Source: Desulfotomaculum nigrificans DSM 574 (GTDB taxonomy: Bacteria; Bacillota; Desulfotomaculia; Desulfotomaculales; Desulfotomaculaceae). From it: 64,000 nucleotides of DNA. The position numbers were made by a program, and so were the translations under genes. How positions within the stretch are numbered: the stretch's first letter is position 1; every line of letters begins with the position of its first letter. Positions 1 to 64,000 of the stretch are shown piece after piece. The stretch covers positions 994,257 through 1,058,256 of the forward strand of contig NZ_KI912183.1 in assembly GCF_000189755.2 (NCBI RefSeq). The letters run 5' to 3'. The notes beneath the pieces are model-generated. The model was not told where the DNA came from and did no database searches. It saw nothing but the letters and a program-made list of their open reading frames with translations.

Positions 1-719
<719 letters not shown>

Positions 720-963
720 ATATTTCTCGCACCCTTTAGGGTGTTCAATATCTTAAAGAGTTCTTCGGCTCTTTAGTTTACTTTTCCAGGAATTACTCGC
801 TAGCGCTTTCACGCTTGACGAGGATGTGGTCGTCATAGTATCAGCTTTATCTTGTCCCCTTTAGGGGGCGCTGACTTGTGACTTGACCGTGCTGCACATC
901 CATCATCCACTGTTTAGTTTTCAAAGACCATTTATTCACCACCGCTCATGCGGCGGGAACTTT
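720..963 (-). other. rRNA operon leader
   Basis: Transcribed non-coding stretch between the proximal promoter and the mature 16S 5' end. On the minus strand it contains TCTTTGAAAACTAAACAG (about 910-927), the boxA-like antitermination motif typical of Firmicutes rRNA leaders, and several short hairpins such as CACCCTAAAGGGTG just before the 16S start, likely RNase III processing structures. No open frame with an SD is present. Confidence 0.7.
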
Positions 964-992
964 ATCTTACCACTCTGAGCTTTTCAATGCAA
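964..992 (-). promoter_or_regulatory. rRNA promoter P2 (proximal)
   Basis: Minus-strand TTGCAT (-35, 987-992), 17-bp spacer, TAAGAT (-10, 964-969). The spacing is ideal for sigma-A and the site lies directly upstream of the boxA-bearing leader. Confidence 0.7.
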
Positions 993-1027
993 TTTTTGCC
1001 TTTTATCACCTTTCAGCGACGTTTGTT

Positions 1028-1056
1028 ATGATACCACATATTTTTTAAATTTGCAA
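1028..1056 (-). promoter_or_regulatory. rRNA promoter P1 (distal)
   Basis: Minus-strand TTGCAA (-35, 1051-1056), 17-bp spacer, TATCAT (-10, 1028-1033), in tandem 64 bp upstream of P2. Tandem promoters are usual for rRNA operons. A short inverted repeat, TGCCGTT-CCC-AACGGCA at 1072-1088, sits just upstream. Confidence 0.65.
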
Positions 1057-1169
1057 GTGGTAAATTTTTATTGCCGTTCCCAACGGCAGAAATTATATTA
1101 CCATGTTCGGTTGCTAATTGCAACTGGTAATTTAAACTAGATTAATTTATAAAACTAACTCCAAAATAA

Positions 1170-1206
1170 AAAGCGGCGTTCAGTTAATGAATTGAACGGC
1201 CGCTTT
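1170..1206 (-). terminator. Rho-independent terminator of the macro-domain gene
   Basis: Stem AAAGCGGC+GTTCA pairs with TGAAC+GCCGCTTT, followed on the minus strand by TTTTATTTT. It closes the macro-domain gene and separates it from the rRNA promoters. Confidence 0.8.
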
Positions 1207-1233
1207 CTTTTTTCCTATAAGCAACAAAATTTA

Positions 1234-1767
1234 TTAAATATTAGCCAGAGTATCTTCAAAAATTTTGGCTTTATGATCATTTCGCAGCACAAAAATAATG
1301 TTCTTTACTGATTTCAACTGGGGGATCATTTCCTTGAGTGTTTTTAAAACCACCTGAGCTGCTTCCTCAGCAGGGTAGCCAAAAGCCCCGGTGGAGATGG
1401 CCGAAAATGCAATGGAATTTAACTTGTACTCTTCGGCCAATTTAAGGGCATTGCGATAACAATTGGCCAACAACTCATCGGACGGTTCATCCTTGCCATA
1501 TACCGGCCCCAGGCAGTGAATGACATAGCGATTAGGGAGATTATGCCCCCCGGTGATGACAGCCTGACCAGGCTTAATAGGTGCCAGTGGCAAGCATTCC
1601 TCCACCAAACCGGGGCCTGCCGCACTGTGAATAGCGCCAGCTACACCTCCCCCCGGTCTGAGCCAAGCATTGGCTGCATTAACCACGGCGTCAATACCCT
1701 TTTGATTCGCTATATTTCCCCGCACACACTGGATGGTTATGCCGGAAACGATTTTTTTCATTACCAA
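1234..1767 (-). CDS. Macro-domain (ADP-ribose-binding) protein
   Basis: A 177-residue stand-alone macro domain. The family binds ADP-ribose, and MacroD/YmdB members remove ADP-ribose or acetyl groups from proteins or O-acetyl-ADP-ribose. Visible signatures are the NAAN motif near residue 31, the phosphate loop GGGVAGAIH near 39-47 and GAFGYP near 127. In YmdB-type deacetylases the loop reads GGGVDGAIH and that Asp is catalytic; here it is Ala, so hydrolase activity may be reduced or changed while binding is kept. SD GGAGATCGTTGG precedes the start. It is monocistronic, with its own terminator, between an rRNA promoter and a divergent lipoprotein gene. Substrate is unknown. Confidence 0.88.
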   Translation of the reverse strand: MVMKKIVSGITIQCVRGNIANQKGIDAVVNAANAWLRPGGGVAGAIHSAAGPGLVEECLPLAPIKPGQAVITGGHNLPNRYVIHCLGPVYGKDEPSDELLANCYRNALKLAEEYKLNSIAFSAISTGAFGYPAEEAAQVVLKTLKEMIPQLKSVKNIIFVLRNDHKAKIFEDTLANI

Positions 1768-1958
1768 CGATCTCCTTCTACCTGTTTATCCAAAAGACCT
1801 TTATGATGATGATTTTCTCCATAATTGCTAAAATACCTGCTTAATCTAAAAAGGAGCATTTAAGATACTGTATAAATTTGATTTAATGTTCTTATTCAAA
1901 TATTTCTTCCCTTTTGCGAGATAATAATTACAAGATTCTTTATTACAGGGGTGGAGAT

Positions 1959-3371
1959 ATGGTCTGGAAAAAAAACTGCAGCAAATCTTCATTGCTTATT
2001 GCGATGCTATTCATGCTACTGTTAACCATAACTGGATGCCCCGGCAAGGAGGCACAGCAGAAGCCGGAATCCCAAGGGTAGAAAGTTAAGATTGGGGTTA
2101 GCTTAGCCTCTATGCAGTTTGATGGTAACAAAAGCATCAAACAGTTTATTGATCAACGTAAGAAACAAAATAATGTAGATATTGTCTGGATGGATGCCCA
2201 GATGGACCCGGCTAAGCAGGAAAAAGATGTGGAGCAGCTAATCAAGCAAAAGGTCAGGGCCATTGTCCTACAGGTAGTGGACCCTATGGAAGGAGCCAAA
2301 TTGGTGGACAAAATAAGCCAGGCCAAGATAAAAGTAATTGGTTTAGAGACCCTTCCCGTTAATGCCCCCCTGGACGGCTACATCGCGGCTGACCACGTTC
2401 GGGCCGGAGAGTTGCAGGGGCTGATGGTACTAAAGAACAGTGCATCAGGCAACTCGCAACAGGGCGGTCAAAGTACCGGACAACAAGGAAGCCAAGGTCA
2501 GGGTGGTAATCAGGGACAACAGGGGCAGCAGGGCGGTCAAGCCCAGTCAAAAAACGTGCTTATTTTAGCCGGTGACCCCGGCGACCCGGTGGCTGCCCAA
2601 ATAGCCACTGCCGCCGAAAATGTTCTAAAGCAAGGACAATTTAAGGTTAAGGTAACCCATTTACCTAAGGCTGACCCTGAATTGGCCCAAATGACCGTTC
2701 AGGAATCTCTGAAATCCAGCAAACCAGCTGCCATTTTATCCACCAATGGTCCAATGGCAGACGCCGCGGTGCAGGTTTTGAAAAAACAAGGTTTGGATAA
2801 GCAAGTGATTACAGTAGGTGTAGGAGCGGATCAAAAAAATTCCCAAGCTCTCACCAGCGGGGAGCATGATGCAGAAGTAGACACTAACCCGGAACAATTA
2901 GCTAATTTTGCCCTGGAGGCAGCCCTGGACCTGGTTAAAAAAGGAAGCTGGAACAGTGATTCTCGGGTCCAAAACGGTAACTTTGACATTCCTGCCCGAA
3001 TTGTCCCGGTACGCTTGATTCAAAAGGACCAGGCCTATCTCCTGGCAGATCGCTGGGGCAACTTAAAGAAAGAGCAGGGTCAACAAAAACAGCAATCAGA
3101 ACAACAGGGAAGTTCCCAGGGAGGAGGCTCTTCCGGTGAAGGTTCCTCTGCCGGTGGTTCCGGTGGAAGTTCCGGCCAGGGTAGTTCTCAGACTAAAGGT
3201 AAAAAGACTAAGGTAAAAATTACTACCCAGGACGGTAAGGTTATGGAAGTTGAAGTAGAGGGTGAAGTTAAGGCTATCCAATCAGAAGGAACCGAAAAAG
3301 GCAAACACCCAGGCGGCGGCCAACAATCCAACCAGGGCGGTGGCGAGGGTTCCCAAAGTGGTGGCCAGTAA
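1959..3371 (+). CDS. Sugar-type periplasmic-binding lipoprotein, interrupted by an in-frame TAG
   Basis: The frame opening at ATG 1959 (SD GGGGTGGAG) begins with a lipoprotein signal peptide whose lipobox is TITGC (Cys27). It meets TAG at 2079-2081 after 40 codons, then continues in the same frame to 3371 as a periplasmic-binding protein of the ribose/xylose type (opening KVKIGVSLASMQ). The first downstream ATG, 2112, has no SD, so a cytosolic product from there is unlikely. Two low-complexity tracts stand out: a Gln/Gly/Ser insert of about 40 residues between the two lobes (2445-2550) and a Gly/Ser/Gln-rich tail (3075-3370) around a short KVKITTQDGKVMEVEVEGEV segment. No ABC permease or ATPase lies beside it. 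It is either a nonsense-mutated gene or one read through; the binding fold itself looks intact. Confidence 0.75.
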
Positions 3372-3376
3372 TTGGT

Positions 3377-3424
3377 AAAAAATCTATGTGATTGGTCTTA
3401 AAAAATCACATAGATTTTTTATTT
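3377..3424 (+). terminator. Terminator after the binding-protein gene
   Basis: A long stem, AAATCTATGTGAT with ATCACATAGATTT, followed by T-rich sequence. Confidence 0.85.
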
Positions 3425-3514
3425 TCCCTCTATACTTTCGTTAATTAAAAAATAATTAAGCTATGCACATCTTAAATAAGGGAAAATCTAATAGTTGAGA
3501 GATATAATTTCCCT

Positions 3515-3814
3515 CTAGTCAAAAATATCTTCGAAAATACTAAAGATGCTATGCTTTTTCTTATAATGTTTGCCATGTTTATAGCCATGATGACCGTAAT
3601 GCTTATGGTCATCGTGGTCATAATGTTTATGATGATCATGATCGTACAGCTCATCATAATCAACCAGGGCCTCTCGGGAACGTTCTATAATTTTTTCTAA
3701 CTCACCGTGATCCAACCAGATACCACGACAACTGGGGCAAACATCAATGATCACCCCTTCTTTGCGAGCTTGGCGCATTTCGGCTGAACAAGCAGGACAT
3801 ATCATAGATACCAC
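3515..3814 (-). CDS. His-rich TFIIB-type zinc-ribbon protein
   Basis: A 99-residue protein. The N-terminal half is a zf-TFIIB ribbon: CPAC near residues 6-9 and CPSC near 26-29, followed by RGIWLDHGELEK, the usual motif of this family. The C-terminal part (about 57-90) is a His/Asp/Tyr/Lys-rich repeat built on DHDHHKHYDHDDHKHY-type units, which could bind metals. Family function is not established; many members are small zinc proteins of anaerobes. It has an SD and stands alone between two terminators. Confidence 0.8.
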   Translation of the reverse strand: MVSMICPACSAEMRQARKEGVIIDVCPSCRGIWLDHGELEKIIERSREALVDYDELYDHDHHKHYDHDDHKHYGHHGYKHGKHYKKKHSIFSIFEDIFD

Positions 3815-3941
3815 TCCTCGTTTAATATTTTAAGGATTTTTCGCTACAATTGCATAAAATACCTACCGGTTTTCCCGGTTAAGGAAAAATAATCCTTCAA
3901 CATTAATATACCCTGAAAGTCTAAGTGATAGTCAAAATAAA

Positions 3942-3971
3942 AGACATCACTAAAAGATATAGTGATGTCTC
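3942..3971 (-). terminator. htpG terminator
   Basis: Stem AGACATCACT/AGTGATGTCT, followed on the minus strand by TTTATTTT, just past the htpG stop. Confidence 0.85.
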
Positions 3972-3983
3972 TCCGGTAATGCA

Positions 3984-5831
3984 TTAATTTAAGGCCCGTT
4001 CTAAAATCTGATTCATGCGTTGTACAATGCTTCTGGGATCCACAATGAGGCCGGCGGAAATGAGCGCATTATCAAATAGCTGCTCGGCGGCTATTTTGGC
4101 AAATGGTTCATTCTTTTCACTTAATTCACTGAGACGTTTAATCAACGGGTGGCCAGTATTAATTTCCAACACCTTGGGTCCAATGGCGTTTAAGTCCTTG
4201 TTCATCACCTGCATCATGCGCTGGATGCTACTGCTGACATAGTCCGGATTCAAAACAATGGCCGGGCTTTCGGAAAGACGCTTGGATTCCCTCACTTCCG
4301 ATACTTTCTCTCCCAGCACCTGCTTTAGCCACTGGCTTAAGGATTTGACCTTGTCCTCAGGCAGAGCGGCACCGTTCTGGTTATTAACATCCGGTAATTC
4401 CACGTCTGCCCGGTCGATGGAAACTAATTTTTTACCCTCAAACTCTCCTAATTGACTTAAGATATAATCATCCACCGGTTCGTGGGTATAAATAACCTCC
4501 ATATCCTGATCCCGGAAAGCTTCCAGGTACGGGCTGGCTTCAATTACTTCCCGGGCGGGACCGTTGATATAATAGATATCCCTTTGCTCTTCCTTCATTC
4601 TCTTTACATAGTCCTGCAAAGAGATTAATTGACCTTTCTCGGATTTGGATGACTCAAAGCGCAGTAACTTGACTAAATCCTTTTGGTGGGTAAAATCAGT
4701 GGCTGCCCCTTCCTTAATGAACATACTAAAGTTCTGCCAGAATTCCTTATATTTTTCCGGATTGTCCTTAGCCTGTTCACTGAGGAATTTAATAAACCGG
4801 CCAGTAATAACCCTGCGTAGCTTGGACATCAAAGCGCTGTCCTGCATGGTTTCCCGGGAAATATTTAAGGGCAGTTCTTCACTATCCACTACCCCTTTAA
4901 GGAAACGCAGCCACTCGGGTAAAATATCTTTGGACTGGCTTTGGATTAATACCTTTCGGCAGTACAAGTTAACCCCCGGTTCCATCCTCCCGAAACCCAG
5001 TCGCTCAAAATTATCCTTAGGCACAAACAAAAGAGCATTGATGGCCAGCGGCGCGTCAACGGAGAAATGCAACCGCATTAATGGTTCGTCATAGGCGTTG
5101 GCAATAAATTTATAAAATTCGTTGTATTCTTCTTCACTGACTTCATTTTTGTTTTTGGTCCAAATGGCTTGAATGGTGTTTACTTTTTCACCGTTTACTG
5201 AAATAGGGAAGGGAACAAAGCTGGAATATTGCTTAATAATCCTTTTAATGGTTTCCGGCTTGGCAAACTCCCGGGCATCTTCCTTTAGATCCAGGGTAAT
5301 TTTGGTACCCCGTGGTAGACCTTCTTCTTCATGGATGCTGTAAGTACCGGTCCCTTCTGAAGACCATACACAACCCACTGCCTCCGGTCGGTAAGACCGG
5401 GTGGTCACAGTAACTTTATCTGCCACCATAAAAGCTGAATAAAAACCTACCCCAAACTGGCCGATTAGATTAACATCAGGTTTATTGCCCTCAGCAAGAT
5501 GCTGAAGAAAAGCCTTAGATCCAGAGTGAGCAATGGTACCCAGGTTTTCCACCAGTTCATCTCTGGTCATACCTATGCCGGTATCAGTTATGGATAGAGT
5601 ATGGTCCTGGTCATTGAGCTCAATATTTATTTCTAAAGGTAAGTCCGCATCCAGCACTTCCTTATTGGTAATCTTTTGATAGCGGAGCTTTTCCAGGGCA
5701 TCAGCAGCATTAGAAATTAACTCCCGCAAGAATATCTCCCGGTCGGTGTAGAGGGAATGAATGACTATTTCCAGCAGTTGTTTAACCTCCGCCTGGAATT
5801 CTCTGGTTTCATTTGGTGCTGCAGTAGTCAT
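3984..5831 (-). CDS. htpG: Chaperone protein HtpG (bacterial Hsp90)
   Basis: A 615-residue cytosolic ATP-dependent chaperone of the Hsp90 family. The N-terminal GHKL ATPase shows ELISNAADAL, DTGIGMTRDEL, GTIAHSGSKAF and GQFGVGFYSAFMV, the four standard nucleotide-binding blocks. The middle domain carries the NISRETMQ signature near residue 330, and a C-terminal dimerization domain follows. Length is normal for HtpG. SD AGGAGGATG precedes ATG 5831. It is a single-gene unit with a strong sigma-A-type promoter and its own terminator. I saw no CIRCE element upstream. Confidence 0.98.
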   Translation of the reverse strand: MTTAAPNETREFQAEVKQLLEIVIHSLYTDREIFLRELISNAADALEKLRYQKITNKEVLDADLPLEINIELNDQDHTLSITDTGIGMTRDELVENLGTIAHSGSKAFLQHLAEGNKPDVNLIGQFGVGFYSAFMVADKVTVTTRSYRPEAVGCVWSSEGTGTYSIHEEEGLPRGTKITLDLKEDAREFAKPETIKRIIKQYSSFVPFPISVNGEKVNTIQAIWTKNKNEVSEEEYNEFYKFIANAYDEPLMRLHFSVDAPLAINALLFVPKDNFERLGFGRMEPGVNLYCRKVLIQSQSKDILPEWLRFLKGVVDSEELPLNISRETMQDSALMSKLRRVITGRFIKFLSEQAKDNPEKYKEFWQNFSMFIKEGAATDFTHQKDLVKLLRFESSKSEKGQLISLQDYVKRMKEEQRDIYYINGPAREVIEASPYLEAFRDQDMEVIYTHEPVDDYILSQLGEFEGKKLVSIDRADVELPDVNNQNGAALPEDKVKSLSQWLKQVLGEKVSEVRESKRLSESPAIVLNPDYVSSSIQRMMQVMNKDLNAIGPKVLEINTGHPLIKRLSELSEKNEPFAKIAAEQLFDNALISAGLIVDPRSIVQRMNQILERALN

Positions 5832-5888
5832 TTTTCATCCTCCTTAAAACTTCGATTTGACCAATCTTTATGGAAGTTTCCATTAAGT

Positions 5889-5917
5889 AATATATTTTGA
5901 TTCTTTTTCCTTGTCAA
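5889..5917 (-). promoter_or_regulatory. sigma-A promoter of htpG
   Basis: Minus-strand TTGACA (5912-5917), 17-bp spacer, TATATT (5889-5894): a near-consensus promoter 58 bp upstream of the htpG ATG. Confidence 0.8.
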
Positions 5918-5984
5918 GTTAGTGAATTTGTCCAAGACGGAAGGTAAATAATCTTCATAATTACCGCTCAACTTATGTAATTAG

Positions 5985-6212
5985 GAGAGGAGTGCAATTT
6001 TACCAGTGAATACTCCACTCATGCTGGCCCTGGGAACCTGTCTGGGCGGTAATGGTACACTGGTGGGGGCCGCCGCTAACGTTATTGTGGCAGGTATGGC
6101 CGAAAAAAGAGGTACACCTCTGGGTTTTGTGCAGTACATGAAAGTTGGTTTTCCTTTAATGATTCTGTCTATCATTATTAGTACCATCTATCTATTGTTG
6201 TTTTATTTATAA
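5985..6212 (+). pseudogene. C-terminal remnant of an ArsB/NhaD (SLC13-like) permease
   Basis: About 75 in-frame codons, closed upstream by a stop at 5982, encode only the last part of an ion-transporter-superfamily permease: the GGNGTLVGAAANVIVAGMAE signature loop, then VGFPLMILSIIISTIYLLL, the last membrane helix. Intact family members have 10 or more helices and over 400 residues; nothing upstream encodes the rest. A GTG at 6006 could start a 68-residue peptide, but the context says deletion remnant. Confidence 0.8.
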
Positions 6213-6249
6213 TAAAAAAGAGAAGCCTTCCCGCAGGATAGGCTTCTCT
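6213..6249. terminator. Bidirectional terminator below cstA
   Basis: Stem AGAGAAGCCT/AGGCTTCTCT flanked by A and T runs. It serves cstA on the minus strand and could also stop the permease remnant. Confidence 0.85.
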
Positions 6250-6272
6250 ACCTAATATTATATTGGATCATA

Positions 6273-8066
6273 TTATACTTGAGCAGCTTTCACCCGGTCA
6301 TTGCCACTGTTTTGGGCTGCCAGCAGTTTAATCCAGTTGCGAACAGAATCTACGATTACCACCACTACCAGCACCATCATGATGGCTGACAGGGTTGCCA
6401 GCAAGGTATTGCCTTTAGGTAGGTAGTTGGTGAAAATGTTCAAGTAACCGGCAGCCAGTGTGGTAACCGCCAGGAAGGTCATCGGAACAACTGTGGTCCA
6501 GGCGTATCGAGCCTTGCCATTTCTGATGATCATGGTGGTACCAATGGCCAGCGCCATTGTACCCAGTAACTGGTTGGCTACACCAAACAGCGGCCAGATG
6601 GTAGAAATGTTACCTCCGTACACCAGGTAACCCCAGGCTAAGGAAATCAGCACGCTGCAGGCAATAATACCAGGCCACCAGTTGTGGTTCTTCAGGGGTT
6701 TGTAAACAGCCCCACCCATCTCTTGTAAGATGTAACGACCAACCCTGGTACCGGCATCAATGGTAGTAAGAATAAACAGCGCTTCAAACATAATGATGAA
6801 GTGATACCAGTAACTCATCAGGTGTTTTAGACCAGGCACGCTGGAGAAAATATGGGCCATACCAACGGCCAGGGATACCGCGCCACCAGGACGACCGGCT
6901 ACGTTTTCACCTACCATTTGGGACAAGATGGCAATGTCTTTAACCTGCATACCCAGCTTTTGGAATACCTCAGGAGCAGTGTTAATAGCAAAGTAGTCGC
7001 CGGGGAACAGACCGGCAGCCGCAATTAAAGCCATCAAGGCCACAAAGGCTTCCGTTAACATACCACCAAAACCAACTATTTTAATATCCCGCTCGTTGGT
7101 AATCATCTTCGGTGTGGTACCGGTAGAAATCAGCGCGTGGAAACCGGACATAGCACCACAGGCAATGGTGATAAACATAAAGGGCCAAACCTTACCGGGA
7201 ATAATGGGGCCGCCGCCATTTACAAACTTGGTAATAGCAGGCATTTGCATGGTGGGGTTAACAATAATAATCCCCACGGCTAGCGCCAGGATAACACCGA
7301 TTTTCATGTAAGTGCTCAGGTAATCCCTGGGGGCCAGCAAGAGCCACACCGGTAAAGCTGCAGCAGTGAAACCGTAAACAGCCAAAATGACGGCCAATTG
7401 TTCTTTAGTAAAGGTCAGATAAGGAGCCAGAGCAGAATGTTGAATATAGGGGCCGGCAATCACGCCAAGTAAAACCAGGGTTACACCAATAACGGTGGCC
7501 TCACCGATTTTACCAGGACGCAGCCAGCGCAGGTAAACACCGATAAACAGAGCAATGGGGATGGTCACGCCCACAGTAAAGGTACCCCAGGGGCTGCCAA
7601 ATAAGGCATTAACAACCGCCAGTGCCAGACCGGCCATAGTAATAATCAGGATAAACAAAATAGCAATGGAAGTCAGGAAACCGGAAAGGGTACCCAATTC
7701 CTTCTTGGCAATTTCAGCCAAGGACATACCATCATAGCGTACAGAGGCAAACAGTACCACCATGTCATGCACTGCACCGGCCAAAACAGCACCGATCAGA
7801 ATCCACAGGGTACCGGGTAGGTAACCAAATTGCGCTGCCAAAACCGGTCCAATCAGCGGACCTGCCCCGGCAATGGCCGCAAAGTGGTGACCAAATACAA
7901 TCCACTTGTTGGTGGGAACATAGTCCCTGCCGTCCTCTAAACGAATGGCAGGTGTTACCCTTGAAGCGTCCAGGGTTAATACTTTAGCTGCCATAAAGGC
8001 TCCGTAAAAACGGTAAGCCAAAATTAAGAACAAGGCAGCACCAATGACCAGCGTTAAACCGTTCAT
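6273..8066 (-). CDS. cstA: CstA-family carbon starvation / pyruvate-peptide transporter
   Basis: A 597-residue polytopic inner-membrane protein of the CstA family. Characterized members (BtsT/YjiY and CstA) take up pyruvate or peptides under nutrient limitation. Features: many hydrophobic helices, the conserved block VPTNKWIVFGHHFAAIAGAGP near residues 50-70 (Pfam CstA), and a C-terminal extension. SD GGAGGTTGGACAG precedes ATG 8066. The next gene upstream on the same strand is a LytTR response regulator, the regulator class that controls CstA homologues in Escherichia coli (BtsR, YpdB). Substrate is inferred from family only. Confidence 0.93.
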   Translation of the reverse strand: MNGLTLVIGAALFLILAYRFYGAFMAAKVLTLDASRVTPAIRLEDGRDYVPTNKWIVFGHHFAAIAGAGPLIGPVLAAQFGYLPGTLWILIGAVLAGAVHDMVVLFASVRYDGMSLAEIAKKELGTLSGFLTSIAILFILIITMAGLALAVVNALFGSPWGTFTVGVTIPIALFIGVYLRWLRPGKIGEATVIGVTLVLLGVIAGPYIQHSALAPYLTFTKEQLAVILAVYGFTAAALPVWLLLAPRDYLSTYMKIGVILALAVGIIIVNPTMQMPAITKFVNGGGPIIPGKVWPFMFITIACGAMSGFHALISTGTTPKMITNERDIKIVGFGGMLTEAFVALMALIAAAGLFPGDYFAINTAPEVFQKLGMQVKDIAILSQMVGENVAGRPGGAVSLAVGMAHIFSSVPGLKHLMSYWYHFIIMFEALFILTTIDAGTRVGRYILQEMGGAVYKPLKNHNWWPGIIACSVLISLAWGYLVYGGNISTIWPLFGVANQLLGTMALAIGTTMIIRNGKARYAWTTVVPMTFLAVTTLAAGYLNIFTNYLPKGNTLLATLSAIMMVLVVVVIVDSVRNWIKLLAAQNSGNDRVKAAQV

Positions 8067-8270
8067 CTGTCCAACCTCCTATCTAATTAATCAATTAGTG
8101 CAAAGTTGTTAAGCAATTTTTCATTGAATTTCGATGGCCATCGTCAGATAAGAATGAATTATTGCTACGAACACATTCTAACCCTAACTGATTAATCAGA
8201 CATCTCTTTTAGCGTGAATAGAAGAAATCACAGGTCAGACAGAAATATATCAGGATCGCTGGAAGCATCT

Positions 8271-9041
8271 TTAAGCAATATTTAATAGCTCTTTAACGGT
8301 CTTAACCATACTTTTGCTCACCGGTACCTTCATATCCTCGGAGTTATGTAGAGTCAGCCAGTAAGTACCCTTAAACCAGGGAATCACACCGGTCACCTGT
8401 TCCAGATTGACTAAAAAACTGCGGTGCACCCGCAGAAAAGTATGCTTGCTTAAGCGTTCCTCCAGCTCCGAGAGGGTGCCCGGAAACAACAATGGCCCCT
8501 GTTCCGTGGTAACGGTGACACTTTTATCCCGGGCCTCTGCATAGATAATCTCCGAGAAGTTAACCATCACAATGCGGCCGTTTTTCTCTAGACCAATCTT
8601 TTTAACCCGGGGCAGTTGGGGACTGATAATCTGGCGCACCTGCTCCACTGCCTGCAGCCAGTCGTTGGATTGCTCCCTTAATCGTTTAAGGCGGGCTACG
8701 GTTTGAGCCACCCTAGATTCTTCAAAGGGTTTTAGGATATAATCAACTGCTCCAATTTCAAAGGCTTCAATGGCGTGGGTGTCATAGGCAGTGGCAAATA
8801 CAATCAGCGGGGCAGGTTGCCGACTCAATATCTGCTGGGCTGCTTCATAACCCGTTACCGACCCCATTTCAATATCCATGAACACCACATCTGGCTTAAG
8901 GGCCACCGTTTTTTCAATGGCTTCCAGGCCATCCTCGGCCTCTCCCACAATGGTTAAACCCGGGTGCTGCTGCAGTAAAAAACGCAACTCCACCCGGGCC
9001 GGTTGCTCATCATCTACAATCAATACTTTCAAAGGTTCCAC
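8271..9041 (-). CDS. LytTR-family response regulator (orphan)
   Basis: 256 residues: receiver domain (1-120) with the DDE acidic pocket at 10-12, phospho-acceptor Asp56 in VVFMDIEMG and Lys near 104 (ILKPFEE), then a LytTR DNA-binding domain (about 150-256) with the LRVHRSFLVN motif. Start GTG 9041 follows GGGGGGAAGCC. It sits 204 bp upstream of cstA in the same direction and very probably controls it. The usual partner, a LytS/BtsS-type histidine kinase, is not in the window, so the signal input must be encoded elsewhere. Confidence 0.93.
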   Translation of the reverse strand: MEPLKVLIVDDEQPARVELRFLLQQHPGLTIVGEAEDGLEAIEKTVALKPDVVFMDIEMGSVTGYEAAQQILSRQPAPLIVFATAYDTHAIEAFEIGAVDYILKPFEESRVAQTVARLKRLREQSNDWLQAVEQVRQIISPQLPRVKKIGLEKNGRIVMVNFSEIIYAEARDKSVTVTTEQGPLLFPGTLSELEERLSKHTFLRVHRSFLVNLEQVTGVIPWFKGTYWLTLHNSEDMKVPVSKSMVKTVKELLNIA

Positions 9042-9138
9042 CGGCTTCCCCCCTCAATATTTACCCCTGTTAAATGTTTGGTGGCATGTTTTCCGTTTTA
9101 CTGGTCAAAATAGCAATAAAGATTAAGGAAGTGATAAT

Positions 9139-9435
9139 ATGAATCAGCAGTTAATCCCAATTGAGGATGCAGCCAAGGATTTTATTAACAGTAAAGGCGG
9201 AGTGGTAACTGTCAGTTCCCCCAACGTAGGGAAGCTTTGCTGCGGTCATGTAAATTTTGCTCCGGAAGTAAAAATTGGCCCGCCAACCGACCCGGAAAAC
9301 TATTACCTTGGCGAATTTAATGGAATTACCGTTTACCAGCATAAGGATATTAAACCGACATCTAATTTAAGCATCGGTTTGGCTAAAGTACTGGGTATCA
9401 AATACCTGGTGGTTAATGGTTGGAAGTTAGTGTAA
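9139..9435 (+). CDS. CC/Se-motif family (HesB-like) protein, Cys form
   Basis: A 98-residue soluble protein with a central CCG (GKLCCGHVN, near residues 33-41). It resembles the small CC/Se-motif family, in which one of the paired Cys can be selenocysteine; both are Cys codons (TGC TGC) here. Function is unknown; a redox or metal-binding role is inferred from the Cys pair. SD AAGGAAGTGATAAT precedes ATG 9139. It is divergent from the LytTR gene and alone on its strand. Confidence 0.6.
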   Translation: MNQQLIPIEDAAKDFINSKGGVVTVSSPNVGKLCCGHVNFAPEVKIGPPTDPENYYLGEFNGITVYQHKDIKPTSNLSIGLAKVLGIKYLVVNGWKLV

Positions 9436-9439
9436 TGCC

Positions 9440-9820
9440 CTAGAGGATATTTTTTAGATTAACCGCTTCCTTTTCGGGCAGATGCATAATCATCAACTTC
9501 AATTCAGAGAGTTGCCCCAGGGATAACACTTTGTCCCTGGATTTAACATATTCCTTGGCTTTGGCCATAGAAAATTTTATATTATCCATTTCCTGGTGTT
9601 CCAGCACAATGGGCCACCATTTTTCTTTTTGATTCCAGGTCTTTTCTAAAGCCACTGTTTGGTTATAGGCCTCATCCCAATTAGACCGATTAATCTCCTC
9701 AGTGATCTGCTTAATATTTTGATCCATCATTTTAGCGGCACTGTCCAGGGAGTGGTTAACCCACAATCCCAGAGACACCACAGCTGCAACTACCACCAAT
9801 AGACCTGCTAATAAACGCAT
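9440..9820 (-). CDS. DUF4363 family protein
   Basis: 126 residues: one N-terminal membrane helix (about 3-22), then an alpha-helical extracytoplasmic domain with W-x-x-A-Y and the KEKWWPIV segment usual in DUF4363. Function unknown. It follows a DUF421 gene by 47 bp on the same strand, a pairing common in spore-forming Firmicutes, so both belong to the spore membrane neighbourhood that continues on the other strand. Confidence 0.8.
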   Translation of the reverse strand: MRLLAGLLVVVAAVVSLGLWVNHSLDSAAKMMDQNIKQITEEINRSNWDEAYNQTVALEKTWNQKEKWWPIVLEHQEMDNIKFSMAKAKEYVKSRDKVLSLGQLSELKLMIMHLPEKEAVNLKNIL

Positions 9821-9867
9821 AATTCAATCCCTCTATACTTTCTATATTATTAAAAATTATTGTCAGG

Positions 9868-10548
9868 TTAAACAGCTTTGGCCTTTAACTGGTAAAACAA
9901 TTTTCCTTCGGTATCCAAGCTGGCAAAAAACACTTTTTTCAAATCATTAATACCAAACTTACTTAACTCCGATTTAAGCCAGTTTTCATCAAGATTAATT
10001 TTGCTCAGGTTATCTTGCAAAACATAACCATCAATGATTAAGGTCATGGGAATTCCCTCATATTTAGTAGGCAGGTTAAGATCCGCCGGGTTAAGTGGTC
10101 TCTTTTGTGATTTAGGAATAACACTGATGTCACCACTGGTCTCTAAAATGGCAAACTCTACATCAGCAATATTAGGTATATTTTTAGACCTTAATTGCTC
10201 TAATAAATCATTAATATTGTAACGCAGCCTGGTTAACTCATGCTCTACAATTTTACCGTTTTCAATTAAAACACTGGGCCGACCACAAACAAATCCCCTC
10301 AGTTTCTCACTCTTTAAGGACAAATAAGAAATACTAATCTCCACCAGCAAAAGTGTAAGAATAGGGATAATGCCGGCTAACAGGGGAAAGCCGGTATTCT
10401 CCATGGGGATGGCCGCCAGTTCCGATATCATAATGATAACCACTAACTCATAGGGTTGCAGCTGGCCAATTTGCCTTTTCCCCATAAGTCTCAGAGCCAT
10501 TACCACCAGCACAAATAAAATAAGAGTTCTGATAAAGGTAAGAATCAT
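9868..10548 (-). CDS. DUF421 (YetF-like) membrane protein
   Basis: 226 residues. Three N-terminal membrane helices (about 1-85, with LMGKRQIGQLQPYELV as the family signature) are followed by the cytosolic DUF421 domain, including the SVLIENGKI and LRYNINDLLEQLRSK blocks. YetF-type proteins occur in spoVA2mob operons and are thought to act at the spore inner membrane. It forms a two-gene unit with the DUF4363 gene and is divergent from the spoVA-like operon, sharing a 179-bp intergenic region. Confidence 0.88.
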   Translation of the reverse strand: MILTFIRTLILFVLVVMALRLMGKRQIGQLQPYELVVIIMISELAAIPMENTGFPLLAGIIPILTLLLVEISISYLSLKSEKLRGFVCGRPSVLIENGKIVEHELTRLRYNINDLLEQLRSKNIPNIADVEFAILETSGDISVIPKSQKRPLNPADLNLPTKYEGIPMTLIIDGYVLQDNLSKINLDENWLKSELSKFGINDLKKVFFASLDTEGKLFYQLKAKAV

Positions 10549-10727
10549 ACCAACACCTCATTCCATGTTTCTCGTTCCAATTATTTCAATGACCATGTCA
10601 AATTATGCATAATGTAAAAATCTATATATAACTTGGCTGACAAAAATTTATTTATACCGTATAGAACCATTATGCTCGGGTCACTATATTTTTAGTTCCC
10701 TAATAAATTCATAAGGAGGAAACATTT

Positions 10728-10934
10728 ATGACTGTTGCATCACAAGTCAAACAAACCCTAGCGGGTCTCAAGGCCGCCCAATCCAGCCTGGAGACCTTTG
10801 CTCTGCAAACCCAGAACCAGGAGGCCAAGCAGCTTTACACTAATGCTGCTCAGCAGACCCAGTCCATTGTGGAGAGCCTGGAATCCAGAGTACAACAATT
10901 AGAAAATGAAGAACCCCAATATCAAGGTTTTTAA
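10728..10934 (+). CDS. DUF1657 protein 1
   Basis: 68 residues, predicted as two amphipathic helices (TVASQVKQTLAGLKAAQ and a C-terminal coiled segment) ending in EEPQYQGF. It is a DUF1657 protein, a family found with SpoVA and YetF genes in spore formers. SD AAGGAGGAAAC precedes ATG 10728. It is the first gene of the rightward spore operon and about half identical to the next gene. Confidence 0.88.
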   Translation: MTVASQVKQTLAGLKAAQSSLETFALQTQNQEAKQLYTNAAQQTQSIVESLESRVQQLENEEPQYQGF

Positions 10935-10936
10935 GC

Positions 10937-10965
10937 AATTAACCGGATCATCGATCCGGTTAATT
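10937..10965 (+). repeat. Strong inverted repeat between the DUF1657 genes
   Basis: A perfect 13-bp stem, AATTAACCGGATC with GATCCGGTTAATT, and a 3-base loop, followed by TATTC rather than a T run. It may stabilize the upstream mRNA or partly terminate, setting different levels for gene 1 and the rest. Confidence 0.6.
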
Positions 10966-11033
10966 TATTCAAAGAGTTATTTGCATATAAACCAATGGCT
11001 GTATGCAAAATATGCTACGTGGAGGTGATTAAG

Positions 11034-11240
11034 GTGACCGTTGCTGCACAGGTTAAACAAACCATTGCCAGTCTTAAAGGAGCTCGCTCAACCCTGGAAA
11101 CCTTCAGCTCTATTGAGCAAAATGCCAAAACCAAAGAACTTTTGGAGAAAAGTCACCAGAAGATAAGCCATGTAATTGATAATTTAGAACAAAGAGTTAA
11201 GGTTCTGGAATTCGAAGAACCCCAGTATAAGGGGTTTTAA
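11034..11240 (+). CDS. DUF1657 protein 2
   Basis: 68 residues from GTG 11034, chosen because GGAGGTGATT (11021-11030) lies just upstream and the length then equals that of the first paralogue; an in-frame upstream ATG would add 13 residues lying across the SD. Same TVAAQVKQTIASLKGAR opening and EEPQYKGF ending as its neighbour. It is a tandem duplicate within the spore operon. Confidence 0.85.
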   Translation: MTVAAQVKQTIASLKGARSTLETFSSIEQNAKTKELLEKSHQKISHVIDNLEQRVKVLEFEEPQYKGF

Positions 11241-11267
11241 TTAACATAATAAAAGGGGTAGTCTAAA

Positions 11268-12128
11268 TTGCCGGATTGGTTAAATATATTACTGCGGGCC
11301 CTCAGTTTTTTTGCTCTGATATTTTTGTTTATCCGTTTGCTGGGAAAAAGGTTGACTACGCAGTTATCAGTATTTGATCAAGTCAATATTATCGTGATCG
11401 GCAGTATTGCTGCCATCATCACTTTAAACCCAACCATAAAATTCACATATGGTTTGATTGCTATAGCGGTTTGGGGAATTTTACCTATTATCATTCAGTT
11501 TTTATCTCTTAAGTATAAGGTGGTCCGGGATATCTTCCAGGGCAAGGAAACTATTTTAATCAACCACGGCAAAGTTCTGGAAGATAAGTTATTAGAGGCC
11601 CGTTTTACCCCGGAAGACTTATTAAGGCAATTACGGCGTAAAGATGTGTTTCAGGTGGCCGATGTGGAGTTTGCCATGTTGGAGCCAGACGGAGAACTTA
11701 GTGTATTGCTGAAAAAGGATCAGCAACCGGTCACCGCCAAAACAATGGGCCTTAAGGTGGCCCAGGAAAGCGTACCTCAAACGGTGATGCTGGACGGTGT
11801 GATGCTGGATGAACCCTTGACCGCCATGGGGTTAAACCGGAACTGGCTGCACACGGAATTAGAAAAAATAGGTGTGGCTCCGGAAAACGTCTTTATTGCC
11901 CAGGTTGATTCCACCGGCCAGCTTTATGTGGACTTGTTTAATGATGCCCTGCTGGTGCCCAAACCTAAAACCAGGGAATTGCTCTATGCTACATTGAAAA
12001 AGTGTCAGGCTGACTGTGAATTATATGCCCTGGGTACCAAAAAGCCACTGGCTAAAAAGATGTACGAAAATTCCGCCCGGGAACTACAAGAAATAGTTGA
12101 GGACTTGGAACCCCTGTTAAAAAGGTAA
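11268..12128 (+). CDS. DUF421 (YetF-like) protein with fused DUF1657-like tail
   Basis: 286 residues from TTG 11268. N-terminal membrane helices with the LLGKRLTTQLSVFDQ signature, the cytosolic DUF421 domain (about 80-215) with TILINHGKVLEDKL and LLRQLRRKDVFQVADVEF, then an added C-terminal segment (about 230-286, RELLYATLKKCQADCELYAL onward) that looks like a DUF1657 unit. The fusion supports a physical link between DUF421 and the small DUF1657 proteins encoded just upstream. It is 27 bp after DUF1657-2 and 11 bp before spoVAC. Confidence 0.85.
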   Translation: MPDWLNILLRALSFFALIFLFIRLLGKRLTTQLSVFDQVNIIVIGSIAAIITLNPTIKFTYGLIAIAVWGILPIIIQFLSLKYKVVRDIFQGKETILINHGKVLEDKLLEARFTPEDLLRQLRRKDVFQVADVEFAMLEPDGELSVLLKKDQQPVTAKTMGLKVAQESVPQTVMLDGVMLDEPLTAMGLNRNWLHTELEKIGVAPENVFIAQVDSTGQLYVDLFNDALLVPKPKTRELLYATLKKCQADCELYALGTKKPLAKKMYENSARELQEIVEDLEPLLKR

Positions 12129-12139
12129 GAGGTGAAAAA

Positions 12140-12619
12140 ATGTCCAACAAGCTAAAGAAAAAATTTAGTCCGGTTCAACAAGAATACCAGGTGTTTGCCC
12201 AGGTTCGGGAACCCCAGCGGCCGGTACTGGCTAACACTCTAAAGGCCTTTTTGGTAGGCGGCCTCATCTGTCTGCTGGGGCAATTTATTCAGGATTTCTT
12301 CCTCTGGAATTTTGACTTTACTGAGAAAACCGCAGGCAACCCCACGGTGGCGGTATTAATTATGATTTCAGTGATATTAACCTCCTTGGGTGTATACGAT
12401 CACATTGCCCAGTGGGCCGGTGCCGGTACAGCTGTCCCCGTGACCGGATTTGCCAACTCCATGGTTTCAGCGGCCATTGAACACCGCAGTGAAGGATTTG
12501 TACTGGGTGTCGGCGGCAATATGTTTAAGCTGGCTGGTTCGGTGATCGTTTTTGGTGTTTTTGCTGCCTTCGTGATGGCCTTAATTAAAATCCTGCTGAC
12601 TATGCTGGGGGGTGCCTAA
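12140..12619 (+). CDS. spoVAC: Stage V sporulation protein AC
   Basis: 159 residues with several membrane helices and the SpoVAC features FLVGGLICLLGQFIQDFF and TGFANSMVSAAIEHRSEG. In Bacillus, SpoVAC acts as a mechanosensitive channel component in dipicolinic acid movement across the spore inner membrane. SD AGAGGTG precedes ATG 12140. The TAA overlaps the region just upstream of spoVAD. Confidence 0.95.
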   Translation: MSNKLKKKFSPVQQEYQVFAQVREPQRPVLANTLKAFLVGGLICLLGQFIQDFFLWNFDFTEKTAGNPTVAVLIMISVILTSLGVYDHIAQWAGAGTAVPVTGFANSMVSAAIEHRSEGFVLGVGGNMFKLAGSVIVFGVFAAFVMALIKILLTMLGGA

Positions 12620-12620
12620 T

Positions 12621-13628
12621 ATGCTGCAGGGACACCAAACCTGGGTCTTCACTAACAAGCCCACCATCTTAGCCACCGCCACCGTGGGTGGCCCCTTTGA
12701 AGCTGAAGGTCCTCTGGCCGAGGATTTTGACCTGCTGCACGGTGATTTATGGCTGGGTCAGGACAGCTACGAAAAGGCTGAAAAAAAGATGATGGAAGAG
12801 GCCTGTGAGATGGCCATTGAAAAGGCCGGCCTGCAGAAACAAAACATTCAATTTTATCTCAGCGGCGACCTGATGAATCAAATCATTTCCAGCAGTTTTT
12901 GTGCCCGCACCATGGGCATTCCCTACCTGGGACTGTTTGGAGCTTGTTCCTCTTCCATGGAAGGGCTGGCCCTGGGCGCATTGTTAATAAACAGTGGTGC
13001 GGCCAACTACGTGGTCTGCAGCACTGCCAGCCATAACGCGTCGGTGGAAAAACAGTTCCGCTATCCAACGGAGTACGGTGCGCAAAAACCACCCACTGCC
13101 CAGTGGACTGTCACCGGGGCAGGCGCGGCGGTTCTTAGTTCCAAAGGCAACGGGCCCCGGGTGACCGCTGCCACCATTGGCCGGGTCATTGACATGGGGA
13201 TATCCGACCCCTATAACATGGGCGCCGCCATGGCTCCGGCGGCGGTGGATACTATAACCGCCCATTTTCGGGATCTAAATGTATCAGCTGCAGACTACGA
13301 TTTGATAGCCACCGGGGATTTGGGGCGGGTTGGCTATGACATTGCCAGGGACCTGTTCGCCAAACATAACATTGCTATGCCGGATAAAAAATATGTAGAT
13401 TGCGGTTTAATGATTTACTCACCAGACCAGCCTGTTATGTCAGGGGGCAGTGGTTGTGGTTGCTCAGCCACCGTTACTTACGGTCACCTGTTGAACCGAA
13501 TGAAAAGGGGCGAGTTGCAAAAGATATTAATTGTGGCTACCGGCGCTTTGCTCTCACCTCTTTCTTACCAGCAAAAGGAGACCATTCCCTGTATTGCGCA
13601 CGCTGTTGTTATTGAAGCAGACCGTTAG
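12621..13628 (+). CDS. spoVAD: Stage V sporulation protein AD
   Basis: 335 residues with a thiolase/ketoacyl-synthase-like fold; in Bacillus SpoVAD binds dipicolinic acid at the inner membrane surface. Clear motifs include FGACSSSMEGLALG, where the thiolase-like Cys lies near residue 105, and GSGCGCSATVTYGH near the C terminus. ATG 12621 is preferred over GTG 12612 because GGGGGGTG at 12607-12614 is a well-placed SD for the ATG; spoVAC ends at 12619. Part of the spoVAC-AD-AE transcription unit. Confidence 0.95.
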   Translation: MLQGHQTWVFTNKPTILATATVGGPFEAEGPLAEDFDLLHGDLWLGQDSYEKAEKKMMEEACEMAIEKAGLQKQNIQFYLSGDLMNQIISSSFCARTMGIPYLGLFGACSSSMEGLALGALLINSGAANYVVCSTASHNASVEKQFRYPTEYGAQKPPTAQWTVTGAGAAVLSSKGNGPRVTAATIGRVIDMGISDPYNMGAAMAPAAVDTITAHFRDLNVSAADYDLIATGDLGRVGYDIARDLFAKHNIAMPDKKYVDCGLMIYSPDQPVMSGGSGCGCSATVTYGHLLNRMKRGELQKILIVATGALLSPLSYQQKETIPCIAHAVVIEADR

Positions 13629-13639
13629 GGGTGATTTAA

Positions 13640-13993
13640 ATGGAGACTTATCTCTGGGCTTTTGTGGTGGGCGGACTAATTTGTGTCATCGGACAATTGA
13701 TGATGGATGTGGCCAAACTTACTCCGGCCCACACCATGAGTATTCTGGTGGTGACCGGGGCGGTGCTGGGTGGTTTAGGGCTGTATGAACCCCTAATCAA
13801 TTTTGCCGGTGCCGGTGCTACCGTACCCATTACCAGCTTTGGTAACTCCTTAGTACAAGGTGCTCTGTCCGAGGCCAAGAACACCGGTCTGGTGGGTACT
13901 ATTACCGGTATTTTTGAAATTACCAGTGCCGGTATTTCTGCGGCCATCATCTTCAGTTTTTTAGCCTCACTGCTATTTAGGCCAAAAGGGTAA
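13640..13993 (+). CDS. spoVAE: Stage V sporulation protein AE (SpoVAEb type)
   Basis: 117 residues, a small multi-helix membrane protein with FVVGGLICVIGQLMMD and the GAGATVPITSFGNSLVQGA block, homologous to SpoVAC and typical of SpoVAEb. It works with SpoVAC and SpoVAD in dipicolinate traffic. It starts 11 bp after spoVAD with an AGGGGTGA SD. Confidence 0.93.
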   Translation: METYLWAFVVGGLICVIGQLMMDVAKLTPAHTMSILVVTGAVLGGLGLYEPLINFAGAGATVPITSFGNSLVQGALSEAKNTGLVGTITGIFEITSAGISAAIIFSFLASLLFRPKG

Positions 13994-14006
13994 AGGAAAA
14001 GGTGAT

Positions 14007-14459
14007 ATGATGAGATTTTTGCTAAAGCTAAATATTTTATTGTTAGTGATCTCCCTGGTTGGTTGTGGACTTAACTCACCGGCCAAAAAGCCCCAGGACC
14101 AGTCGCCAAACCAACAGATTAAACAAGTCCAATTTGACCCACAACTGGCCAATGATATAAAGAAACAGATTAAAACTATTAACGGTGTTAAGGACTCTAC
14201 TGTGGTAGTGATGAATAAAGAAATCTCCGCCGCCATTAAGGTAACTGGTTTTCACCGGTTTAGATTAAAATCCATTAAAGAAGAGGTACACCAAAAGATT
14301 AAAGACATGAACAAGGATTACACTGTACGGGTAACCTCAGACAAAAAGTTGTTTAAGCAATTAAGGCAAATTGAAAAACAAGTGGAAGCCTCACCCCAAA
14401 AGGCCCCACCGGATATACCGCTGCAGTTACATAAAATCAATGAGGATATGCAGGGTTAG
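14007..14459 (+). CDS. YhcN/YlaJ-type sporulation lipoprotein
   Basis: 150 residues. Signal peptide with lipobox LVGC (Cys20), a Lys/Gln linker, then the YhcN/YlaJ domain with IKTINGVKDSTVVVMNKEISAAIKV-type strands (about 53-80) and KIKDMNKDYTVRVTSDK near 95. Such lipoproteins sit in the spore inner membrane, and a YhcN/YlaJ gene is a standing member of spoVA2mob operons. Start ATG 14007 (or 14010) follows AAAAGGTGAT, 13 bp after spoVAE. Confidence 0.88.
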   Translation: MMRFLLKLNILLLVISLVGCGLNSPAKKPQDQSPNQQIKQVQFDPQLANDIKKQIKTINGVKDSTVVVMNKEISAAIKVTGFHRFRLKSIKEEVHQKIKDMNKDYTVRVTSDKKLFKQLRQIEKQVEASPQKAPPDIPLQLHKINEDMQG

Positions 14460-14485
14460 CCAAAACCATGATCTTTAAGTATCCA

Positions 14486-14520
14486 AAAAAATACCCTGCA
14501 GCCAAACTGCAGGGTTAATT
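14486..14520. terminator. Convergent terminator (spore operon / pheA)
   Basis: Stem CCCTGCAG/CTGCAGGG (14494-14514). On the minus strand it is followed by TATTTTTTT, making a good pheA terminator; on the plus strand by TTAATTTT. Confidence 0.85.
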
Positions 14521-15663
14521 TTAAGATGTGATCTGCTTTATCTGAATGTCAACAAAATGGTCCATAAGTATCCGGTAAACTGATTCTATAACATCCTCAG
14601 AAATACCATAATCAAATGCCAACCGGCGTATCCTGGATATGACCTGAGCTTCCCTGCCTGGGTCCCGGACACAGGCGGGGTTTTTCTTTAACTTGCCAAT
14701 TTTCCTCACAAGCCGTAGCCTCTTACCCAGCAACTCAATTACTTGCCGGTCGATAATATCAATATCCGCCCGGAGTTGGTCTAAAGATTCTTCTGTTCTG
14801 CTATAGTTAAAACAGGTACTTAAGCTACAGGCGGGGTAGCAACCTAAAATCCTAATTGTTTGGCACAGGGCAGCAACTTTCGGTAACGCTTCCTTTAATT
14901 CAGGCTGCTGTGTGTGTCCTTCCAGATCAATAAAGAAAATATACTCTCCCAGGTAGGTTTTGGCCGGACGGGATTCAATACGGGTCAAATTAATTCCCTG
15001 CCGGGAAAACTCCTTCAATATGCTATACAGGGCACCGGGCCGGTCAATCATGGAGATAACCAGGGACGTTTTGTAGCGAACATTCTTATAAGAAGCATTC
15101 TGATCAGGAACATGACCCAGTCCGACAACCACAAAACGCGTGCAATTATTAGGTCGATCCTGGATATCTCGCGCTAATACTTGCAGTTGATAATGTGTGG
15201 CAGTGGCCAGCGACCCAATGGCCGCCATGTCTTTGCTTCCCTTAGCCACCTGCTGGGCAGCCCGGGCAGTGCTTTCCACCGGCACCAGTTCAGCACCCGG
15301 CAGTTCACGATTTAGGTAACCACGGCACTGGGCCAGAGCCTGAGGATGGGAAAGAACAGTTCTTATATCTGAAAAAGTACTGTCAGTCCGGGCCAACAAG
15401 TGATGAACCACCGGCAGCATTATTTCAGCCTGGATACTTATAAGAGGGAAATCCAGTAATAAGTCCAGCACCGGATTGACCGAGCCTTCAAGCAGATTTT
15501 CTAAAGGAAGAACCCCCTGGGTATAAGTGCCATCGGCTACTCCCCGGCATACTTCATATAATGTTCGACAGGGGAACATTTCAGCTTGTTCCTCACCCAA
15601 AAATTTTTTAGCAGCTTGTTCAGAAAAAGTCCCCTGCGGCCCCAAATAAGCAATTCTTCTCAT
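14521..15663 (-). CDS. pheA: Prephenate dehydratase with C-terminal chorismate mutase domain
   Basis: 380 residues. Residues 1-180 form a prephenate dehydratase (opening RIAYLGPQGTFSEQAA; NNCTRFVVVG with the catalytic Thr near 170). Residues about 195-275 are an ACT domain with the phenylalanine-site motifs GALYSILKEF and ESRP. Residues about 290-380 are an AroQ-type chorismate mutase helix bundle (LRADIDIIDRQVIELLGKR). The usual bifunctional P-protein has the mutase at the N terminus; here it is C-terminal. The enzyme would turn chorismate into phenylpyruvate with Phe feedback. It lies 18 bp downstream of aroF, under the same T-box. Confidence 0.93.
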   Translation of the reverse strand: MRRIAYLGPQGTFSEQAAKKFLGEEQAEMFPCRTLYEVCRGVADGTYTQGVLPLENLLEGSVNPVLDLLLDFPLISIQAEIMLPVVHHLLARTDSTFSDIRTVLSHPQALAQCRGYLNRELPGAELVPVESTARAAQQVAKGSKDMAAIGSLATATHYQLQVLARDIQDRPNNCTRFVVVGLGHVPDQNASYKNVRYKTSLVISMIDRPGALYSILKEFSRQGINLTRIESRPAKTYLGEYIFFIDLEGHTQQPELKEALPKVAALCQTIRILGCYPACSLSTCFNYSRTEESLDQLRADIDIIDRQVIELLGKRLRLVRKIGKLKKNPACVRDPGREAQVISRIRRLAFDYGISEDVIESVYRILMDHFVDIQIKQITS

Positions 15664-15681
15664 ATTTCCCTTCCTCGTTTC

Positions 15682-16695
15682 CTAAATGCTTCTATTAACT
15701 GCCGCAGCAAGTGGCTTTAATCTTTCCATCAGCCGGGCAAATTCCCCGGGACTGAGGGATTGGGGGCCGTCACAAAGGGCTCGGGCCGGGTCAGGATGCA
15801 TTTCTATTAAAAGTCCATCCGCGCCGGCAGCAACCGCGGCCATGGCCATAGGCAGCACCAGATCCCGTTTGCCGGTGGCATGGCTGGGATCTACGATAAT
15901 TGGCAAGTGACTTAACCCTTTTACCAATGGAACAGCACTCAAGTCCAATGTATTTCTGGTATAGGGTTCATAAGTTCTGATACCTCTTTCACAGAGAATT
16001 ACGTTGGGGTTTCCTTCGGCAATGATATATTCCGCCGCCATTAACCACTCTTCCACTGTGGCAGACAGCCCTCTTTTTAATAGAACGGGTTTGCCCGATT
16101 TACCAGCGGCTTTTAATAACCGGAAGTTTTGCATATTCCGGGTACCAATTTGCAATATGTCAATATAATTCTGGGCCAGCTCTAAACTTTCCTCATCAAC
16201 AACCTCACTGACCGTAACCAGACCAGTGAGTTCCGATGCTTCGGCCAGCAATTTCAACCCTTCCTCCTCCATACCCTGGAAACTATAGGGAGACGTGCGG
16301 GGTTTAAAGGCCCCACCCCGTAAAAGTTTTGCCCCTGCCCGGCGCACTGCATATGCTGCCTCCATCAGTTGGTCTCTACTTTCAACCGCACAGGGGCCGG
16401 CAATAATAGACAGTTCCTTAGCTCCAATGGCCACGTCCTTTATCTTGATGACGGTGCTTTCCTCTTTTACTTCCCGGCTAGCCAGTTTAAAAGGTTTCAT
16501 AATGGGAACCACTTTTTCCACCCCCGGTAAGGCTTCTAAATCCAGAGACTCGATGACCCGGCGATCACCCACTGCCGCTATGACAGTTCGTTTTACCCCA
16601 TAAATAACATGTGTCCGGAACCCCACCGCTGTTAATCTGGATTCCACCTCTAAAACATGCTCTTCTCCTGCTTGGGGTTGCATAACTACTACCAT
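15682..16695 (-). CDS. aroF: 3-deoxy-7-phosphoheptulonate synthase (DAHP synthase, type I-beta)
   Basis: 337 residues. The N-terminal ferredoxin-like regulatory domain (about 1-70, MVVVMQPQAGEEHVLEVE) and the (beta/alpha)8 catalytic domain with the signatures AGPCAVESRDQL, RGGAFKPRTSPYSFQG and IVDPSHATGKRDLV define the AroA-beta family. It condenses phosphoenolpyruvate and erythrose-4-phosphate, the first step of aromatic synthesis. The start at 16695 follows GGAGGGATGTTTT; an in-frame upstream ATG at 16725 would place that SD inside the gene. It is the first gene of aroF-pheA. Confidence 0.95.
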   Translation of the reverse strand: MVVVMQPQAGEEHVLEVESRLTAVGFRTHVIYGVKRTVIAAVGDRRVIESLDLEALPGVEKVVPIMKPFKLASREVKEESTVIKIKDVAIGAKELSIIAGPCAVESRDQLMEAAYAVRRAGAKLLRGGAFKPRTSPYSFQGMEEEGLKLLAEASELTGLVTVSEVVDEESLELAQNYIDILQIGTRNMQNFRLLKAAGKSGKPVLLKRGLSATVEEWLMAAEYIIAEGNPNVILCERGIRTYEPYTRNTLDLSAVPLVKGLSHLPIIVDPSHATGKRDLVLPMAMAAVAAGADGLLIEMHPDPARALCDGPQSLSPGEFARLMERLKPLAAAVNRSI

Positions 16696-16697
16696 AA

Positions 16698-16790
16698 AAC
16701 ATCCCTCCGTAAATTTAGCTTGCAAAATCTACAAGGGACGAAAGTTATTAACTTCCGCGGTACCACCCTTATTGGCCAAAAGGCCCCCTC
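16698..16790 (-). promoter_or_regulatory. Second, partial T-box unit with SD-sequestering helix
   Basis: Minus strand: a GGCC-TTTT-GGCC hairpin, then GGGTGGTACCGCGG (16755-16768) and a full antiterminator-like fold AGGGTGG...CGTCCCT. There is no stem I and no downstream terminator. Instead CGTCCCTT (16733-16740) can pair over 8 positions, two of them G-U, with GAGGGATG (16700-16707), which contains the aroF SD. Forming the T-box fold would free the SD, so the element looks translational. Confidence 0.6.
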
Positions 16791-16825
16791 GGCAGGGTAC
16801 AGGACTATTGTTTAGATCGTGGAAT

Positions 16826-17099
16826 TAAAAAAGCTTCTCATCCCAAAAGGGACGAGAAGCTAATAGCTTACCGCGATACCACCCTAGTTGATCCCAAAAA
16901 ATGAGACCCACCTCTTTGCAGAGTACGGGAACAACAGTCCGATACCCCCTTCCCTGTAACGTGGGAATTACGGCCTAACCTACTTTTTTGTTCAGCCGGC
17001 ATCTCCGGAGAGAACTTCAGTTTAGCCATACCTGGAAACGCTTGCAGTCGGTGACGCTTCCTCCCTGTGAGGCTGGGTCTAACTTACTTTTCTCCTTCA
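16826..17099 (-). promoter_or_regulatory. T-box riboswitch (transcriptional) upstream of aroF-pheA
   Basis: Minus strand from about 17099: stem I base GGAGA pairing with TCTCC, the AGTAAG/GTTAG purine motif, the distal part of stem I, then the T-box sequence GGGTGGTATCGCGG (16871-16884). A terminator follows, GCTTCTCGTCCC-TTTT-GGGATGAGAAGC with a T6 run (16826-16860), competing with the antiterminator. The base just before the stem I closing TCTCC is part of TTC, a Phe codon, so tRNA-Phe is the likely ligand, fitting pheA. Confidence 0.9.
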
Positions 17100-17126
17100 T
17101 AGACATTAAGTATTTAAATTGATGTT

Positions 17127-17155
17127 ATTTTACAATAATTAACCGGGAATAGCAA
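17127..17155 (-). promoter_or_regulatory. Promoter of the T-box/aroF-pheA unit
   Basis: Minus-strand TTGCTA (17150-17155), 17-bp spacer, TAAAAT (17127-17132), about 28 bp upstream of stem I. Confidence 0.65.
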
Positions 17156-17279
17156 GAGCAATTATTAAATAAGTAGTGTGGATCAGAATAATTAACTTGG
17201 TGATTGTAGAAAATCCTGGAATGTATCATACTATAGCTAGGGATTGGTGCAAACAATTGTTGAAAGGAGATGAGAGTAA

Positions 17280-18599
17280 TTGAATATTGCCCAAAGACTT
17301 GACCGCCTGCCACTTATTCCGGCCCACTGGTCAATTCTTATGGCCACAGGCATAGGTTGGATGTTTGATGCTATGGATGTGGGACTGGTATCCTTTGTGA
17401 TGCCTGCCCTGCAGAAGGACTGGCACTTGCTGCCAACGGAGTTGGGCTTAATTGGCAGCCTCGGCATGATTGGCATGGCCATTGGGGCAGCGGTAAGCGG
17501 CAGCTTGGCAGACAGATGGGGCAGACGGACGGTGATTCTGTTTACCCTGGTATTGTTTGGATTGGCCACCGGCCTGGCCGGTTTAGCCACAGGGTTAACC
17601 ATGATGCTGGTGGCCAGGTTTTTGGTGGGCCTTGGGTTAGGTGGCGAATTACCCGTGGCTTCAACCCTGGTCAGTGAATTATCCCCTGCTTCGGTACGGG
17701 GACGTATGGTTGTCCTGTTGGAAAGCTTTTGGGCCTGGGGATGGATTATCGCCGCTCTGGTATCATATTTATTAATCCCTCAGTATGGTTGGCGAATTGC
17801 TTTTTTAATTGGCGTGGCACCTGCCCTGTTTGCAGCCTACATGCGGAAAATAATACCTGAATCCCCCCGCTTCCTACAACAGGTGGGTCGTTATGAAGAA
17901 GCCGATGCCATTGTTAGTCGCTTGGAACAGGCGGCCGGTATCAAAACCGAGGTCAAGGATACCGGTACCGACTTGGTTAAGGAAAAGAAATTTCCCTTGG
18001 CAGAGCTGTGGTCAGATTCCCTTCGGCGTCGCACCTTAACCCTGTGGATCCTTTGGCTAGGGATTAATTTCGGCTATTACGGTTTTGTCACGTGGATTCC
18101 TACATTGCTGGTGGGCAAAGGGTTCTTAATCATAAAAAGTTTACAGTATGTATTAATCATGACTTTGGCGCAACTTCCTGGTTATTTTAGTGCTGCTTAC
18201 TTAATAGAAGTAATTGGCCGCAAAGCTGTTCTTATTATCTACTTAACAGGCACTGCAGTGGCAGCATACTTTTTTGGCCAGAGCAGCACGGTGATTCAGA
18301 TAATGATCTGGGGATGTTTTCTATACTTTTTTAGCCTTGGTGCCTGGGGTGCCGTATATGCCTATACCCCGGAGAATTATCCCACAAGGGCCAGGGGTAC
18401 CGGTTCGGGATGGGCTGCCGCAGTGGGGCGGGTGGGTGCCATTGCCGCTCCCTATTTAGTGGGATTCATTTACCAGTCCCTGGGCAAAGAAAATGGATAT
18501 ATTTCTGTTTTTGTTATGCTTACTGCCGTTTTTGCTGTTACTGCCCTGGTTGTACTTATCCTGGGAGTAGAAACGCTGGAAAAACCATTGGAAGAATAA
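17280..18599 (+). CDS. MFS transporter (NiaP/sugar-porter-like)
   Basis: 439 residues with 12 predicted membrane helices. MFS signatures: DRWGRRTVILF in the first cytoplasmic loop (motif A, near 80-90), RFLVGLGLGGELPVASTL in helix 4, and PESPRFL before the central loop. This arrangement is typical of the SP/AAHS-like group that includes NiaP and aromatic-acid or organic-acid transporters; the substrate cannot be named. Start TTG 17280 follows AAAGGAGATGAG. It is divergent from aroF and followed by an unrelated gene. Confidence 0.85.
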   Translation: MNIAQRLDRLPLIPAHWSILMATGIGWMFDAMDVGLVSFVMPALQKDWHLLPTELGLIGSLGMIGMAIGAAVSGSLADRWGRRTVILFTLVLFGLATGLAGLATGLTMMLVARFLVGLGLGGELPVASTLVSELSPASVRGRMVVLLESFWAWGWIIAALVSYLLIPQYGWRIAFLIGVAPALFAAYMRKIIPESPRFLQQVGRYEEADAIVSRLEQAAGIKTEVKDTGTDLVKEKKFPLAELWSDSLRRRTLTLWILWLGINFGYYGFVTWIPTLLVGKGFLIIKSLQYVLIMTLAQLPGYFSAAYLIEVIGRKAVLIIYLTGTAVAAYFFGQSSTVIQIMIWGCFLYFFSLGAWGAVYAYTPENYPTRARGTGSGWAAAVGRVGAIAAPYLVGFIYQSLGKENGYISVFVMLTAVFAVTALVVLILGVETLEKPLEE

Positions 18600-18714
18600 A
18601 TTTACAAAAAAAATTTATAATTATTTCGCCTATGGGAGGAATATCGTAGCACCTGGTCGAAAATTACAGCATAGCAGCAGGCAATTTAATACTGAGAAGG
18701 GTTGGGTGAGGAAA

Positions 18715-19218
18715 ATGAGATTGAAGTTACAAGAGGTTCCCTACCGCTCATCTGAGCAGATACTGGCTGATAAAGCGGCCATTAAAGAAGAGATAGTAAA
18801 CCTGTTAACGGATCCTCAAATTGATTTGTCCACTTTGTCTCGCCCTCACTTCACCGATTTACTCAGCAAACAATTACTGGCCAACGGCTGGCGGCCGGCT
18901 ATCTTTAGCCCCACCGAATATCAATTGGCCAAAATTGAATTCGTCAAGGACCGGGTGGGCCTGGAAGTTGGCTTTCGTCATACCTCCCTTATCGGCCCAG
19001 ACCTGCTTAAATTTCAAATAGCCTCACCTTATGGACTTAATAAAATTGATCTCGCCCTATATATCGTAACCACTAAAAACTTTCAGAAATATATCAAAAC
19101 AACCTATAAACACAACTGGTCCGGTGCCATGAATTTTGAAAAAGTAGATCGCTATTTACGGCATTTTACCAACGGCATTCAGGTGCCGGTACATGTTTTT
19201 GTACTGGATGTGATTTAA
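18715..19218 (+). CDS. BglII/BstYI-like restriction-endonuclease-fold protein
   Basis: 167 residues. The core from about 75 to 125 matches the BglII/BstYI endonuclease pattern: KIEFVKDRVGLEVGF, then PDLLKFQ and IDLALYIVTTKNF. In BglII the catalytic Asp and Glu are nine residues apart with a Gln two after the Glu; here the spacing is kept, but the positions read Glu, Glu and Gly. No methyltransferase gene is nearby, so it is either an inactive or altered nuclease or a solitary enzyme. ATG 18715 with GGTGAGG upstream is preferred over GTG 18706. Alternative: another PD-(D/E)xK protein. Confidence 0.6.
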   Translation: MRLKLQEVPYRSSEQILADKAAIKEEIVNLLTDPQIDLSTLSRPHFTDLLSKQLLANGWRPAIFSPTEYQLAKIEFVKDRVGLEVGFRHTSLIGPDLLKFQIASPYGLNKIDLALYIVTTKNFQKYIKTTYKHNWSGAMNFEKVDRYLRHFTNGIQVPVHVFVLDVI

Positions 19219-19236
19219 CAAGGCCAAAAGGGCCGG

Positions 19237-20727
19237 TTAGCGGTGGCAGGATACCGCTAACCTGCTTAGTCTTTCGGCAATGGCCGGGGTTAGGCTGCCC
19301 TTTTTAAATCTCCACTGCCAGTTTCCATCCACGGTGCCGGGAAAATTCATCCTGGCCTCACTGCCTAAACATAACACATCCTGCAGCGGGATAATCACGG
19401 TGTTGGTCCTGGTCCGGTATGCTAACTCGATCATCCTCCAGCAAATATCCTGTTCCGAGTGGTCTTTATCCAATTTCAGGTATTCCTGCAGAAACTTGAG
19501 GTGCTTGGGATCAGTAATTTTTTGATACCAACCCAGGGTGGTGTCGTTATCGTGGGTGCCGGTATAAACTACGGCATGGTGCTCATAATTATGGGGCAAA
19601 AACTCCTCCTTTTCCCAAGGATTGAGGTTGAATTGCAGTATTTTCATACCTGGAAAGTTAAATTTATTTTTTAGTTCCTCTACCTCGGGGGTGATAACTC
19701 CCAGGTCTTCGGCAATCACCGGAATATCTCCCAAGTGCCGCTGAATGGAACGGAATAATTTTTCCCCGGGTCCTTTTACCCACCGGCCGTTGATGGCGGT
19801 TTCTTCTCCCGCCGGTATCTCCCAGTAGGCCTCAAAGCCCCGGAAGTGATCAATGCGCACCACATCAACAATGGCCAGCAAATTTTTGAACCTTTCCCGC
19901 CACCATTTAAAATCGTCCTTCTCCATCTCACGCCATCGGTAATGGGGATTACCCCATAGTTGGCCGGTCTCGCTGAAATAATCCGGTGGTACTCCAGCCA
20001 CTTTGGCGGGGTTACCTAACTCATCCAATTCAAATAGACGAGGATTGGCCCAGGCATCGCTACTGTCATATGAAATAAAGATAGGTAAATCACCAATAAT
20101 TTTGATGCCTTTATTGTTGGCATAGGCTTTCAGGTCCTGCCACTGTTGGAAAAAGATAAACTGGAGAAATTGGTAATAGGCAATTTCTTCCCGCAGCAAA
20201 TTTTCAAACCGCCGCAGGGCCTGTTTTTCCCGCAGGGCGATGGCTTTATCCCAGTGGTTCCAGGCCACACCGCCAAAATAATCTTTCAGAGACATAAACA
20301 AGGCGTAGTCTTTTAACCAGGGGGTATTTTGCACAAATTTGATGTAGGCTTCACTTTGGGGTCTGGTTTGAAAATTGCCAAAAGCCTTTCTCAGCAAACT
20401 ATATTTATACTCTGCCACCGGGTCAAATTGAACCTTCTCCTCAGAAAAGACAGGGGTATGGGCTGCATCCTGGTGGGTTAACAAACCTGCCTCCACCAGT
20501 TTGTCAAGGCTTATCAGTAAAGGATTCCCGGCAAAAGCGGAAAAACATTGAAAGGGCGATTGGCCGTAACCCGGCGGGTTCAGCGGCAGTATTTGCCACA
20601 TTTTTTGTTTACTCCGATGTAAAAAATCTACAAAATCATAGGCCTCCTGACCCAGATCGCCTATACCGTATCTTGATGGAAGTGATGTGGGATGTAAAAG
20701 AATGCCGCAAGTCCTGTTAGATCTCAT
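19237..20727 (-). CDS. malQ: 4-alpha-glucanotransferase
   Basis: 496 residues, GH77 amylomaltase, a cytosolic enzyme moving maltodextrin chains. Opening GILLHPTSLPSRYGIGDLG; active-site blocks VVRIDHFRGF (nucleophile Asp), IAEDLGVIT (acid/base Glu) and YTGTHDNDTT (transition-state Asp). The start at 20727 is one base past the stop of the upstream GH13 gene, with GAGG five bases before it; a longer frame would overlap that gene by 74 bases. Last gene of the glycogen operon, with a hairpin (GGTTAGCGGT/ACCGCTAACC, 19234-19262) at its 3' end. Confidence 0.96.
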   Translation of the reverse strand: MRSNRTCGILLHPTSLPSRYGIGDLGQEAYDFVDFLHRSKQKMWQILPLNPPGYGQSPFQCFSAFAGNPLLISLDKLVEAGLLTHQDAAHTPVFSEEKVQFDPVAEYKYSLLRKAFGNFQTRPQSEAYIKFVQNTPWLKDYALFMSLKDYFGGVAWNHWDKAIALREKQALRRFENLLREEIAYYQFLQFIFFQQWQDLKAYANNKGIKIIGDLPIFISYDSSDAWANPRLFELDELGNPAKVAGVPPDYFSETGQLWGNPHYRWREMEKDDFKWWRERFKNLLAIVDVVRIDHFRGFEAYWEIPAGEETAINGRWVKGPGEKLFRSIQRHLGDIPVIAEDLGVITPEVEELKNKFNFPGMKILQFNLNPWEKEEFLPHNYEHHAVVYTGTHDNDTTLGWYQKITDPKHLKFLQEYLKLDKDHSEQDICWRMIELAYRTRTNTVIIPLQDVLCLGSEARMNFPGTVDGNWQWRFKKGSLTPAIAERLSRLAVSCHR

Positions 20728-20728
20728 A

Positions 20729-22690
20729 TTATGCCTCGTCCATAAATAATTTTCCTGCCAGTGGCGGTAGGGAAATTCGCAGTTGGCCACTGCTAACATC
20801 AATCCGCTGACCTTCTTGCAATAAATCCGCTAATGTTCCTTTAAACCATTGGCCTATGTCCAGGGACAGTCTGGCTTCCTCCCTGGTATCGGCATTAAAC
20901 AAAACCACCGCCACATTATCCTTTTTAGCCTGGTTAAATACATCCCGACCCCCGGAGATTTTTCTGATATAACCGTAAACCCTGCTCCGGGCATAAAAGG
21001 GAATCCATTGGCCTGTTCGTAATACATCATAACGGTTACGGAGAGATATGACTTGTTTGTACCAGCTAAGCAGTTTCTGGTTTTCCTTCCCCCAGGGATA
21101 GGTCCCCCGGTTTAAAGGATCACGGTAGCCATACATGCCCGCTTCATCACCATAATAAATACAGGGCACCCCTGGGAATGTCATTTGCCAAAGGACCAGT
21201 AATTTTAAACGGGCCAGACCTAATTTTTTTTGTTCTTCGCTTAACTTAACCCTGGCCTGTTGCTCCTTAGTCAGGGTATCTTCCGGCGGTGCTTCACTTA
21301 GTATGGTTAATGCCCTGGCCACATCGTGACTGCCAATTAAATTCATTAGTGAGTAGAAGTGGTGCAAAGGGTAATTTTCGTACAGACTCATTAGGGCCAA
21401 ATGTGTTTGTCGGGCATCCCGTTGGCCTAAAAAAAAGTCCAGCAGAATGTTGCGAAAGGGATAGTTCATCACCGAGTCCAATTCGTCCCCCAACAGGTAC
21501 TCCCGCATCTGGCCGTAACTGATTTTATTGGAGGCATCTTCCCATACCTCCCCGATGAGCACAGCATCCGGGTCTAGTTCTTTCATGGCCCGGCGAATTT
21601 TTTTCACAAAGATGTCCGGCAATTCATCCACCACATCCAGCCGCCAGCCCTTAGCCCCCAACCTCATCCAGTATTTTATGACGCTATCATCATCTTCAAT
21701 AATAAACCTCTGATAGGAGGGCTCCAGTTCATTGACGTTGGGAAGAGTGTCAATGCCCCACCAGCAGTCATACTCTTCGGGCCATTTAGTGAACCGGTAC
21801 CAGGGAAAGTAAGGCGAGTCCTTAGACTGGTAGGCCCCCGGACCGGGATAGCGCCCTTCCTTGTTAAAATAAATACTGTCACTGCCAGTGTGACTGAAAA
21901 CCCCGTCCAGGATAATGGAAATACCCATTTCCCTGGCCCTTTGACAAAGCTCCCGGAATAACTCGTTGTCCCCAAACATGGTGTCAACTTTTTTATAATC
22001 GGCGGTGTCATACTTGTGGCTGCTGGGGGCCTCAAAAATAGGGTTTAAATAAATAACACTGATACCCAGCTCTTTCAGGTAGGGTAATTTCTTTAAAACA
22101 CCCAGCAAATTACCGCCAAAAAAGTCATAGCAGACTGTTTTCCCGGTTACCGGGTCCCGGCTATAAGCCGGGGTGGCTTCCCAGTGGGGATAAAAGATGC
22201 AGTGCTGTTTAGGGCTTAATATCTTCCCTTCATCGTGTCCGTTACAAAAGCGATCCACAAAGATTTGATACATCACGGCATCTTTAAACCAGTTGGGGGT
22301 GGCTGTCCCTTTACGATAAACCGTAACCTGGTAAGAAGGAGGTTCGTGATCCCAAATTTGGCCGATCCCCCCCAGGTTAGCATGATTATTACCATAATAA
22401 TACGTCCGGCCGGCCACAGTGACGATAAAGTAATACCACAACCAGCCTGGGGTATCCGGGGCCGCCATTTGACCCTGGAAGATGCGCTTGTCACCGATCC
22501 GGTTGATCAGGTGCATATTTATTTTTTCTTCCTGATTACCATATTTCCACAGCCGCAGTATCACTGCATCGATGGGCTCGGTGGTGGTAACTTCCAGGGC
22601 CACCGTAATCTTTTCCTGACAAGGAATAGCCCCAAAGGGGCTGCGAAAGAAAGCAATATGGGAATCATGGAAAATCCAGTCTTTATCCAT
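20729..22690 (-). CDS. GH13 alpha-amylase family enzyme (neopullulanase/cyclomaltodextrinase-like)
   Basis: 653 residues, no signal peptide, so cytosolic. An N-terminal beta-sandwich (about 1-130, CBM34-like) precedes a GH13 barrel with DGVFSHTG, GWRLDVVDELP (nucleophile Asp), LIGEVWEDAS (acid/base Glu) and LIGSHDVAR (third Asp), then a C-terminal beta domain. The layout fits neopullulanase or maltogenic amylase, which hydrolyse maltodextrins or pullulan. It lies between glgA (12 bp upstream) and malQ and probably trims glycogen or maltodextrin chains. Exact specificity is uncertain. Confidence 0.9.
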   Translation of the reverse strand: MDKDWIFHDSHIAFFRSPFGAIPCQEKITVALEVTTTEPIDAVILRLWKYGNQEEKINMHLINRIGDKRIFQGQMAAPDTPGWLWYYFIVTVAGRTYYYGNNHANLGGIGQIWDHEPPSYQVTVYRKGTATPNWFKDAVMYQIFVDRFCNGHDEGKILSPKQHCIFYPHWEATPAYSRDPVTGKTVCYDFFGGNLLGVLKKLPYLKELGISVIYLNPIFEAPSSHKYDTADYKKVDTMFGDNELFRELCQRAREMGISIILDGVFSHTGSDSIYFNKEGRYPGPGAYQSKDSPYFPWYRFTKWPEEYDCWWGIDTLPNVNELEPSYQRFIIEDDDSVIKYWMRLGAKGWRLDVVDELPDIFVKKIRRAMKELDPDAVLIGEVWEDASNKISYGQMREYLLGDELDSVMNYPFRNILLDFFLGQRDARQTHLALMSLYENYPLHHFYSLMNLIGSHDVARALTILSEAPPEDTLTKEQQARVKLSEEQKKLGLARLKLLVLWQMTFPGVPCIYYGDEAGMYGYRDPLNRGTYPWGKENQKLLSWYKQVISLRNRYDVLRTGQWIPFYARSRVYGYIRKISGGRDVFNQAKKDNVAVVLFNADTREEARLSLDIGQWFKGTLADLLQEGQRIDVSSGQLRISLPPLAGKLFMDEA

Positions 22691-22702
22691 AAATCATCTA
22701 CC

Positions 22703-24139
22703 TTACATCTCATTTAACCTATTATACAAGTCTTTATATTTTTGGGCGGATTTATACCAGCTAAAATCACTTTGCATGGCATTAACCACCAACTTAAACC
22801 AAATCTCCGGCTGCTGATAAAGTTCCACCGCCCTTTGCAGAGTAAATAACAACTCGTGAGCGTTATAATTGGTAAAACTAAATCCATTTCCCGCACCGGT
22901 ATATCTGTTATAAGGCAGGATAGTATCTTTGAGGCCCCCGGTCTCCCGTACCAACGGCAGGCAGCCGTAACGCAGGGCAATGATTTGTCCCAAGCCGCAG
23001 GGTTCAAAACGTGACGGCATCAGCAAAATATCAGCACCGGCATAAATTCGGTGGGCCAGGGTATTACCAAAATATAGGTTGGTGGAAAGTTTATCCGGAT
23101 AACGTAAGGCGAAATCCTTAAACAGTTGCTCATACTTCTTTTCACCGGCACCCAACACCACCAGTTGTACATCCATGTTCATTATTTCTTCCAACACATG
23201 GGCCACTAAATCCAGCCCCTTTTGACTAACCAACCGGGAAACAATGGCAATAACGGGGACGTCCTGACGCGGGGGTAAACACAGAATTCGCTGCAGTTTT
23301 TCTTTATTTACTTGTTTGCCGTTCAATGACTGCCAATCATAGGGAGCACAAATCAAAGGGTCATTGGCCGGATTATACAGTTCATAATCAATGCCGTTAA
23401 GTATCCCGTGTAAATCCTTTTGACGATATCTTAACAACCCATCTAACCGCTCACCATAGTAGGGATCCTGGATCTCCCGGGCATAGGTTTCGCTGACAGT
23501 GGTCAATAGATCGGAAAAATTAAGGCCTCCCTTCATAAAGCTGACCTGCCCGTAAAATTCCACTCCATCAATGGTGAAGTATTCTTCACCTAAGTTCAAT
23601 AAGTCTCCCAGAATACTTCGGGGAAACACTCCCTGGTACTGTAAATTATGAATGGTAAACATAGTGCGTATCCCTTGATAAAAGGGATGATTCTTATAGT
23701 GAGCCTTTAACAATACACTGACCATGCCGGTGTGCCAATCGTGACAATGGATGATTTGCGGCGCAAAGTCCAGGTGAGGCAGCGACTCCAACACCGCCCG
23801 GCAAAAGAAGGCAAAACGCTCGGCCTCGTCATAAAACCCATATAAACCAGGCCGTTTAAAATAATACTCGTTGTCAATAAAATAAAAGGGTACTCCTTCC
23901 TGGTTTAACGCTTCTATACCACAATACTGTTGCCGCCAACCCACCGGAATAGTTATTTTTTTAATACTCACCATTTTTTCCTTAAGGTGAATGGGAATAT
24001 CACCATATTTAGGCAGCATTACCCGCACATCCAAGCCTTGTTTACGCAGTTCCTTGGGCAAAGACCCGATCACATCGGCCAGTCCACCGGTTTTTACAAA
24101 GGGAACCCCTTCCGAAGCCACAAAAAGTACCCGCACCAT
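22703..24139 (-). CDS. glgA: Glycogen synthase (ADP-glucose)
   Basis: 478 residues, GT5. The ADP-glucose-binding KTGGLADVIGSLP motif is at residues 16-28, and the C-terminal Rossmann half carries PSRFEPCGLGQI and the RETGGLKDTI loop. It extends alpha-1,4-glucan from ADP-glucose. SD AAGAGGTGAG precedes ATG 24139. It follows glgD by 15 bp. Confidence 0.97.
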   Translation of the reverse strand: MVRVLFVASEGVPFVKTGGLADVIGSLPKELRKQGLDVRVMLPKYGDIPIHLKEKMVSIKKITIPVGWRQQYCGIEALNQEGVPFYFIDNEYYFKRPGLYGFYDEAERFAFFCRAVLESLPHLDFAPQIIHCHDWHTGMVSVLLKAHYKNHPFYQGIRTMFTIHNLQYQGVFPRSILGDLLNLGEEYFTIDGVEFYGQVSFMKGGLNFSDLLTTVSETYAREIQDPYYGERLDGLLRYRQKDLHGILNGIDYELYNPANDPLICAPYDWQSLNGKQVNKEKLQRILCLPPRQDVPVIAIVSRLVSQKGLDLVAHVLEEIMNMDVQLVVLGAGEKKYEQLFKDFALRYPDKLSTNLYFGNTLAHRIYAGADILLMPSRFEPCGLGQIIALRYGCLPLVRETGGLKDTILPYNRYTGAGNGFSFTNYNAHELLFTLQRAVELYQQPEIWFKLVVNAMQSDFSWYKSAQKYKDLYNRLNEM

Positions 24140-24154
24140 TTCTCACCTCTTGAA

Positions 24155-25273
24155 CTAAATCACTGTTTTCTTTTTAATTACAAGGGGATAATCTTTTTCG
24201 CCCTTTAGATGTTTTCCCTTTGTAATAAACACTTCTTTATCGGCAATGACATACTCCACCCTGGCATCTTCTGCTATAGTGGTTTTTTGCATGATAATGC
24301 TGTCTTTAACATAAGCTCCCCGGTAAATGTGTACGCCCCTAAAAATAATGCTGTTTTCCACGGTTCCTTCAATAATACAATCGTTGGCGATAATGGCGTT
24401 TTGCACACTGGAATCCCCGGCGTATTTGGTTGGTGCACCGTCTTTTACTTTGGTATAAATTAACCCTGGCTTAAAAAACAGTTGCTGCCATATTGCGGGG
24501 TTCAGTAAATCCATGTTGTGCCGGAAATAGCTCGGTATCGAGTTAATTTGGGCCAAATAACCCTGGTGTGGGTATCCGTAAATTTTTAACCGATCCAGGT
24601 TTTTGATAATGCCGTCCTTAATTAAATCACACTCTCCCCGGGAAGAACACCTATTGATTAATTCCACCAACAAAGACTTTTCCATAATATACATTTCCAT
24701 TGATACTTTGGTACTGCTTATTTTGTCCGGTTGCATGGCCATATCCACGATCCGTCCGTCCGCAGCAGTTTCAATAATGGTAAACTGAGACAAATCTTTA
24801 CTTAAAGCATCCTCTTCTTTATACAAAACAGTAATATCGGCTTGCATCTGGCGGTGAAAGTTAAAGGCCGGGCGGAAATCTAAATTACATATCATGTTGC
24901 TGCCGCTAATAATCACATATTTCTGCCGACTATAAGAAATGTAGTCCAAATGGCTGTGAAAATGCCTGATATCCCAGCGGTAAATGCCCAGGGGATAATG
25001 AAAATAAGCCGGGGGCAAGTAAAATAACCCGTCCCTTTTTCGGTCCAAATCCCAATCCTTACCGTTACCCAGGTGGTCCATTAAGGCCCGGTATTTGGTT
25101 TGGACAATAATCCCAATATTTCTAATCCCGGAATTCACCATGTTGGACAGGATAAAGTCAATCATACGATACCTACCGCCAATTGGTATTGCCGCAGCAG
25201 GACGGTGCTGGGTGACTTCCTTGAGAAATTCTTCATTTTCCATCAGGTTAATAATGCCCATTACATCTTTCAT
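24155..25273 (-). CDS. glgD: Glucose-1-phosphate adenylyltransferase subunit GlgD
   Basis: 372 residues: a nucleotidyltransferase-like domain plus a left-handed beta-helix tail. It lacks the N-terminal GGxGxRL nucleotide loop found in the neighbouring GlgC and starts MKDVMGIINLMENEE, the usual GlgD opening in Firmicutes. GlgD normally forms heteromers with GlgC and raises its activity. 28 bp after glgC. Confidence 0.95.
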   Translation of the reverse strand: MKDVMGIINLMENEEFLKEVTQHRPAAAIPIGGRYRMIDFILSNMVNSGIRNIGIIVQTKYRALMDHLGNGKDWDLDRKRDGLFYLPPAYFHYPLGIYRWDIRHFHSHLDYISYSRQKYVIISGSNMICNLDFRPAFNFHRQMQADITVLYKEEDALSKDLSQFTIIETAADGRIVDMAMQPDKISSTKVSMEMYIMEKSLLVELINRCSSRGECDLIKDGIIKNLDRLKIYGYPHQGYLAQINSIPSYFRHNMDLLNPAIWQQLFFKPGLIYTKVKDGAPTKYAGDSSVQNAIIANDCIIEGTVENSIIFRGVHIYRGAYVKDSIIMQKTTIAEDARVEYVIADKEVFITKGKHLKGEKDYPLVIKKKTVI

Positions 25274-25301
25274 ACTCTCACCCCATCCAAGGACGGATAA
25301 T

Positions 25302-26492
25302 CTATGGTGCTCCCATTTTACTGTAAGGGGAAAGATGCGAGTTGGCCGCCACTACCGTGATATCGGAATAATTAACTACTGAACTATCATGATTAACCAC
25401 AACCGGTCCACCTATTTGACAGCCGTTCCCGATGATGGAGTCTACACCAACAATAGCTTTTTCGATGGTGACATGGCGGCCCACTTTAACATTAGGCATA
25501 AGGACGGAATCCTTTATTATTGATCCCTCGCCAATAAAAACCCCCGGAAAAATTACCGAGTGATACACCTCTCCGTAGATAACACATCCCTCATTAATCA
25601 ACGAGTGACTTACCCTGGCCTGCGGAGCAACATATTGAGGCGGTTGAACAGGGTTTACCGAATAAATCCGCCACTGCGGGTCATTTAGATTTAATTTAGG
25701 ATTGTCCTCCAGTAAATCCATGTTGGCTTGCCACAAACTTTCCACCGTACCCACATCCCGCCAGTAACCCTTAAAGGGGTAGGCAAACATTCTTTGTCCC
25801 GCCCGCAACATCATGGGTATGATATTCTTGCCAAAATCATTACTGGAACGGGGATTTTGTTCATCCTCAGCCAAATATTTTTTTAACAATGGCCAATTAA
25901 ATATATAAACCCCCATAGAGGCTAAATTACTTTTGGGTTCTGCCGGTTTTTCTTCAAATTCGATAATCCGACCTTCGGCATCGGTGTTCATGATGCCAAA
26001 ACCTTTGGCCTCTTCTAATGGTACCTCAATGACCGCAATGGTGGCATCAGCCTGCTTCTCTTGGTGAAAATCCAACATTAAAGAATAATCCATCATATAA
26101 ATATGGTCTCCGGACAGCACCAGCAAATAATCAGGGTCATACTGGTCAACAAATTCGATGTTTTGGTAAATAGCATTGGCGGTGCCTTTATACCATTCTC
26201 CTCCCAGTTCTTTTACAAAGGGTGGCAGCACGGTGACTCCCCCGTTTTTTCTGTCCAAATCCCAGTGACTGCCAATACCGATATAACTGTTTAAAGCCAA
26301 AGGCTGGTACTGGGTTAATACTCCCACAGTATCAATCCCCGAGTTAGTACAGTTGCTTAATGTAAAATCAATGATTCTATATTTACCGCCAAAAGGAACC
26401 GCCGGTTTAGCCAATTTTTTTGTTAACACCCCCAACCTGCTGCCTTGCCCCCCGGCCAATAACATGGCTATACATTCCTTTTTTTTAGGCAT
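25302..26492 (-). CDS. glgC: Glucose-1-phosphate adenylyltransferase
   Basis: 396 residues. Catalytic motifs [20 protein letters not shown] (about 11-30), [11 protein letters not shown], the [11 protein letters not shown] metal site and [11 protein letters not shown]; the tail is a hexapeptide beta-helix. Makes ADP-glucose from glucose-1-phosphate and ATP, the committed step of glycogen synthesis. 13 bp after glgB and paired with GlgD. Confidence 0.97.
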
Positions 26493-26505
26493 AGTCTCCC
26501 CCCCA

Positions 26506-28404
26506 TCATGAACCGGCCACAGTGGTCTCCTTTGGTTTGATAAAGATGGTAGCTAACGGAGGTAGTTTAATTTCCAGACTATAGGGTTGATTGTGCCAGG
26601 GCAGTTCGCCAGCCTGCATGGTGTCATTGCTCTGCCCGGATCCTCCGTATAACTCTCCATCGCTATTAAACACTTCTGTATATGACCCTAACTGTGGTAC
26701 ACCGATGCGGTATCCCTGCCGCAGCACCGGTGTAAAATTACAAACCACAATCAAAAAATCTGCGGAACTTTTGGCTTTCCGCATAAATGTAATCACGCTT
26801 TGACTGTAGTCATGGGGATCAATCCAGCTGAATCCCTGCTCATCATGATCATGTTCCCATAAAGCGGGTTGCTGCCGGTAAAAATGGTTAAGATCTTTGG
26901 TATAACGGTGAAGTTTTCGATGCATATCATAGTCCAGCAAATGCCAGTCCAGACTTTGGTCGTATTGCCACTCAATAAATTGGCCAAACTCCCCACCCAT
27001 AAACAACAATTTTTTGCCCGGGTGAGCCATCATATACCCGTAAAGAGCCCTTAGGTTGGCAAATTTTTGCCAGTAGTCCCCGGGCATTTTATCCAGTAAA
27101 GATTTCTTCCCGTGTACCACCTCATCATGGGATAGGGGCAAAATGAAATTTTCCGAAAAGGTATACATAAAAGAAAAGGTTAGTTGATTATGCGCCCATT
27201 TGCGGTGCACCGGGTCCATGGCCATATAGCGTAAAATATCATTCATCCAACCCATATTCCACTTATAGTTGTAACCAAGCCCACCCACGTAGGTGGGTCT
27301 GGTCACCAGTGGCCACTGGGTTGATTCCTCAGCAATCATCAGGGCCTGGGGAAAATATTTAAATACTGCCCGGTTAAGCCTCTGCATAAAATCCACAGCG
27401 GCCAGATTTTCCCTCCCGCCATACTGATTAGGCAACCACTGACCCCCTTGCTTGCCATAATCCAAATAAAGCATCTGGGCCACGGCATCAACCCGGAGGC
27501 CATCAACGTGATATACATCCAGCCAAAAAATAGCATTGGAAATTAAATAGCTGACTACTTCAGGTTTACTAAAATCAAAATTTAAGGTTCCCCATTGACT
27601 ATTTTCAGCCCGTAAACATTCAGCCGATTCATACAAAGGAGTACCGTCAAATTGCCTTAAACCATGGGCATCTTTACAAAAATGTCCCGGTACCCAATCT
27701 AAAATGACGCCAATGCCCTTTTGGTGACATTGATCTACAAAATACATAAAGTCCCGGGGTGAGCCGTAGCGGCTGGTAACTGCATAATAACCGGTGATCT
27801 GGTAACCCCAGGACCCGTCAAATGGGTGCTCCATTAAAGGCATGATTTCCACATGGGTATAGCCCATATCAACCAGATAATCAACTAATTCATGGGCCAG
27901 GTCACGGTAGGAGCAAAATTGTCCATCCTTTCGGCGCCAGGACCCCAGGTGTACTTCATAAATTAACAGGGGCCGGTCATAGCTGGATCTCAGTTTTTTT
28001 TGCTGTTGCCACCCAGCGTCCCCCCAGTTATAACTATCCAGACAGGCAATTCGGGAGGCGGTGGCCGGTCTAGCCTCTGCTGCAAATCCGTAGGGATCTG
28101 CCTTTAACAAAACCTCACCGGTGGGCGAATGAATTTCGTATTTATAAATATCACCCTCAGACAGCCCGGGCACAAAAATAGTCCATATTCCCTGGTCCTT
28201 TGTCATCACATGGTTATGCCCCTGCCACCGATTAAAATCACCCACAACCCTTACTTCCCTAGCGTTGGGGGCCCAGACGGAAAACCGGACTCCACTGACA
28301 CCATCCTGATTTACCGGATGGGCCCCGAAAACCCGGTAGCTATGGTGATGACTGCCCTCGTGGAACAGGTATAAGTCATAATCAGTTGGAACTGAACAAA
28401 TCAT
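26506..28404 (-). CDS. glgB: 1,4-alpha-glucan branching enzyme
   Basis: 632 residues, GH13_9. CBM48 (about 30-120, [19 protein letters not shown]) then the catalytic barrel: [31 protein letters not shown] (nucleophile Asp), [10 protein letters not shown] (Glu) and [15 protein letters not shown] (Asp), followed by the C-terminal beta domain. It introduces alpha-1,6 branches into glycogen. First gene of glgB-C-D-A-GH13-malQ; SD AGAGAGGTAAACC. Confidence 0.97.
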
Positions 28405-28742
28405 GGTTTACCTCTCTCTTATTAGTAAAAAACGTTGTTTGTGGTGTAACGTTGTCCTTATTATAAGTACGACATTTATTACTTAATTCCTTTATTTTCC
28501 ATATAAGATATTTCCTGGTATGAACATTTATTTTTTAAATATTTAAAAACAGCCCTTTAGGTATCACTAACATAAACATTTAATGTTAGCAAGGTTTTTG
28601 ACAAAAATAATTCTAAAAAACCTGTACTTATGACAAATAATACAGTTCAAATAATGAAATAGAACTATTTGGTTTCTGCATATCATGCAACAAATTTGTC
28701 AATAATACATTTTATAAGAGTTTTTACATCCTGAGGTGCAGT
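28405..28742. other. Divergent intergenic region glgB / cis-prenyltransferase
   Basis: 338 bp, AT-rich, no gene. It contains a hairpin CTAACAT-N9-ATGTTAG (near 28567-28589), a TTGACA (28598-28603) and an imperfect repeat AGTTC...GAACT near 28650-28675. I could not fix a convincing promoter for either gene. Confidence 0.5.
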
Positions 28743-29396
28743 ATGATATCAAAATTTAAACGATTGCCCAAACATATTGGTATAATTCCTGATGGTAACC
28801 GGCGTTGGGCCCAGCTACATAATCTACCCAAACACGCAGGCTATGATTACGGCATCAAACCAGGTTTTACCCTTTATGAAACCTGTTTGGAATTAGGTAT
28901 CCCGGAAGTTACCTTCTACGGCTTTACTCAGGATAATACCAAGCGTCCGGCCGTGCAGAAGCAAGCCTTTCAAAAGGCCTGTGTAGATGCAGTAAACATA
29001 TTGGCCAATCGGGATGCTTCTCTACTTGTAATTGGTAACAGCGCTTCACCCCAGTTTCCCAAAGAACTGCTTCCTTTCACCAGCAGACAAACCTTTGGCC
29101 GTGATTTAATTAAAATAAACTTTTTGGTTAACTATAGCTGGAAATGGGACTTGAGTTATGGGCTTAATAACGGCCCGACCCAGGATTTGCATGAATCCAT
29201 TGCGTCTAAAGATATTTCACGAATTGACTTAATTATCCGCTGGGGTGGTCGGCGCAGGCTCAGCGGCTTTTTACCGGTTCAGTCCATTTACGCGGATTTT
29301 TACATCGTTGATGAATTATGGCCTGATTTTCAACTGGATCAGTTTTATGAGGCTTTGCGCTGGTATGAAACTCAGGATATCACTTTAGGTGGCTAA
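28743..29396 (+). CDS. Undecaprenyl-diphosphate-synthase-like cis-prenyltransferase (divergent paralogue)
   Basis: 217 residues against about 250 for UppS. The N terminus keeps the pyrophosphate site HIGIIPDGNRRWAQLH. The C-terminal signature, in UppS usually RTSGEQRLSNFLLWQ then AYAE, here reads RWGGRRRLSGFLPVQ then YADF, so the metal-binding Glu is Asp and the homoallylic-site Arg context is altered. About 30 residues are missing in the middle. It probably makes or binds a different chain, or is regulatory; a housekeeping uppS should exist elsewhere. SD TGAGGTGC; monocistronic with a terminator. Confidence 0.8.
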   Translation: MISKFKRLPKHIGIIPDGNRRWAQLHNLPKHAGYDYGIKPGFTLYETCLELGIPEVTFYGFTQDNTKRPAVQKQAFQKACVDAVNILANRDASLLVIGNSASPQFPKELLPFTSRQTFGRDLIKINFLVNYSWKWDLSYGLNNGPTQDLHESIASKDISRIDLIIRWGGRRRLSGFLPVQSIYADFYIVDELWPDFQLDQFYEALRWYETQDITLGG

Positions 29397-29439
29397 AAAA
29401 ATTCTGCCGGGTATTTATCGGCAGAATTTTTGTTTTTTA
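29396..29439 (+). terminator. Terminator of the cis-prenyltransferase gene
   Basis: Stem ATTCTGCCG/CGGCAGAAT followed by TTTTGTTTTTT. Confidence 0.9.
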
Positions 29440-29631
29440 TTGAAAATTGATTTAATGCGTGCTACTATAATTTTAACCATAGCGAAATATTTACATAGTT
29501 TCTTCCATATAATGTTAGTAGGTTAGTTAATCAACTACGGGTAAAAGGTTGAAGGATTTTAAGTTAAAACATTTTTAACTTGCTGAATGTTGCTTCAATT
29601 TTAAGGGGTACCACCAAGGAGGTTGACAATA

Positions 29632-30786
29632 ATGGGCTGTAACGATGCACAAAATATTTTCCTTGACTTGCTTCCTAAAACATGGTTGCCACGCCAGCAA
29701 ACTTCAATGTATGGTACCAATTACGAAATTGAAATTGTTGAACCGGGTGTTCCGACCGGCATTGTTTTTTCTGCCCACGTAAAGGGTACAAGCCGTCCCC
29801 ATTACGATAACCATTTCATCAGTTGTTCGGTGGAAACCAAAAAACTACTGCACCTTTGTCAAAATGAATCCCGGCCGGTTTTCTCTTTCATAGTAGATAT
29901 AGAAAAAAAATCTGCCTACTGGCTTTTGGCCCAGGAGTATGTGGATAAAGTTCTGTTTACCTCTAACCCCCAATGGTTCCTGCAAAAAACAGTTACCTTA
30001 AAGGCACCTTTAACCAACAAGTTAACCGCCCCCCTGGATAAGCTTAGCCAATCAATCGCTAAAGGTTTGGAATATATTTATTTAAAACGCTGGCAATCAG
30101 CTTATTTCAAAGTAACCAGCAAAATTAAAGAGTTATACAATTCTCCGGCAACTTTCCAAGAAGCTGTACAAAAGGAAGCACAAAGATTACAAAACCAGAG
30201 TGCCAAGGGGTTAGCCAGAGATTGTCATTGCTCCACCGGAGAAAATACTTGTATCTCCTGCTCCTTTAATCATCAACCAACGGGTCAATCAAACAGCGAA
30301 GTACAAGCCAGTTTAGACTATGCCCAGGGCCTTAAATTATTAGACCCCAAGGAAAATAGAATTGCCTACTATCATCTGAGCAAGACCTTAGCCAAAGCTG
30401 CTGGCAACATATCCCCCGGTCTGCGTTATACGGTGCTGGGTGAAATGGCCTTTTACGACTACTTGCTGCAATTTATGAGTGTCTTTGATTTTTTGGGAAC
30501 TGACGCCTTGTTACACTTAGCCAAAGTACAAGAACAGCAAAAATATTTCAGCCCCTTAGAAGAATTAACCACCACCATTTATTCCTCCTTAGATGAAGGC
30601 GAACTGATCGCCGCCAGTATGCTCACCATCAGACTTGCCGATACATACTTATTCGCCGTTCCCTACATTAGCAAAACATTCGGCCAGGAAACCGCCTCCC
30701 CGCTATTGGACTTAGCCCAAACGCTGCTGGTAACAGCCCACGACATAGCCTCGGTGGTGGAAACGCCCGGTTTCGTGCTGCAATAA
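29632..30786 (+). CDS. DUF4365-like protein with a Cys-rich centre, function unknown
   Basis: 384 residues from ATG 29632, set by AAGGAGG at 29616-29622; an in-frame TTG at 29623 is too close to it. The first 125 residues resemble DUF4365, a PD-(D/E)xK-type nuclease-like domain: GTNYEIEIVE, then VFSAHVKGTSR in place of the usual QvKst motif, and SFIVDIEKKSAYWLLAQEYV. A short Cys cluster, CHCSTGENTC-IS-C, follows near 200, then an all-helical half (220-384) with no recognized domain. DUF4365 occurs in several phage-defence genes, but no partner gene is present. The gene is alone between two terminators. Confidence 0.55.
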   Translation: MGCNDAQNIFLDLLPKTWLPRQQTSMYGTNYEIEIVEPGVPTGIVFSAHVKGTSRPHYDNHFISCSVETKKLLHLCQNESRPVFSFIVDIEKKSAYWLLAQEYVDKVLFTSNPQWFLQKTVTLKAPLTNKLTAPLDKLSQSIAKGLEYIYLKRWQSAYFKVTSKIKELYNSPATFQEAVQKEAQRLQNQSAKGLARDCHCSTGENTCISCSFNHQPTGQSNSEVQASLDYAQGLKLLDPKENRIAYYHLSKTLAKAAGNISPGLRYTVLGEMAFYDYLLQFMSVFDFLGTDALLHLAKVQEQQKYFSPLEELTTTIYSSLDEGELIAASMLTIRLADTYLFAVPYISKTFGQETASPLLDLAQTLLVTAHDIASVVETPGFVLQ

Positions 30787-30820
30787 AAAAGAACCCGAAG
30801 GTAATAATCCGGGTTCTTTA
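30785..30820. terminator. Convergent terminator
   Basis: Stem AAAGAACCCG/CGGGTTCTTT between the DUF4365-like gene and the CCG-protein gene on the other strand. Confidence 0.85.
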
Positions 30821-30829
30821 ACCAGTTAA

Positions 30830-32449
30830 CTATTTTAAATGTTCAAAGGCGTCCTCATCCAGGAACTCTAAAAATGGCTTGTCAAACTGCACCATGGCGT
30901 TAACCACCAATTCAACTAAGCCGCCATAATGCACATTGAACTTAGCAGTTGCTTGGTAGTACTCCAGGATGTCCCTGATGGCACCTTTACAGTTGGAGCA
31001 AGGAGCGCAAACATACTTGGGTACATCTTGCTCCATCTCAGGCTGGAAGGCCTCCAGAATTTGCTTAAACTTCATCCGGCTGGAGATTTTATTTCTAAAC
31101 TCAGGGAAGTTAAAGGACTTCATAATAGCAAACCCACTACCGCCACCGCAGCAGAAATTCTTAGCCCCATTAGGATACATTTCCCTGAATTGGGGTGCAA
31201 CGGCTTTAATGATTTCACGCTGGGGTTGGACAATACCCATCATCCTAACTACGTTGCAGGGGTCATGCAGGGTAACCGGGAAGTTATTTCGCCGAGGATC
31301 CAGCTTAAATACGTTTTTCTTAATTAAATCAGCCAGCAGGGGTAAGAAACTTTCCCTGGGAATATTGTCCTCCCCTACCATGGCACGGTCAATGGCCACC
31401 ATAGCAGCTTTATGCGCGTGACCGCATTCACCGACAACAATTCTTCTAACACCCAGATCCTTGGCTGCCTTTAACTGGGCCAAACCAATTTTTCTGGACT
31501 GGGCATCGTCATAGAACAGGCCGTAGTTCACGTTGTCGTAACCGATCATATCACTGCTGAGAGTCCAATCCAGACCGGCCTCTTCAAAGATAATGGCAAA
31601 AGCAGCGGGGTTTTCCGGCCAGGCCAAATATTCACCGGCGTTGTGGGTCAACAGGATGTCGGCACCCTTTTTATCCACGGGAATCTTATATTTCTTGCCG
31701 GTTCTTTCATAAATATCTTCTTCCATGAATTCAATCATATCCAGGAAGGCTTCTTTGGTAATACCGGTACTGGAACCGGTCTTTAACTGCAGCATGGAAC
31801 CCTTTTCGTGCAGCGGCTTGGGAGCAATACCCATTTCCATACTGAACAGTTTTCTAATTTCCCTGGCCAATAACCCGTTGTCCAGACCCAGCGGGCAAGT
31901 TTGCGCACAACGGCGGCACAGGTTGCAACGGTAGGCCAATTCACCCAGGCGGAAGATGGTTTCAAAGTTAATATCAATATCCCCGCCGGTAAACCTGCTC
32001 CAAAAACCTTCACCTTTAAAATGCTTTTTAACAATCTTCCGTAGTACCTCGGAACGGAAAATGGGGCGGTAAATTTCCTGTTCGCCGGAAGACTTGAAGA
32101 CGTGACAAGCTTCAGAGCAGGTATTGCATTTAGCGCAGTACTCAAAAGACAGCATAAAAGGTTGTAAATAGTTCCGGTTGGTCTCATCGGAGAAAAGTTT
32201 TTCCAAACCACTCAAGAACTTTTGGACAAAGGCCTCTTCCTCTTCTTTGGTTTGCGGTCTTACCAGTGTCTCGTTAGCAACAAATCCGTCCAGGCTGGTA
32301 CAATAGGTTTCTTTCCAGGCTTCTTTGGGTTCAGTAAATTCAGGTTCCATGCCGGGCTTATCGTAAGGTGCCGGCAAAGGCATGAGTTTATCAATTTTAG
32401 CCAGTTGTTCAACCGGTTTTCCCATATCTTGAGGTCTGATGTTACCCAT
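30830..32449 (-). CDS. DsrK/TmcB/HdrD-like Fe-S oxidoreductase (CCG domains)
   Basis: 539 residues, soluble. An N-terminal 4Fe-4S pair (CAKCNTCSEACHV with Cys105/108/111/115, and CNLCRRCAQTCPLG) precedes two cysteine-rich CCG-type regions; the second has NFCCGGGSG and CAPCSNCKGA, ligands for the noncubane [4Fe-4S] of HdrB/HdrD/DsrK. Such proteins exchange electrons between quinone, via a cytochrome b, and cytoplasmic disulfide carriers such as DsrC. It is encoded 35 bp downstream of a NarI-like cytochrome b, forming a DsrMK/TmcBC-like pair. No dsrAB, dsrC or cytochrome c gene is nearby, so the exact subtype is open. Confidence 0.85.
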   Translation of the reverse strand: MGNIRPQDMGKPVEQLAKIDKLMPLPAPYDKPGMEPEFTEPKEAWKETYCTSLDGFVANETLVRPQTKEEEEAFVQKFLSGLEKLFSDETNRNYLQPFMLSFEYCAKCNTCSEACHVFKSSGEQEIYRPIFRSEVLRKIVKKHFKGEGFWSRFTGGDIDINFETIFRLGELAYRCNLCRRCAQTCPLGLDNGLLAREIRKLFSMEMGIAPKPLHEKGSMLQLKTGSSTGITKEAFLDMIEFMEEDIYERTGKKYKIPVDKKGADILLTHNAGEYLAWPENPAAFAIIFEEAGLDWTLSSDMIGYDNVNYGLFYDDAQSRKIGLAQLKAAKDLGVRRIVVGECGHAHKAAMVAIDRAMVGEDNIPRESFLPLLADLIKKNVFKLDPRRNNFPVTLHDPCNVVRMMGIVQPQREIIKAVAPQFREMYPNGAKNFCCGGGSGFAIMKSFNFPEFRNKISSRMKFKQILEAFQPEMEQDVPKYVCAPCSNCKGAIRDILEYYQATAKFNVHYGGLVELVVNAMVQFDKPFLEFLDEDAFEHLK

Positions 32450-32484
32450 TACTTATGCCTACCTCCTATCTGACAATTATTTTT

Positions 32485-33399
32485 CTATTTCTTGTCCTGC
32501 GAAGCTGCCGCCGGGTTAATATGAGGTGCTGACCATGAGGCTTTCGGTTTATAACTAATTGCTTCTTTAACTATTTGTTCCATTTGGGAATTTCTCAAAT
32601 TCGGTTCATTATCCCAAAGCACTTTATGGAAGGAGAAATATTTACCTACATAGTGACTCATTTTAGTCTGCGGAATATAAATCATTACCGCACCCAGTAA
32701 CAGAATGTGTACAGTCAGAGCAGTACCGGCCTTAATGGGGGAGAAAGTTAACATGGCTCTGGCGATATCGCGTCCATAGTTAAAACCAGGGTCACCGCTC
32801 CAAACAACTATACCGGAAGCCACTACCGCAAACAGGAACAGTAAGTTAAAGTACTCTTCCAGGGTGGTATACTTGGCAAAAGTGCTGTTAAAGAGTCTTT
32901 TTAAGAACAAGCAGAAGGAACCGATGGCCATTAGAATGGCACCTAATCCGCCGGCAATCAAAGTTACATAATAAACAATAGTAGTCCATAGGCTGCTGTT
33001 AACACCCTGAGCGGTAGCTAAAGATACGCCGGTAGAAAGTTCAGTGATGGCTCCTACAAATAACATAACAGTCCATAAACCTAACAAATATATACCTAAG
33101 TGCATGGCGTAGGATAACCACCATTGACGTCTTTGGTTAACAAACAGGTTTTTAATGAACAGCATTTCCTTTAACATATCGATGATTTCACCAACATGGG
33201 ACACCCTTCTGGGCTTATTCCACCACTCCAGGTCCTCATAGTAAGATCCCCCGTAATGTCCCTTACCGTCTGGCTCCTTAGGCACCGGATATAATTCCCA
33301 GCGGCCATGCATAGGCATTTTGGCAAACTGGTAGGCCTTGTAAAGTGACAGCCCGATAAATGCGACAACGGAGAAATAGGCAAATACCGTTAGAAACAA
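32485..33399 (-). CDS. DsrM/TmcC-like cytochrome b membrane subunit
   Basis: 304 residues with about five to six membrane helices and conserved His in the helices (for example LSYAMHLGIYLLGLW and ALTVHILLLGAVM), the NarI-like di-heme b pattern. It should oxidize or reduce menaquinone and pass electrons to the CCG protein encoded next. Start TTG 33399 follows AAGGAGGTATGTCAG. First gene of the two-gene unit, preceded by a long AT-rich stretch. Confidence 0.85.
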   Translation of the reverse strand: MFLTVFAYFSVVAFIGLSLYKAYQFAKMPMHGRWELYPVPKEPDGKGHYGGSYYEDLEWWNKPRRVSHVGEIIDMLKEMLFIKNLFVNQRRQWWLSYAMHLGIYLLGLWTVMLFVGAITELSTGVSLATAQGVNSSLWTTIVYYVTLIAGGLGAILMAIGSFCLFLKRLFNSTFAKYTTLEEYFNLLFLFAVVASGIVVWSGDPGFNYGRDIARAMLTFSPIKAGTALTVHILLLGAVMIYIPQTKMSHYVGKYFSFHKVLWDNEPNLRNSQMEQIVKEAISYKPKASWSAPHINPAAASQDKK

Positions 33400-33419
33400 C
33401 TGACATACCTCCTTAGAAT

Positions 33420-34230
33420 GTTTTAAAATTTGTTATTAATTAAAAGAACTAGGTGATAAGAGCTTTTGTTAGGCTTGTCCCCTTGATACTATTAACTGCC
33501 CAACTTTTTCACTCCTTCCCTAGTAAAAAATCATAATACTCCTACTATTCGACAATGATTCAATGCTAATTATAGTAAACTATAGTTAACTAATCAATAT
33601 CAAATAGACGACCCAAACAGGATATTATGTTATATAAATCATACGGTTGATTTTATCTTAAATTTTTATTGAACTTTTCTCAATTATTTATTTATTTTTT
33701 ATTATGGCAACCATTAACATTACAATAAATTTTTATTTTGAAACAAATTATTTCATACAAATTTATACACAATATCTTATAAATTTAATTTGTGATTTAC
33801 CTCAATAATTTATTGAATTATTTTATATGGTAATTAAATTATATTTCGAAATTTTTAGCCGGGAAAAGAGGCAAAATTATTTAAATCCTTACATTTTAAG
33901 CTTTTAGGAGTTATTTTTTAGGCTATAGTACATTCGCTAAGCAAAATTATAATTATTTTTAAAATATACAAAAAGTTTGTCAAATTAAAGAATTTTTTGG
34001 TATTTTTTAATAAACAAAAGTTACCACAATATATGATTCTTATATTTTTTATTAATCTTACTTTTATGCTAATTATTATTCTCTAAAAGTTTTTCTGTAT
34101 CTATAATTTGATATTACTTTATATAATTTTTTTATTTATTTTCTTCTGCCTGCTTCGCATTGAAAAACACCCAATAGATAAATTATAAAATATTTTGATT
34201 ATTATATTAAAGCCAATTATTAATAAAATG
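33420..34230. other. Long AT-rich non-coding region
   Basis: About 0.8 kb with no gene on either strand and a sharply higher A+T content than its neighbours, rich in A and T runs and TTTATT-type motifs. It holds whatever controls the cytochrome b/CCG pair. No repeat array or RNA gene could be recognized. Confidence 0.75.
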
Positions 34231-34235
34231 AAAAT

Positions 34236-34251
34236 TCGGCCCCTGGGCCGA
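34236..34251 (-). terminator. Terminator of the O-methyltransferase gene
   Basis: Stem TCGGCC-CAGG-GGCCGA immediately after the stop codon, followed on the minus strand by ATTTTCATTTTATT. Confidence 0.75.
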
Positions 34252-34911
34252 CTACTTTCTGGTGCTGATGGTTACTCCGTCACCAACCGGTATAATAATG
34301 GTCTCTAATTTAGGATGTTCCATAACCATTTCCAAATAAGACCGCAGCCGGGTCACCGCTGTTTTATTTCTCCTTTTGTCAATCTGACCCGATATAACCA
34401 TGCCTCTCATAAACACGTCTTCCGCCACCATAATACCGCCAGGTTGCAACAGTTCCACACACTTATCCAGAAATTCAATATATTTACCTTTAGCTGCATC
34501 CAAAAAGATAAAATCATAAGGTTCGGTTAGTTCAAAGAGCAGTTCCCTGGCATCCCCCAAGATTAACTTTATTTTATCTGCTACCCCAGCTTTTTTAAAA
34601 TACCTTTGGGCAGCCTCAAACCTTGGGCGGTTAATTTCCATTGTGGTAATCTGGCCACCTCGGGGCAGTACTGCCCTGGCCAACCACAGGGTAGAATAGC
34701 CTATGGCGGTGCCAATCTCCAAAACTCTGCAACTTTGCTTGGTTAAAGCCAACCAGTATAACAAATGACCTACTTCCGGTTCTACTATGGGAATGATCTT
34801 GTCCCTGGCTTCCTGTTCCATTTCTTTAAATATACCTGTCCTGGGTGGTAGCAGATTTCTAATATATTGCTGTACTTCCGGTTGAATAATGCCTGACACA
34901 ATTACCTCCAT
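34252..34911 (-). CDS. SAM-dependent O-methyltransferase (TrmR/YrrM type)
   Basis: 219 residues, class I methyltransferase of the catechol/caffeoyl-CoA O-methyltransferase family. SAM site VLEIGTAIGYSTLWLA (about 68-83), acidic loop ILGDARELLF, and metal/catalytic block YDFIFLDAAKGKY, then GGIMVAEDV. The closest functional match in Firmicutes is TrmR, which methylates 5-hydroxyuridine in tRNA, but small-molecule methylation is possible. A single-gene unit. Confidence 0.88.
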   Translation of the reverse strand: MEVIVSGIIQPEVQQYIRNLLPPRTGIFKEMEQEARDKIIPIVEPEVGHLLYWLALTKQSCRVLEIGTAIGYSTLWLARAVLPRGGQITTMEINRPRFEAAQRYFKKAGVADKIKLILGDARELLFELTEPYDFIFLDAAKGKYIEFLDKCVELLQPGGIMVAEDVFMRGMVISGQIDKRRNKTAVTRLRSYLEMVMEHPKLETIIIPVGDGVTISTRK

Positions 34912-35102
34912 AACAAACCCTAAGGGAGTATTTTACTATTTTAATTATATACCAATTTACTGGCATAACAAAAAAGTCAATTATAAATAATAAATTGTTC
35001 AAATCTCGCCTATTGTCAGCCAACTGTCAGACAAATATACATCTCTATTTTATGATTTGAGAATATTAAAACTATTGATACTTATAACTACGGGTGATCA
35101 AA

Positions 35103-35999
35103 ATGAATATATCTCATCTCAAAGTTTTTAAGGTTTTGGCGGAAACAGGCAGTTTAGCTAAGACCTCTAAAATATTGGATTTGTCCCAACCTACCATCAA
35201 TCATCATATCCACTTATTAGAACAGCATTACGGGGTAAAATTATTTGACCGTTCTCAAAAAAAAATTAAACTAACCCGTTTTGGCAAAGTACTGGAAAAT
35301 TACGTGACGCAAATTTTAGACCTGCTGGATAAATCCAAAGAACACATGGAAAAGATGGTGGGTGAAGTCAGCGGTGATTTATATTTAGGGGCCAGTCATA
35401 CCATTGCAGAAAATGTTCTGCCCAAACTTATGGGTATGTTTAACCATGACTACCCGGAAGTTAATATCCACCTTGAGGTAACCAATACAAAGCATATCGT
35501 GGAACATATTTTAGATGGTCCCCTGGAACTTGGTTTGATTGAAGGCCCGGTAGAACATGAAAATATCATTAGCAAGCCCTTTATGAAGGATGAATTGCTG
35601 GTTGTACTGCCTTATAACCACCCCCTGGCCATTAAGAAAAATCTTACCCTTAAGGAAGTAGCATCTCTCCCCTTTGTTTTAAGGGAGCCCGGGTCAGGAA
35701 CCAGGGTGGTTATGGAAACGGCCTTAAAGAAGGCCGGATTAGATCCTAACGATCTCAATACCGTAATGGACCTTGGCAATACCCAGGCGGTTATCGGGGC
35801 AGTGGAAGCCGGGCTCGGGGCTACCATTTTGTCTGGTTTGGCTGTCAGTAAAGAAATCCAACTAAAAACAGTAAAAACCTGCCGTATATCCAACGTCAGT
35901 ATTGAGCGGTATTTTTCAGTAATATTAAATAAAAGCAAGCCCGTTTCTCCGGTCTGCGAAACATTTCTTTCCTTCATTACCACTCACGTTAACAATTAA
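35103..35999 (+). CDS. LysR-family transcriptional regulator
   Basis: 298 residues from ATG 35103 (GTG 35094 would add three residues). N-terminal winged helix (NISHLKVFKVLAETGSLAKT, with SQPTINHHIHLLE as recognition helix), linker helix, then the periplasmic-binding-like effector domain from about 90. Overall form resembles CysL/YwfK-type regulators. It is alone, with a terminator, upstream of the hydrogenase operon in the same direction; whether it controls that operon is not shown by the sequence. Confidence 0.93.
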   Translation: MNISHLKVFKVLAETGSLAKTSKILDLSQPTINHHIHLLEQHYGVKLFDRSQKKIKLTRFGKVLENYVTQILDLLDKSKEHMEKMVGEVSGDLYLGASHTIAENVLPKLMGMFNHDYPEVNIHLEVTNTKHIVEHILDGPLELGLIEGPVEHENIISKPFMKDELLVVLPYNHPLAIKKNLTLKEVASLPFVLREPGSGTRVVMETALKKAGLDPNDLNTVMDLGNTQAVIGAVEAGLGATILSGLAVSKEIQLKTVKTCRISNVSIERYFSVILNKSKPVSPVCETFLSFITTHVNN

Positions 36000-36017
36000 C
36001 AAATTGAAAAATTTACC

Positions 36018-36049
36018 AAAGGCTAACTGTATGGTTGGCCTTTATTTTA
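36018..36049 (+). terminator. Terminator of the LysR gene
   Basis: Stem AAAGGCTAAC with GGTTGGCCTTT followed by ATTTTATTTATTTTTT. Confidence 0.8.
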
Positions 36050-36153
36050 TTTATTTTTTGTACTATATTGATAATTTTAAAAAAAAATCGTTTCAATGTT
36101 TTTACTATTGAAGGAATTATCAATATTTCGAAGAATAAATTATTAAAAAAGAT

Positions 36154-36306
36154 TGTCTTAATTTTCCCAATGTTAGCAATCGAGGACAGTTACCTAACAT
36201 CTTAGGGAAAGACAGCAAGTCCCCGACTTACTTCTGAAACGTACTGCTGTGCGGAAGTCTGGGGGTATTTGGGGCCAGGCAATGCATTGTTCCGCACTGC
36301 CTGGCC
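36154..36306 (+). ncRNA. Structured leader RNA upstream of the exported [FeFe] hydrogenase
   Basis: Three helices can be drawn. P1: TGTC (36154-36157), TTTCCC (36163-36168) and ATGTTAG (36170-36176) pair in order with GACA (36211-36214), GGGAAA (36205-36210) and CTAACAT (36194-36200). P2: CCCC-GACTT (36221-36229) with AAGTC-T-GGGG (36255-36264). P3: GGCCAGGCA (36273-36281) with TGCCTGGCC (36298-36306), nine perfect pairs. The last helix is followed by TATATTTATTATA and the SD 55 bases on. It matches no riboswitch class I can recall. Confidence 0.55.
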
Positions 36307-36372
36307 TATATTTATTATAGCTGATTAATTTATTAACTCTTTTCCATAAAAACCCATAAAGGAGGAAAGTAC

Positions 36373-37938
36373 ATGGAAAACCGCTCAACAAAGCCAACAT
36401 CAGTATCAAGGCGGGGCTTCCTCAAAATGCTTGGGGGGGTAGGTCTGGCTGGTATTGCCGCAAATATTGCCGGCTGCAGTACTGATCCCGCCGGGGGCAA
36501 GGGCTGGATGCCACAACAATACCAGGTTGCCAGCAGTTGGCCCATTCAAGTAAAGGGGCGTGTGCCCATTGACCCCAACAACCCATCCATTGTACGGGAT
36601 GATAAAAAATGCATCCTGTGCGGCCAGTGCATTGAAGCCTGTGAAAAAGTGCAGACCGTGATGGGTTACTATGAATTACCCATTAAGGACGACATCACTT
36701 GTGTTAACTGCGGCCAATGCACTCTCTGGTGTCCTACCGGTGCCATTACCGAGCGGGACGACATTGACAAGGTGTTAAAGGCTATTAACGACAAAAACCT
36801 GCATGTGGTTGTGCAAACCGCTCCGGCCACCAGGGTTGCTTTGGGCGAGGAATTTGGCATGCCCGCCGGTAGCATTGTAGAAGGCAAACAGGTAGCAGCA
36901 CTTAAGAAACTGGGTTTTGATGCTGTCTTTGACACCAACTTCACTGCTGACCTGACCATTATGGAAGAAGGTACTGAACTTGTGAAACGTATCACCGGTG
37001 AGCTGAAAAAGCCCCTGCCTCAATTCACATCCTGCAGCCCCGGCTGGGTTAAATTCTGTGAATATTTCTACCCCGATTTACTGGAGCACATGTCCTCTGC
37101 CAAATCTCCCCAGCAGATGATGGGTGCCGTAGTGAAGAGCTATTACGCTAAACAAAAGGGTATCGATCCGGAGAAGATTTTCTCTGTTTCCATTATGCCT
37201 TGTACAGCTAAAAAGTACGAGTGCCAGCGCCCGGAAATGAATGACGCCGGGCAAAAAGCCGGTAAACCGAATATTAGGGACGTGGATGTTGTTTTAACCA
37301 CCCGTGAACTGGCCCGCATGATTAAACGTGCCGGTATTAACTTTAACGAGTTGGAAGATGCCCAGTATGACTCCATGTTGGGTGAAGGCACCGGCGCTGC
37401 TGTTATCTTCGGCACCACCGGTGGCGTTATGGAAGCAGCTGTACGTTCCGCTTACTTCCTAATCACCAAACAAAACCCGCCGGAAGCTTTGTTAGAATTA
37501 ACTCCTGTGCGTGGTTTAAACGGAGTTAAAGAGGCTTCTCTGGAAATACCCGGTGCAGGCAAAATAAATGTAGCTGTCTGCTCTGGTTTAGGTAACGCCC
37601 GTAAGATCCTAGACCAGGTTCGGGAGGACATTAAACAAGGCCTACCGCCGCGCTATCACTTTATTGAGTTTATGAGTTGCCCCGGTGGTTGCATTGGTGG
37701 CGGCGGCCAGCCCAGAACTGCTCTGCCACCGTCTGATGCAGTACGCCAAGCCCGTTTGGCCAGCTTGTATACCATGGATGCCAAGATCTACAAGAAGCGC
37801 CTAAGCCACGAAAACCAGGAGGTAATCCAAATTTATCAAAACTACTTCGAGCATCCCATGAGTGAACTGGCTGAAGAGTTGCTGCACACTGAATATACCG
37901 ACCGTGGAAAGCACCTGACAGCCAAGAAGAAAGCCTAA
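36373..37938 (+). CDS. Tat-exported [FeFe] hydrogenase catalytic subunit
   Basis: 521 residues. Twin-arginine signal SRRGFLKMLGG (12-22) ending in NIAGC (Cys35), which could also act as a lipobox, so the enzyme is probably anchored outside the membrane. Two 4Fe-4S motifs (CILCGQCIEAC and CVNCGQCTLWC) precede the H-cluster domain: L1 TSCSPGW (219-225), L2 MPCTAKKYECQRPEM, L3 FMSCPGGCIGGG. L1 usually reads TSCCPGW, so one of the two key Cys is Ser. It is the first gene of a unit with HybA- and HybB-like partners and takes up or makes H2 coupled to menaquinone. SD AAAGGAGGAAAG. Confidence 0.93.
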   Translation: MENRSTKPTSVSRRGFLKMLGGVGLAGIAANIAGCSTDPAGGKGWMPQQYQVASSWPIQVKGRVPIDPNNPSIVRDDKKCILCGQCIEACEKVQTVMGYYELPIKDDITCVNCGQCTLWCPTGAITERDDIDKVLKAINDKNLHVVVQTAPATRVALGEEFGMPAGSIVEGKQVAALKKLGFDAVFDTNFTADLTIMEEGTELVKRITGELKKPLPQFTSCSPGWVKFCEYFYPDLLEHMSSAKSPQQMMGAVVKSYYAKQKGIDPEKIFSVSIMPCTAKKYECQRPEMNDAGQKAGKPNIRDVDVVLTTRELARMIKRAGINFNELEDAQYDSMLGEGTGAAVIFGTTGGVMEAAVRSAYFLITKQNPPEALLELTPVRGLNGVKEASLEIPGAGKINVAVCSGLGNARKILDQVREDIKQGLPPRYHFIEFMSCPGGCIGGGGQPRTALPPSDAVRQARLASLYTMDAKIYKKRLSHENQEVIQIYQNYFEHPMSELAEELLHTEYTDRGKHLTAKKKA

Positions 37939-37966
37939 TTTTAAAGAATTTCGGGAGGTGAAATTA

Positions 37967-38746
37967 ATGGCAAAAGGTGTTCTGGTTGATCTTACCAAAT
38001 GTGTAGGCTGCGGTGGCTGTACTGTAGCTTGCAAACTTTGGAATGATATGAAATTTGATGATAATAACCCCACTGTAGGTGACAAGGCTAAGCTTTCCGG
38101 CAAAAACTGGACAGTTGTCCATGCCCATCAAGTTAAGAATAAAGATGGCGAAACTGTCTGGCGGTTTAATAAACAACAGTGTTTACACTGTTTAGAGCCT
38201 GCCTGTGCCTCTGCTTGTTTTGCCAAGGCCTTACAGAAAACCAAGGATGGTCCGGTTATCTATTACCCCCACCTGTGCGTTGGCTGCCGCTACTGCATGA
38301 TTGCTTGTCCCTTTAATATTCCTAAATATGAATGGGATAAGACCTTCCCACTGGTATCTAAGTGTCAAATGTGCTCCACCAAGATAGCCAGAGGCGAGGC
38401 TCCGGCCTGCGTTTCCGTTTGTCCCCAGGGCGTATTTAAGTTTGGCGAACGGGATGAGCTGTTGAAAGAAGCTAAAGCTATCATTGCTAAGGATGATAAA
38501 TACATTAAAGAAATTTATGGCGAAAAAGAAGTTGGCGGTACTTCCTGGATGTATATCTCCGATATACCCTTTAAGGATTTAGGGTTCAAAACCGGTCTGG
38601 GTACCACTCCGCTGCCCACCTATTCCCATAACTTCCTTAGATACACTCCGTTTGTGGCTGTGGGCTGGGGTATCATCTTAACCGGACTATATCATTATAC
38701 CAAGCGGCGTAATACCATTTCTAAGGAAACCAATATTAAGGGTTAA
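37967..38746 (+). CDS. HybA/DmsB-like 4Fe-4S electron-transfer subunit
   Basis: 259 residues with four ferredoxin-type cysteine clusters: CVGCGGCTVACK, CLHCLEPACASACF, CVGCRYCMIACPF and CQMCSTKIARGEAPACVSVC. A C-terminal hydrophobic helix near 225-245 can anchor it. It should pass electrons between the hydrogenase and the membrane quinone subunit. It carries no Tat signal of its own and may be exported with the catalytic subunit. ATG 37967 follows GGGAGGTG. Confidence 0.92.
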   Translation: MAKGVLVDLTKCVGCGGCTVACKLWNDMKFDDNNPTVGDKAKLSGKNWTVVHAHQVKNKDGETVWRFNKQQCLHCLEPACASACFAKALQKTKDGPVIYYPHLCVGCRYCMIACPFNIPKYEWDKTFPLVSKCQMCSTKIARGEAPACVSVCPQGVFKFGERDELLKEAKAIIAKDDKYIKEIYGEKEVGGTSWMYISDIPFKDLGFKTGLGTTPLPTYSHNFLRYTPFVAVGWGIILTGLYHYTKRRNTISKETNIKG

Positions 38747-38795
38747 TTAGGACTTATTATTCTTATACCAAAAAAAGAAATTAGGGGGGAAACTA

Positions 38796-39926
38796 ATGGC
38801 GGCTCAACAAGGTTGGAGTTTTAGAATGACTCCTATTCGTAAATTGTTGATTCTCCTGGCCACGATTTGTGTTGGCGTATCGATTTTCCGTCTGGCCACC
38901 GGCTTAGGTTTGGTCACCAATTTAAATGATGAGTGGCCCTGGGGATTGTGGATCGGATTTGACGTGCTGACCGGTGTTGCTCTGGCCGGTGGCGGGTATT
39001 TCACCGCTATTATTGTTCACGTATTACACAGGGACCAATTCCATCCCATTGCCCGCGGTGCGATGTTAACTTCCCTGTTAGGCTATCTATTAGTTCTGGC
39101 CGGGCTGTTCCTGGATGTAGGTCAATGGTTTAACTTCTGGCGTCCCTTTGTATCCTGGGGGCATACCTCGGTGCTGTTTGAAGTTTTCTGGTGCATCTCC
39201 TGCTACACCACTGTACAGGTGCTGGAATTTGGTGAAATCTTTACGGAAAGAGTTGGGAAGAAATGGCATAATGCTTTCAAAGCCGCTATGCCCGTATTGA
39301 TGATTATCGGCATCATCTTCCCCACCCTGCACCAATCTTCCCTGGGTGGCCTTTATTTAATTGCTGTGCATAAGCTATATCCCTTGTGGTGGTCTACTTT
39401 AATACCTTATTTCTTCTTGATTTCCTCCTTCTTTGTAGGCCCGGCGATGATCTGCGTGGAGTCCACTTTAGCCGGTAATGCTTACAATCATAAGGTGCCT
39501 ATTGAGGTACTGCGCGGTCTGGGACGGATCGGCGGCTGGTTTATGCTGCTGTACCTGGTACTGAAGATCTATGACCTGTCTAACCGCGGCGTTTGGGATC
39601 TGGTCTTTGCCGGTAACTTGGAAGGCAACCTCTTCTTGCTGGAAATGATACTGGGTGTCATTGTACCGATATTTATTATTTTCAGTGGTATGAGCAAGTC
39701 CCGCTCCGGCCTCTTCATTTACGGTTTACTGGTAAGTGGCGGTGTGGTCTTAAACCGGATGAATGTTGTGTTCACCGGCATGTCCGGTACTTCCGGTGGC
39801 TCCTACTTCCCCTCCATCTGGGAATGGTCCGTAAGTATCGGTTTAGTTTCCATTGGTGTTCTGGTTTACTGCTTTATCGTAGAAAACTTTAATATTTTGG
39901 ACCATGGTGATCATCACTCAGCATAA
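38796..39926 (+). CDS. HybB/NrfD-like quinone-interacting membrane subunit
   Basis: 376 residues with about ten membrane helices, no heme-ligand pattern, and NrfD-family features (DEWPWGLWIGFDVLTGVALAGGG near the N terminus, PTLHQSSLGGLY in the centre). It would exchange electrons with menaquinone for the hydrogenase. SD TAGGGGGGAAAC; third and last gene of the hydrogenase unit. Confidence 0.92.
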   Translation: MAAQQGWSFRMTPIRKLLILLATICVGVSIFRLATGLGLVTNLNDEWPWGLWIGFDVLTGVALAGGGYFTAIIVHVLHRDQFHPIARGAMLTSLLGYLLVLAGLFLDVGQWFNFWRPFVSWGHTSVLFEVFWCISCYTTVQVLEFGEIFTERVGKKWHNAFKAAMPVLMIIGIIFPTLHQSSLGGLYLIAVHKLYPLWWSTLIPYFFLISSFFVGPAMICVESTLAGNAYNHKVPIEVLRGLGRIGGWFMLLYLVLKIYDLSNRGVWDLVFAGNLEGNLFLLEMILGVIVPIFIIFSGMSKSRSGLFIYGLLVSGGVVLNRMNVVFTGMSGTSGGSYFPSIWEWSVSIGLVSIGVLVYCFIVENFNILDHGDHHSA

Positions 39927-40020
39927 GTTATGCCATTCATTGTGGCAGGGTGGCTGGCTCTAAGTCCGCCGCCCCGCCCTAAATTTTATATGATTTTAGC
40001 GCCTGTTATTTTTCTTATGT

Positions 40021-40049
40021 AACCCCGCAAATGCTGGGTTTATTTTTTT
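40021..40049 (+). terminator. Terminator of the hydrogenase operon
   Basis: Stem AACCC-C-GC/GC-T-GGGTT followed by TATTTTTTT. Confidence 0.8.
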
Positions 40050-40213
40050 GCCCGTCGTATGTGATATTTTTTTACAAACCTTGGTACTTTTCAGAACTGT
40101 CTTTTAATTTTTCCAATTGCAACTTAGCTTTTCGCTTGCTATTTTATTTCAACTTTATGTTATAGTACATACAAGAAGTGTTGTGAACATTGTCACAAAC
40201 GAGGTGGTTCCCT

Positions 40214-40429
40214 ATGCAAAAGAAAGTAAAAATTGTAACCTGCCTGGCGCTGGCTTTACCCACCTTGATTATTGTTCTGGCTTCCTGCCTGAGCATGGTT
40301 TTGCTCAGCTGCACTGGCTGGTTGTTAGGCAAACGTTCCCCAAAACGTACCGGTAACCCTCAACCCGTTAACGTTAAGGGAGCTAAAATTGTATATATGC
40401 ATGTTTACAAAAATAAAAAGGCAGCCTAG
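40214..40429 (+). CDS. Small membrane protein, unknown
   Basis: 71 residues from ATG 40214 with GAGGTGG just upstream. One hydrophobic helix (about 6-38, VTCLALALPTLIIVLASCL) and a Lys/Arg-rich tail with VNVKGAKIVYMHVYK. No family recognized. Coding is supported by the SD, the clear membrane segment and a promoter-like TTATGTTATAGT before it, but homologues would be needed for certainty. Confidence 0.5.
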   Translation: MQKKVKIVTCLALALPTLIIVLASCLSMVLLSCTGWLLGKRSPKRTGNPQPVNVKGAKIVYMHVYKNKKAA

Positions 40430-40533
40430 ACTGTCGTTCTTTTTTTACCATTGTGCTTATCGGGAAAAGGAATTTTTAAATAAATACATAACTAATACTG
40501 GAGAAGTACAATAAACTGAAAGGATGTTACATT

Positions 40534-40776
40534 ATGGAGGAAAACAAAGAATTTGAACTGGAGCTGTCCGAAGAAACCATGCAAATGCTGGAGGAATATG
40601 CTAAAAAAAATAACCAGACCCCGGAAGAAGTAGTAGAATACATTATTTATGAATTTTTGCGCAACCAGTTACATGTAATAGAAAGGCGGGCCGAGGAAAC
40701 CAATACCCCGGTAAACACCTTGGTAAATATGCAGTTTGCCAGAATAGTGAGCTATCTTAATCAAAAGAAGGCTTAA
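40534..40776 (+). CDS. Small ribbon-helix-helix-like protein
   Basis: 80 residues, acidic, all-helical after a short strand: ELELSEETMQMLEEYAKKNN then TPEEVVEYIIYEFLR, a pattern like ribbon-helix-helix (CopG/Arc) proteins. The tail may form a second helical pair. SD AAAGGATGTTAC precedes ATG 40534. No toxin partner is visible; function is unknown. Confidence 0.65.
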   Translation: MEENKEFELELSEETMQMLEEYAKKNNQTPEEVVEYIIYEFLRNQLHVIERRAEETNTPVNTLVNMQFARIVSYLNQKKA

Positions 40777-40805
40777 AACTAAAGGCGAGGACTTTCCTCG
40801 CCTTA
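40776..40805. terminator. Convergent terminator
   Basis: Stem AAGGCGAGGA/TCCTCGCCTT (40782-40804); on the minus strand TTTAGTTTT follows, serving the group B hydrogenase gene. Confidence 0.75.
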
Positions 40806-42077
40806 GAAATTTCTGGTTAACATCTTTTGCTTATCCTCCAGCAAATCATCAATTTCCTCATAACCCAGGCGTTTTAACAGGGCTAAAACGAATTTGTTGT
40901 CAGCAGGAGTGAGACTGGCCGCTTCTTCCCCGTACTCATTGACATATTCTCTGCCCTGCCCCGGATCTATCAATACATGGGGACCACCTACGCAACCGCC
41001 GGCACAGCCCATACCCTCGTAAAAATTAGCCTCGACTTTTCCAGCCAGAGCATCCTGCAGCATCTTCCGGCATTCCTTAACCCCGTCAGCCTGTATGGTC
41101 TTTATTTTAATTTCCTTATCCGGTCTAATTCTATTTATAGTGTCGGTTACCGCTTTACTAACACCGGCGGTCCGGGCATAAATTCTACCGGCGGTGGAAG
41201 AATGCTCGCTAATATCCTCATCCATTTCCTCGGGGTTAATGCCCACCGCTTTAAATACCTGATCCAATTCCTTAAATGTGATCACCACATCAACGGCATC
41301 CTTGACATCTGCTTCCTTGGCTTCGGCCTTTTTAGCAATGCAAGGCCCGATAAATACCACTTTGGCCTCAGGATGCAGTTTCTTCACTCCCCGTCCGCAG
41401 GCCACCATTGGGGATACCGAGGGAGAAATATGGGGAATTAGATCTTTGTAGACCCTTTTAACCATTCCCACCCAAATTGGGCAACAGCAACTGGTAAGCA
41501 CAAAGTCATCCTCAGTACGCACATGGGCATCAAATTCCAGGGCCTCCCGCAGGGTTAATATATCCGCAAACAAGGCCACTTCCACCATTCCGTAGAAGCC
41601 AAGTCTTTTTAAAGCCGCCCTTAGCCTGCCCGCTGTCACATTGGGGCCAAACTGTTTGTAAAAGGCCGGGGCCACAATGGCAAAAACCGGTACCTTACGA
41701 TCCTTTAAAATTTCCACCAGCGGGATAAATTCCTTCTTATCTACCAGGGCATCATGGGAGCAAACCTCCACACATTGACCACAGCCGGAGCAGGAGTTCT
41801 CTTTAATTACCACGTTACCCTCCATATCCCTGACAATGGCCCCAAAAAGGCATGATACCTCGCAGTTATCACCTTCACAACTACAATCTCCATTGCACTC
41901 CTTAACCTTATAAACAATCTGATCCGGTTCGCCGCCTCCGGTAGCATATTTAATATACTGGTTTAAGGTTTTATCCCCCTGCTGCTTAAGCTCATTAATA
42001 TCTTCCTCTAACCTACCGTCATAGGCTGATTTAACCAGTCTTTTAAATACATCATCATAAGTAAGTTTACTTTTCAC
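40803..42077 (-). CDS. Group B [FeFe] hydrogenase (cytosolic)
   Basis: 424 residues, no export signal. N-terminal cysteine clusters CNGDCSCEGDNCEVSC and CSGCGQCVEVC bind Fe-S centres. The H-cluster domain has L1 TSCCCPIW, L2 GPCIAKKAE and L3 GMGCAGGCVGGP, the group B variants (GPC instead of MPC). Group B enzymes are ferredoxin-linked and of poorly known role in anaerobes. It is a single-gene unit, divergent in type from the exported enzyme encoded nearby. Maturases HydE/F/G are not in the window. Confidence 0.9.
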   Translation of the reverse strand: MKSKLTYDDVFKRLVKSAYDGRLEEDINELKQQGDKTLNQYIKYATGGGEPDQIVYKVKECNGDCSCEGDNCEVSCLFGAIVRDMEGNVVIKENSCSGCGQCVEVCSHDALVDKKEFIPLVEILKDRKVPVFAIVAPAFYKQFGPNVTAGRLRAALKRLGFYGMVEVALFADILTLREALEFDAHVRTEDDFVLTSCCCPIWVGMVKRVYKDLIPHISPSVSPMVACGRGVKKLHPEAKVVFIGPCIAKKAEAKEADVKDAVDVVITFKELDQVFKAVGINPEEMDEDISEHSSTAGRIYARTAGVSKAVTDTINRIRPDKEIKIKTIQADGVKECRKMLQDALAGKVEANFYEGMGCAGGCVGGPHVLIDPGQGREYVNEYGEEAASLTPADNKFVLALLKRLGYEEIDDLLEDKQKMLTRNF

Positions 42078-42120
42078 GGGCAGCCTCCAAAATTTAGTTA
42101 ATTTACTCTATTATGTCTAA

Positions 42121-42157
42121 AAAAATAAATGACTATGACAAATTGTCACAGTCATTT
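42121..42157 (-). terminator. Terminator below the small membrane gene
   Basis: Stem AAATGACT-TGACAA/TTGTCA-AGTCATTT, followed on the minus strand by ATTTTTTTA. Confidence 0.85.
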
Positions 42158-42163
42158 ATAAGC

Positions 42164-42574
42164 TCATTTCCTTTTGGATTTTGGCCTGGTGGTCTTTTGT
42201 TTTGATGGTTGGTACTCTTTCCGATGCTTGGTGGGTAGCCCGCTAGTTTGCACATCTGTACCCTTCTTTGCCTCCAGCAACATTTGACCACTCTTATATA
42301 ACAAGTATAGTAAGCCAATCCAAGATACGATTGGTAAAATGGCCAGCAAGCCCATAAACCAGGTTGTCTGCTTATCAATGCCCAGAGCGTAGCCAAACCA
42401 GACGTACAGGGCAGCAACGGCCAGTTTTTGAGCCAAGTACGCTTGCTTTATGTATTGGCTATAATGGGGCATGATTATTTTCTCGTTAATATAATAAGAA
42501 GCAACAGTTAAAACAATAAACCCCACTGTAAAAATAATCCGCTTTTTTCTAATAACCTCAGCAGATTGGCGCAA
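42164..42574 (-). CDS. Small membrane protein, unknown
   Basis: 136 residues from TTG 42574 (GGAG ten bases before). Three predicted membrane helices (about 13-30, 45-65, 70-92), then a basic Lys/Thr/Gln-rich cytosolic tail (QPSKQKTTRPKSKRK). No family recognized. It has its own terminator. Confidence 0.65.
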   Translation of the reverse strand: MRQSAEVIRKKRIIFTVGFIVLTVASYYINEKIIMPHYSQYIKQAYLAQKLAVAALYVWFGYALGIDKQTTWFMGLLAILPIVSWIGLLYLLYKSGQMLLEAKKGTDVQTSGLPTKHRKEYQPSKQKTTRPKSKRK

Positions 42575-42642
42575 ATATTTTCACTCCAAGTATATTACTA
42601 AAATTACCATCTTACAAATTATAGCATAATAACCCTGTCCGT

Positions 42643-43788
42643 TTAAAGCCTATCCTGCCCGGTAATAAATCTTTCTCGTACTACGCTATGGCTTAAATCC
42701 TGATGCACATAGATGATGTTGAGAAATTCTTTAGCGGTGCGGTTAGCAAATTTCAAGTTATTGGCTACTACCGCCAGGAACATAAAGGCGTGTAAATAAT
42801 AGGCGCCGGATAAATTGTCGTGCCACCGGTCCACAAAGGCACTCATTTCCCGCCAGAATTCCTCATCCACCGGGTAAAACTCCGCCGGTCGGCCTTCAAA
42901 CAGAGACTGCTGCAATAGAATATTAAGATGGGCAAAGTCTTTGTTACCATGCTCCAGCATGGCCAGTATAGCCTCAAATTCCGGGGCAATGGGGGGATTG
43001 CCCATTTGCTCCCGCCAAGCTATGCGCTGTTTGGTGGCCTCATAGATGTCCTTACCTTTATGATAAAGGTTGGAGTTAAAATCAATGTACCTTTCCAGCA
43101 GTTCATCCTGCCATGGGAACGGTGAAGTATCCCTACCCTTTTGTTCTTGCCACAACTCAAAATAGCCCCGGCATTCAGCCAATAAATTTTTGACCTCTTT
43201 TCTTTTTTGGTTGTACTCATCCTCTGGCATCAAACTAAGGTGATTAAATCCGGAGGCCAGTGAACAAAAGAAATCGGCCGTGGTATTGTTCATTCGGATT
43301 AAACTCTCCACCAACCGATCCCGGTATTTTGGTGGTGCCACCAGCGCATTAACCATTAGTCCAACGGCCAGGCCCAGGAAAATGACAATACTTCGGTTTA
43401 GGGCTTCGGAGATAAAAGCATCCCGAGGGGAACTTAAAATAATAACCATCGGCACCAGGGCCATGACCACGTCACTGAAGCCAAATTTTAGAGCCAGCCA
43501 AATGACCAGCGGAGTAGCCAGTCCCATAGCCAGGGGACCGGGAGCCCAAAGATAGCCGATAATCAAGCCTACCGCTACCCCTAGTACATGAACTGCCAAT
43601 TGCTCCCCGGCATTTTTAAGGGATCGGCTAAGGGACGGTTGCACGTTAATAATAGCTGTTACCGCGGCAACCGCTGAACTCAGTTTTAATGCTTCCGTGA
43701 GATACACGGTTAATACCACCGCAATGGCTGTCTTAATCATCCTGGCACCAAAGGGCATCTTAAGTCTTAGCCGCTTTAATATTGCCAT
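42643..43788 (-). CDS. Aromatic acid exporter / FUSC-family membrane protein
   Basis: 381 residues from ATG 43788, chosen because GAGAGGAG ends six bases upstream. The N-terminal half has about six helices of the ArAE_1/FUSC module (KTAIAVVLTVYLTEALKLSS opening, NAGEQLAVHVLGVAVGLIIGY); the C-terminal half is a cytosolic helical domain. Family members export aromatic or other weak acids. The start overlaps the end of the next upstream gene by 13 bases, so it belongs to one unit with two FAD proteins. Confidence 0.85.
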   Translation of the reverse strand: MAILKRLRLKMPFGARMIKTAIAVVLTVYLTEALKLSSAVAAVTAIINVQPSLSRSLKNAGEQLAVHVLGVAVGLIIGYLWAPGPLAMGLATPLVIWLALKFGFSDVVMALVPMVIILSSPRDAFISEALNRSIVIFLGLAVGLMVNALVAPPKYRDRLVESLIRMNNTTADFFCSLASGFNHLSLMPEDEYNQKRKEVKNLLAECRGYFELWQEQKGRDTSPFPWQDELLERYIDFNSNLYHKGKDIYEATKQRIAWREQMGNPPIAPEFEAILAMLEHGNKDFAHLNILLQQSLFEGRPAEFYPVDEEFWREMSAFVDRWHDNLSGAYYLHAFMFLAVVANNLKFANRTAKEFLNIIYVHQDLSHSVVRERFITGQDRL

Positions 43789-45035
43789 TGGCAACTCCTC
43801 TCACCTGCACTCTCCCCGGCCACGTAACCGGAGGACCAAGCCCATTGCAGGTTATAGCCGCCGCAGTCGCCGTCAATGTCCATTATTTCACCAGCAAAAA
43901 ACAGCCCGGGGACCAGTTTGGACTCCATGGTCCGGGGGTTAATGTCCCTTACGTCAATGCCTCCGGCGGTTACCTGAGCTGCGGTCCAGGTGTTGGTGCC
44001 GGTCACTATGAAGCGCCAATCCTGCAAAATATTGATGATACTTTCCCGTTCCTCCCTGGTAACCTGGGCCACCTTTTTATTGATGTCATCAATACCTGCT
44101 TGTTTTAACAATACCGGTACCAATTGTTTGTTAATGAAGCCCACAAAACTAAAAACCAAACTTTTATTGGGGTTATTGCTAAAACGCTGTTCTAAGTAAG
44201 CTGCTAACTGTTCCTTGGAAAGGTGGTTAATAATAATGACTTTTAACCAAACCTGCTCCCCCTGGTTTAACCACTGGGCAGCTGCTCTGCTTAACTGAAA
44301 AATAGGCGGTCCTGAAATACCATATGCAGTAAAAAGGATTTCGCCACCCTCCCGGGCCATGATTTTATCTTTAACCATGACCTCGGCTACTCCATCAAAT
44401 TTTATGCCCTTGATTTGCTTGAGGAAGGGGGCATCAAGTTTCAACTGAACCAAGGCTGGAAAAGGCTCAACCAGCCGGTGACCCAGTCTTTCCGCCAGCA
44501 AGTAGCCACCACCGGTGGAACCCAGGTTGGGGGCCGCCTTACCTCCGGTGGCCAGGATCACCCGGTGGGCAAAATATTTAGCCCCGCCTTTAACAGTCAG
44601 CTCAAAGCCCTTTTTTACCTGCTTAATATCCTTGACCTCCGCATCAACCACAGTCTCAACCCCTGCTTCCTCCAGTTCATGCCGTAAAACATCCAGTACA
44701 CTGGAGGCCTGGTTGGAAAAAGGGAAAACTTTACCCCCGTCCTCTACCTTGTGAGTAATACCTAACCTCTCAAAGAAATCAATGGTTTGATAATTATTAA
44801 ACTTATTTAAAGCGGTATAGGCAAATTTGGGGTTGCTGCCGTGAAAGTGGCTTATATCCATATTAATATTGGTCAGGTTACATCTACCGTTACCGGTGGC
44901 CAGAATTTTTTTGCCCACCCGCTGGTTTTTCTCTAAAATGGTTACTTCCGCACCTTGGTAACGGGCGGCCAGGGCTGCCATTAACCCGGCTGCTCCCCCA
45001 CCTACCACAATAACCTTTAATCCCTTCTTGGTCAT
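43776..45035 (-). CDS. HI0933/BaiN-family FAD-dependent oxidoreductase
   Basis: 419 residues. FAD-binding VIVVGGGAAGLMAALAAR near the N terminus, KILATGNGRCNLTN (family signature, about 48-61), and the C-terminal GEIMDIDGDCGGYNLQWAW block. Family members act on varied substrates (BaiN reduces steroid double bonds; others are uncharacterized). It overlaps its upstream neighbour by 4 bases. Confidence 0.9.
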   Translation of the reverse strand: MTKKGLKVIVVGGGAAGLMAALAARYQGAEVTILEKNQRVGKKILATGNGRCNLTNINMDISHFHGSNPKFAYTALNKFNNYQTIDFFERLGITHKVEDGGKVFPFSNQASSVLDVLRHELEEAGVETVVDAEVKDIKQVKKGFELTVKGGAKYFAHRVILATGGKAAPNLGSTGGGYLLAERLGHRLVEPFPALVQLKLDAPFLKQIKGIKFDGVAEVMVKDKIMAREGGEILFTAYGISGPPIFQLSRAAAQWLNQGEQVWLKVIIINHLSKEQLAAYLEQRFSNNPNKSLVFSFVGFINKQLVPVLLKQAGIDDINKKVAQVTREERESIINILQDWRFIVTGTNTWTAAQVTAGGIDVRDINPRTMESKLVPGLFFAGEIMDIDGDCGGYNLQWAWSSGYVAGESAGERSCQWQY

Positions 45036-46642
45036 ACCGTACTTTCCCCCAGAGGTCTAAATTTACTGGCCACTGCCTCAGCCACCCTAATCCCATCTAC
45101 TGCCGCCGAAACAATACCTCCGGCATATCCTGCCCCTTCCCCGGCTGGATAAAGCCCCTCAATATTGGCCTGCCGCTGCTCATTTCTTTCAATACGGATA
45201 GGAGAGGAACTTCTGGTCTCCACGCCGGTTAGGACAGCATCGGGTAGGGCAAAGCCCTTAAGTTTCCGATCAAAATCAACAATAGCTTCTTTTAATGTTT
45301 GCACCACATAGGGGGGCAGACAATGTTTGAGTTCCGCCAGCGCAACTGCCTTACGGTAGGACGGTTCAACACTACCAAATCCGGTGGAGGGACGATCCTG
45401 GAGAAAATCACCCACCAGTTGGGCCGGAGCATGATAGTTTCTGCCTCCCAGCTCAAAGGCTTTTCTTTCCCACTGTCTTTGAAACTCCACCCCGGCCAGG
45501 GGATGATCACTGCCAAAATCCGCCGGGGTAACTCCCACCAGTAAAGCACTGTTGGCATTTTTTGCGTTCCGGGCATGCTCACTCATACCGTTGGTGACCA
45601 CCCCGCCTGCCTCAGAAGCGGCTGCCACCACCACACCACCTGGGCACATGCAAAAGGTATAGGCAGAGCGACCGCTGGGTGAGTGATAGGCTAGTTTGTA
45701 CTCTGCTGCACCCAGTCTGGGGTGACCGGCAAATTGCTTGTATTGGGCGGCATTAATTAATTCCTGGGGATGCTCAATCCTTACCCCAATGGAAAAGGCC
45801 TTGGGGGTTATTTCTACCCCCTTGTTATAAAGCATGTGGAATGTATCCCGAGCACTATGGCCAACGGCTAAAATTACCACTTCCGTGGCCACCTGCTCGT
45901 TATCGTTAATCACTACACCTGTGACCTTCCCTTGTTCCACCAACAGGTCGGTGACTTTAGCATTAAAACGTACCTCTCCACCCAGACTGATAATGCGCTG
46001 CCGCAAGTTCTTCACCACCACCCGCAAAATATCTGTTCCTACGTGAGGTTTGTGAGAATACATAATTTCGGTAGGGGCACCGGCCTCAACCAATTCTTCT
46101 AAGACTTTACGACACCGTAAATCCCGGATCAGGGTAGTAAGCTTACCATCTGAAAAGGTGCCGGCTCCCCCTTCACCAAACTGAACATTACACTCGGTAT
46201 CCAATTCCCCTGTACTCCAAAATTTCTTGACCACCTCGGTGCGTCGGTCTACATCGGCTCCTCGCTCCAGCAATAGGGGCTGGTAACCCATTTGGGCCAA
46301 AATTAACCCGGCAAACAAGCCTGCCGGACCGGTGCCAATTACCACCGGGCGGTTTTTAAGCAGCACCAGGCCCGTTTGGACATACTCATAGTTAAGCTTG
46401 GGAGTGGGCGCCACATCTTTATCTTTAGCAAATCTTTTTAATATCTTGGCTTCTTGGGCCACCACCGCGTCTATGGTGTAAACAAAGTAAATATTATCCC
46501 TTTTACGGGCATCAATAGACCGTTTAAAAATGTTATAGTCAATCAGATCCTTTTCCTTGATCTTCAGTTTCGCCAACAAAACCTGCTTGATTTCTGATTC
46601 GTCCTGGTCCAAGGTTAACTTAATGTCGGAAACTCTAATCAT
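45032..46642 (-). CDS. FAD-dependent dehydrogenase (COG2509 type)
   Basis: 536 residues. An N-terminal domain of about 90 residues (IRVSDIKLTLDQDESEIK, BaiN-neighbour type), then the FAD site PVVIGTGPAGLFAGLILAQ and a C-terminal GAGYAGGIVSAAVDGIRVAE. Members of this conserved family are often predicted flavoprotein dehydrogenases linked to RNA or redox genes; the reaction is unknown. First gene of the three-gene unit with the HI0933 protein and the exporter. Confidence 0.88.
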   Translation of the reverse strand: MIRVSDIKLTLDQDESEIKQVLLAKLKIKEKDLIDYNIFKRSIDARKRDNIYFVYTIDAVVAQEAKILKRFAKDKDVAPTPKLNYEYVQTGLVLLKNRPVVIGTGPAGLFAGLILAQMGYQPLLLERGADVDRRTEVVKKFWSTGELDTECNVQFGEGGAGTFSDGKLTTLIRDLRCRKVLEELVEAGAPTEIMYSHKPHVGTDILRVVVKNLRQRIISLGGEVRFNAKVTDLLVEQGKVTGVVINDNEQVATEVVILAVGHSARDTFHMLYNKGVEITPKAFSIGVRIEHPQELINAAQYKQFAGHPRLGAAEYKLAYHSPSGRSAYTFCMCPGGVVVAAASEAGGVVTNGMSEHARNAKNANSALLVGVTPADFGSDHPLAGVEFQRQWERKAFELGGRNYHAPAQLVGDFLQDRPSTGFGSVEPSYRKAVALAELKHCLPPYVVQTLKEAIVDFDRKLKGFALPDAVLTGVETRSSSPIRIERNEQRQANIEGLYPAGEGAGYAGGIVSAAVDGIRVAEAVASKFRPLGESTV

Positions 46643-46877
46643 ACTTAAATTCCTTCCTTACTTAGGATTAGGCAGTAATCTTATTAAATTCTGTATACAC
46701 TAAGTAGTTCCTGCCAATGGATACATCAAAAAAACATTTTGGTTATAATTCCATACCTTTGTGCGATTTTAATTAGCAAGACCATTGGCCATAGTACTGG
46801 CCCGTACTTGTAATATAACCAAATCAGGAATATAATAAATATTAAGTAATTAGTTGGAAGAAGAGGAGGTGAGCTTC

Positions 46878-47051
46878 ATGGCAGATAAGTATTGTGAACA
46901 CATCAAAGAAGACATAACCATCGAGCCCAAGATGGATTATGAAAACCGGGAAACCCAAGTTGGCTGGTTATTTTTTACCTGCTATAACTTTTATAGAAAG
47001 TGCAAAGGGGCCTGCCCCAGACAGGAACACCTAATTAAGGATCGGAAATAA
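46878..47051 (+). CDS. Small Cys-containing protein, unknown
   Basis: 57 residues from ATG 46878, set by AGAGGAGGTGAG just upstream. Four Cys (DKYCEHI, FFTCYNF, KCKGACP) suggest metal binding. No family recognized. It is followed at once by a strong terminator, which supports a real short gene. Confidence 0.65.
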   Translation: MADKYCEHIKEDITIEPKMDYENRETQVGWLFFTCYNFYRKCKGACPRQEHLIKDRK

Positions 47052-47069
47052 TCTTAAAAAACATAGTTA

Positions 47070-47104
47070 AAGCAACCTTACGGCAAGGTTGCTTTTTTAT
47101 TTTC
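47070..47104 (+). terminator. Terminator of the small Cys-protein gene
   Basis: Stem AAGCAACCTT/AAGGTTGCTT followed by TTTTATTTTC. Confidence 0.9.
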
Positions 47105-47257
47105 TTTATATTTAAAATTTTGCAACCGGCACCTCTAGTTTCCCGACCAGGGCTGTCAACTTTGGTCCTAATTTTGACTCTAATTGTTAAATAGGAGTTT
47201 TTCGGAAGGTAAAGAAATATATATGAAGTAAAAGCAAAGGAGCTATTTTATTTTTTC

Positions 47258-47533
47258 ATGGATAACCATATGAAGGAACAATTAGACTATGTTGTCTATA
47301 TCCTGAAATGTTCTGATAATACTCTATACACCGGTATAACCAACAATCTGGAGCAGCGTCTGGCCATGCATCGGCAAGGCAAGGCCAGTAAGTATACCAG
47401 AGCCAGACTGCCGGTTAAATTGGTACACGTTGAATATGGATTTTCTAAGGGACAGGCCCTGTCCCGGGAAAGGAAAATTAAAAAGTTAAGTAGGGAGCAA
47501 AAACTGCTGTTAATTAATTCCCCGGATCTCTAA
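47258..47533 (+). CDS. GIY-YIG nuclease-domain protein (YhbQ/YazA family)
   Basis: 91 residues, a single GIY-YIG domain: VVYILKCSDNTLYTGITNNLEQRL holds the VYI...YTG core and the catalytic Arg, and SRERKIKKLSREQK carries the Glu-containing helix. Stand-alone members are widespread; YhbQ-type proteins are linked to DNA repair and nucleic-acid cleavage. Start at ATG 47258 or 47270; the SD GGAGC is rather distant. Confidence 0.9.
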   Translation: MDNHMKEQLDYVVYILKCSDNTLYTGITNNLEQRLAMHRQGKASKYTRARLPVKLVHVEYGFSKGQALSRERKIKKLSREQKLLLINSPDL

Positions 47534-47548
47534 CAAAACTTTTCCTTT

Positions 47549-47989
47549 TTATTTAGAGGGCACAGACCGCAGGCCGGTTACGACCAATCGCAAAAAACGC
47601 AGTGTTACAACCACCAAGATGCCCATAAGGAAAAAATAGTATGCAGCCAGCTGGCCCGGACTTACAATAAATATAAAATAGAGGCCAATGGCGTTAGCCA
47701 GTAAAAATAATGCCTCCTGCTGTCTTATTTCTTTTTTCCCGCCCTTGAAAATATTCCACAGTAAAAGAATCAATCCCAGGATTACACCAGCTGCAAGCAG
47801 ATATTGATATACCGTCACCATACCCTTGGTAAAAAGAGAAGCCTCAAATACCCGATTTTTATAAACCAAATACCGATAGACTCCCATTTTGCTATCAGAA
47901 AAATATTCGAGGGCGGCCGCCACCAGTAATACGGGAAAATGAGCAATAATAAACAAAAGGTTAGAAATTTGCTTTAAATAATGACTCAT
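47549..47989 (-). CDS. Membrane protein, unknown
   Basis: 146 residues with about four membrane helices (near 10-28, 58-80, 92-108, 112-134). No motif or family recognized. It lies just downstream of the rhodanese lipoprotein gene on the same strand (63-bp gap holding a GGACAATATTGG-type inverted repeat), so it may be cotranscribed. Confidence 0.65.
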   Translation of the reverse strand: MSHYLKQISNLLFIIAHFPVLLVAAALEYFSDSKMGVYRYLVYKNRVFEASLFTKGMVTVYQYLLAAGVILGLILLLWNIFKGGKKEIRQQEALFLLANAIGLYFIFIVSPGQLAAYYFFLMGILVVVTLRFLRLVVTGLRSVPSK

Positions 47990-48052
47990 ATTGATCCCCC
48001 AAAATAGGAAAAAGACAATACACCAATATTGTCCTTTTCCACATGTAATTTA

Positions 48053-49411
48053 TTAACGTTTCGGTTCGCCAATTTCAATGGGATTGGCGGGGTTAGCACT
48101 CCATTCATACCAACCGCCGTCATATAACGCAATATTTTTTAAGCCCATGACATCTGCATAAATAAGCACTTCTGCTGCCCTCCAGCCGGTACCACAGTAG
48201 AAGGCCAATCTTTTGTCGGGGGTAATGCCCCATTCTTTCCACATGGCCAGGATTTCATTGGCGTTTCTCATAGTATTATCAATGTTGCGGAAATCCTCCA
48301 AGTGATTGGGGTCGGAACCTGCATGACCCCAAACGGCCCCGGCGGGACGGCCCTTAGCAGTAATGTCACTGTAGCCCGGGGTCTTTCCAATATATTCATC
48401 CCAACTGCGGATATCCACCAGCCTGCTGCCTGCTTTGTCTGCCAGTATTTGCTTGGCCTGGGGCAGGTCAATAATGTAGTTTTTATTGACTGGTACGGTT
48501 GCGCCAAAAGAGGTGCCTGGCTTTTTATTATTCACCTTGGTTTCCTGTTCATAACCGGCTCTTTCCCAGGCACCATAGCCCCCGTTTAAGACCCTGACGT
48601 CCTTTACGCCCATATATTTAAGAATGGCGGCAACCCGGTAGGACCCCATCGGGTCGGTACCGTATAATACCACCGTTGTATCAGTGGTAATGCCATTGTT
48701 AATGGCAAATTGTTCCAGTCTTTTGTCGGAGATACGGTTCCAAATGGGGGGTTCTTCAACTTCATCGGTATTGATATGTACCGCACCTGGAATATGCCCA
48801 TTCAAGTAATCTTTGGATTCTTTGCCCCAGGATACCTCAAAGATTTTATAAGGCTTGCCGTTATTGTTGGTTTTAATCAGATCATTAACCCAGGCTGCCG
48901 GAACAAGCATTTGGTAGTTAGGGTAACTTTCCATTGGTAAATCTTTATCGGCCCATTCTTTGACATTATACAGGTACAGGTTGTTGATACCCTTGGTTTT
49001 CAGATATTGGGCAACTTCTTTTGCATCTTTCCCGTTAGCATCATACAGAACAACATTCTTTTGCGGAGTAATCCCCTTATCCTTAAGAACCTTGTCCAGT
49101 TTTTTATCCTTGTCTTTGTCATCTACCTGCAACCAGTTGGCGGCAAAATCCACCGCTCCCTTAATATGACCGCCCCGGCTAACCCCTTCCAACTTCCAGC
49201 CATTAAAGGCATCATTGATCCTGGTGTCCACAATCACCCAATCTGCCTGGCCAATTTTACCCTGCAACTCCTGAGTGCTGATATTTTTTAGTTCTTCATT
49301 CTTTCCTGAACTTACATTATTACCGGTTGTTTTGCTTTGACAGCCCACCAGAGACAATAGGGCCAGTAACACTACGGCCAAAATTAATATTTGCTTTGCT
49401 TTTGTCCTCAT
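48053..49411 (-). CDS. Three-domain rhodanese-like sulfurtransferase lipoprotein
   Basis: 452 residues from ATG 49411 (SD GGGGAGGGTGTTGT), the start that gives a clean lipoprotein signal with lipobox LVGC (Cys24). Three rhodanese folds follow (about 45-165, 175-300, 315-450). The active loop of the first reads VVLYDANGKDA and of the second VVLYGTDPMGS, both without Cys; only the third has it, LAFYCGTGWRAAE (Cys406). So one catalytic and two non-catalytic domains, anchored outside the membrane. It probably handles sulfane sulfur or thiosulfate. The neighbouring gene encodes the selenium-type relative. Confidence 0.9.
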   Translation of the reverse strand: MRTKAKQILILAVVLLALLSLVGCQSKTTGNNVSSGKNEELKNISTQELQGKIGQADWVIVDTRINDAFNGWKLEGVSRGGHIKGAVDFAANWLQVDDKDKDKKLDKVLKDKGITPQKNVVLYDANGKDAKEVAQYLKTKGINNLYLYNVKEWADKDLPMESYPNYQMLVPAAWVNDLIKTNNNGKPYKIFEVSWGKESKDYLNGHIPGAVHINTDEVEEPPIWNRISDKRLEQFAINNGITTDTTVVLYGTDPMGSYRVAAILKYMGVKDVRVLNGGYGAWERAGYEQETKVNNKKPGTSFGATVPVNKNYIIDLPQAKQILADKAGSRLVDIRSWDEYIGKTPGYSDITAKGRPAGAVWGHAGSDPNHLEDFRNIDNTMRNANEILAMWKEWGITPDKRLAFYCGTGWRAAEVLIYADVMGLKNIALYDGGWYEWSANPANPIEIGEPKR

Positions 49412-49604
49412 ACAACACCCTCCCCTTAATTCCGCATGATTTAATTCCAGAAAGATTATTACATAGAACAAACTGACTTTAAAGGAATATGTGTCATTAT
49501 CATTATTATTGGTATAACTTTTGGTTATATTTTATGCTGTCTGTTGTGCATCGTCCCGGCTTTATAATGACGTAAAGTAATAAAAGTATTTTATTTAGTG
49601 AAAA

Positions 49605-49627
49605 TACACCCGTGAGGTTCACGAGTG
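49605..49627 (-). terminator. Terminator of the Sec-rhodanese gene
   Basis: Stem CACTCGTGA/TCACGGGTG on the minus strand followed by TATTTTC. The T run is modest. It lies 36 bp beyond the TAA at 49663, not beyond the UGA, which agrees with the gene ending at 49663. Confidence 0.6.
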
Positions 49628-49662
49628 CCTATTCAACACCGTTCTGTTATGTAGGGGGAAGC

Positions 49663-50613
49663 TTATTTCTCCATTGGCAGAGAAGGATCAGCTGCCCATT
49701 CATAAATGGAAGCATCATAGTTTCTTACTTTCTCAAAGCCAACTGCTCTGAGGATCGTGGATGCATATCCCGATCTGATACCCATTGTTCAGTAAAGGAC
49801 AAAATCATCTTCCGGTGTCACGCCGGCCTTTTCCTTCATTAAAGCTATAATCTCTTGGGCCGGTTTAGGTGTACCATTCTGATTCAATAATTCCTTCCAC
49901 TCCAGGTGAATGGCACCGGGGATGTGCCCGCCTCTGGCCTCACCGTGGGAAGTGTCCCCATCAAATTCCTTTTTGGTGCGGACGTCTATAATTTTTACCT
50001 TGCCCAGGTTCTTAGCCACATAATCTGTGGTGGCATTATAGCTCTCGTTAAAATCTTTCAAGACTAAACCTGTGGTGGCTGCCACTTTACCCGGCTCTGA
50101 GGTTAGTTCATAACCCATTTCCTTCCACAGGGCCTTACCGCCGTAAAGGAGCTTGGCATTGTTCAGTCCGGCCATTCTCATCTGCCAGACCAGCCGCCCG
50201 TCCGGACCGGGACCTTTTAAGACATCTGAGTATACCACAACAGTTTTCTTGTTATCAATGCCGCGAGCTTCCAGTGCTTTAGTCAGATCCTGTTTGTTAA
50301 AGGCCACACCCCAATTCTTATCTCCGGGTTTACCTTTCACATAGGAGAGATCAGTCCAAGTAACATTAATGGCTCCTGGAATATGCCCGTTGGCGTAAAC
50401 ATTAGGTTGATCTGCATCAATAATAACAACATCTTTGCTGTTCAGTTTGTTTTTTAACTCCTGGGGGGTGATAAAAATATCACTATGTTTATAACCGGTT
50501 AGATCAATTTTCTTGTCTGCGGTCTGTTGCTTGGCCGGACCCAGAGCGGCACAGCCCGTCAGCAACAACGCCAGGGTCATCATGACCAGCAACAGCGGCA
50601 TTATTTTTCGCAT
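49663..50613 (-). CDS. Rhodanese-like lipoprotein with selenocysteine (UGA) at the catalytic position
   Basis: 316 residues if the TGA at 49789-49791 is read as selenocysteine (residue 275), ending at TAA 49663. A lipoprotein signal (LLLTGC) is followed by two rhodanese domains. The first has no catalytic Cys (VVVYSDVLKG). In the second the loop is FVLY-UGA-TMGIRSGYA, exactly where YCxxGxRS is expected, and the 41 codons after UGA give the normal rhodanese end (GFEKVRNYDASIYEW). A SECIS-like hairpin lies just downstream. Start ATG 50613 follows AAGGAGGGTCATGGGG; ATG 50619 is the alternative. Standard gene callers would end it at UGA, hiding the active site. Confidence 0.88.
49753..49775 (-). 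promoter_or_regulatory. bSECIS-like hairpin
   Basis: Minus strand, 13 bases after the UGA: GATCGGGAT (5' arm), loop ATGC, then ATCC, one bulged A, and CGATC. Nine pairs in all, with the apical loop 22 bases from the UGA, within the usual bacterial SECIS distance. The hairpin lies inside the coding sequence, as expected for bacterial SelB recruitment. Confidence 0.75.
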
Positions 50614-50667
50614 CCCCATGACCCTCCTTATTGTTGTTATCAACTAATTTTATTAACTAACCAAAAC

Positions 50668-51375
50668 CTATTTCCCACCCCCAACTTCCATGTTTGTTAA
50701 ATCTTCATCCTTGTCCTGCAGGACTTTTTTAATGATGAAGGCCAAGATAGTTAATGAAATCACACTCAACACCCCAAAGACAAACATCTTGGTGCCCCCA
50801 ACCAGAAGGCCACCTACGTAGGAGTAAATCAAGGTGGCTGGCAACTGACCAAGACCGGTGGCCCAGAAAAATTCCCAAAACCCTATAGAGGTAAGGCCGG
50901 CCGCATAACTTACTGCATCAAAGGACACAAATGGCAAAAGCCTGGCCATCAGGATGGCATATTTGCCATAGCGGGCAAAAAATCGGTCGATCTTTTTTAA
51001 GGCATAAGCACTTACCAGTCTTTCAACCACCGACCTGCCGTAAAAATTGGCAATCCAGAAGCAGAGTGCCGCCCCGGCCATAGCGCTGGACCACGAAAGA
51101 ATGGCCCCCTTCACCCAGCCAAAGAGAGCTGCGTTGGCAAAGGTGATGACAAATGCCGGTAGCGGCGCTGCCAGGGATTGAAAGACCATTAAGAAGAATG
51201 ATACCACCGGCGCCCAGATGCCAAAGGATAATATATAACTCTTCATAGCAGTTATATCCACCATGGAAATAATAAAGACTACTCTTTTAATGGCTGTCTG
51301 CAGGGGTTCTACCCCAAAATAAAGAGCTGCCAGCAGGACAAAGATGCCAATCTTAATCCAAGTCTTCTTATTCAC
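50668..51375 (-). CDS. TVP38/TMEM64 (DedA-like) family membrane protein
   Basis: 235 residues with about six membrane helices and the family core FYGRSVVERLVSA, then FARYGKYAILMARLLPFVSFDAVSYAAGL, split over two segments near 115-155. Members move lipids or unknown substrates, and in selenite or metal contexts have been linked to oxyanion uptake. SD GGGGGTGACC. It is 24 bp downstream of the ArsS-like gene and precedes the Sec-rhodanese gene in one leftward unit. Confidence 0.9.
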   Translation of the reverse strand: MNKKTWIKIGIFVLLAALYFGVEPLQTAIKRVVFIISMVDITAMKSYILSFGIWAPVVSFFLMVFQSLAAPLPAFVITFANAALFGWVKGAILSWSSAMAGAALCFWIANFYGRSVVERLVSAYALKKIDRFFARYGKYAILMARLLPFVSFDAVSYAAGLTSIGFWEFFWATGLGQLPATLIYSYVGGLLVGGTKMFVFGVLSVISLTILAFIIKKVLQDKDEDLTNMEVGGGK

Positions 51376-51399
51376 AGTTAAATGGTCACCCCCGGATTT

Positions 51400-52431
51400 T
51401 TAGGCAATGGCCCCGCCACAGCTGGAACCTGCCCCTGCGGTACAGGCATAGCAGTGATTGTGCAGAACAATCTTACGTTCCTTAAGGGCTGCCAGATCAA
51501 AGTCGGTGATATGTCCCGGCCGGCAGTTTAAGCCAAGCATTTGGTTAAAATCACAATCGTATAGCTGACCGTCCCAACCCACGGAAATCAATTCCCGGCA
51601 CATGACCCGACCGGCTGCGGCAGGGTTAAAGGCCCCGGCCAGGCGCTCCATATAGCGCACCAGGTTGCCCGATTCATACAGAAAAGTCAGGAACCGGCCC
51701 ACCGGCACGTTGGTAATGGTAAAGAGCCGGTTGAAAACAATCCCATAGCGAGCAGCCAGCTCCCGACGGAAATCCGCCTCTATGGCAGGCTGGCTGGGCG
51801 GCAGAAAAGCCCCGCCGGGGTTGTAGACTAAATTTAACTGCAGGGAGGTATCCTTTTGCCCGTAACCCAGGTCATTTAAAGCCTTTAAAACCTCTACTGA
51901 TTTGGCAAAAACCCCTTGGCCCCGTTGTCGGTCGGTATCCTTATCCCGATAATAGGGCAAGGAAGAAATGATTTCGACTCCATGGCTGGCGTAAAATTCC
52001 ATTAGATGGGCCTGCTCCTGGTTGGCCAGCACCGTTAAATTGGTCCGCACCATAACCCGCCGACCTAGCTTCACCGCCTCTTCAATAAACCAGGGCAAAT
52101 GAGGATTTAATTCCGGCGCTCCTCCGGTGATATCCAGAATAGGTATATTGGCCTCCGCCAGCACTCGCAGGCAGTGGGACATAATTTCCCGGCTCATAGA
52201 TTCGGTCCGGTGGGGACCGGCCTCCACGTGACAGTGTTTACAGGATAAATTGCAAACCTTCCCCACGTTCACCTGGAGGGTATTGATGATGCTGCTGGTC
52301 AGGGGATAGTATTCGGTTTCTTTAATTCTTTCCGTAAAGGGTTTAATATCATTAACATCTATAACATCTATAAGGTATTGCAGCTGACGTTGGTAATTGT
52401 TTGCGGTTTTTGAATCCAAACTTTCGTTCAT
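51400..52431 (-). CDS. arsS: ArsS-type radical SAM protein with C-terminal Cys-rich domain
   Basis: 343 residues. Radical SAM motif CNLSCKHCH (Cys60/64/67), GGAPELNPHLP for SAM binding, then the C-terminal Cys-rich part with CDFNQ, LNCRPGH, HNHCYACTAGAGSSCGG. This is the family named rSAM_SeCys/ArsS, some members of which have Sec in the tail; all are Cys here. ArsS makes arsenosugar-type (5'-deoxyadenosyl arsenic) compounds in organisms where it has been studied. The following AhpD-like and glycosyltransferase genes are its standard neighbours. Confidence 0.88.
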   Translation of the reverse strand: MNESLDSKTANNYQRQLQYLIDVIDVNDIKPFTERIKETEYYPLTSSIINTLQVNVGKVCNLSCKHCHVEAGPHRTESMSREIMSHCLRVLAEANIPILDITGGAPELNPHLPWFIEEAVKLGRRVMVRTNLTVLANQEQAHLMEFYASHGVEIISSLPYYRDKDTDRQRGQGVFAKSVEVLKALNDLGYGQKDTSLQLNLVYNPGGAFLPPSQPAIEADFRRELAARYGIVFNRLFTITNVPVGRFLTFLYESGNLVRYMERLAGAFNPAAAGRVMCRELISVGWDGQLYDCDFNQMLGLNCRPGHITDFDLAALKERKIVLHNHCYACTAGAGSSCGGAIA

Positions 52432-52446
52432 CTGTCTCTCCTTTGA

Positions 52447-52779
52447 TTAAAAACCTAATTTGTTAATCACATTTTTCATTTGCACACCGTGTACCAATGT
52501 AGCCCCACCCCGGATGGCAGCCGCAACATGAATGGCCTCGGTCATCTGCTCCGGATTGGACCCCTTTTCCAGACACTCCTGGGTATAGGACTCAATGCAA
52601 TAGGGGCATTGTACAGCGTGGGCCACAGCCAGTGCAATTAAGGCCTTTTCTCGGGCGGTGAGGGCCCCGTCCTGGAATACGGCGCTATAATAGGCCATAA
52701 ATTTTTTCCAGAGTTCAGGTGCTTCTTCACCCATCTTGGCAAATTTAGCCAGATCGGCGGGGTTGTAATAGGTTTCCAT
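52447..52779 (-). CDS. AhpD-like carboxymuconolactone decarboxylase family protein (ArsS-associated)
   Basis: 110 residues with the AhpD core AHAVQCPYCIES, where CPYC (Cys58/61) is the redox pair. The matched family is the arsenosugar-associated peroxidase-like protein found beside ArsS. It should act on peroxides or on the ArsS product; the exact reaction is unknown. 15 bp before arsS, in the same unit. Confidence 0.88.
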   Translation of the reverse strand: METYYNPADLAKFAKMGEEAPELWKKFMAYYSAVFQDGALTAREKALIALAVAHAVQCPYCIESYTQECLEKGSNPEQMTEAIHVAAAIRGGATLVHGVQMKNVINKLGF

Positions 52780-52798
52780 GAATGATCATCCTCTCTTT

Positions 52799-53473
52799 TT
52801 AAAGTATTGGTAACTTGGCCAGGAAATCTGCTGTCCGGTGGGGAAACCAGTCTTCAGCAGTATTCTCTTCCCTTAGGGCAGCCGCCAGTTCCAACAAATC
52901 AGCTGGCCAGTCAATATCCCTGACCGGAGGTAACAAACCACAGGGTAGTTTTAGCCTATGGCAGCAATCAAGGGTTTGCCGGAAAACCTCGCCGGTGCTC
53001 CAGCTGATGTCTTCAAATAAGCTCTGTTCGGGGTATGACAGGCCAATCAGGTAATAGCCGCCGTCCAATGTAGGGCCTAATACTACAGAGTGGTTTTGCA
53101 ACTCTTCCAACGCCTGTTTTAAGTAATAGGGCTGCAAGGTGGGAATGTCGGTGCCGATAATCAATACCGGACCGTAGCGCTGTTTAAACAACCGGCTGGC
53201 CGCGGTGAACATACGCACCCCCAAATCCCCCTCCGGTTGGGTCATTATTTTTATACCCGGACCAACCCTTCCCACCATTTCAGCCACCCGGTGGGCCGGG
53301 GTTAAGGCCAGAAAGACACTGAATTCCTTTATTTTTTGGGTTTTATCCAGGATGTCTAACAAAAATGCCCACTGCAATTGTTCACGCTGTCTCGGAGTTA
53401 ACAACTCCTGCAGGCGGCTTTTGCCCCCGGATGAAGGAATTTTGGCCATGATGACCAGGGCCGGTTTCTGCAT
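52799..53473 (-). CDS. TIGR04282-type (DUF2064) glycosyltransferase
   Basis: 224 residues, nucleotidyl/glycosyltransferase fold: KPALVIMAKIPSSGGKSRL opening, VLIIGTDIPTLQPYYL with the metal DxD-like site, and GPTLDGGYYLIGL. Family TIGR04282 is found with ArsS-type radical SAM genes and is presumed to work in making the modified sugar. First gene of the leftward unit, divergent from the next glycosyltransferase. Confidence 0.88.
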   Translation of the reverse strand: MQKPALVIMAKIPSSGGKSRLQELLTPRQREQLQWAFLLDILDKTQKIKEFSVFLALTPAHRVAEMVGRVGPGIKIMTQPEGDLGVRMFTAASRLFKQRYGPVLIIGTDIPTLQPYYLKQALEELQNHSVVLGPTLDGGYYLIGLSYPEQSLFEDISWSTGEVFRQTLDCCHRLKLPCGLLPPVRDIDWPADLLELAAALREENTAEDWFPHRTADFLAKLPIL

Positions 53474-53539
53474 TCTCTCACCTCAAAATCAACTCTTATA
53501 CTGGCAGGAGTAAAACCAGCCTTAACGAAAAAAGTATAT

Positions 53540-54229
53540 ATGACAAAGACTAAACCTTTAATCAGCGTAATCATTCCCACCTATAATGAGGCCAAAACCA
53601 TCGGTGATACCCTGCAACACTTGCATTCCTGGGGAGACCCCCTGGAAGTTATTGTGGTGGACGGGGGCAGTACAGACGGTACCACCCAACTGGCAGGTAG
53701 CGCTAAGCTCATCTATGCCCCTAAAGGCAGGGCAACCCAAATGAATGCCGGTGCTCGGCAGGCTAAGGGGGATATTTTGCTGTTTCTGCACAGTGATACA
53801 TGCCCACCTTCGGATACTCCAGAGCAACTGCAGCAAGCCCTTAAGGATAACCGGGTGGTGGGTGGTGCCTTTAAAGTAAAAATTGATTACCCAGGACTGT
53901 TCTTTTACCTTGCCTCTCTGGGGTCCAACCTGCGGGCCAAGCTGACCGGCATTTATTTTGGTGACCAGGCTATTTTTGCCCGGCGGGAAATTTTTCATCA
54001 GATAGGCGGTTTCCCCGACATCCCGTTGATGGAAGACTGGCAATTTTCCAGGCGTCTAAATCAGGCAGGTAAAACGGTTCTGTTGCCCGGGCCAGTGTTA
54101 ACCTCTGCTCGCCGTTGGTTGATACACGGCAAATGGAAAACCGCCTGGCTGATGCATAAAATAAAGCTGCTTTATCTCCTGGGGGTTAGCCCGGAGGAAT
54201 TAAGAAGACTTTATACTGACAAACGGTGA
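53540..54229 (+). CDS. TIGR04283-type GT2 glycosyltransferase
   Basis: 229 residues, GT-A fold: SVIIPTYNEAKTIGDTL, VVDGGSTDGT (DxD area), FLHSDTCPP, then PLMEDWQFSRRL acidic site. Family TIGR04283 is the partner of TIGR04282 in ArsS clusters. It starts 67 bp from the divergent TIGR04282 gene, so both share one promoter region. Its 3' end overlaps the opposite-strand gene by 19 bp. Confidence 0.9.
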   Translation: MTKTKPLISVIIPTYNEAKTIGDTLQHLHSWGDPLEVIVVDGGSTDGTTQLAGSAKLIYAPKGRATQMNAGARQAKGDILLFLHSDTCPPSDTPEQLQQALKDNRVVGGAFKVKIDYPGLFFYLASLGSNLRAKLTGIYFGDQAIFARREIFHQIGGFPDIPLMEDWQFSRRLNQAGKTVLLPGPVLTSARRWLIHGKWKTAWLMHKIKLLYLLGVSPEELRRLYTDKR

Positions 54230-54651
54230 TTGTTTTTTACGCTGTCCTGCAGCAGCTCCAGGGTGATGGCAGCGGTGACGGCAGTGATTTGTTTGCACCG
54301 GGCATTCTTAAGGGGCGACAGTTTTTTTCTCAAGGTCCGGCAGCAGGTGGAGCCAAACTCCTGAACAAATCTCCGATGCAGTTCTGCCGCAGCCTTAACC
54401 ACTCTTTTATCAAAGCCCTTGGCCTGAACATCGGCCAGCACGCAGCCAATGGCCAGTACCCCGCCGGACAGGGCACCACAAGTACAACCGGCATTCATGC
54501 CATGGCCAAAGCCCGCTGCCAACCGGCTAATACCATCGGTTGGTTCTCCTAGGAGTTCCAGATTACTGAGGGCCACTGCCTGGGCACAATTTAAGCCCTG
54601 GGCAAAATACTGTTCCGCTTTTTGCATAACTTCTTGATACAAGCCTGTCAT
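54211..54651 (-). CDS. C_GCAxxG_C_C family protein
   Basis: 146 residues from ATG 54651 (GGAGGTTCAT upstream). Cys pattern: GLNCAQAV near 20, GCTCGALSGG (the GCAxxG motif) near 60, IGCVLAD, then STCCRTLRK and ARCKQI. This is the redox/metal C_GCAxxG_C_C family, of unknown reaction and common in anaerobes. It abuts the downstream end of the flippase-like gene and overlaps the opposite-strand GT gene. Confidence 0.88.
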   Translation of the reverse strand: MTGLYQEVMQKAEQYFAQGLNCAQAVALSNLELLGEPTDGISRLAAGFGHGMNAGCTCGALSGGVLAIGCVLADVQAKGFDKRVVKAAAELHRRFVQEFGSTCCRTLRKKLSPLKNARCKQITAVTAAITLELLQDSVKNNHRLSV

Positions 54652-54665
54652 ATGAACCTCCATCA

Positions 54666-55607
54666 TTATTTGCGCGCCAAGATGATAAGACCACCAGCTA
54701 AACTACTTACCGTCACCTGGGTAAAAAATAGCAGGGAACACAGCATGGCCGTGGCCCCATCTACCCCGGCATAACCGTAAAGCAGTACATACATTCCCTC
54801 TCGGACCCCAAGGCCGTTAATGGACAGGGGCAACATAGATACCGCCATAATCACCGGAATATATAAGAAATGTATATAAAGCGGCAGGTGGATGCCAAGT
54901 GCCATAAAAGTAAATACGTTGGATAATACCAGGCACCCCTGGAACAAAAACGACAGCATCAATACTCCGGCCAGTGTACCGGGAAACTGTTTGTAGTCCC
55001 CCATCCGACGTAAAAAGATGCCAATTTTGCCTTCCTCCCGAAAGGGATAACAAAACAGGAAAACCAGCAGCACAAAGCAAAAAATTACCAGTCCTCTCAC
55101 CGACCAAAAAACAACACTGCTGCCCCGGTGGGACACAAAAAGCATGGCCATTGCCGCCGTAAGCCCCAGGGCCAGTGAAGCCACCAGCCGCTCCATCACC
55201 ACCGAAGCCGCCGCTTCCTTGGTTTTTCCTGACTCCCTGGCCACATAGTAAATCCTTAAGGCATCCCCACCGATGCCGGAGGGTAAAAAGTTATTGGCAA
55301 ACAGCCCGGCATAATAAAAAGCCAGTAGCCTGCCTAAAGGGATTTGTATTTGCAATACCGTTAACAGTGGTCGCCACTTCAAGGCGCTGACCACCATACA
55401 CAAATTGACCATAAAAAAGGCCAGCAGCAAGCTGGGCCGGTGGGCATGAACCAGACTATCCTTTAAAGAACCCAACGGAATTTTACTGATAATCCATGCC
55501 AGCAGTCCTATACTGACAGCAAATTTCGGCCAGGAACGCCAGTCGGCCCGAATGGCCGGTGAACTTTGGGTACCTATAGTTTTGTTTTCTATCACCCTTT
55601 TCTCCAA
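54666..55607 (-). CDS. Lysyl-phosphatidylglycerol-synthase-TM / flippase-like membrane protein
   Basis: 313 residues with about eight membrane helices and the UPF0104 signature FANNFLPSGIGGDALRIYYVAR (about 100-121), plus LPLSINGLGVREG near 250. Such proteins move or modify lipids (MprF-like) and often accompany glycosyltransferases. Probably handles a lipid-linked product of the neighbouring GTs. Start TTG 55607 (or GTG 55595). Confidence 0.87.
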   Translation of the reverse strand: MEKRVIENKTIGTQSSPAIRADWRSWPKFAVSIGLLAWIISKIPLGSLKDSLVHAHRPSLLLAFFMVNLCMVVSALKWRPLLTVLQIQIPLGRLLAFYYAGLFANNFLPSGIGGDALRIYYVARESGKTKEAAASVVMERLVASLALGLTAAMAMLFVSHRGSSVVFWSVRGLVIFCFVLLVFLFCYPFREEGKIGIFLRRMGDYKQFPGTLAGVLMLSFLFQGCLVLSNVFTFMALGIHLPLYIHFLYIPVIMAVSMLPLSINGLGVREGMYVLLYGYAGVDGATAMLCSLLFFTQVTVSSLAGGLIILARK

Positions 55608-55976
55608 ATCCTTTCACTTGAGATAAAGGAATTACTATATAATTTATATGACTACATACCAAAAAAACCTTTATGTTAAATATAATAATTAGTTATAGTT
55701 ACGCCACCCTGGTTTAGAAAATAACCTCTGGTTATAAACCGGGGATAAAGGCTGGAGGTATAAAAATTAGATGATAAAGAAAAAACAGCAGTGGGAGGTT
55801 AATCAATCCCGCTGCTGTTTTAGCTGAAATTACCAGTTCAGTCCACTTGAAGTGGTAGCCGGGTTTAAAAGAATCAGATCCGGACTAAGGTTAGTTAGCC
55901 CCACTGTTTGTGCATCTCTAATAACTCAAGAGAACGCGAAGCGGCGGCCGTAGCCTTTATCCTTTTACCGTGAGGG
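55608..55976. other. Intergenic region with terminator-type hairpin
   Basis: 369 bp. It holds an AT-rich stretch, a hairpin (55783-55820) and, at 55830-55976, GC-richer sequence with short, gene-like frames but no start with an SD. No tRNA or other RNA could be assigned. Confidence 0.5.
55776..55820 (-). terminator. Terminator-like hairpin downstream of arsR
   Basis: Stem AAACAGCAG-CGGG/CCC-CTGCTGTTT; on the minus strand TTTTCTTT follows. It would stop transcription from arsR. Confidence 0.75.
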
Positions 55977-56303
55977 CTAGTCTTGGGTCATGCTGCCAAA
56001 GGTTTTCATGGTCTCGCTGGCCTGCAGCACCAGTATTTTATCCGCAACCTCTAAAAGTTCAATGATCTCAGGATATTTAATACTGTAGATTACCCGCAAG
56101 CCTTCTTTTCTACTTTGCAGAATATCCTGCCTTTTTAAGATAGCCAGATGTTGGGAAGTATTGGCCTGTTCCACATTTAATGCTTCAAAGATATCACAGA
56201 CACAATGTTCACCGTCTTTTAACAGTTCCAATATACGAATTCGGGTGGGATGGGCAATAGCTTTAAACATATCTGCTTTTAACTGGGATAATCTTTCGTT
56301 CAT
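55977..56303 (-). CDS. ArsR/SmtB-family transcriptional regulator
   Basis: 108 residues from ATG 56303 (TTG 56309 is an alternative). Winged-helix repressor: AIAHPTRIRILELL, then EHCVCDIFEAL with a CVC pair like the arsenite/metal site of ArsR, and NTSQHLAILKR recognition helix. It probably senses arsenite or a related metal(loid) and controls the arsenosugar/Sec cluster whose genes lie downstream on this strand. Confidence 0.92.
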   Translation of the reverse strand: MNERLSQLKADMFKAIAHPTRIRILELLKDGEHCVCDIFEALNVEQANTSQHLAILKRQDILQSRKEGLRVIYSIKYPEIIELLEVADKILVLQASETMKTFGSMTQD

Positions 56304-56475
56304 TTGCAATCACCAACCTAATTATTCTAATATAATTATATATCCAATTTTGTAAAAAAGCTATCCCATAGACATCCCTGAACTAACAATCCTGCTTTCG
56401 TAGAAAAAATATGCCCAAGCCATTTTCTATTATATAAGTCTATGTAATCAGTGGTTAGTACTTTAACCAAATAGT

Positions 56476-56517
56476 AAAACCCGGGAGAGTACGTTATTCC
56501 GTGCTCTTCCGGGTTTT
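56476..56517. terminator. Terminator of the CopZ-like gene
   Basis: Stem AAAACCCGG-AGAG/CTCT-CCGGGTTTT, 45 bp past the CopZ-like gene on the minus strand. Confidence 0.75.
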
Positions 56518-56562
56518 CATTTTGTTGGCCCTGGCAATCACCGATTGCACCGCAGGCCTGCA

Positions 56563-56967
56563 TCAAGTGCCGGCGGGATTTTTAGTTAGGCACTCCCTTC
56601 CGGTATTGGCCCCGGTATGACGCTGGATGTCCTGCAGGTTATGACAGCAGCCCATTACTGTAAGATGGTCCATGATATCCTTGGCAGAAACCCCTTTGCA
56701 ATAACATACCGGCACTTCCGGGTCTGTTTCCTTAAACCAAACTTTTTCCTTTAAAGCGTCCTTTTTCAGGATCTCCGGCCCGAAGTACACTACCTCGCAG
56801 GTCTCCGAAAGGCAAAGATGAAATCCCTCCGGCGAGCCGGGCTGATGGCTTTCTTTTACTATATTTTTAATGGTCGCGGGTTTTACGGGTTTTCCCGGCG
56901 CACCGCAAACCGGACAGCGGACGGCAGAAACCTTCGGGTCGACCCCACAGACTAAATCGGTAATCAT
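56563..56967 (-). CDS. CopZ-type Fe-S metallochaperone-like protein
   Basis: 134 residues. The N-terminal part has a zinc site, RCPVCGAPGKPV (about 17-28) with HLCLSETCEVVYFG; the C-terminal part (about 88-134) is a BFD-like [2Fe-2S] domain: CYCKGVSAKDIM, MGCCHNL, and TGRECLTKNPAG. This matches the N-terminal half of Archaeoglobus CopZ, without its copper-binding HMA domain. Likely a redox protein that delivers or reduces a metal. SD AGAGGAGG before ATG 56967. Confidence 0.85.
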   Translation of the reverse strand: MITDLVCGVDPKVSAVRCPVCGAPGKPVKPATIKNIVKESHQPGSPEGFHLCLSETCEVVYFGPEILKKDALKEKVWFKETDPEVPVCYCKGVSAKDIMDHLTVMGCCHNLQDIQRHTGANTGRECLTKNPAGT

Positions 56968-57064
56968 AAAATCCTCCTCTTAGGCATTTATGCAACCATT
57001 CCTATTGGGGAAGGGTAAGTTTATGCGGATTAACCGTGATGCCTTAGGATCCAAAAATAATCAC

Positions 57065-58158
57065 TTAGAATTTATTTCCCGGTACTTTCAACGAATGTAC
57101 CGGGCAGGAGACCCCCAGGCATGTTATCATTTCTTCCATGCGTTGACTGGTGCCAAAAGTGATAATTACATCGCCGGTCAGAAGTACTTCTTCAGGGCTA
57201 GGATTGGGTATCAACCGTTCCCCCCTTTGAATAGCCAGCACCTGAACCCCATATCTCTCCCGGATACCGGTTTCCTTAATTGGTTTGTTAACTAAGCTGC
57301 ACGAAGGTTCAATGAGGAATTCCTCTAACTTTAAATCCATGTCGTTCCAATCCAATATCTTTTGCATAAAGCTAATAGTGGCGGGACGAATGGCTGCCAT
57401 TGCCAAGTGTGAGCCGCCGGTAAAGCCTACAGGAATGACCCAATCAGCTCCGGCCCGGGCCAGGCGGGTTTCATTTTCCTTCCGGTTGGCCCGGGTGACA
57501 ATGCGAATATTTTTGTTCAAGTCCCTGGCTGCCATTGTAACCAGCATATTATCCGCATCATCAGGCAGAGCCACAATAATACCGGAGGCATATCGAACTC
57601 CCAGCTTTTCCAACATGGTATCCTCCGTGGCATCTCCCACCATGGACAGGTATCCCCCTTCCCGCAGGGCCATACACTTGTCCTCATCCACATCAATGCC
57701 CACAAATGGCTTCTTGTTGTTAATTAATTGTCTGATGGCCGAAGATCCGGTTCGACCAAGGCCGCACACAATCACATGATTTCTTAGTTTTGCTATCTTT
57801 TTTTCCATAACCCTTCCCCCAAGGATTTGAATGACTTGCCCTTCGATGAGACAGGTGGTTAACATAGAACTAAAAAAGGAAATGTATCCCACACCGGTTA
57901 CCAACATGGCCATGACGATTTTCTGTCCAGCCATGGTGTGCGGGGTGAGATCACCATAACCAACCGTAAAGACCGTGATGACTGCCAGGTAAAGGGTTTT
58001 AAAAAAGTTAAATGTTCATACCGGCCCAGTAAATACACACAGGAAGCAAAGATTGAAAACTCGGCCACCGAAACGACGGCCAGGATTTTTAATATTAACA
58101 TTAGGTGCCGCATGGGCTTGGGCGGTGGTGGTTTGATCTGCTTTTCTTTTCGATTCAT
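57065..58158 (-). CDS. K+ channel (2TM-pore) with TrkA/RCK domains, frame broken by -1 shift on a slippery site
   Basis: The N-terminal frame (58158 to about 58000) has a proline-rich start and membrane helix 1. The rest, in the -1 frame (ends 57065), has the pore with the selectivity filter TVGYGDLTP, helix 2, then TrkA_N (HVIVCGLGRTGSSAIRQL, GxGxxG) and TrkA_C. In the zero frame it would end at once after about 86 codons. The switch point is TTTTTTA (58000-58006, minus strand), a perfect -1 slippery heptamer in the right frame (T TTT TTA), followed by AAAACCC. So either programmed frameshifting or a homopolymer mutation or sequencing error. Total length about 363 residues, usual for this family. 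Confidence 0.75.
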
Positions 58159-58204
58159 GTCTCAATGCTCCTGCACAAGGATGCCTTCACAATACTAATT
58201 ATTC

Positions 58205-58436
58205 CTTCTGCTTTTTTATCACTTTATCACCTTTGTAATCAACCTAACCGGTTCATTCCTTGCTGGGTTTTCTTTTTGCCAAGCGTGACCTGCATTACTA
58301 TTTCTTCTTTCTCATCGGCACCGGTTTCATGGGGGCCTATACTACCTTTTCCACTTTTGAAATGGAAAGGGTTCCGGTTGGGGAAAATGTAACAGCCGAT
58401 AGATACTACTCCCCTTTCTTCCCTACCACCATATAG
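58205..58436 (+). pseudogene. crcB: crcB (fluoride channel) remnant
   Basis: The plus strand encodes FVINLTGSFLAGFSF (58232-58275) in one frame and, after a +1-type shift near 58265-58275, AKRDLHYYFFFLIGTGFMG-AYTTFSTFEMER (58275-58370) in the next. GTGFMGAYTTFSTFE is the conserved second half of the CrcB/Fluc fluoride exporter. The N-terminal helix is missing, there is no plausible start, and the tail runs into a stop near 58434 overlapping the end of the methyltransferase gene. A decayed gene. Confidence 0.8.
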
Positions 58437-58996
58437 GTGCCCTGGCTGAGGTCAGTTAAAGACATTTTGGAGAAGTCATGTTCTTTTAGTTTACTGATTA
58501 GAACATCTTGCTTTAACCGGTGCTCCGGAGGTGGTCCCATTTCAGTGAAGGTATCGTTCCATTCGATAATACCGACCCTGCCGCCCGGTTTCAGTACCCG
58601 GTGGCATTCCTTTAACATTACCCCCAGGTCCGGCGCCTCATGAGCCACCAAACCCATGGTTACATAATCCACACTAGCCGCTGGGAGGCTCACCTTATCC
58701 GGGGGCGTCAATACCCAGGCAATATTGGAAAGACCTTCTTTCCTACTGCGGGATAGGGCTTCCACTAGCATGTCCTCTTGAATATCCAGGCCATAAACGA
58801 AACCAGCCGCACCTACCACCCTGGCAGCCGGTAAAGTAAGAAAGCCAATACCGCACCCCAGGTCCAACACTCTTTCCCCCTCCTGTAAACCCAAGGTCTG
58901 AAGAATTTTATCAACGGGAATAAGGTCCTTTCTACGGGGGTCATCTAATTTAGCCATCTTTTTAGCGTCAAATACGTGGGCCAATCTTTTCACCAT
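58406..58996 (-). CDS. Class I SAM-dependent methyltransferase
   Basis: 196 residues. SAM site VLDLGCGIGFLTLPAARVV (about 42-60), YGLDIQEDML acidic loop, post-I and motif III; CHRVLKPGGRVGIIEW is the usual UbiE-type ending. Substrate unknown. Upstream sequence shows no clear SD. Its 3' end meets the crcB remnant on the opposite strand. Confidence 0.85.
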   Translation of the reverse strand: MVKRLAHVFDAKKMAKLDDPRRKDLIPVDKILQTLGLQEGERVLDLGCGIGFLTLPAARVVGAAGFVYGLDIQEDMLVEALSRSRKEGLSNIAWVLTPPDKVSLPAASVDYVTMGLVAHEAPDLGVMLKECHRVLKPGGRVGIIEWNDTFTEMGPPPEHRLKQDVLISKLKEHDFSKMSLTDLSQGTYMVVGKKGE

Positions 58997-59277
58997 CCAT
59001 TTTTTTATTTAATTTAGCATGTTTTTTTTAGTACAAAGCTCGTGCATCGTGTTTACATAACATCCTTAACTTGTCGTCATTATTACTATGTTGTTTAATT
59101 TAAACCACAAAAATACTGAATTTCTTGGTATTTTAAGCACCCCCCGGGTCTGTCAGATTTTGTTAATTTAATAACTTGAGGTCAGTAAGATGACATTAAC
59201 TTGTCGTTTGCGGGACGTTTTTTTAATATTCAAAATAATATTATATTTTCAAACAGATCCATAAGGAGGTACCGCCC

Positions 59278-59409
59278 GTGAGATACTTGGCTGTTGTTAA
59301 TCCTTTGACCATGATGTTTCTATATTTTGTAGTGGCACCGGTATACGCAGGTTATAAAAAGATTAAATGCACCATTAACCCCAACTGCCCCGAGTGTGCT
59401 GTTAATTAA
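59278..59409 (+). CDS. Small membrane protein with Cys pair, unknown
   Basis: 43 residues from GTG 59278 with a perfect SD AAGGAGG (59263-59269) eight bases before it. An N-terminal hydrophobic helix (LTMMFLYFVVAPVYA) is followed by a hydrophilic tail KKIKCTINPNCPECAVN with three Cys. A terminator follows. Too short for many gene finders; the SD and terminator support it. No family recognized. Confidence 0.7.
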   Translation: MRYLAVVNPLTMMFLYFVVAPVYAGYKKIKCTINPNCPECAVN

Positions 59410-59445
59410 CCTCTCATAAACCCCTCTTCCCGTATTTATGTTATC

Positions 59446-59479
59446 AGAGCCGCCGGCCCAAAGCCGGTGGCTCTATTTT
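59446..59479 (+). terminator. Terminator of the 43-residue gene
   Basis: Stem AGAGCC-GCCGGC with GCCGG-GGCTCT followed by ATTTTA. Confidence 0.8.
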
Positions 59480-59624
59480 ACGCTTTAACCCTCAATCCAC
59501 CAAATATCTCGCTACGCCTACCAACCATCCTAATTTTTCACAATGCCCACCTGTATGTCAGCATTGCTGCTGCTTGTTTCATCCTTCCGGTTAGGGTAAA
59601 CTGGAATACTGGAGGGCTATAATA

Positions 59625-61532
59625 ATGATTTTACTACAGGCAATCAATATAAATAAGTATTTTGGCGCCAAACAAATATTAAAAAATGTTAACCTTACCG
59701 TACAAGCGGGGCAAAAGGTTGGTTTGGTGGGGGTAAACGGGGCTGGTAAGTCTACTTTGCTGAAAATTTTAACCGGTCAGTTAACGCCGGATGACGGTGA
59801 AATTACCCGGGCCACCGGCTTAACTCTGGGTTATTTAGCCCAGGATACCGGTTTAGAATCGGAACGCACAATTTATGAGGAAATGCTCTCGGTATTCCAA
59901 CCTCTAATTGAGCAAGAACAGCAGCTACATAAACTGGAACAACTAATGGGCAGTGAGGTAATAAAGCAGGATACTACCCGGTACCGGCGGATTATGGATC
60001 AATATGCCCGGCTGTCCGATGATTTTCGTAATCAAGGCGGCTACAGTTATCGTTCCTTTATCAGGGGAGTGCTGCAGGGGTTAGAATTTCCTGAAGTTGA
60101 TGACAATTCCCCGGTGGCGGTGCTCAGCGGCGGTCAAAAGACCCGCCTGGCCCTGGCTAAAAATCTGTTAATTAAACCAGATCTGTTAATTTTGGACGAA
60201 CCCACTAACTACCTGGACATTCGCGCTCTGGCCTGGCTAGAACAATACCTGCAATCCTACGCCGGGGCGGTTTTGGTGGTCTCCCACGACCGTTACTTCC
60301 TGGATGCGGTGGTCAGTACCGTGGTGGAGCTGGAGTTTGGCCGGGCCACCACCTATAAAACCAACTACTCCGGATTCATCGACCTGAAAGCCCGGCAGCA
60401 GGAAAACCTGTTGAAACGATACGAGCAGCAACAAGAAGAAATAGCCCGGGCCAAGGATTTTATCCAGCGTAATATTGTGCGGGCTTCTACTACCAAGAGG
60501 GCCCAGAGCCGGTTAAAGGCCCTGGAAAAAATGGAGTTAATCGAGGCGCCCAACCAGCAAAAACAGGTACACTTTTCCTTTACCATTAAACGGCCCAGCG
60601 GTCGGGATGTGCTGAATGTGTCAGATCTCAGCATCGGTTATCCGGGAGTAGAACTGGCCCGGAATATTAACTTTGCCATTGAGCGGGGAGAAAGTGTGGC
60701 TATTTTAGGCCCCAATGGTATTGGTAAATCTACCTTGCTGAAGACCATCATAGGCCAACTGCCGCCTCTGTCCGGCCATATCCGTACCGGAACCAATGTT
60801 AGCATCGGTTACTACGCCCAGGAGCAGGAAAAACTTGATCCCGGCAAGACGGTTTTGGATGAGTTATGGGATGATTACCGTCTGATGGACGAAAAAGACG
60901 TGCGAACGGTCCTGGGCAGCTTCCTCTTCCGGGGTGAAGATGTATATAAAAAGGTGAGTGAACTAAGCGGCGGTGAAAAGGCCCGGCTGTCCCTGGCCAA
61001 GTTAATGCTTCAACAAGCCAATCTGCTGATCCTGGACGAGCCCACCAACCACCTGGATATTTTAAGCCGGGAAATGTTGGAGAGCGCCTTAATTGATTAC
61101 CCTGGCACCATTATTTTTGTGTCCCACGACCGTTACTTTTTAAACAAAATGGCCACCCGAATTATCGAGCTGACCCCCACCGGAACGGAAAGTTTCTTAG
61201 GTAACTATGATTACTATCTGGAGAAAAAGTCTCCGGATCAGCATGAGCCGGGTTCAAAACACCCGGAAAAAAACCAGTTGGGCAAGCAAAGTTACCTGGC
61301 CAGTAAAGAAATACAGCGCCAGGAAAGAAAACGCCTAAAGCGCATTGAAGAGTTGGAAAGGTTAATCAGCGACACTGAACAAGACATTGCCCGGTTGGAA
61401 GGGGAACTGGAGAAACCGGAAGTTACCCAGGATTATGAGGCCTGCTTAAAAATAACTGAGGAATTAAGCGCGGCCAAGGCAAATTTAGATGCCTACTTAG
61501 AAGAGTGGGTTATGTTAACAGAAAATGATTAA
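59625..61532 (+). CDS. ABC-F family ATPase (YdiF-like)
   Basis: 635 residues, two ABC domains without membrane helices. First Walker A GVNGAGKSTLLKIL (about 36-49) and LSGGQKTRLALAK; second Walker A GPNGIGKSTLLKTI (about 360) and LSGGEKARLSLAK; Walker B ILDEPTNYLDIRAL and ILDEPTNHLDILSR. A linker and a C-terminal coiled coil (about 565-635, RLKRIEELERLISDTEQDIARL) are typical of Uup/YdiF. ABC-F proteins act on ribosomes. SD GGAGGGCTATAATA. Confidence 0.95.
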   Translation: MILLQAININKYFGAKQILKNVNLTVQAGQKVGLVGVNGAGKSTLLKILTGQLTPDDGEITRATGLTLGYLAQDTGLESERTIYEEMLSVFQPLIEQEQQLHKLEQLMGSEVIKQDTTRYRRIMDQYARLSDDFRNQGGYSYRSFIRGVLQGLEFPEVDDNSPVAVLSGGQKTRLALAKNLLIKPDLLILDEPTNYLDIRALAWLEQYLQSYAGAVLVVSHDRYFLDAVVSTVVELEFGRATTYKTNYSGFIDLKARQQENLLKRYEQQQEEIARAKDFIQRNIVRASTTKRAQSRLKALEKMELIEAPNQQKQVHFSFTIKRPSGRDVLNVSDLSIGYPGVELARNINFAIERGESVAILGPNGIGKSTLLKTIIGQLPPLSGHIRTGTNVSIGYYAQEQEKLDPGKTVLDELWDDYRLMDEKDVRTVLGSFLFRGEDVYKKVSELSGGEKARLSLAKLMLQQANLLILDEPTNHLDILSREMLESALIDYPGTIIFVSHDRYFLNKMATRIIELTPTGTESFLGNYDYYLEKKSPDQHEPGSKHPEKNQLGKQSYLASKEIQRQERKRLKRIEELERLISDTEQDIARLEGELEKPEVTQDYEACLKITEELSAAKANLDAYLEEWVMLTEND

Positions 61533-61570
61533 GGGGCTTTGCACTTGGCTAAGCCCCTTAATTCTTAAAA
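61531..61570 (+). terminator. Terminator of the ABC-F gene
   Basis: Stem AAGGGGCTT/AAGCCCCTT with AATTCTTAAAATT after. The T run is poor. Confidence 0.65.
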
Positions 61571-61604
61571 TTAATTATGGTAATAATTTTATCATCGGTA
61601 TCTT

Positions 61605-61790
61605 TTACTCCTCAGAGGCTTTTTTCATTTTTTCAATGGCCTGCTGGTTGGAGGTTACCATTTGGGCAATTTCTTTGGCTGATTGGGAAGATCTTTCCGC
61701 CAGCTTGCGCACTTCCTGGGCCACCACGGCAAAAGTGCGGCCATGATCACCCGCTCTGGCTGCTTCAATGGAGGCATTTAAGGTTTAATA
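61605..61790 (-). pseudogene. C-terminal remnant of a methyl-accepting chemotaxis protein
   Basis: Minus strand: [20 protein letters not shown] then [20 protein letters not shown] and EKMKKASEE, followed by TAA (61605-61607). This is the end of the MCP signalling hairpin (the NLLALNAxIEAARAG tip and following helix). A stop lies just upstream and nothing encodes the sensor part, so the rest was deleted. About 60 codons remain. Confidence 0.85.
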
Positions 61791-61830
61791 ATTCTCCCCA
61801 GGGTTATTCTCCATATTTCACCATAATCCT

Positions 61831-63135
61831 CTAATCCGCAGCAGTTTGTTTTTTAATTAGTTTCTCTTTACCTTGATCACTTGGTTGGTAGTAAACCGTC
61901 CCTTGTAAATTATCCGGCATATATTGCTGTTCTACATAATGTCCGGGATAATTATGAGGGTATTTATACCCGGTATGGCCCAATTCTTTAGCCCCCCGGT
62001 AGTGAGTATCCCGCAGGTGGGGCGGCACCCGACCGATTGGTTTGTTTTTGATATCCGCCAGGGCCTGGTCAATGGCACAAATGACACTATTGCTTTTGGG
62101 AGCAGTGGCCAAGTAAATAATACACTGGGCAATGGGTATGCGAGCCTCTGGCATACCAACTGTCTCCAGGGCATTCCAGGCAGCATGCGCCATGAGCATA
62201 GCCTGGGGGTCAGCCATGCCGATATCCTCCGACGCATGCACAATCAGCCGCCGCACAATGAAGCGCTGGTCTTCCCCGGCAGCTGTCATACGAGCATAAT
62301 AGTGCAGGGCAGCATCGGGATCGGAACCACGAATACTTTTAATGAAAGCAGAAATCACATCGTAATGGTTATCTCCGGACTTATCATAACGTACCACCCT
62401 TTGCTGGGTGGAATCCTCAATCACTGCCTCAGTAATATGACGGTAACCGTCTGGCCCCGGCGCCGTAGACAGTACGGCCAACTCCAGGGCATTTAACACA
62501 TTTCTGGCGTCACCACCGGCCATGTCAATCAGATGCTCTAAAGCCGCCTGTTCCAGCTTAACCTTATACATCCCCAGCCCACGTTCTTCATCCTGCAAGG
62601 CCCGAACCACCAGTTGCTTCAGATCGTCCGCTGTCAACTCGGTTAATTGAAAAATGCGGGAGCGGCTTAATAAGGCCCCGTTCAACTCAAAGTAAGGGTT
62701 TTCGGTGGTGGCCCCAATTAGTGTAACCTCACCCTTCTCCACCGCTTCCAGTAAACAATCCTGCTGGTTGCCTCGTTTCAAAGAATGTATCTCATCGATA
62801 AAAAAGATGGTCTTTTTGCCATAGTAATTTAGGTTATCCCGCGCCTTTTTAATTTCTGCCCGGATTTCCGCCACTCCGGATGACACAGCATTAATTTTAA
62901 CAAAATCAGCTGAAGTCATTTGGGAAATGATGGTGGCTAAAGTTGTTTTACCGGTGCCCGGGGGGCCGTATAAAATGATGGAACCCAGCTTGTCCGCCTC
63001 AATGGCCCGGCGCAGTAACTTCCCCGGGCCAACTATATGCTGCTGGCCGATATATTCATCCAGATTACGGGGGCGCATTCTTTCCGCCAGCGGGGCGGCC
63101 TGCAAACTATTTTGTGATAAACTGAACAAATCCAT
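61831..63135 (-). CDS. rarA: Replication-associated recombination protein RarA (MgsA)
   Basis: 434 residues, AAA+ ATPase related to clamp loaders. Walker A ILYGPPGTGKTTLATII (about 54-70), Walker B IFFIDEIHSLKRGNQ, sensor 1 LIGATTENPYFELN, then the C-terminal tetramerization domain with GKELGHTGYKYPHNYPGHY-type ending. Works at stalled replication forks with SSB. SD GAGGTGGAG. Single-gene unit. Confidence 0.95.
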   Translation of the reverse strand: MDLFSLSQNSLQAAPLAERMRPRNLDEYIGQQHIVGPGKLLRRAIEADKLGSIILYGPPGTGKTTLATIISQMTSADFVKINAVSSGVAEIRAEIKKARDNLNYYGKKTIFFIDEIHSLKRGNQQDCLLEAVEKGEVTLIGATTENPYFELNGALLSRSRIFQLTELTADDLKQLVVRALQDEERGLGMYKVKLEQAALEHLIDMAGGDARNVLNALELAVLSTAPGPDGYRHITEAVIEDSTQQRVVRYDKSGDNHYDVISAFIKSIRGSDPDAALHYYARMTAAGEDQRFIVRRLIVHASEDIGMADPQAMLMAHAAWNALETVGMPEARIPIAQCIIYLATAPKSNSVICAIDQALADIKNKPIGRVPPHLRDTHYRGAKELGHTGYKYPHNYPGHYVEQQYMPDNLQGTVYYQPSDQGKEKLIKKQTAAD

Positions 63136-63200
63136 AACTCCACCTCATAACCGTCAAGCTACAACTCAATAATTAGATTATAGCTTAAATCCGGTCAAAG

Positions 63201-63221
63201 AAAAAACCCCCAGCAGGGGTT
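63201..63221 (-). terminator. Terminator of the 47-residue gene
   Basis: Stem AACCCC/GGGGTT on the minus strand followed by TTTTTTC, 15 bp past the stop. Confidence 0.75.
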
Positions 63222-63235
63222 ACCTCTGAGGGTAA

Positions 63236-63379
63236 CTACTTATCAAATTGTCTCAAGCCCCGTTTAATGGTGGTCTCCATAATAGGTTTCTGGGCCGGTG
63301 TCTTCTTCAGGGAGTTAATTCTGTCTAAGAAATAGTTTTTATTCTCCCATAATCTCTCCAACGTGAATTTTCTCATCAT
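63236..63379 (-). CDS. Small basic protein, unknown
   Basis: 47 residues from ATG 63379 (or the next codon, also ATG), with SD AAGGAGG (63388-63394) eight bases upstream and a terminator after. The sequence MMRKFTLERLWENKNYFLDR then TTIKRGLRQFDK is Arg/Lys-rich and helical. No family recognized. Shorter than the usual gene-call limit, but the signals are good. Confidence 0.75.
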   Translation of the reverse strand: MMRKFTLERLWENKNYFLDRINSLKKTPAQKPIMETTIKRGLRQFDK

Positions 63380-63614
63380 CGTTCATTCCTCCTTAAATAC
63401 TTTTTAGTTGTTTATATTATATCATTCACATCAGCGTTTGTGAATAAAAGTACAAATGTTAAAATAGAAGAATAATATCTTAAATTACCAAAATACTGAA
63501 CATGACTATACACGAACTGTTCGTATAGAAATAATATTTTTACCCACCATCCACACCTTATGTTCATGGCGCCTTTAAACAATTCCAGAACAAACTCTTT
63601 GGTAACAACAAATG

Positions 63615-63637
63615 AAAAACACCCTCCCGGGAGGGTG
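63615..63637 (-). terminator. Terminator of the edge-truncated gene
   Basis: Minus strand: stem CACCCTCCCGGGAGGGTG followed by TTTTTC, 26 bp past the gene's stop. Confidence 0.8.
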
Positions 63638-63662
63638 CTTTCCATGCTTCTTACCAGTGTCG

Positions 63663-64000
63663 CTAGGCCTCGGCTTTTTTGCCCTTGGTCATGACGATAC
63701 CCAATCCTACGCAAATATAGTAGATGGCGAAGCCGTACCACAGGGTGTAGAACAGGTAGAACAGGAGCATTAGGCTCATGGTGCCTTTGTTATCTTTCAC
63801 GAACTTGGTTTCTACCCCGTAATAATTGTAACCAGGCTCAATAACTTTAGTCATGAAGGTTTGGATGGCTACGGATTCTTTAAATTGTTCTTTCTTTTCT
63901 AACGCGCTACCCACAGCCTTGCTTATACTGTACCACCGGTTGGTGGCGTCTCTGGGATCAGTATTGTATTTCTGCTTAACAGCATCACCGTTATTATTGA
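63663..64000 (-). CDS. Membrane protein, C-terminal part (cut by window edge)
   Basis: At least 112 residues; the frame runs off the right edge, so the start is outside. The visible part has a hydrophilic stretch (NTDPRDATNRWYSISK), EPGYNYYGVETKFV, then one hydrophobic helix (SLMLLFYLFYTLWYGFAIYY) and the end GIVMTKGKKAEA. No family recognized. Terminator at 63615-63637. Confidence 0.65.
   Translation of the reverse strand, partial: NNNGDAVKQKYNTDPRDATNRWYSISKAVGSALEKKEQFKESVAIQTFMTKVIEPGYNYYGVETKFVKDNKGTMSLMLLFYLFYTLWYGFAIYYICVGLGIVMTKGKKAEA

What the first reader, a model, noticed from the sequence alone, without database searches (positions are those of the whole stretch)
49663..50613. 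Selenocysteine rhodanese: UGA at the catalytic Cys, with SECIS-like hairpin
Seen: the reading frame of a two-domain rhodanese lipoprotein meets UGA exactly where the catalytic Cys of the second domain belongs (FVLY-UGA-TMGIRSG), and continues for 41 codons with a normal rhodanese C terminus. A nine-pair hairpin with a 4-base loop (49753-49775) starts 13 bases after the UGA. Known: Sec commonly replaces catalytic Cys, and bacterial SECIS elements lie at this distance. Inference: a secreted, membrane-anchored Sec sulfurtransferase, beside an ArsS (rSAM_SeCys) cluster. A standard caller would stop at UGA and lose the active site.
Basis: partly seen in the sequence, partly recalled or inferred. 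Interest (0 to 1): 0.9.

Follow-up and report, generated by a model that had tools for sequence, protein, structure and literature searches.

The report
Selenocysteine rhodanese lipoprotein with two-hairpin SECIS
A bacterial surface sulfur-transfer enzyme reads a stop codon as the rare amino acid selenocysteine at its active site; close relatives in four bacterial phyla do the same, and the RNA signal after the codon is an unusual pair of hairpins rather than the single one first reported.

Summary
The 316-codon frame 49663-50613 (-) meets UGA (49789-49791) exactly at the catalytic Cys of a two-domain rhodanese lipoprotein and continues 41 codons to a normal C terminus. The genome has selA, selB, selC and selD, and UGA-containing selD and formate dehydrogenases. 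Homologues settle it: 51 aligned homologue loci (some the same gene fetched twice) have UGA in this column and 33 have Cys, none a random stop. The UGA forms make one clade (100/100) spanning four phyla. Codons after UGA are frozen beyond protein need, only in the UGA clade. One correction: the named hairpin (49753-49775) is conserved, but a second (49733-49751) is paired in 99.6% of cells and has the published SelB-type loop (N-G-[G/U]-N) in 40 of 40, which the first lacks. Hairpin 2 lies 44 nt from UGA, beyond the published 16-37 nt unless hairpin 1 is folded. The constant neighbour is a YdjZ-like DedA/VTT membrane protein (32 of 36 loci), not ArsS. Most likely an extracytoplasmic sulfurtransferase working through a selenenyl sulfide; substrate unknown. 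Selenocysteine rhodaneses were predicted before, so this is a variant of a known kind.

The parts
49663..50613 (-). Sec-rhodanese lipoprotein gene, 316 aa with Sec at residue 275, TAA stop at 49663-49665
   Evidence: Translation with TGA=U; Pfam Rhodanese, two stretches, 124 bits; PDB profile hits to two-domain thiosulfate sulfurtransferases, E down to 3e-37; AlphaFold pLDDT 86 and Foldseek E 8e-23 to thiosulfate sulfurtransferases
49789..49791 (-). UGA (Sec) codon at the catalytic Cys position
   Evidence: TGA 51, TGC 23, TGT 10 at this column in homologue loci; directly after strand 271-274 and before helix 279-290
49753..49775 (-).
   Evidence: 91.4% of cells paired, 11 double-sided changes, 0 of 500 shuffles as high; 8.22 of 9 pairs against 5.39 sd 0.21 under synonymous randomisation; no G in the first two loop positions in 39 of 40
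49733..49751 (-). Hairpin 2, 7 pairs, loop AGUUG; the likelier SelB-binding SECIS hairpin
   Evidence: 99.6% of cells paired, one compensatory double change in L066; loop N-G-[G/U]-N in 40 of 40 Sec and 0 of 19 Cys homologues; perfect in 39 of 40 against 2.9 expected
50545..50613 (-). Signal peptide with lipobox LLLTGC, lipidated Cys21
   Evidence: Sequence; a lipobox-like motif matched in 40 of 44 Sec homologues
50668..51375 (-). YdjZ-like DedA/VTT membrane protein, upstream partner gene
   Evidence: Pfam VTT_dom 98 bits; 50% identical to E. coli YdjZ, 9e-72; a YdjZ-like gene next to the Sec rhodanese in 32 of 36 loci with upstream sequence
48053..49411 (-). Three-domain Cys rhodanese lipoprotein, YnjE homologue (all-Cys paralogue downstream)
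   Evidence: Pfam Rhodanese, 3 stretches; 42% identical to E. coli YnjE, 1e-109; the listed ORF runs to a TTG at 49471, the start is taken here at the ATG at 49411
49606..49628 (-). Terminator-like hairpin after the Sec gene
   Evidence: Consensus scan; not evidence of function

Best explanation
A genuine selenoprotein: an extracytoplasmic, lipid-anchored two-domain thiosulfate-sulfurtransferase-type rhodanese whose catalytic residue is Sec. While the ribosome waits at UGA, SelB with Sec-tRNA is recruited by the downstream RNA, most likely through hairpin 2, which is brought within normal reach when hairpin 1 folds. Domain 1 lacks the catalytic Cys; the Sec in domain 2 (U-T-M-G-I-R loop) takes a sulfane sulfur (or selenium) atom from a donor as a selenenyl sulfide (Se-S) and passes it to a thiol acceptor, probably together with the membrane-embedded YdjZ-like partner. 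Shown by comparison: Sec decoding and RNA structure under selection. Inferred: which hairpin SelB binds, the Se-S chemistry, and a role in external sulfane-sulfur or chalcogen handling. Substrate and acceptor are unknown.
For: sel genes: selA 624 bits, selB next to it, tRNA-Sec with anticodon TCA, selD which itself has a UGA, and three formate dehydrogenase genes with UGA and standard GGUC-loop SECIS. Same-column TGA in 9 other genomes of 113 in the order (10 genes), in 38 of the 41 loci of a genome scan and in 2 more genomes in the phylum sample. Sec clade 100/100, 38 rows, no Cys inside. Codon identity 0.68 in codons +1 to +20, against a highest upstream window of 0.51 and 0.36 in Cys homologues. 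Synonymous randomisation: mean MFE -16.8 against -7.45 sd 0.35 kcal/mol. Fold and active-site position. YdjZ-like neighbour.
Against: No protein or selenium data. selB is present in Cys-form genomes too, so its presence does not discriminate. None of the 8 other species held for this genus has the gene, so it is a sporadic, probably transferred gene. Neither hairpin alone meets all published bSECIS rules (hairpin 1: no loop G; hairpin 2: 44 nt from UGA, against 16-37; PMC13188914). The genome scan used a profile of Sec forms, which favours Sec homologues, and the 40 sequences are related. E. coli YnjE, the nearest studied counterpart by gene context, has poor activity with thiosulfate and mercaptopyruvate (PMC10215317).
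Confidence: 0.93

Rival explanations
1. Ordinary stop: a truncated rhodanese lipoprotein of 274 aa followed by decaying former coding sequence.
For: A standard gene caller stops here; species of the same genus lack the gene.
Against: UGA/Cys interchange at one column in 84 loci and no TAA, TAG or other sense codon; the 41 downstream residues are among the most conserved of the protein; RNA constraint.
Confidence: 0.02
2. Sec is inserted, but the SECIS is hairpin 1, and hairpin 2 serves something else (mRNA stability, translation pausing, or a lower stem).
For: Hairpin 1 lies in the standard 16-37 nt range and covaries.
Against: No G in the first two loop positions in 39 of 40, a rule the genome's own fdhA SECIS elements keep; hairpin 2 is better conserved and has the rule-conforming loop in 40 of 40.
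Confidence: 0.3
3. UGA is read through by another route (near-cognate Trp or Cys tRNA, or a general UGA reassignment).
For: Read-through would also give a full-length protein; no direct tool result favours it.
Against: A full Sec apparatus with tRNA-Sec is present; a TGA=Trp code would not explain exact swapping with the catalytic Cys; the downstream hairpins are specific to the UGA clade.
Confidence: 0.02
4. The Sec rhodanese is a dedicated part of the arsenosugar (ArsS, rSAM/selenodomain) cluster.
For: ArsS, TIGR04169, TIGR04282 and TIGR04283 lie beside it in the window; the glycosyltransferase pair recurs near it in 13 loci.
Against: ArsS itself is clustered in only 5 loci; Peptoclostridium, Tepidibacter, Clostridium, Romboutsia and fusobacterial loci lack the cluster but most keep the YdjZ-like gene.
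Confidence: 0.2

Closest known systems
Predicted Sec-containing rhodanese-related sulfurtransferase COG2897 (Sargasso Sea, PMC1088965; 'form 4', UxxG, in PMC13188914)
   Same: COG2897-type rhodanese with Sec in the UxxG motif
   Different: Reported from marine metagenomes, 3 sequences; lipoprotein nature, YdjZ partner and two-hairpin SECIS are not mentioned in the passages read; the sequences could not be fetched, so identity or distinctness is untested
Two-domain thiosulfate sulfurtransferases (CysA2/CysA3, Thermus 1uar, bovine TST)
   Same: Fold and active-site position
   Different: Cys instead of Sec; not part of a UGA-recoded lipoprotein clade
E. coli YnjE in ydjXYZ-ynjABCDE
   Same: Exported rhodanese near a YdjZ-type DedA protein; two Bacillota loci also carry YnjB-, YnjD- and YnjF-like genes
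   Different: YnjE has three domains and Cys; the Sec protein is only 22-30% identical to it; the window has a separate YnjE homologue next door
ExtH, rhodanese of the Geobacter selenite/tellurite reduction cluster (NF040901)
   Same: Rhodanese-like protein with weak similarity (55.5 bits)
   Different: Far below the model's cut-off of 200 bits; no ext-type cytochrome genes seen among the neighbours read here

Membership tests
Bacterial selenoprotein | selA, selB, selC and selD in the genome | tested here: met
Bacterial selenoprotein | In-frame UGA aligned to a catalytic Cys of homologues, conserved downstream | tested here: met
Bacterial selenoprotein | Sec present in the purified protein | not testable with these tools
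   Needs 75Se labelling or mass spectrometry
Canonical bSECIS (model as given in PMC13188914) | Stem of 4-16 pairs and small loop, MFE at most -7.5 kcal/mol | tested here: inconclusive
   Window hairpin 1 -9.3 (passes), hairpin 2 -7.1 (just misses; mean of 40 is -8.5)
Canonical bSECIS (model as given in PMC13188914) | G in the first two loop positions | tested here: inconclusive
   Hairpin 1 fails in 39 of 40; hairpin 2 passes in 40 of 40
Canonical bSECIS (model as given in PMC13188914) | 16-37 nt between UGA and the apical loop | tested here: inconclusive
   Hairpin 1 22 nt (passes); hairpin 2 44 nt (fails; about 21 nt if hairpin 1 is folded and not counted); positions
Two-domain rhodanese (TST/COG2897 type) | Two rhodanese domains with catalytic residue in the second | tested here: met
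Two-domain rhodanese (TST/COG2897 type) | Sulfurtransferase activity | not testable with these tools
   No assay
Known Sec-rhodanese forms 1-5 (PMC13188914) | Belongs to one of the described sequence groups | tested here: inconclusive
   NCBIfam NF041203 and NF045694 (forms 3 and 5) far below cut-off; the sequences given for forms 1, 2 and 4 could not be fetched

The most novel reading that the evidence does not exclude
The gene uses a distinct two-hairpin class of bacterial SECIS: a first hairpin without the SelB loop signature folds up and so carries a SelB-binding hairpin 44 nt from the UGA into working distance, in a clade of obligately Sec-containing, surface-anchored rhodaneses.
Probability: 0.45. 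Interest if true: 0.65.

Novelty: new variant of a known kind. Interest (0 to 1): 0.52.

Why it matters
A standard gene caller cuts the active site off this gene, and no curated NCBIfam model reaches its cut-off for the full protein, so it is likely to be annotated as a truncated rhodanese. The clade gives a clean case in which an extracytoplasmic sulfurtransferase appears to use Sec without exception. It also suggests that current bSECIS rules (one hairpin, 16-37 nt) miss a two-hairpin arrangement, a claim that silent mutations can test directly. The conserved YdjZ partner links the poorly understood E. coli ydjXYZ-ynjABCDE genes to chalcogen chemistry as a testable idea.

Tried and rejected
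Rfam found no SECIS or other RNA family in 49000-51500 above its gathering score. Single-sequence folding of the region is not significant. selB presence does not separate Sec-form from Cys-form genomes. An outer stem (columns 5-10 with 47-52 of A3), which would compete with hairpin 2, is 93.5% paired but none of its pairs has a double-sided change, so it stays undecided. L071 (Deltaproteobacteria MAG) was set aside: a different four-domain rhodanese whose aligned domain has Cys. L030/L068 (the same MAG contig) loses the frame before the site and L074 is only a short match. A search centred on the Thermodesulfobacteriota locus failed for lack of a handle. Haft and Gwadz 2023 is not held.

Full report
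Anatomy. On the minus strand, 50613-49663, lies a 316-codon frame: signal peptide with lipobox LLLTGC, two rhodanese domains, UGA at codon 275 (49789-49791), then 41 codons and TAA. A standard ORF ends at the UGA. Pfam finds two rhodanese stretches. A profile search of the PDB aligns the UGA column with the catalytic Cys of two-domain thiosulfate sulfurtransferases. The AlphaFold model (pLDDT 86) puts residue 275 between strand 271-274 and helix 279-290, and Foldseek returns thiosulfate sulfurtransferases first. So the read-through part supplies the active-site loop, the following helix and the last strand.

Machinery. selA (624 bits) with selB directly after it, tRNA-Sec with anticodon TCA, and selD, itself with a UGA, are present. 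Three formate dehydrogenase alpha genes carry UGA followed by hairpins with the classical GGUC loop, so this genome decodes Sec in the ordinary way.

Homologues. In 113 genomes of the order, 10 homologous genes in 9 genomes other than the window's have one TGA in the frame; more distant ones have none. A scan of GTDB genomes with a profile of the Sec forms gave 41 loci, and a phylum sample gave two more genomes with TGA. At the catalytic column the 84 aligned loci read TGA 51, TGC 23, TGT 10, nothing else. Several loci hold the same gene found by two searches; the TGA set has 40 distinct downstream sequences. The tree of 70 proteins puts all 38 Sec rows in one clade, 100/100, with no Cys inside; it spans Bacillota, Actinomycetota, Fusobacteriota and Thermodesulfobacteriota. 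Bias: the GTDB scan used a Sec profile, though the order and phylum searches used the single protein with Cys in place of Sec. None of the 8 other species held for the genus has the gene, so horizontal transfer is likely.

RNA element. If the downstream RNA matters, synonymous positions should be frozen there and only in the Sec clade. They are: codon identity among same-residue pairs is 0.68 in codons +1 to +20, against a mean of 0.41 and a maximum of 0.51 in upstream windows; Cys homologues give 0.36 at the same place. Two hairpins carry the signal. Hairpin 2 (columns 41-59; window 49733-49751) has 99.6% of cells paired and one compensatory double change, in L066. When synonymous codons are redrawn from each gene's own usage, hairpin 1 falls from 8.22 to 5.39 of 9 pairs, hairpin 2 from 6.97 to 5.15 of 7, perfect hairpin 2 from 39 to 2.9 of 40 sequences, and the mean energy from -16.8 to -7.45 kcal/mol with sd 0.35. 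Cys homologues show neither on average (4.37 of 9 and 3.95 of 7). The sequences are related, so these are not independent trials, but synonymous sites elsewhere in the same genes have drifted far.

Which hairpin is the SECIS. The published model asks for a G in the first two loop positions, mostly N-G-[G/U]-N, and 16-37 nt between UGA and loop; the same review says some selenoprotein genes do not fit (PMC13188914). Hairpin 1 has the distance (22 nt) but not the G (39 of 40 fail). Hairpin 2 has the loop in 40 of 40, even where the encoded Val became Gly, but sits at 44 nt; its energy in the window copy, -7.1, just misses the -7.5 limit. If hairpin 1 is folded and skipped, the distance is about 21 nt. 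The reading favoured here, an inference, is that hairpin 2 binds SelB and hairpin 1 is the spacer that makes it reachable. A competing outer stem cannot be excluded.

Context. The gene directly upstream is a DedA/VTT protein 50% identical to E. coli YdjZ; a YdjZ-like gene adjoins the Sec gene in 32 of the 36 loci with upstream sequence, often overlapping. Downstream in the window lies a Cys-form three-domain lipoprotein, 42% identical to E. coli YnjE. Acidaminobacter and Tepidibacter loci add genes like YnjB, YnjD and YnjF (and YnjC in Tepidibacter), which resembles E. coli ydjXYZ-ynjABCDEF, of which ydjXYZ-ynjABCD and ynjE are activated by FNR (PMC3688515). The ArsS/arsenosugar genes beside it in the window accompany only part of the clade. 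COG0398 DedA proteins, among which that paper models YdjZ, have been proposed to be phospholipid scramblases (PMC10127716), so the meaning of the pairing is open.

Function. Rhodaneses pass sulfane sulfur through a persulfide on the catalytic Cys (established chemistry). With Sec this would be a selenenyl sulfide. The exported location and the YdjZ partner suggest handling of external sulfane sulfur or selenium, but no substrate is supported by evidence; E. coli YnjE itself is poor with thiosulfate and mercaptopyruvate (PMC10215317).

Known or new. Sec-containing rhodaneses, including a COG2897 group, have been predicted since 2005 (PMC1088965; PMC9312934; PMC13188914). None of the passages read describes the lipoprotein nature, the YdjZ pairing or two hairpins, and no NCBIfam model reaches its cut-off for this protein, but the described reference sequences could not be aligned. 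I therefore call it a new variant of a known kind.

Noticed in passing
window 56497-56967 (-), UGA at 56563-56565: A second unrecognised selenoprotein gene: CopZ-like zinc/2Fe-2S protein (zf_CopZ) with UGA in NPAGT-U-C where the homologue L041:1000-1551 has NPLGVCC. In 113 genomes of the order, 23 further homologous genes carry a TGA in the frame and three distant ones do not; NCBIfam CopZ_Nterm_CU matches below cut-off.
   Followed up: partly
L071 (Deltaproteobacteria MAG), match from 6001: A four-domain rhodanese lipoprotein with Cys in the second domain's active site and UGA at the catalytic position of the fourth (FYULIGIRSS), followed by a hairpin.
   Followed up: no
L041 and L051: Gram-positive gene clusters resembling E. 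coli ydjXYZ-ynjABCDEF with the Sec rhodanese beside them; the function of these E. coli genes appears to be open.
   Followed up: partly
window 51400-56309: Nearly complete arsenosugar-type gene set (ArsS, TIGR04169, TIGR04282, TIGR04283, C-GCAxxG-C-C protein, flippase-like protein, ArsR-type regulator), with ArsS in Cys form.
   Followed up: partly
L030/L068 (G021 contig C72): A copy of the Sec rhodanese whose frame is lost before the UGA site: a frameshift or assembly error, or a decaying copy.
   Followed up: no
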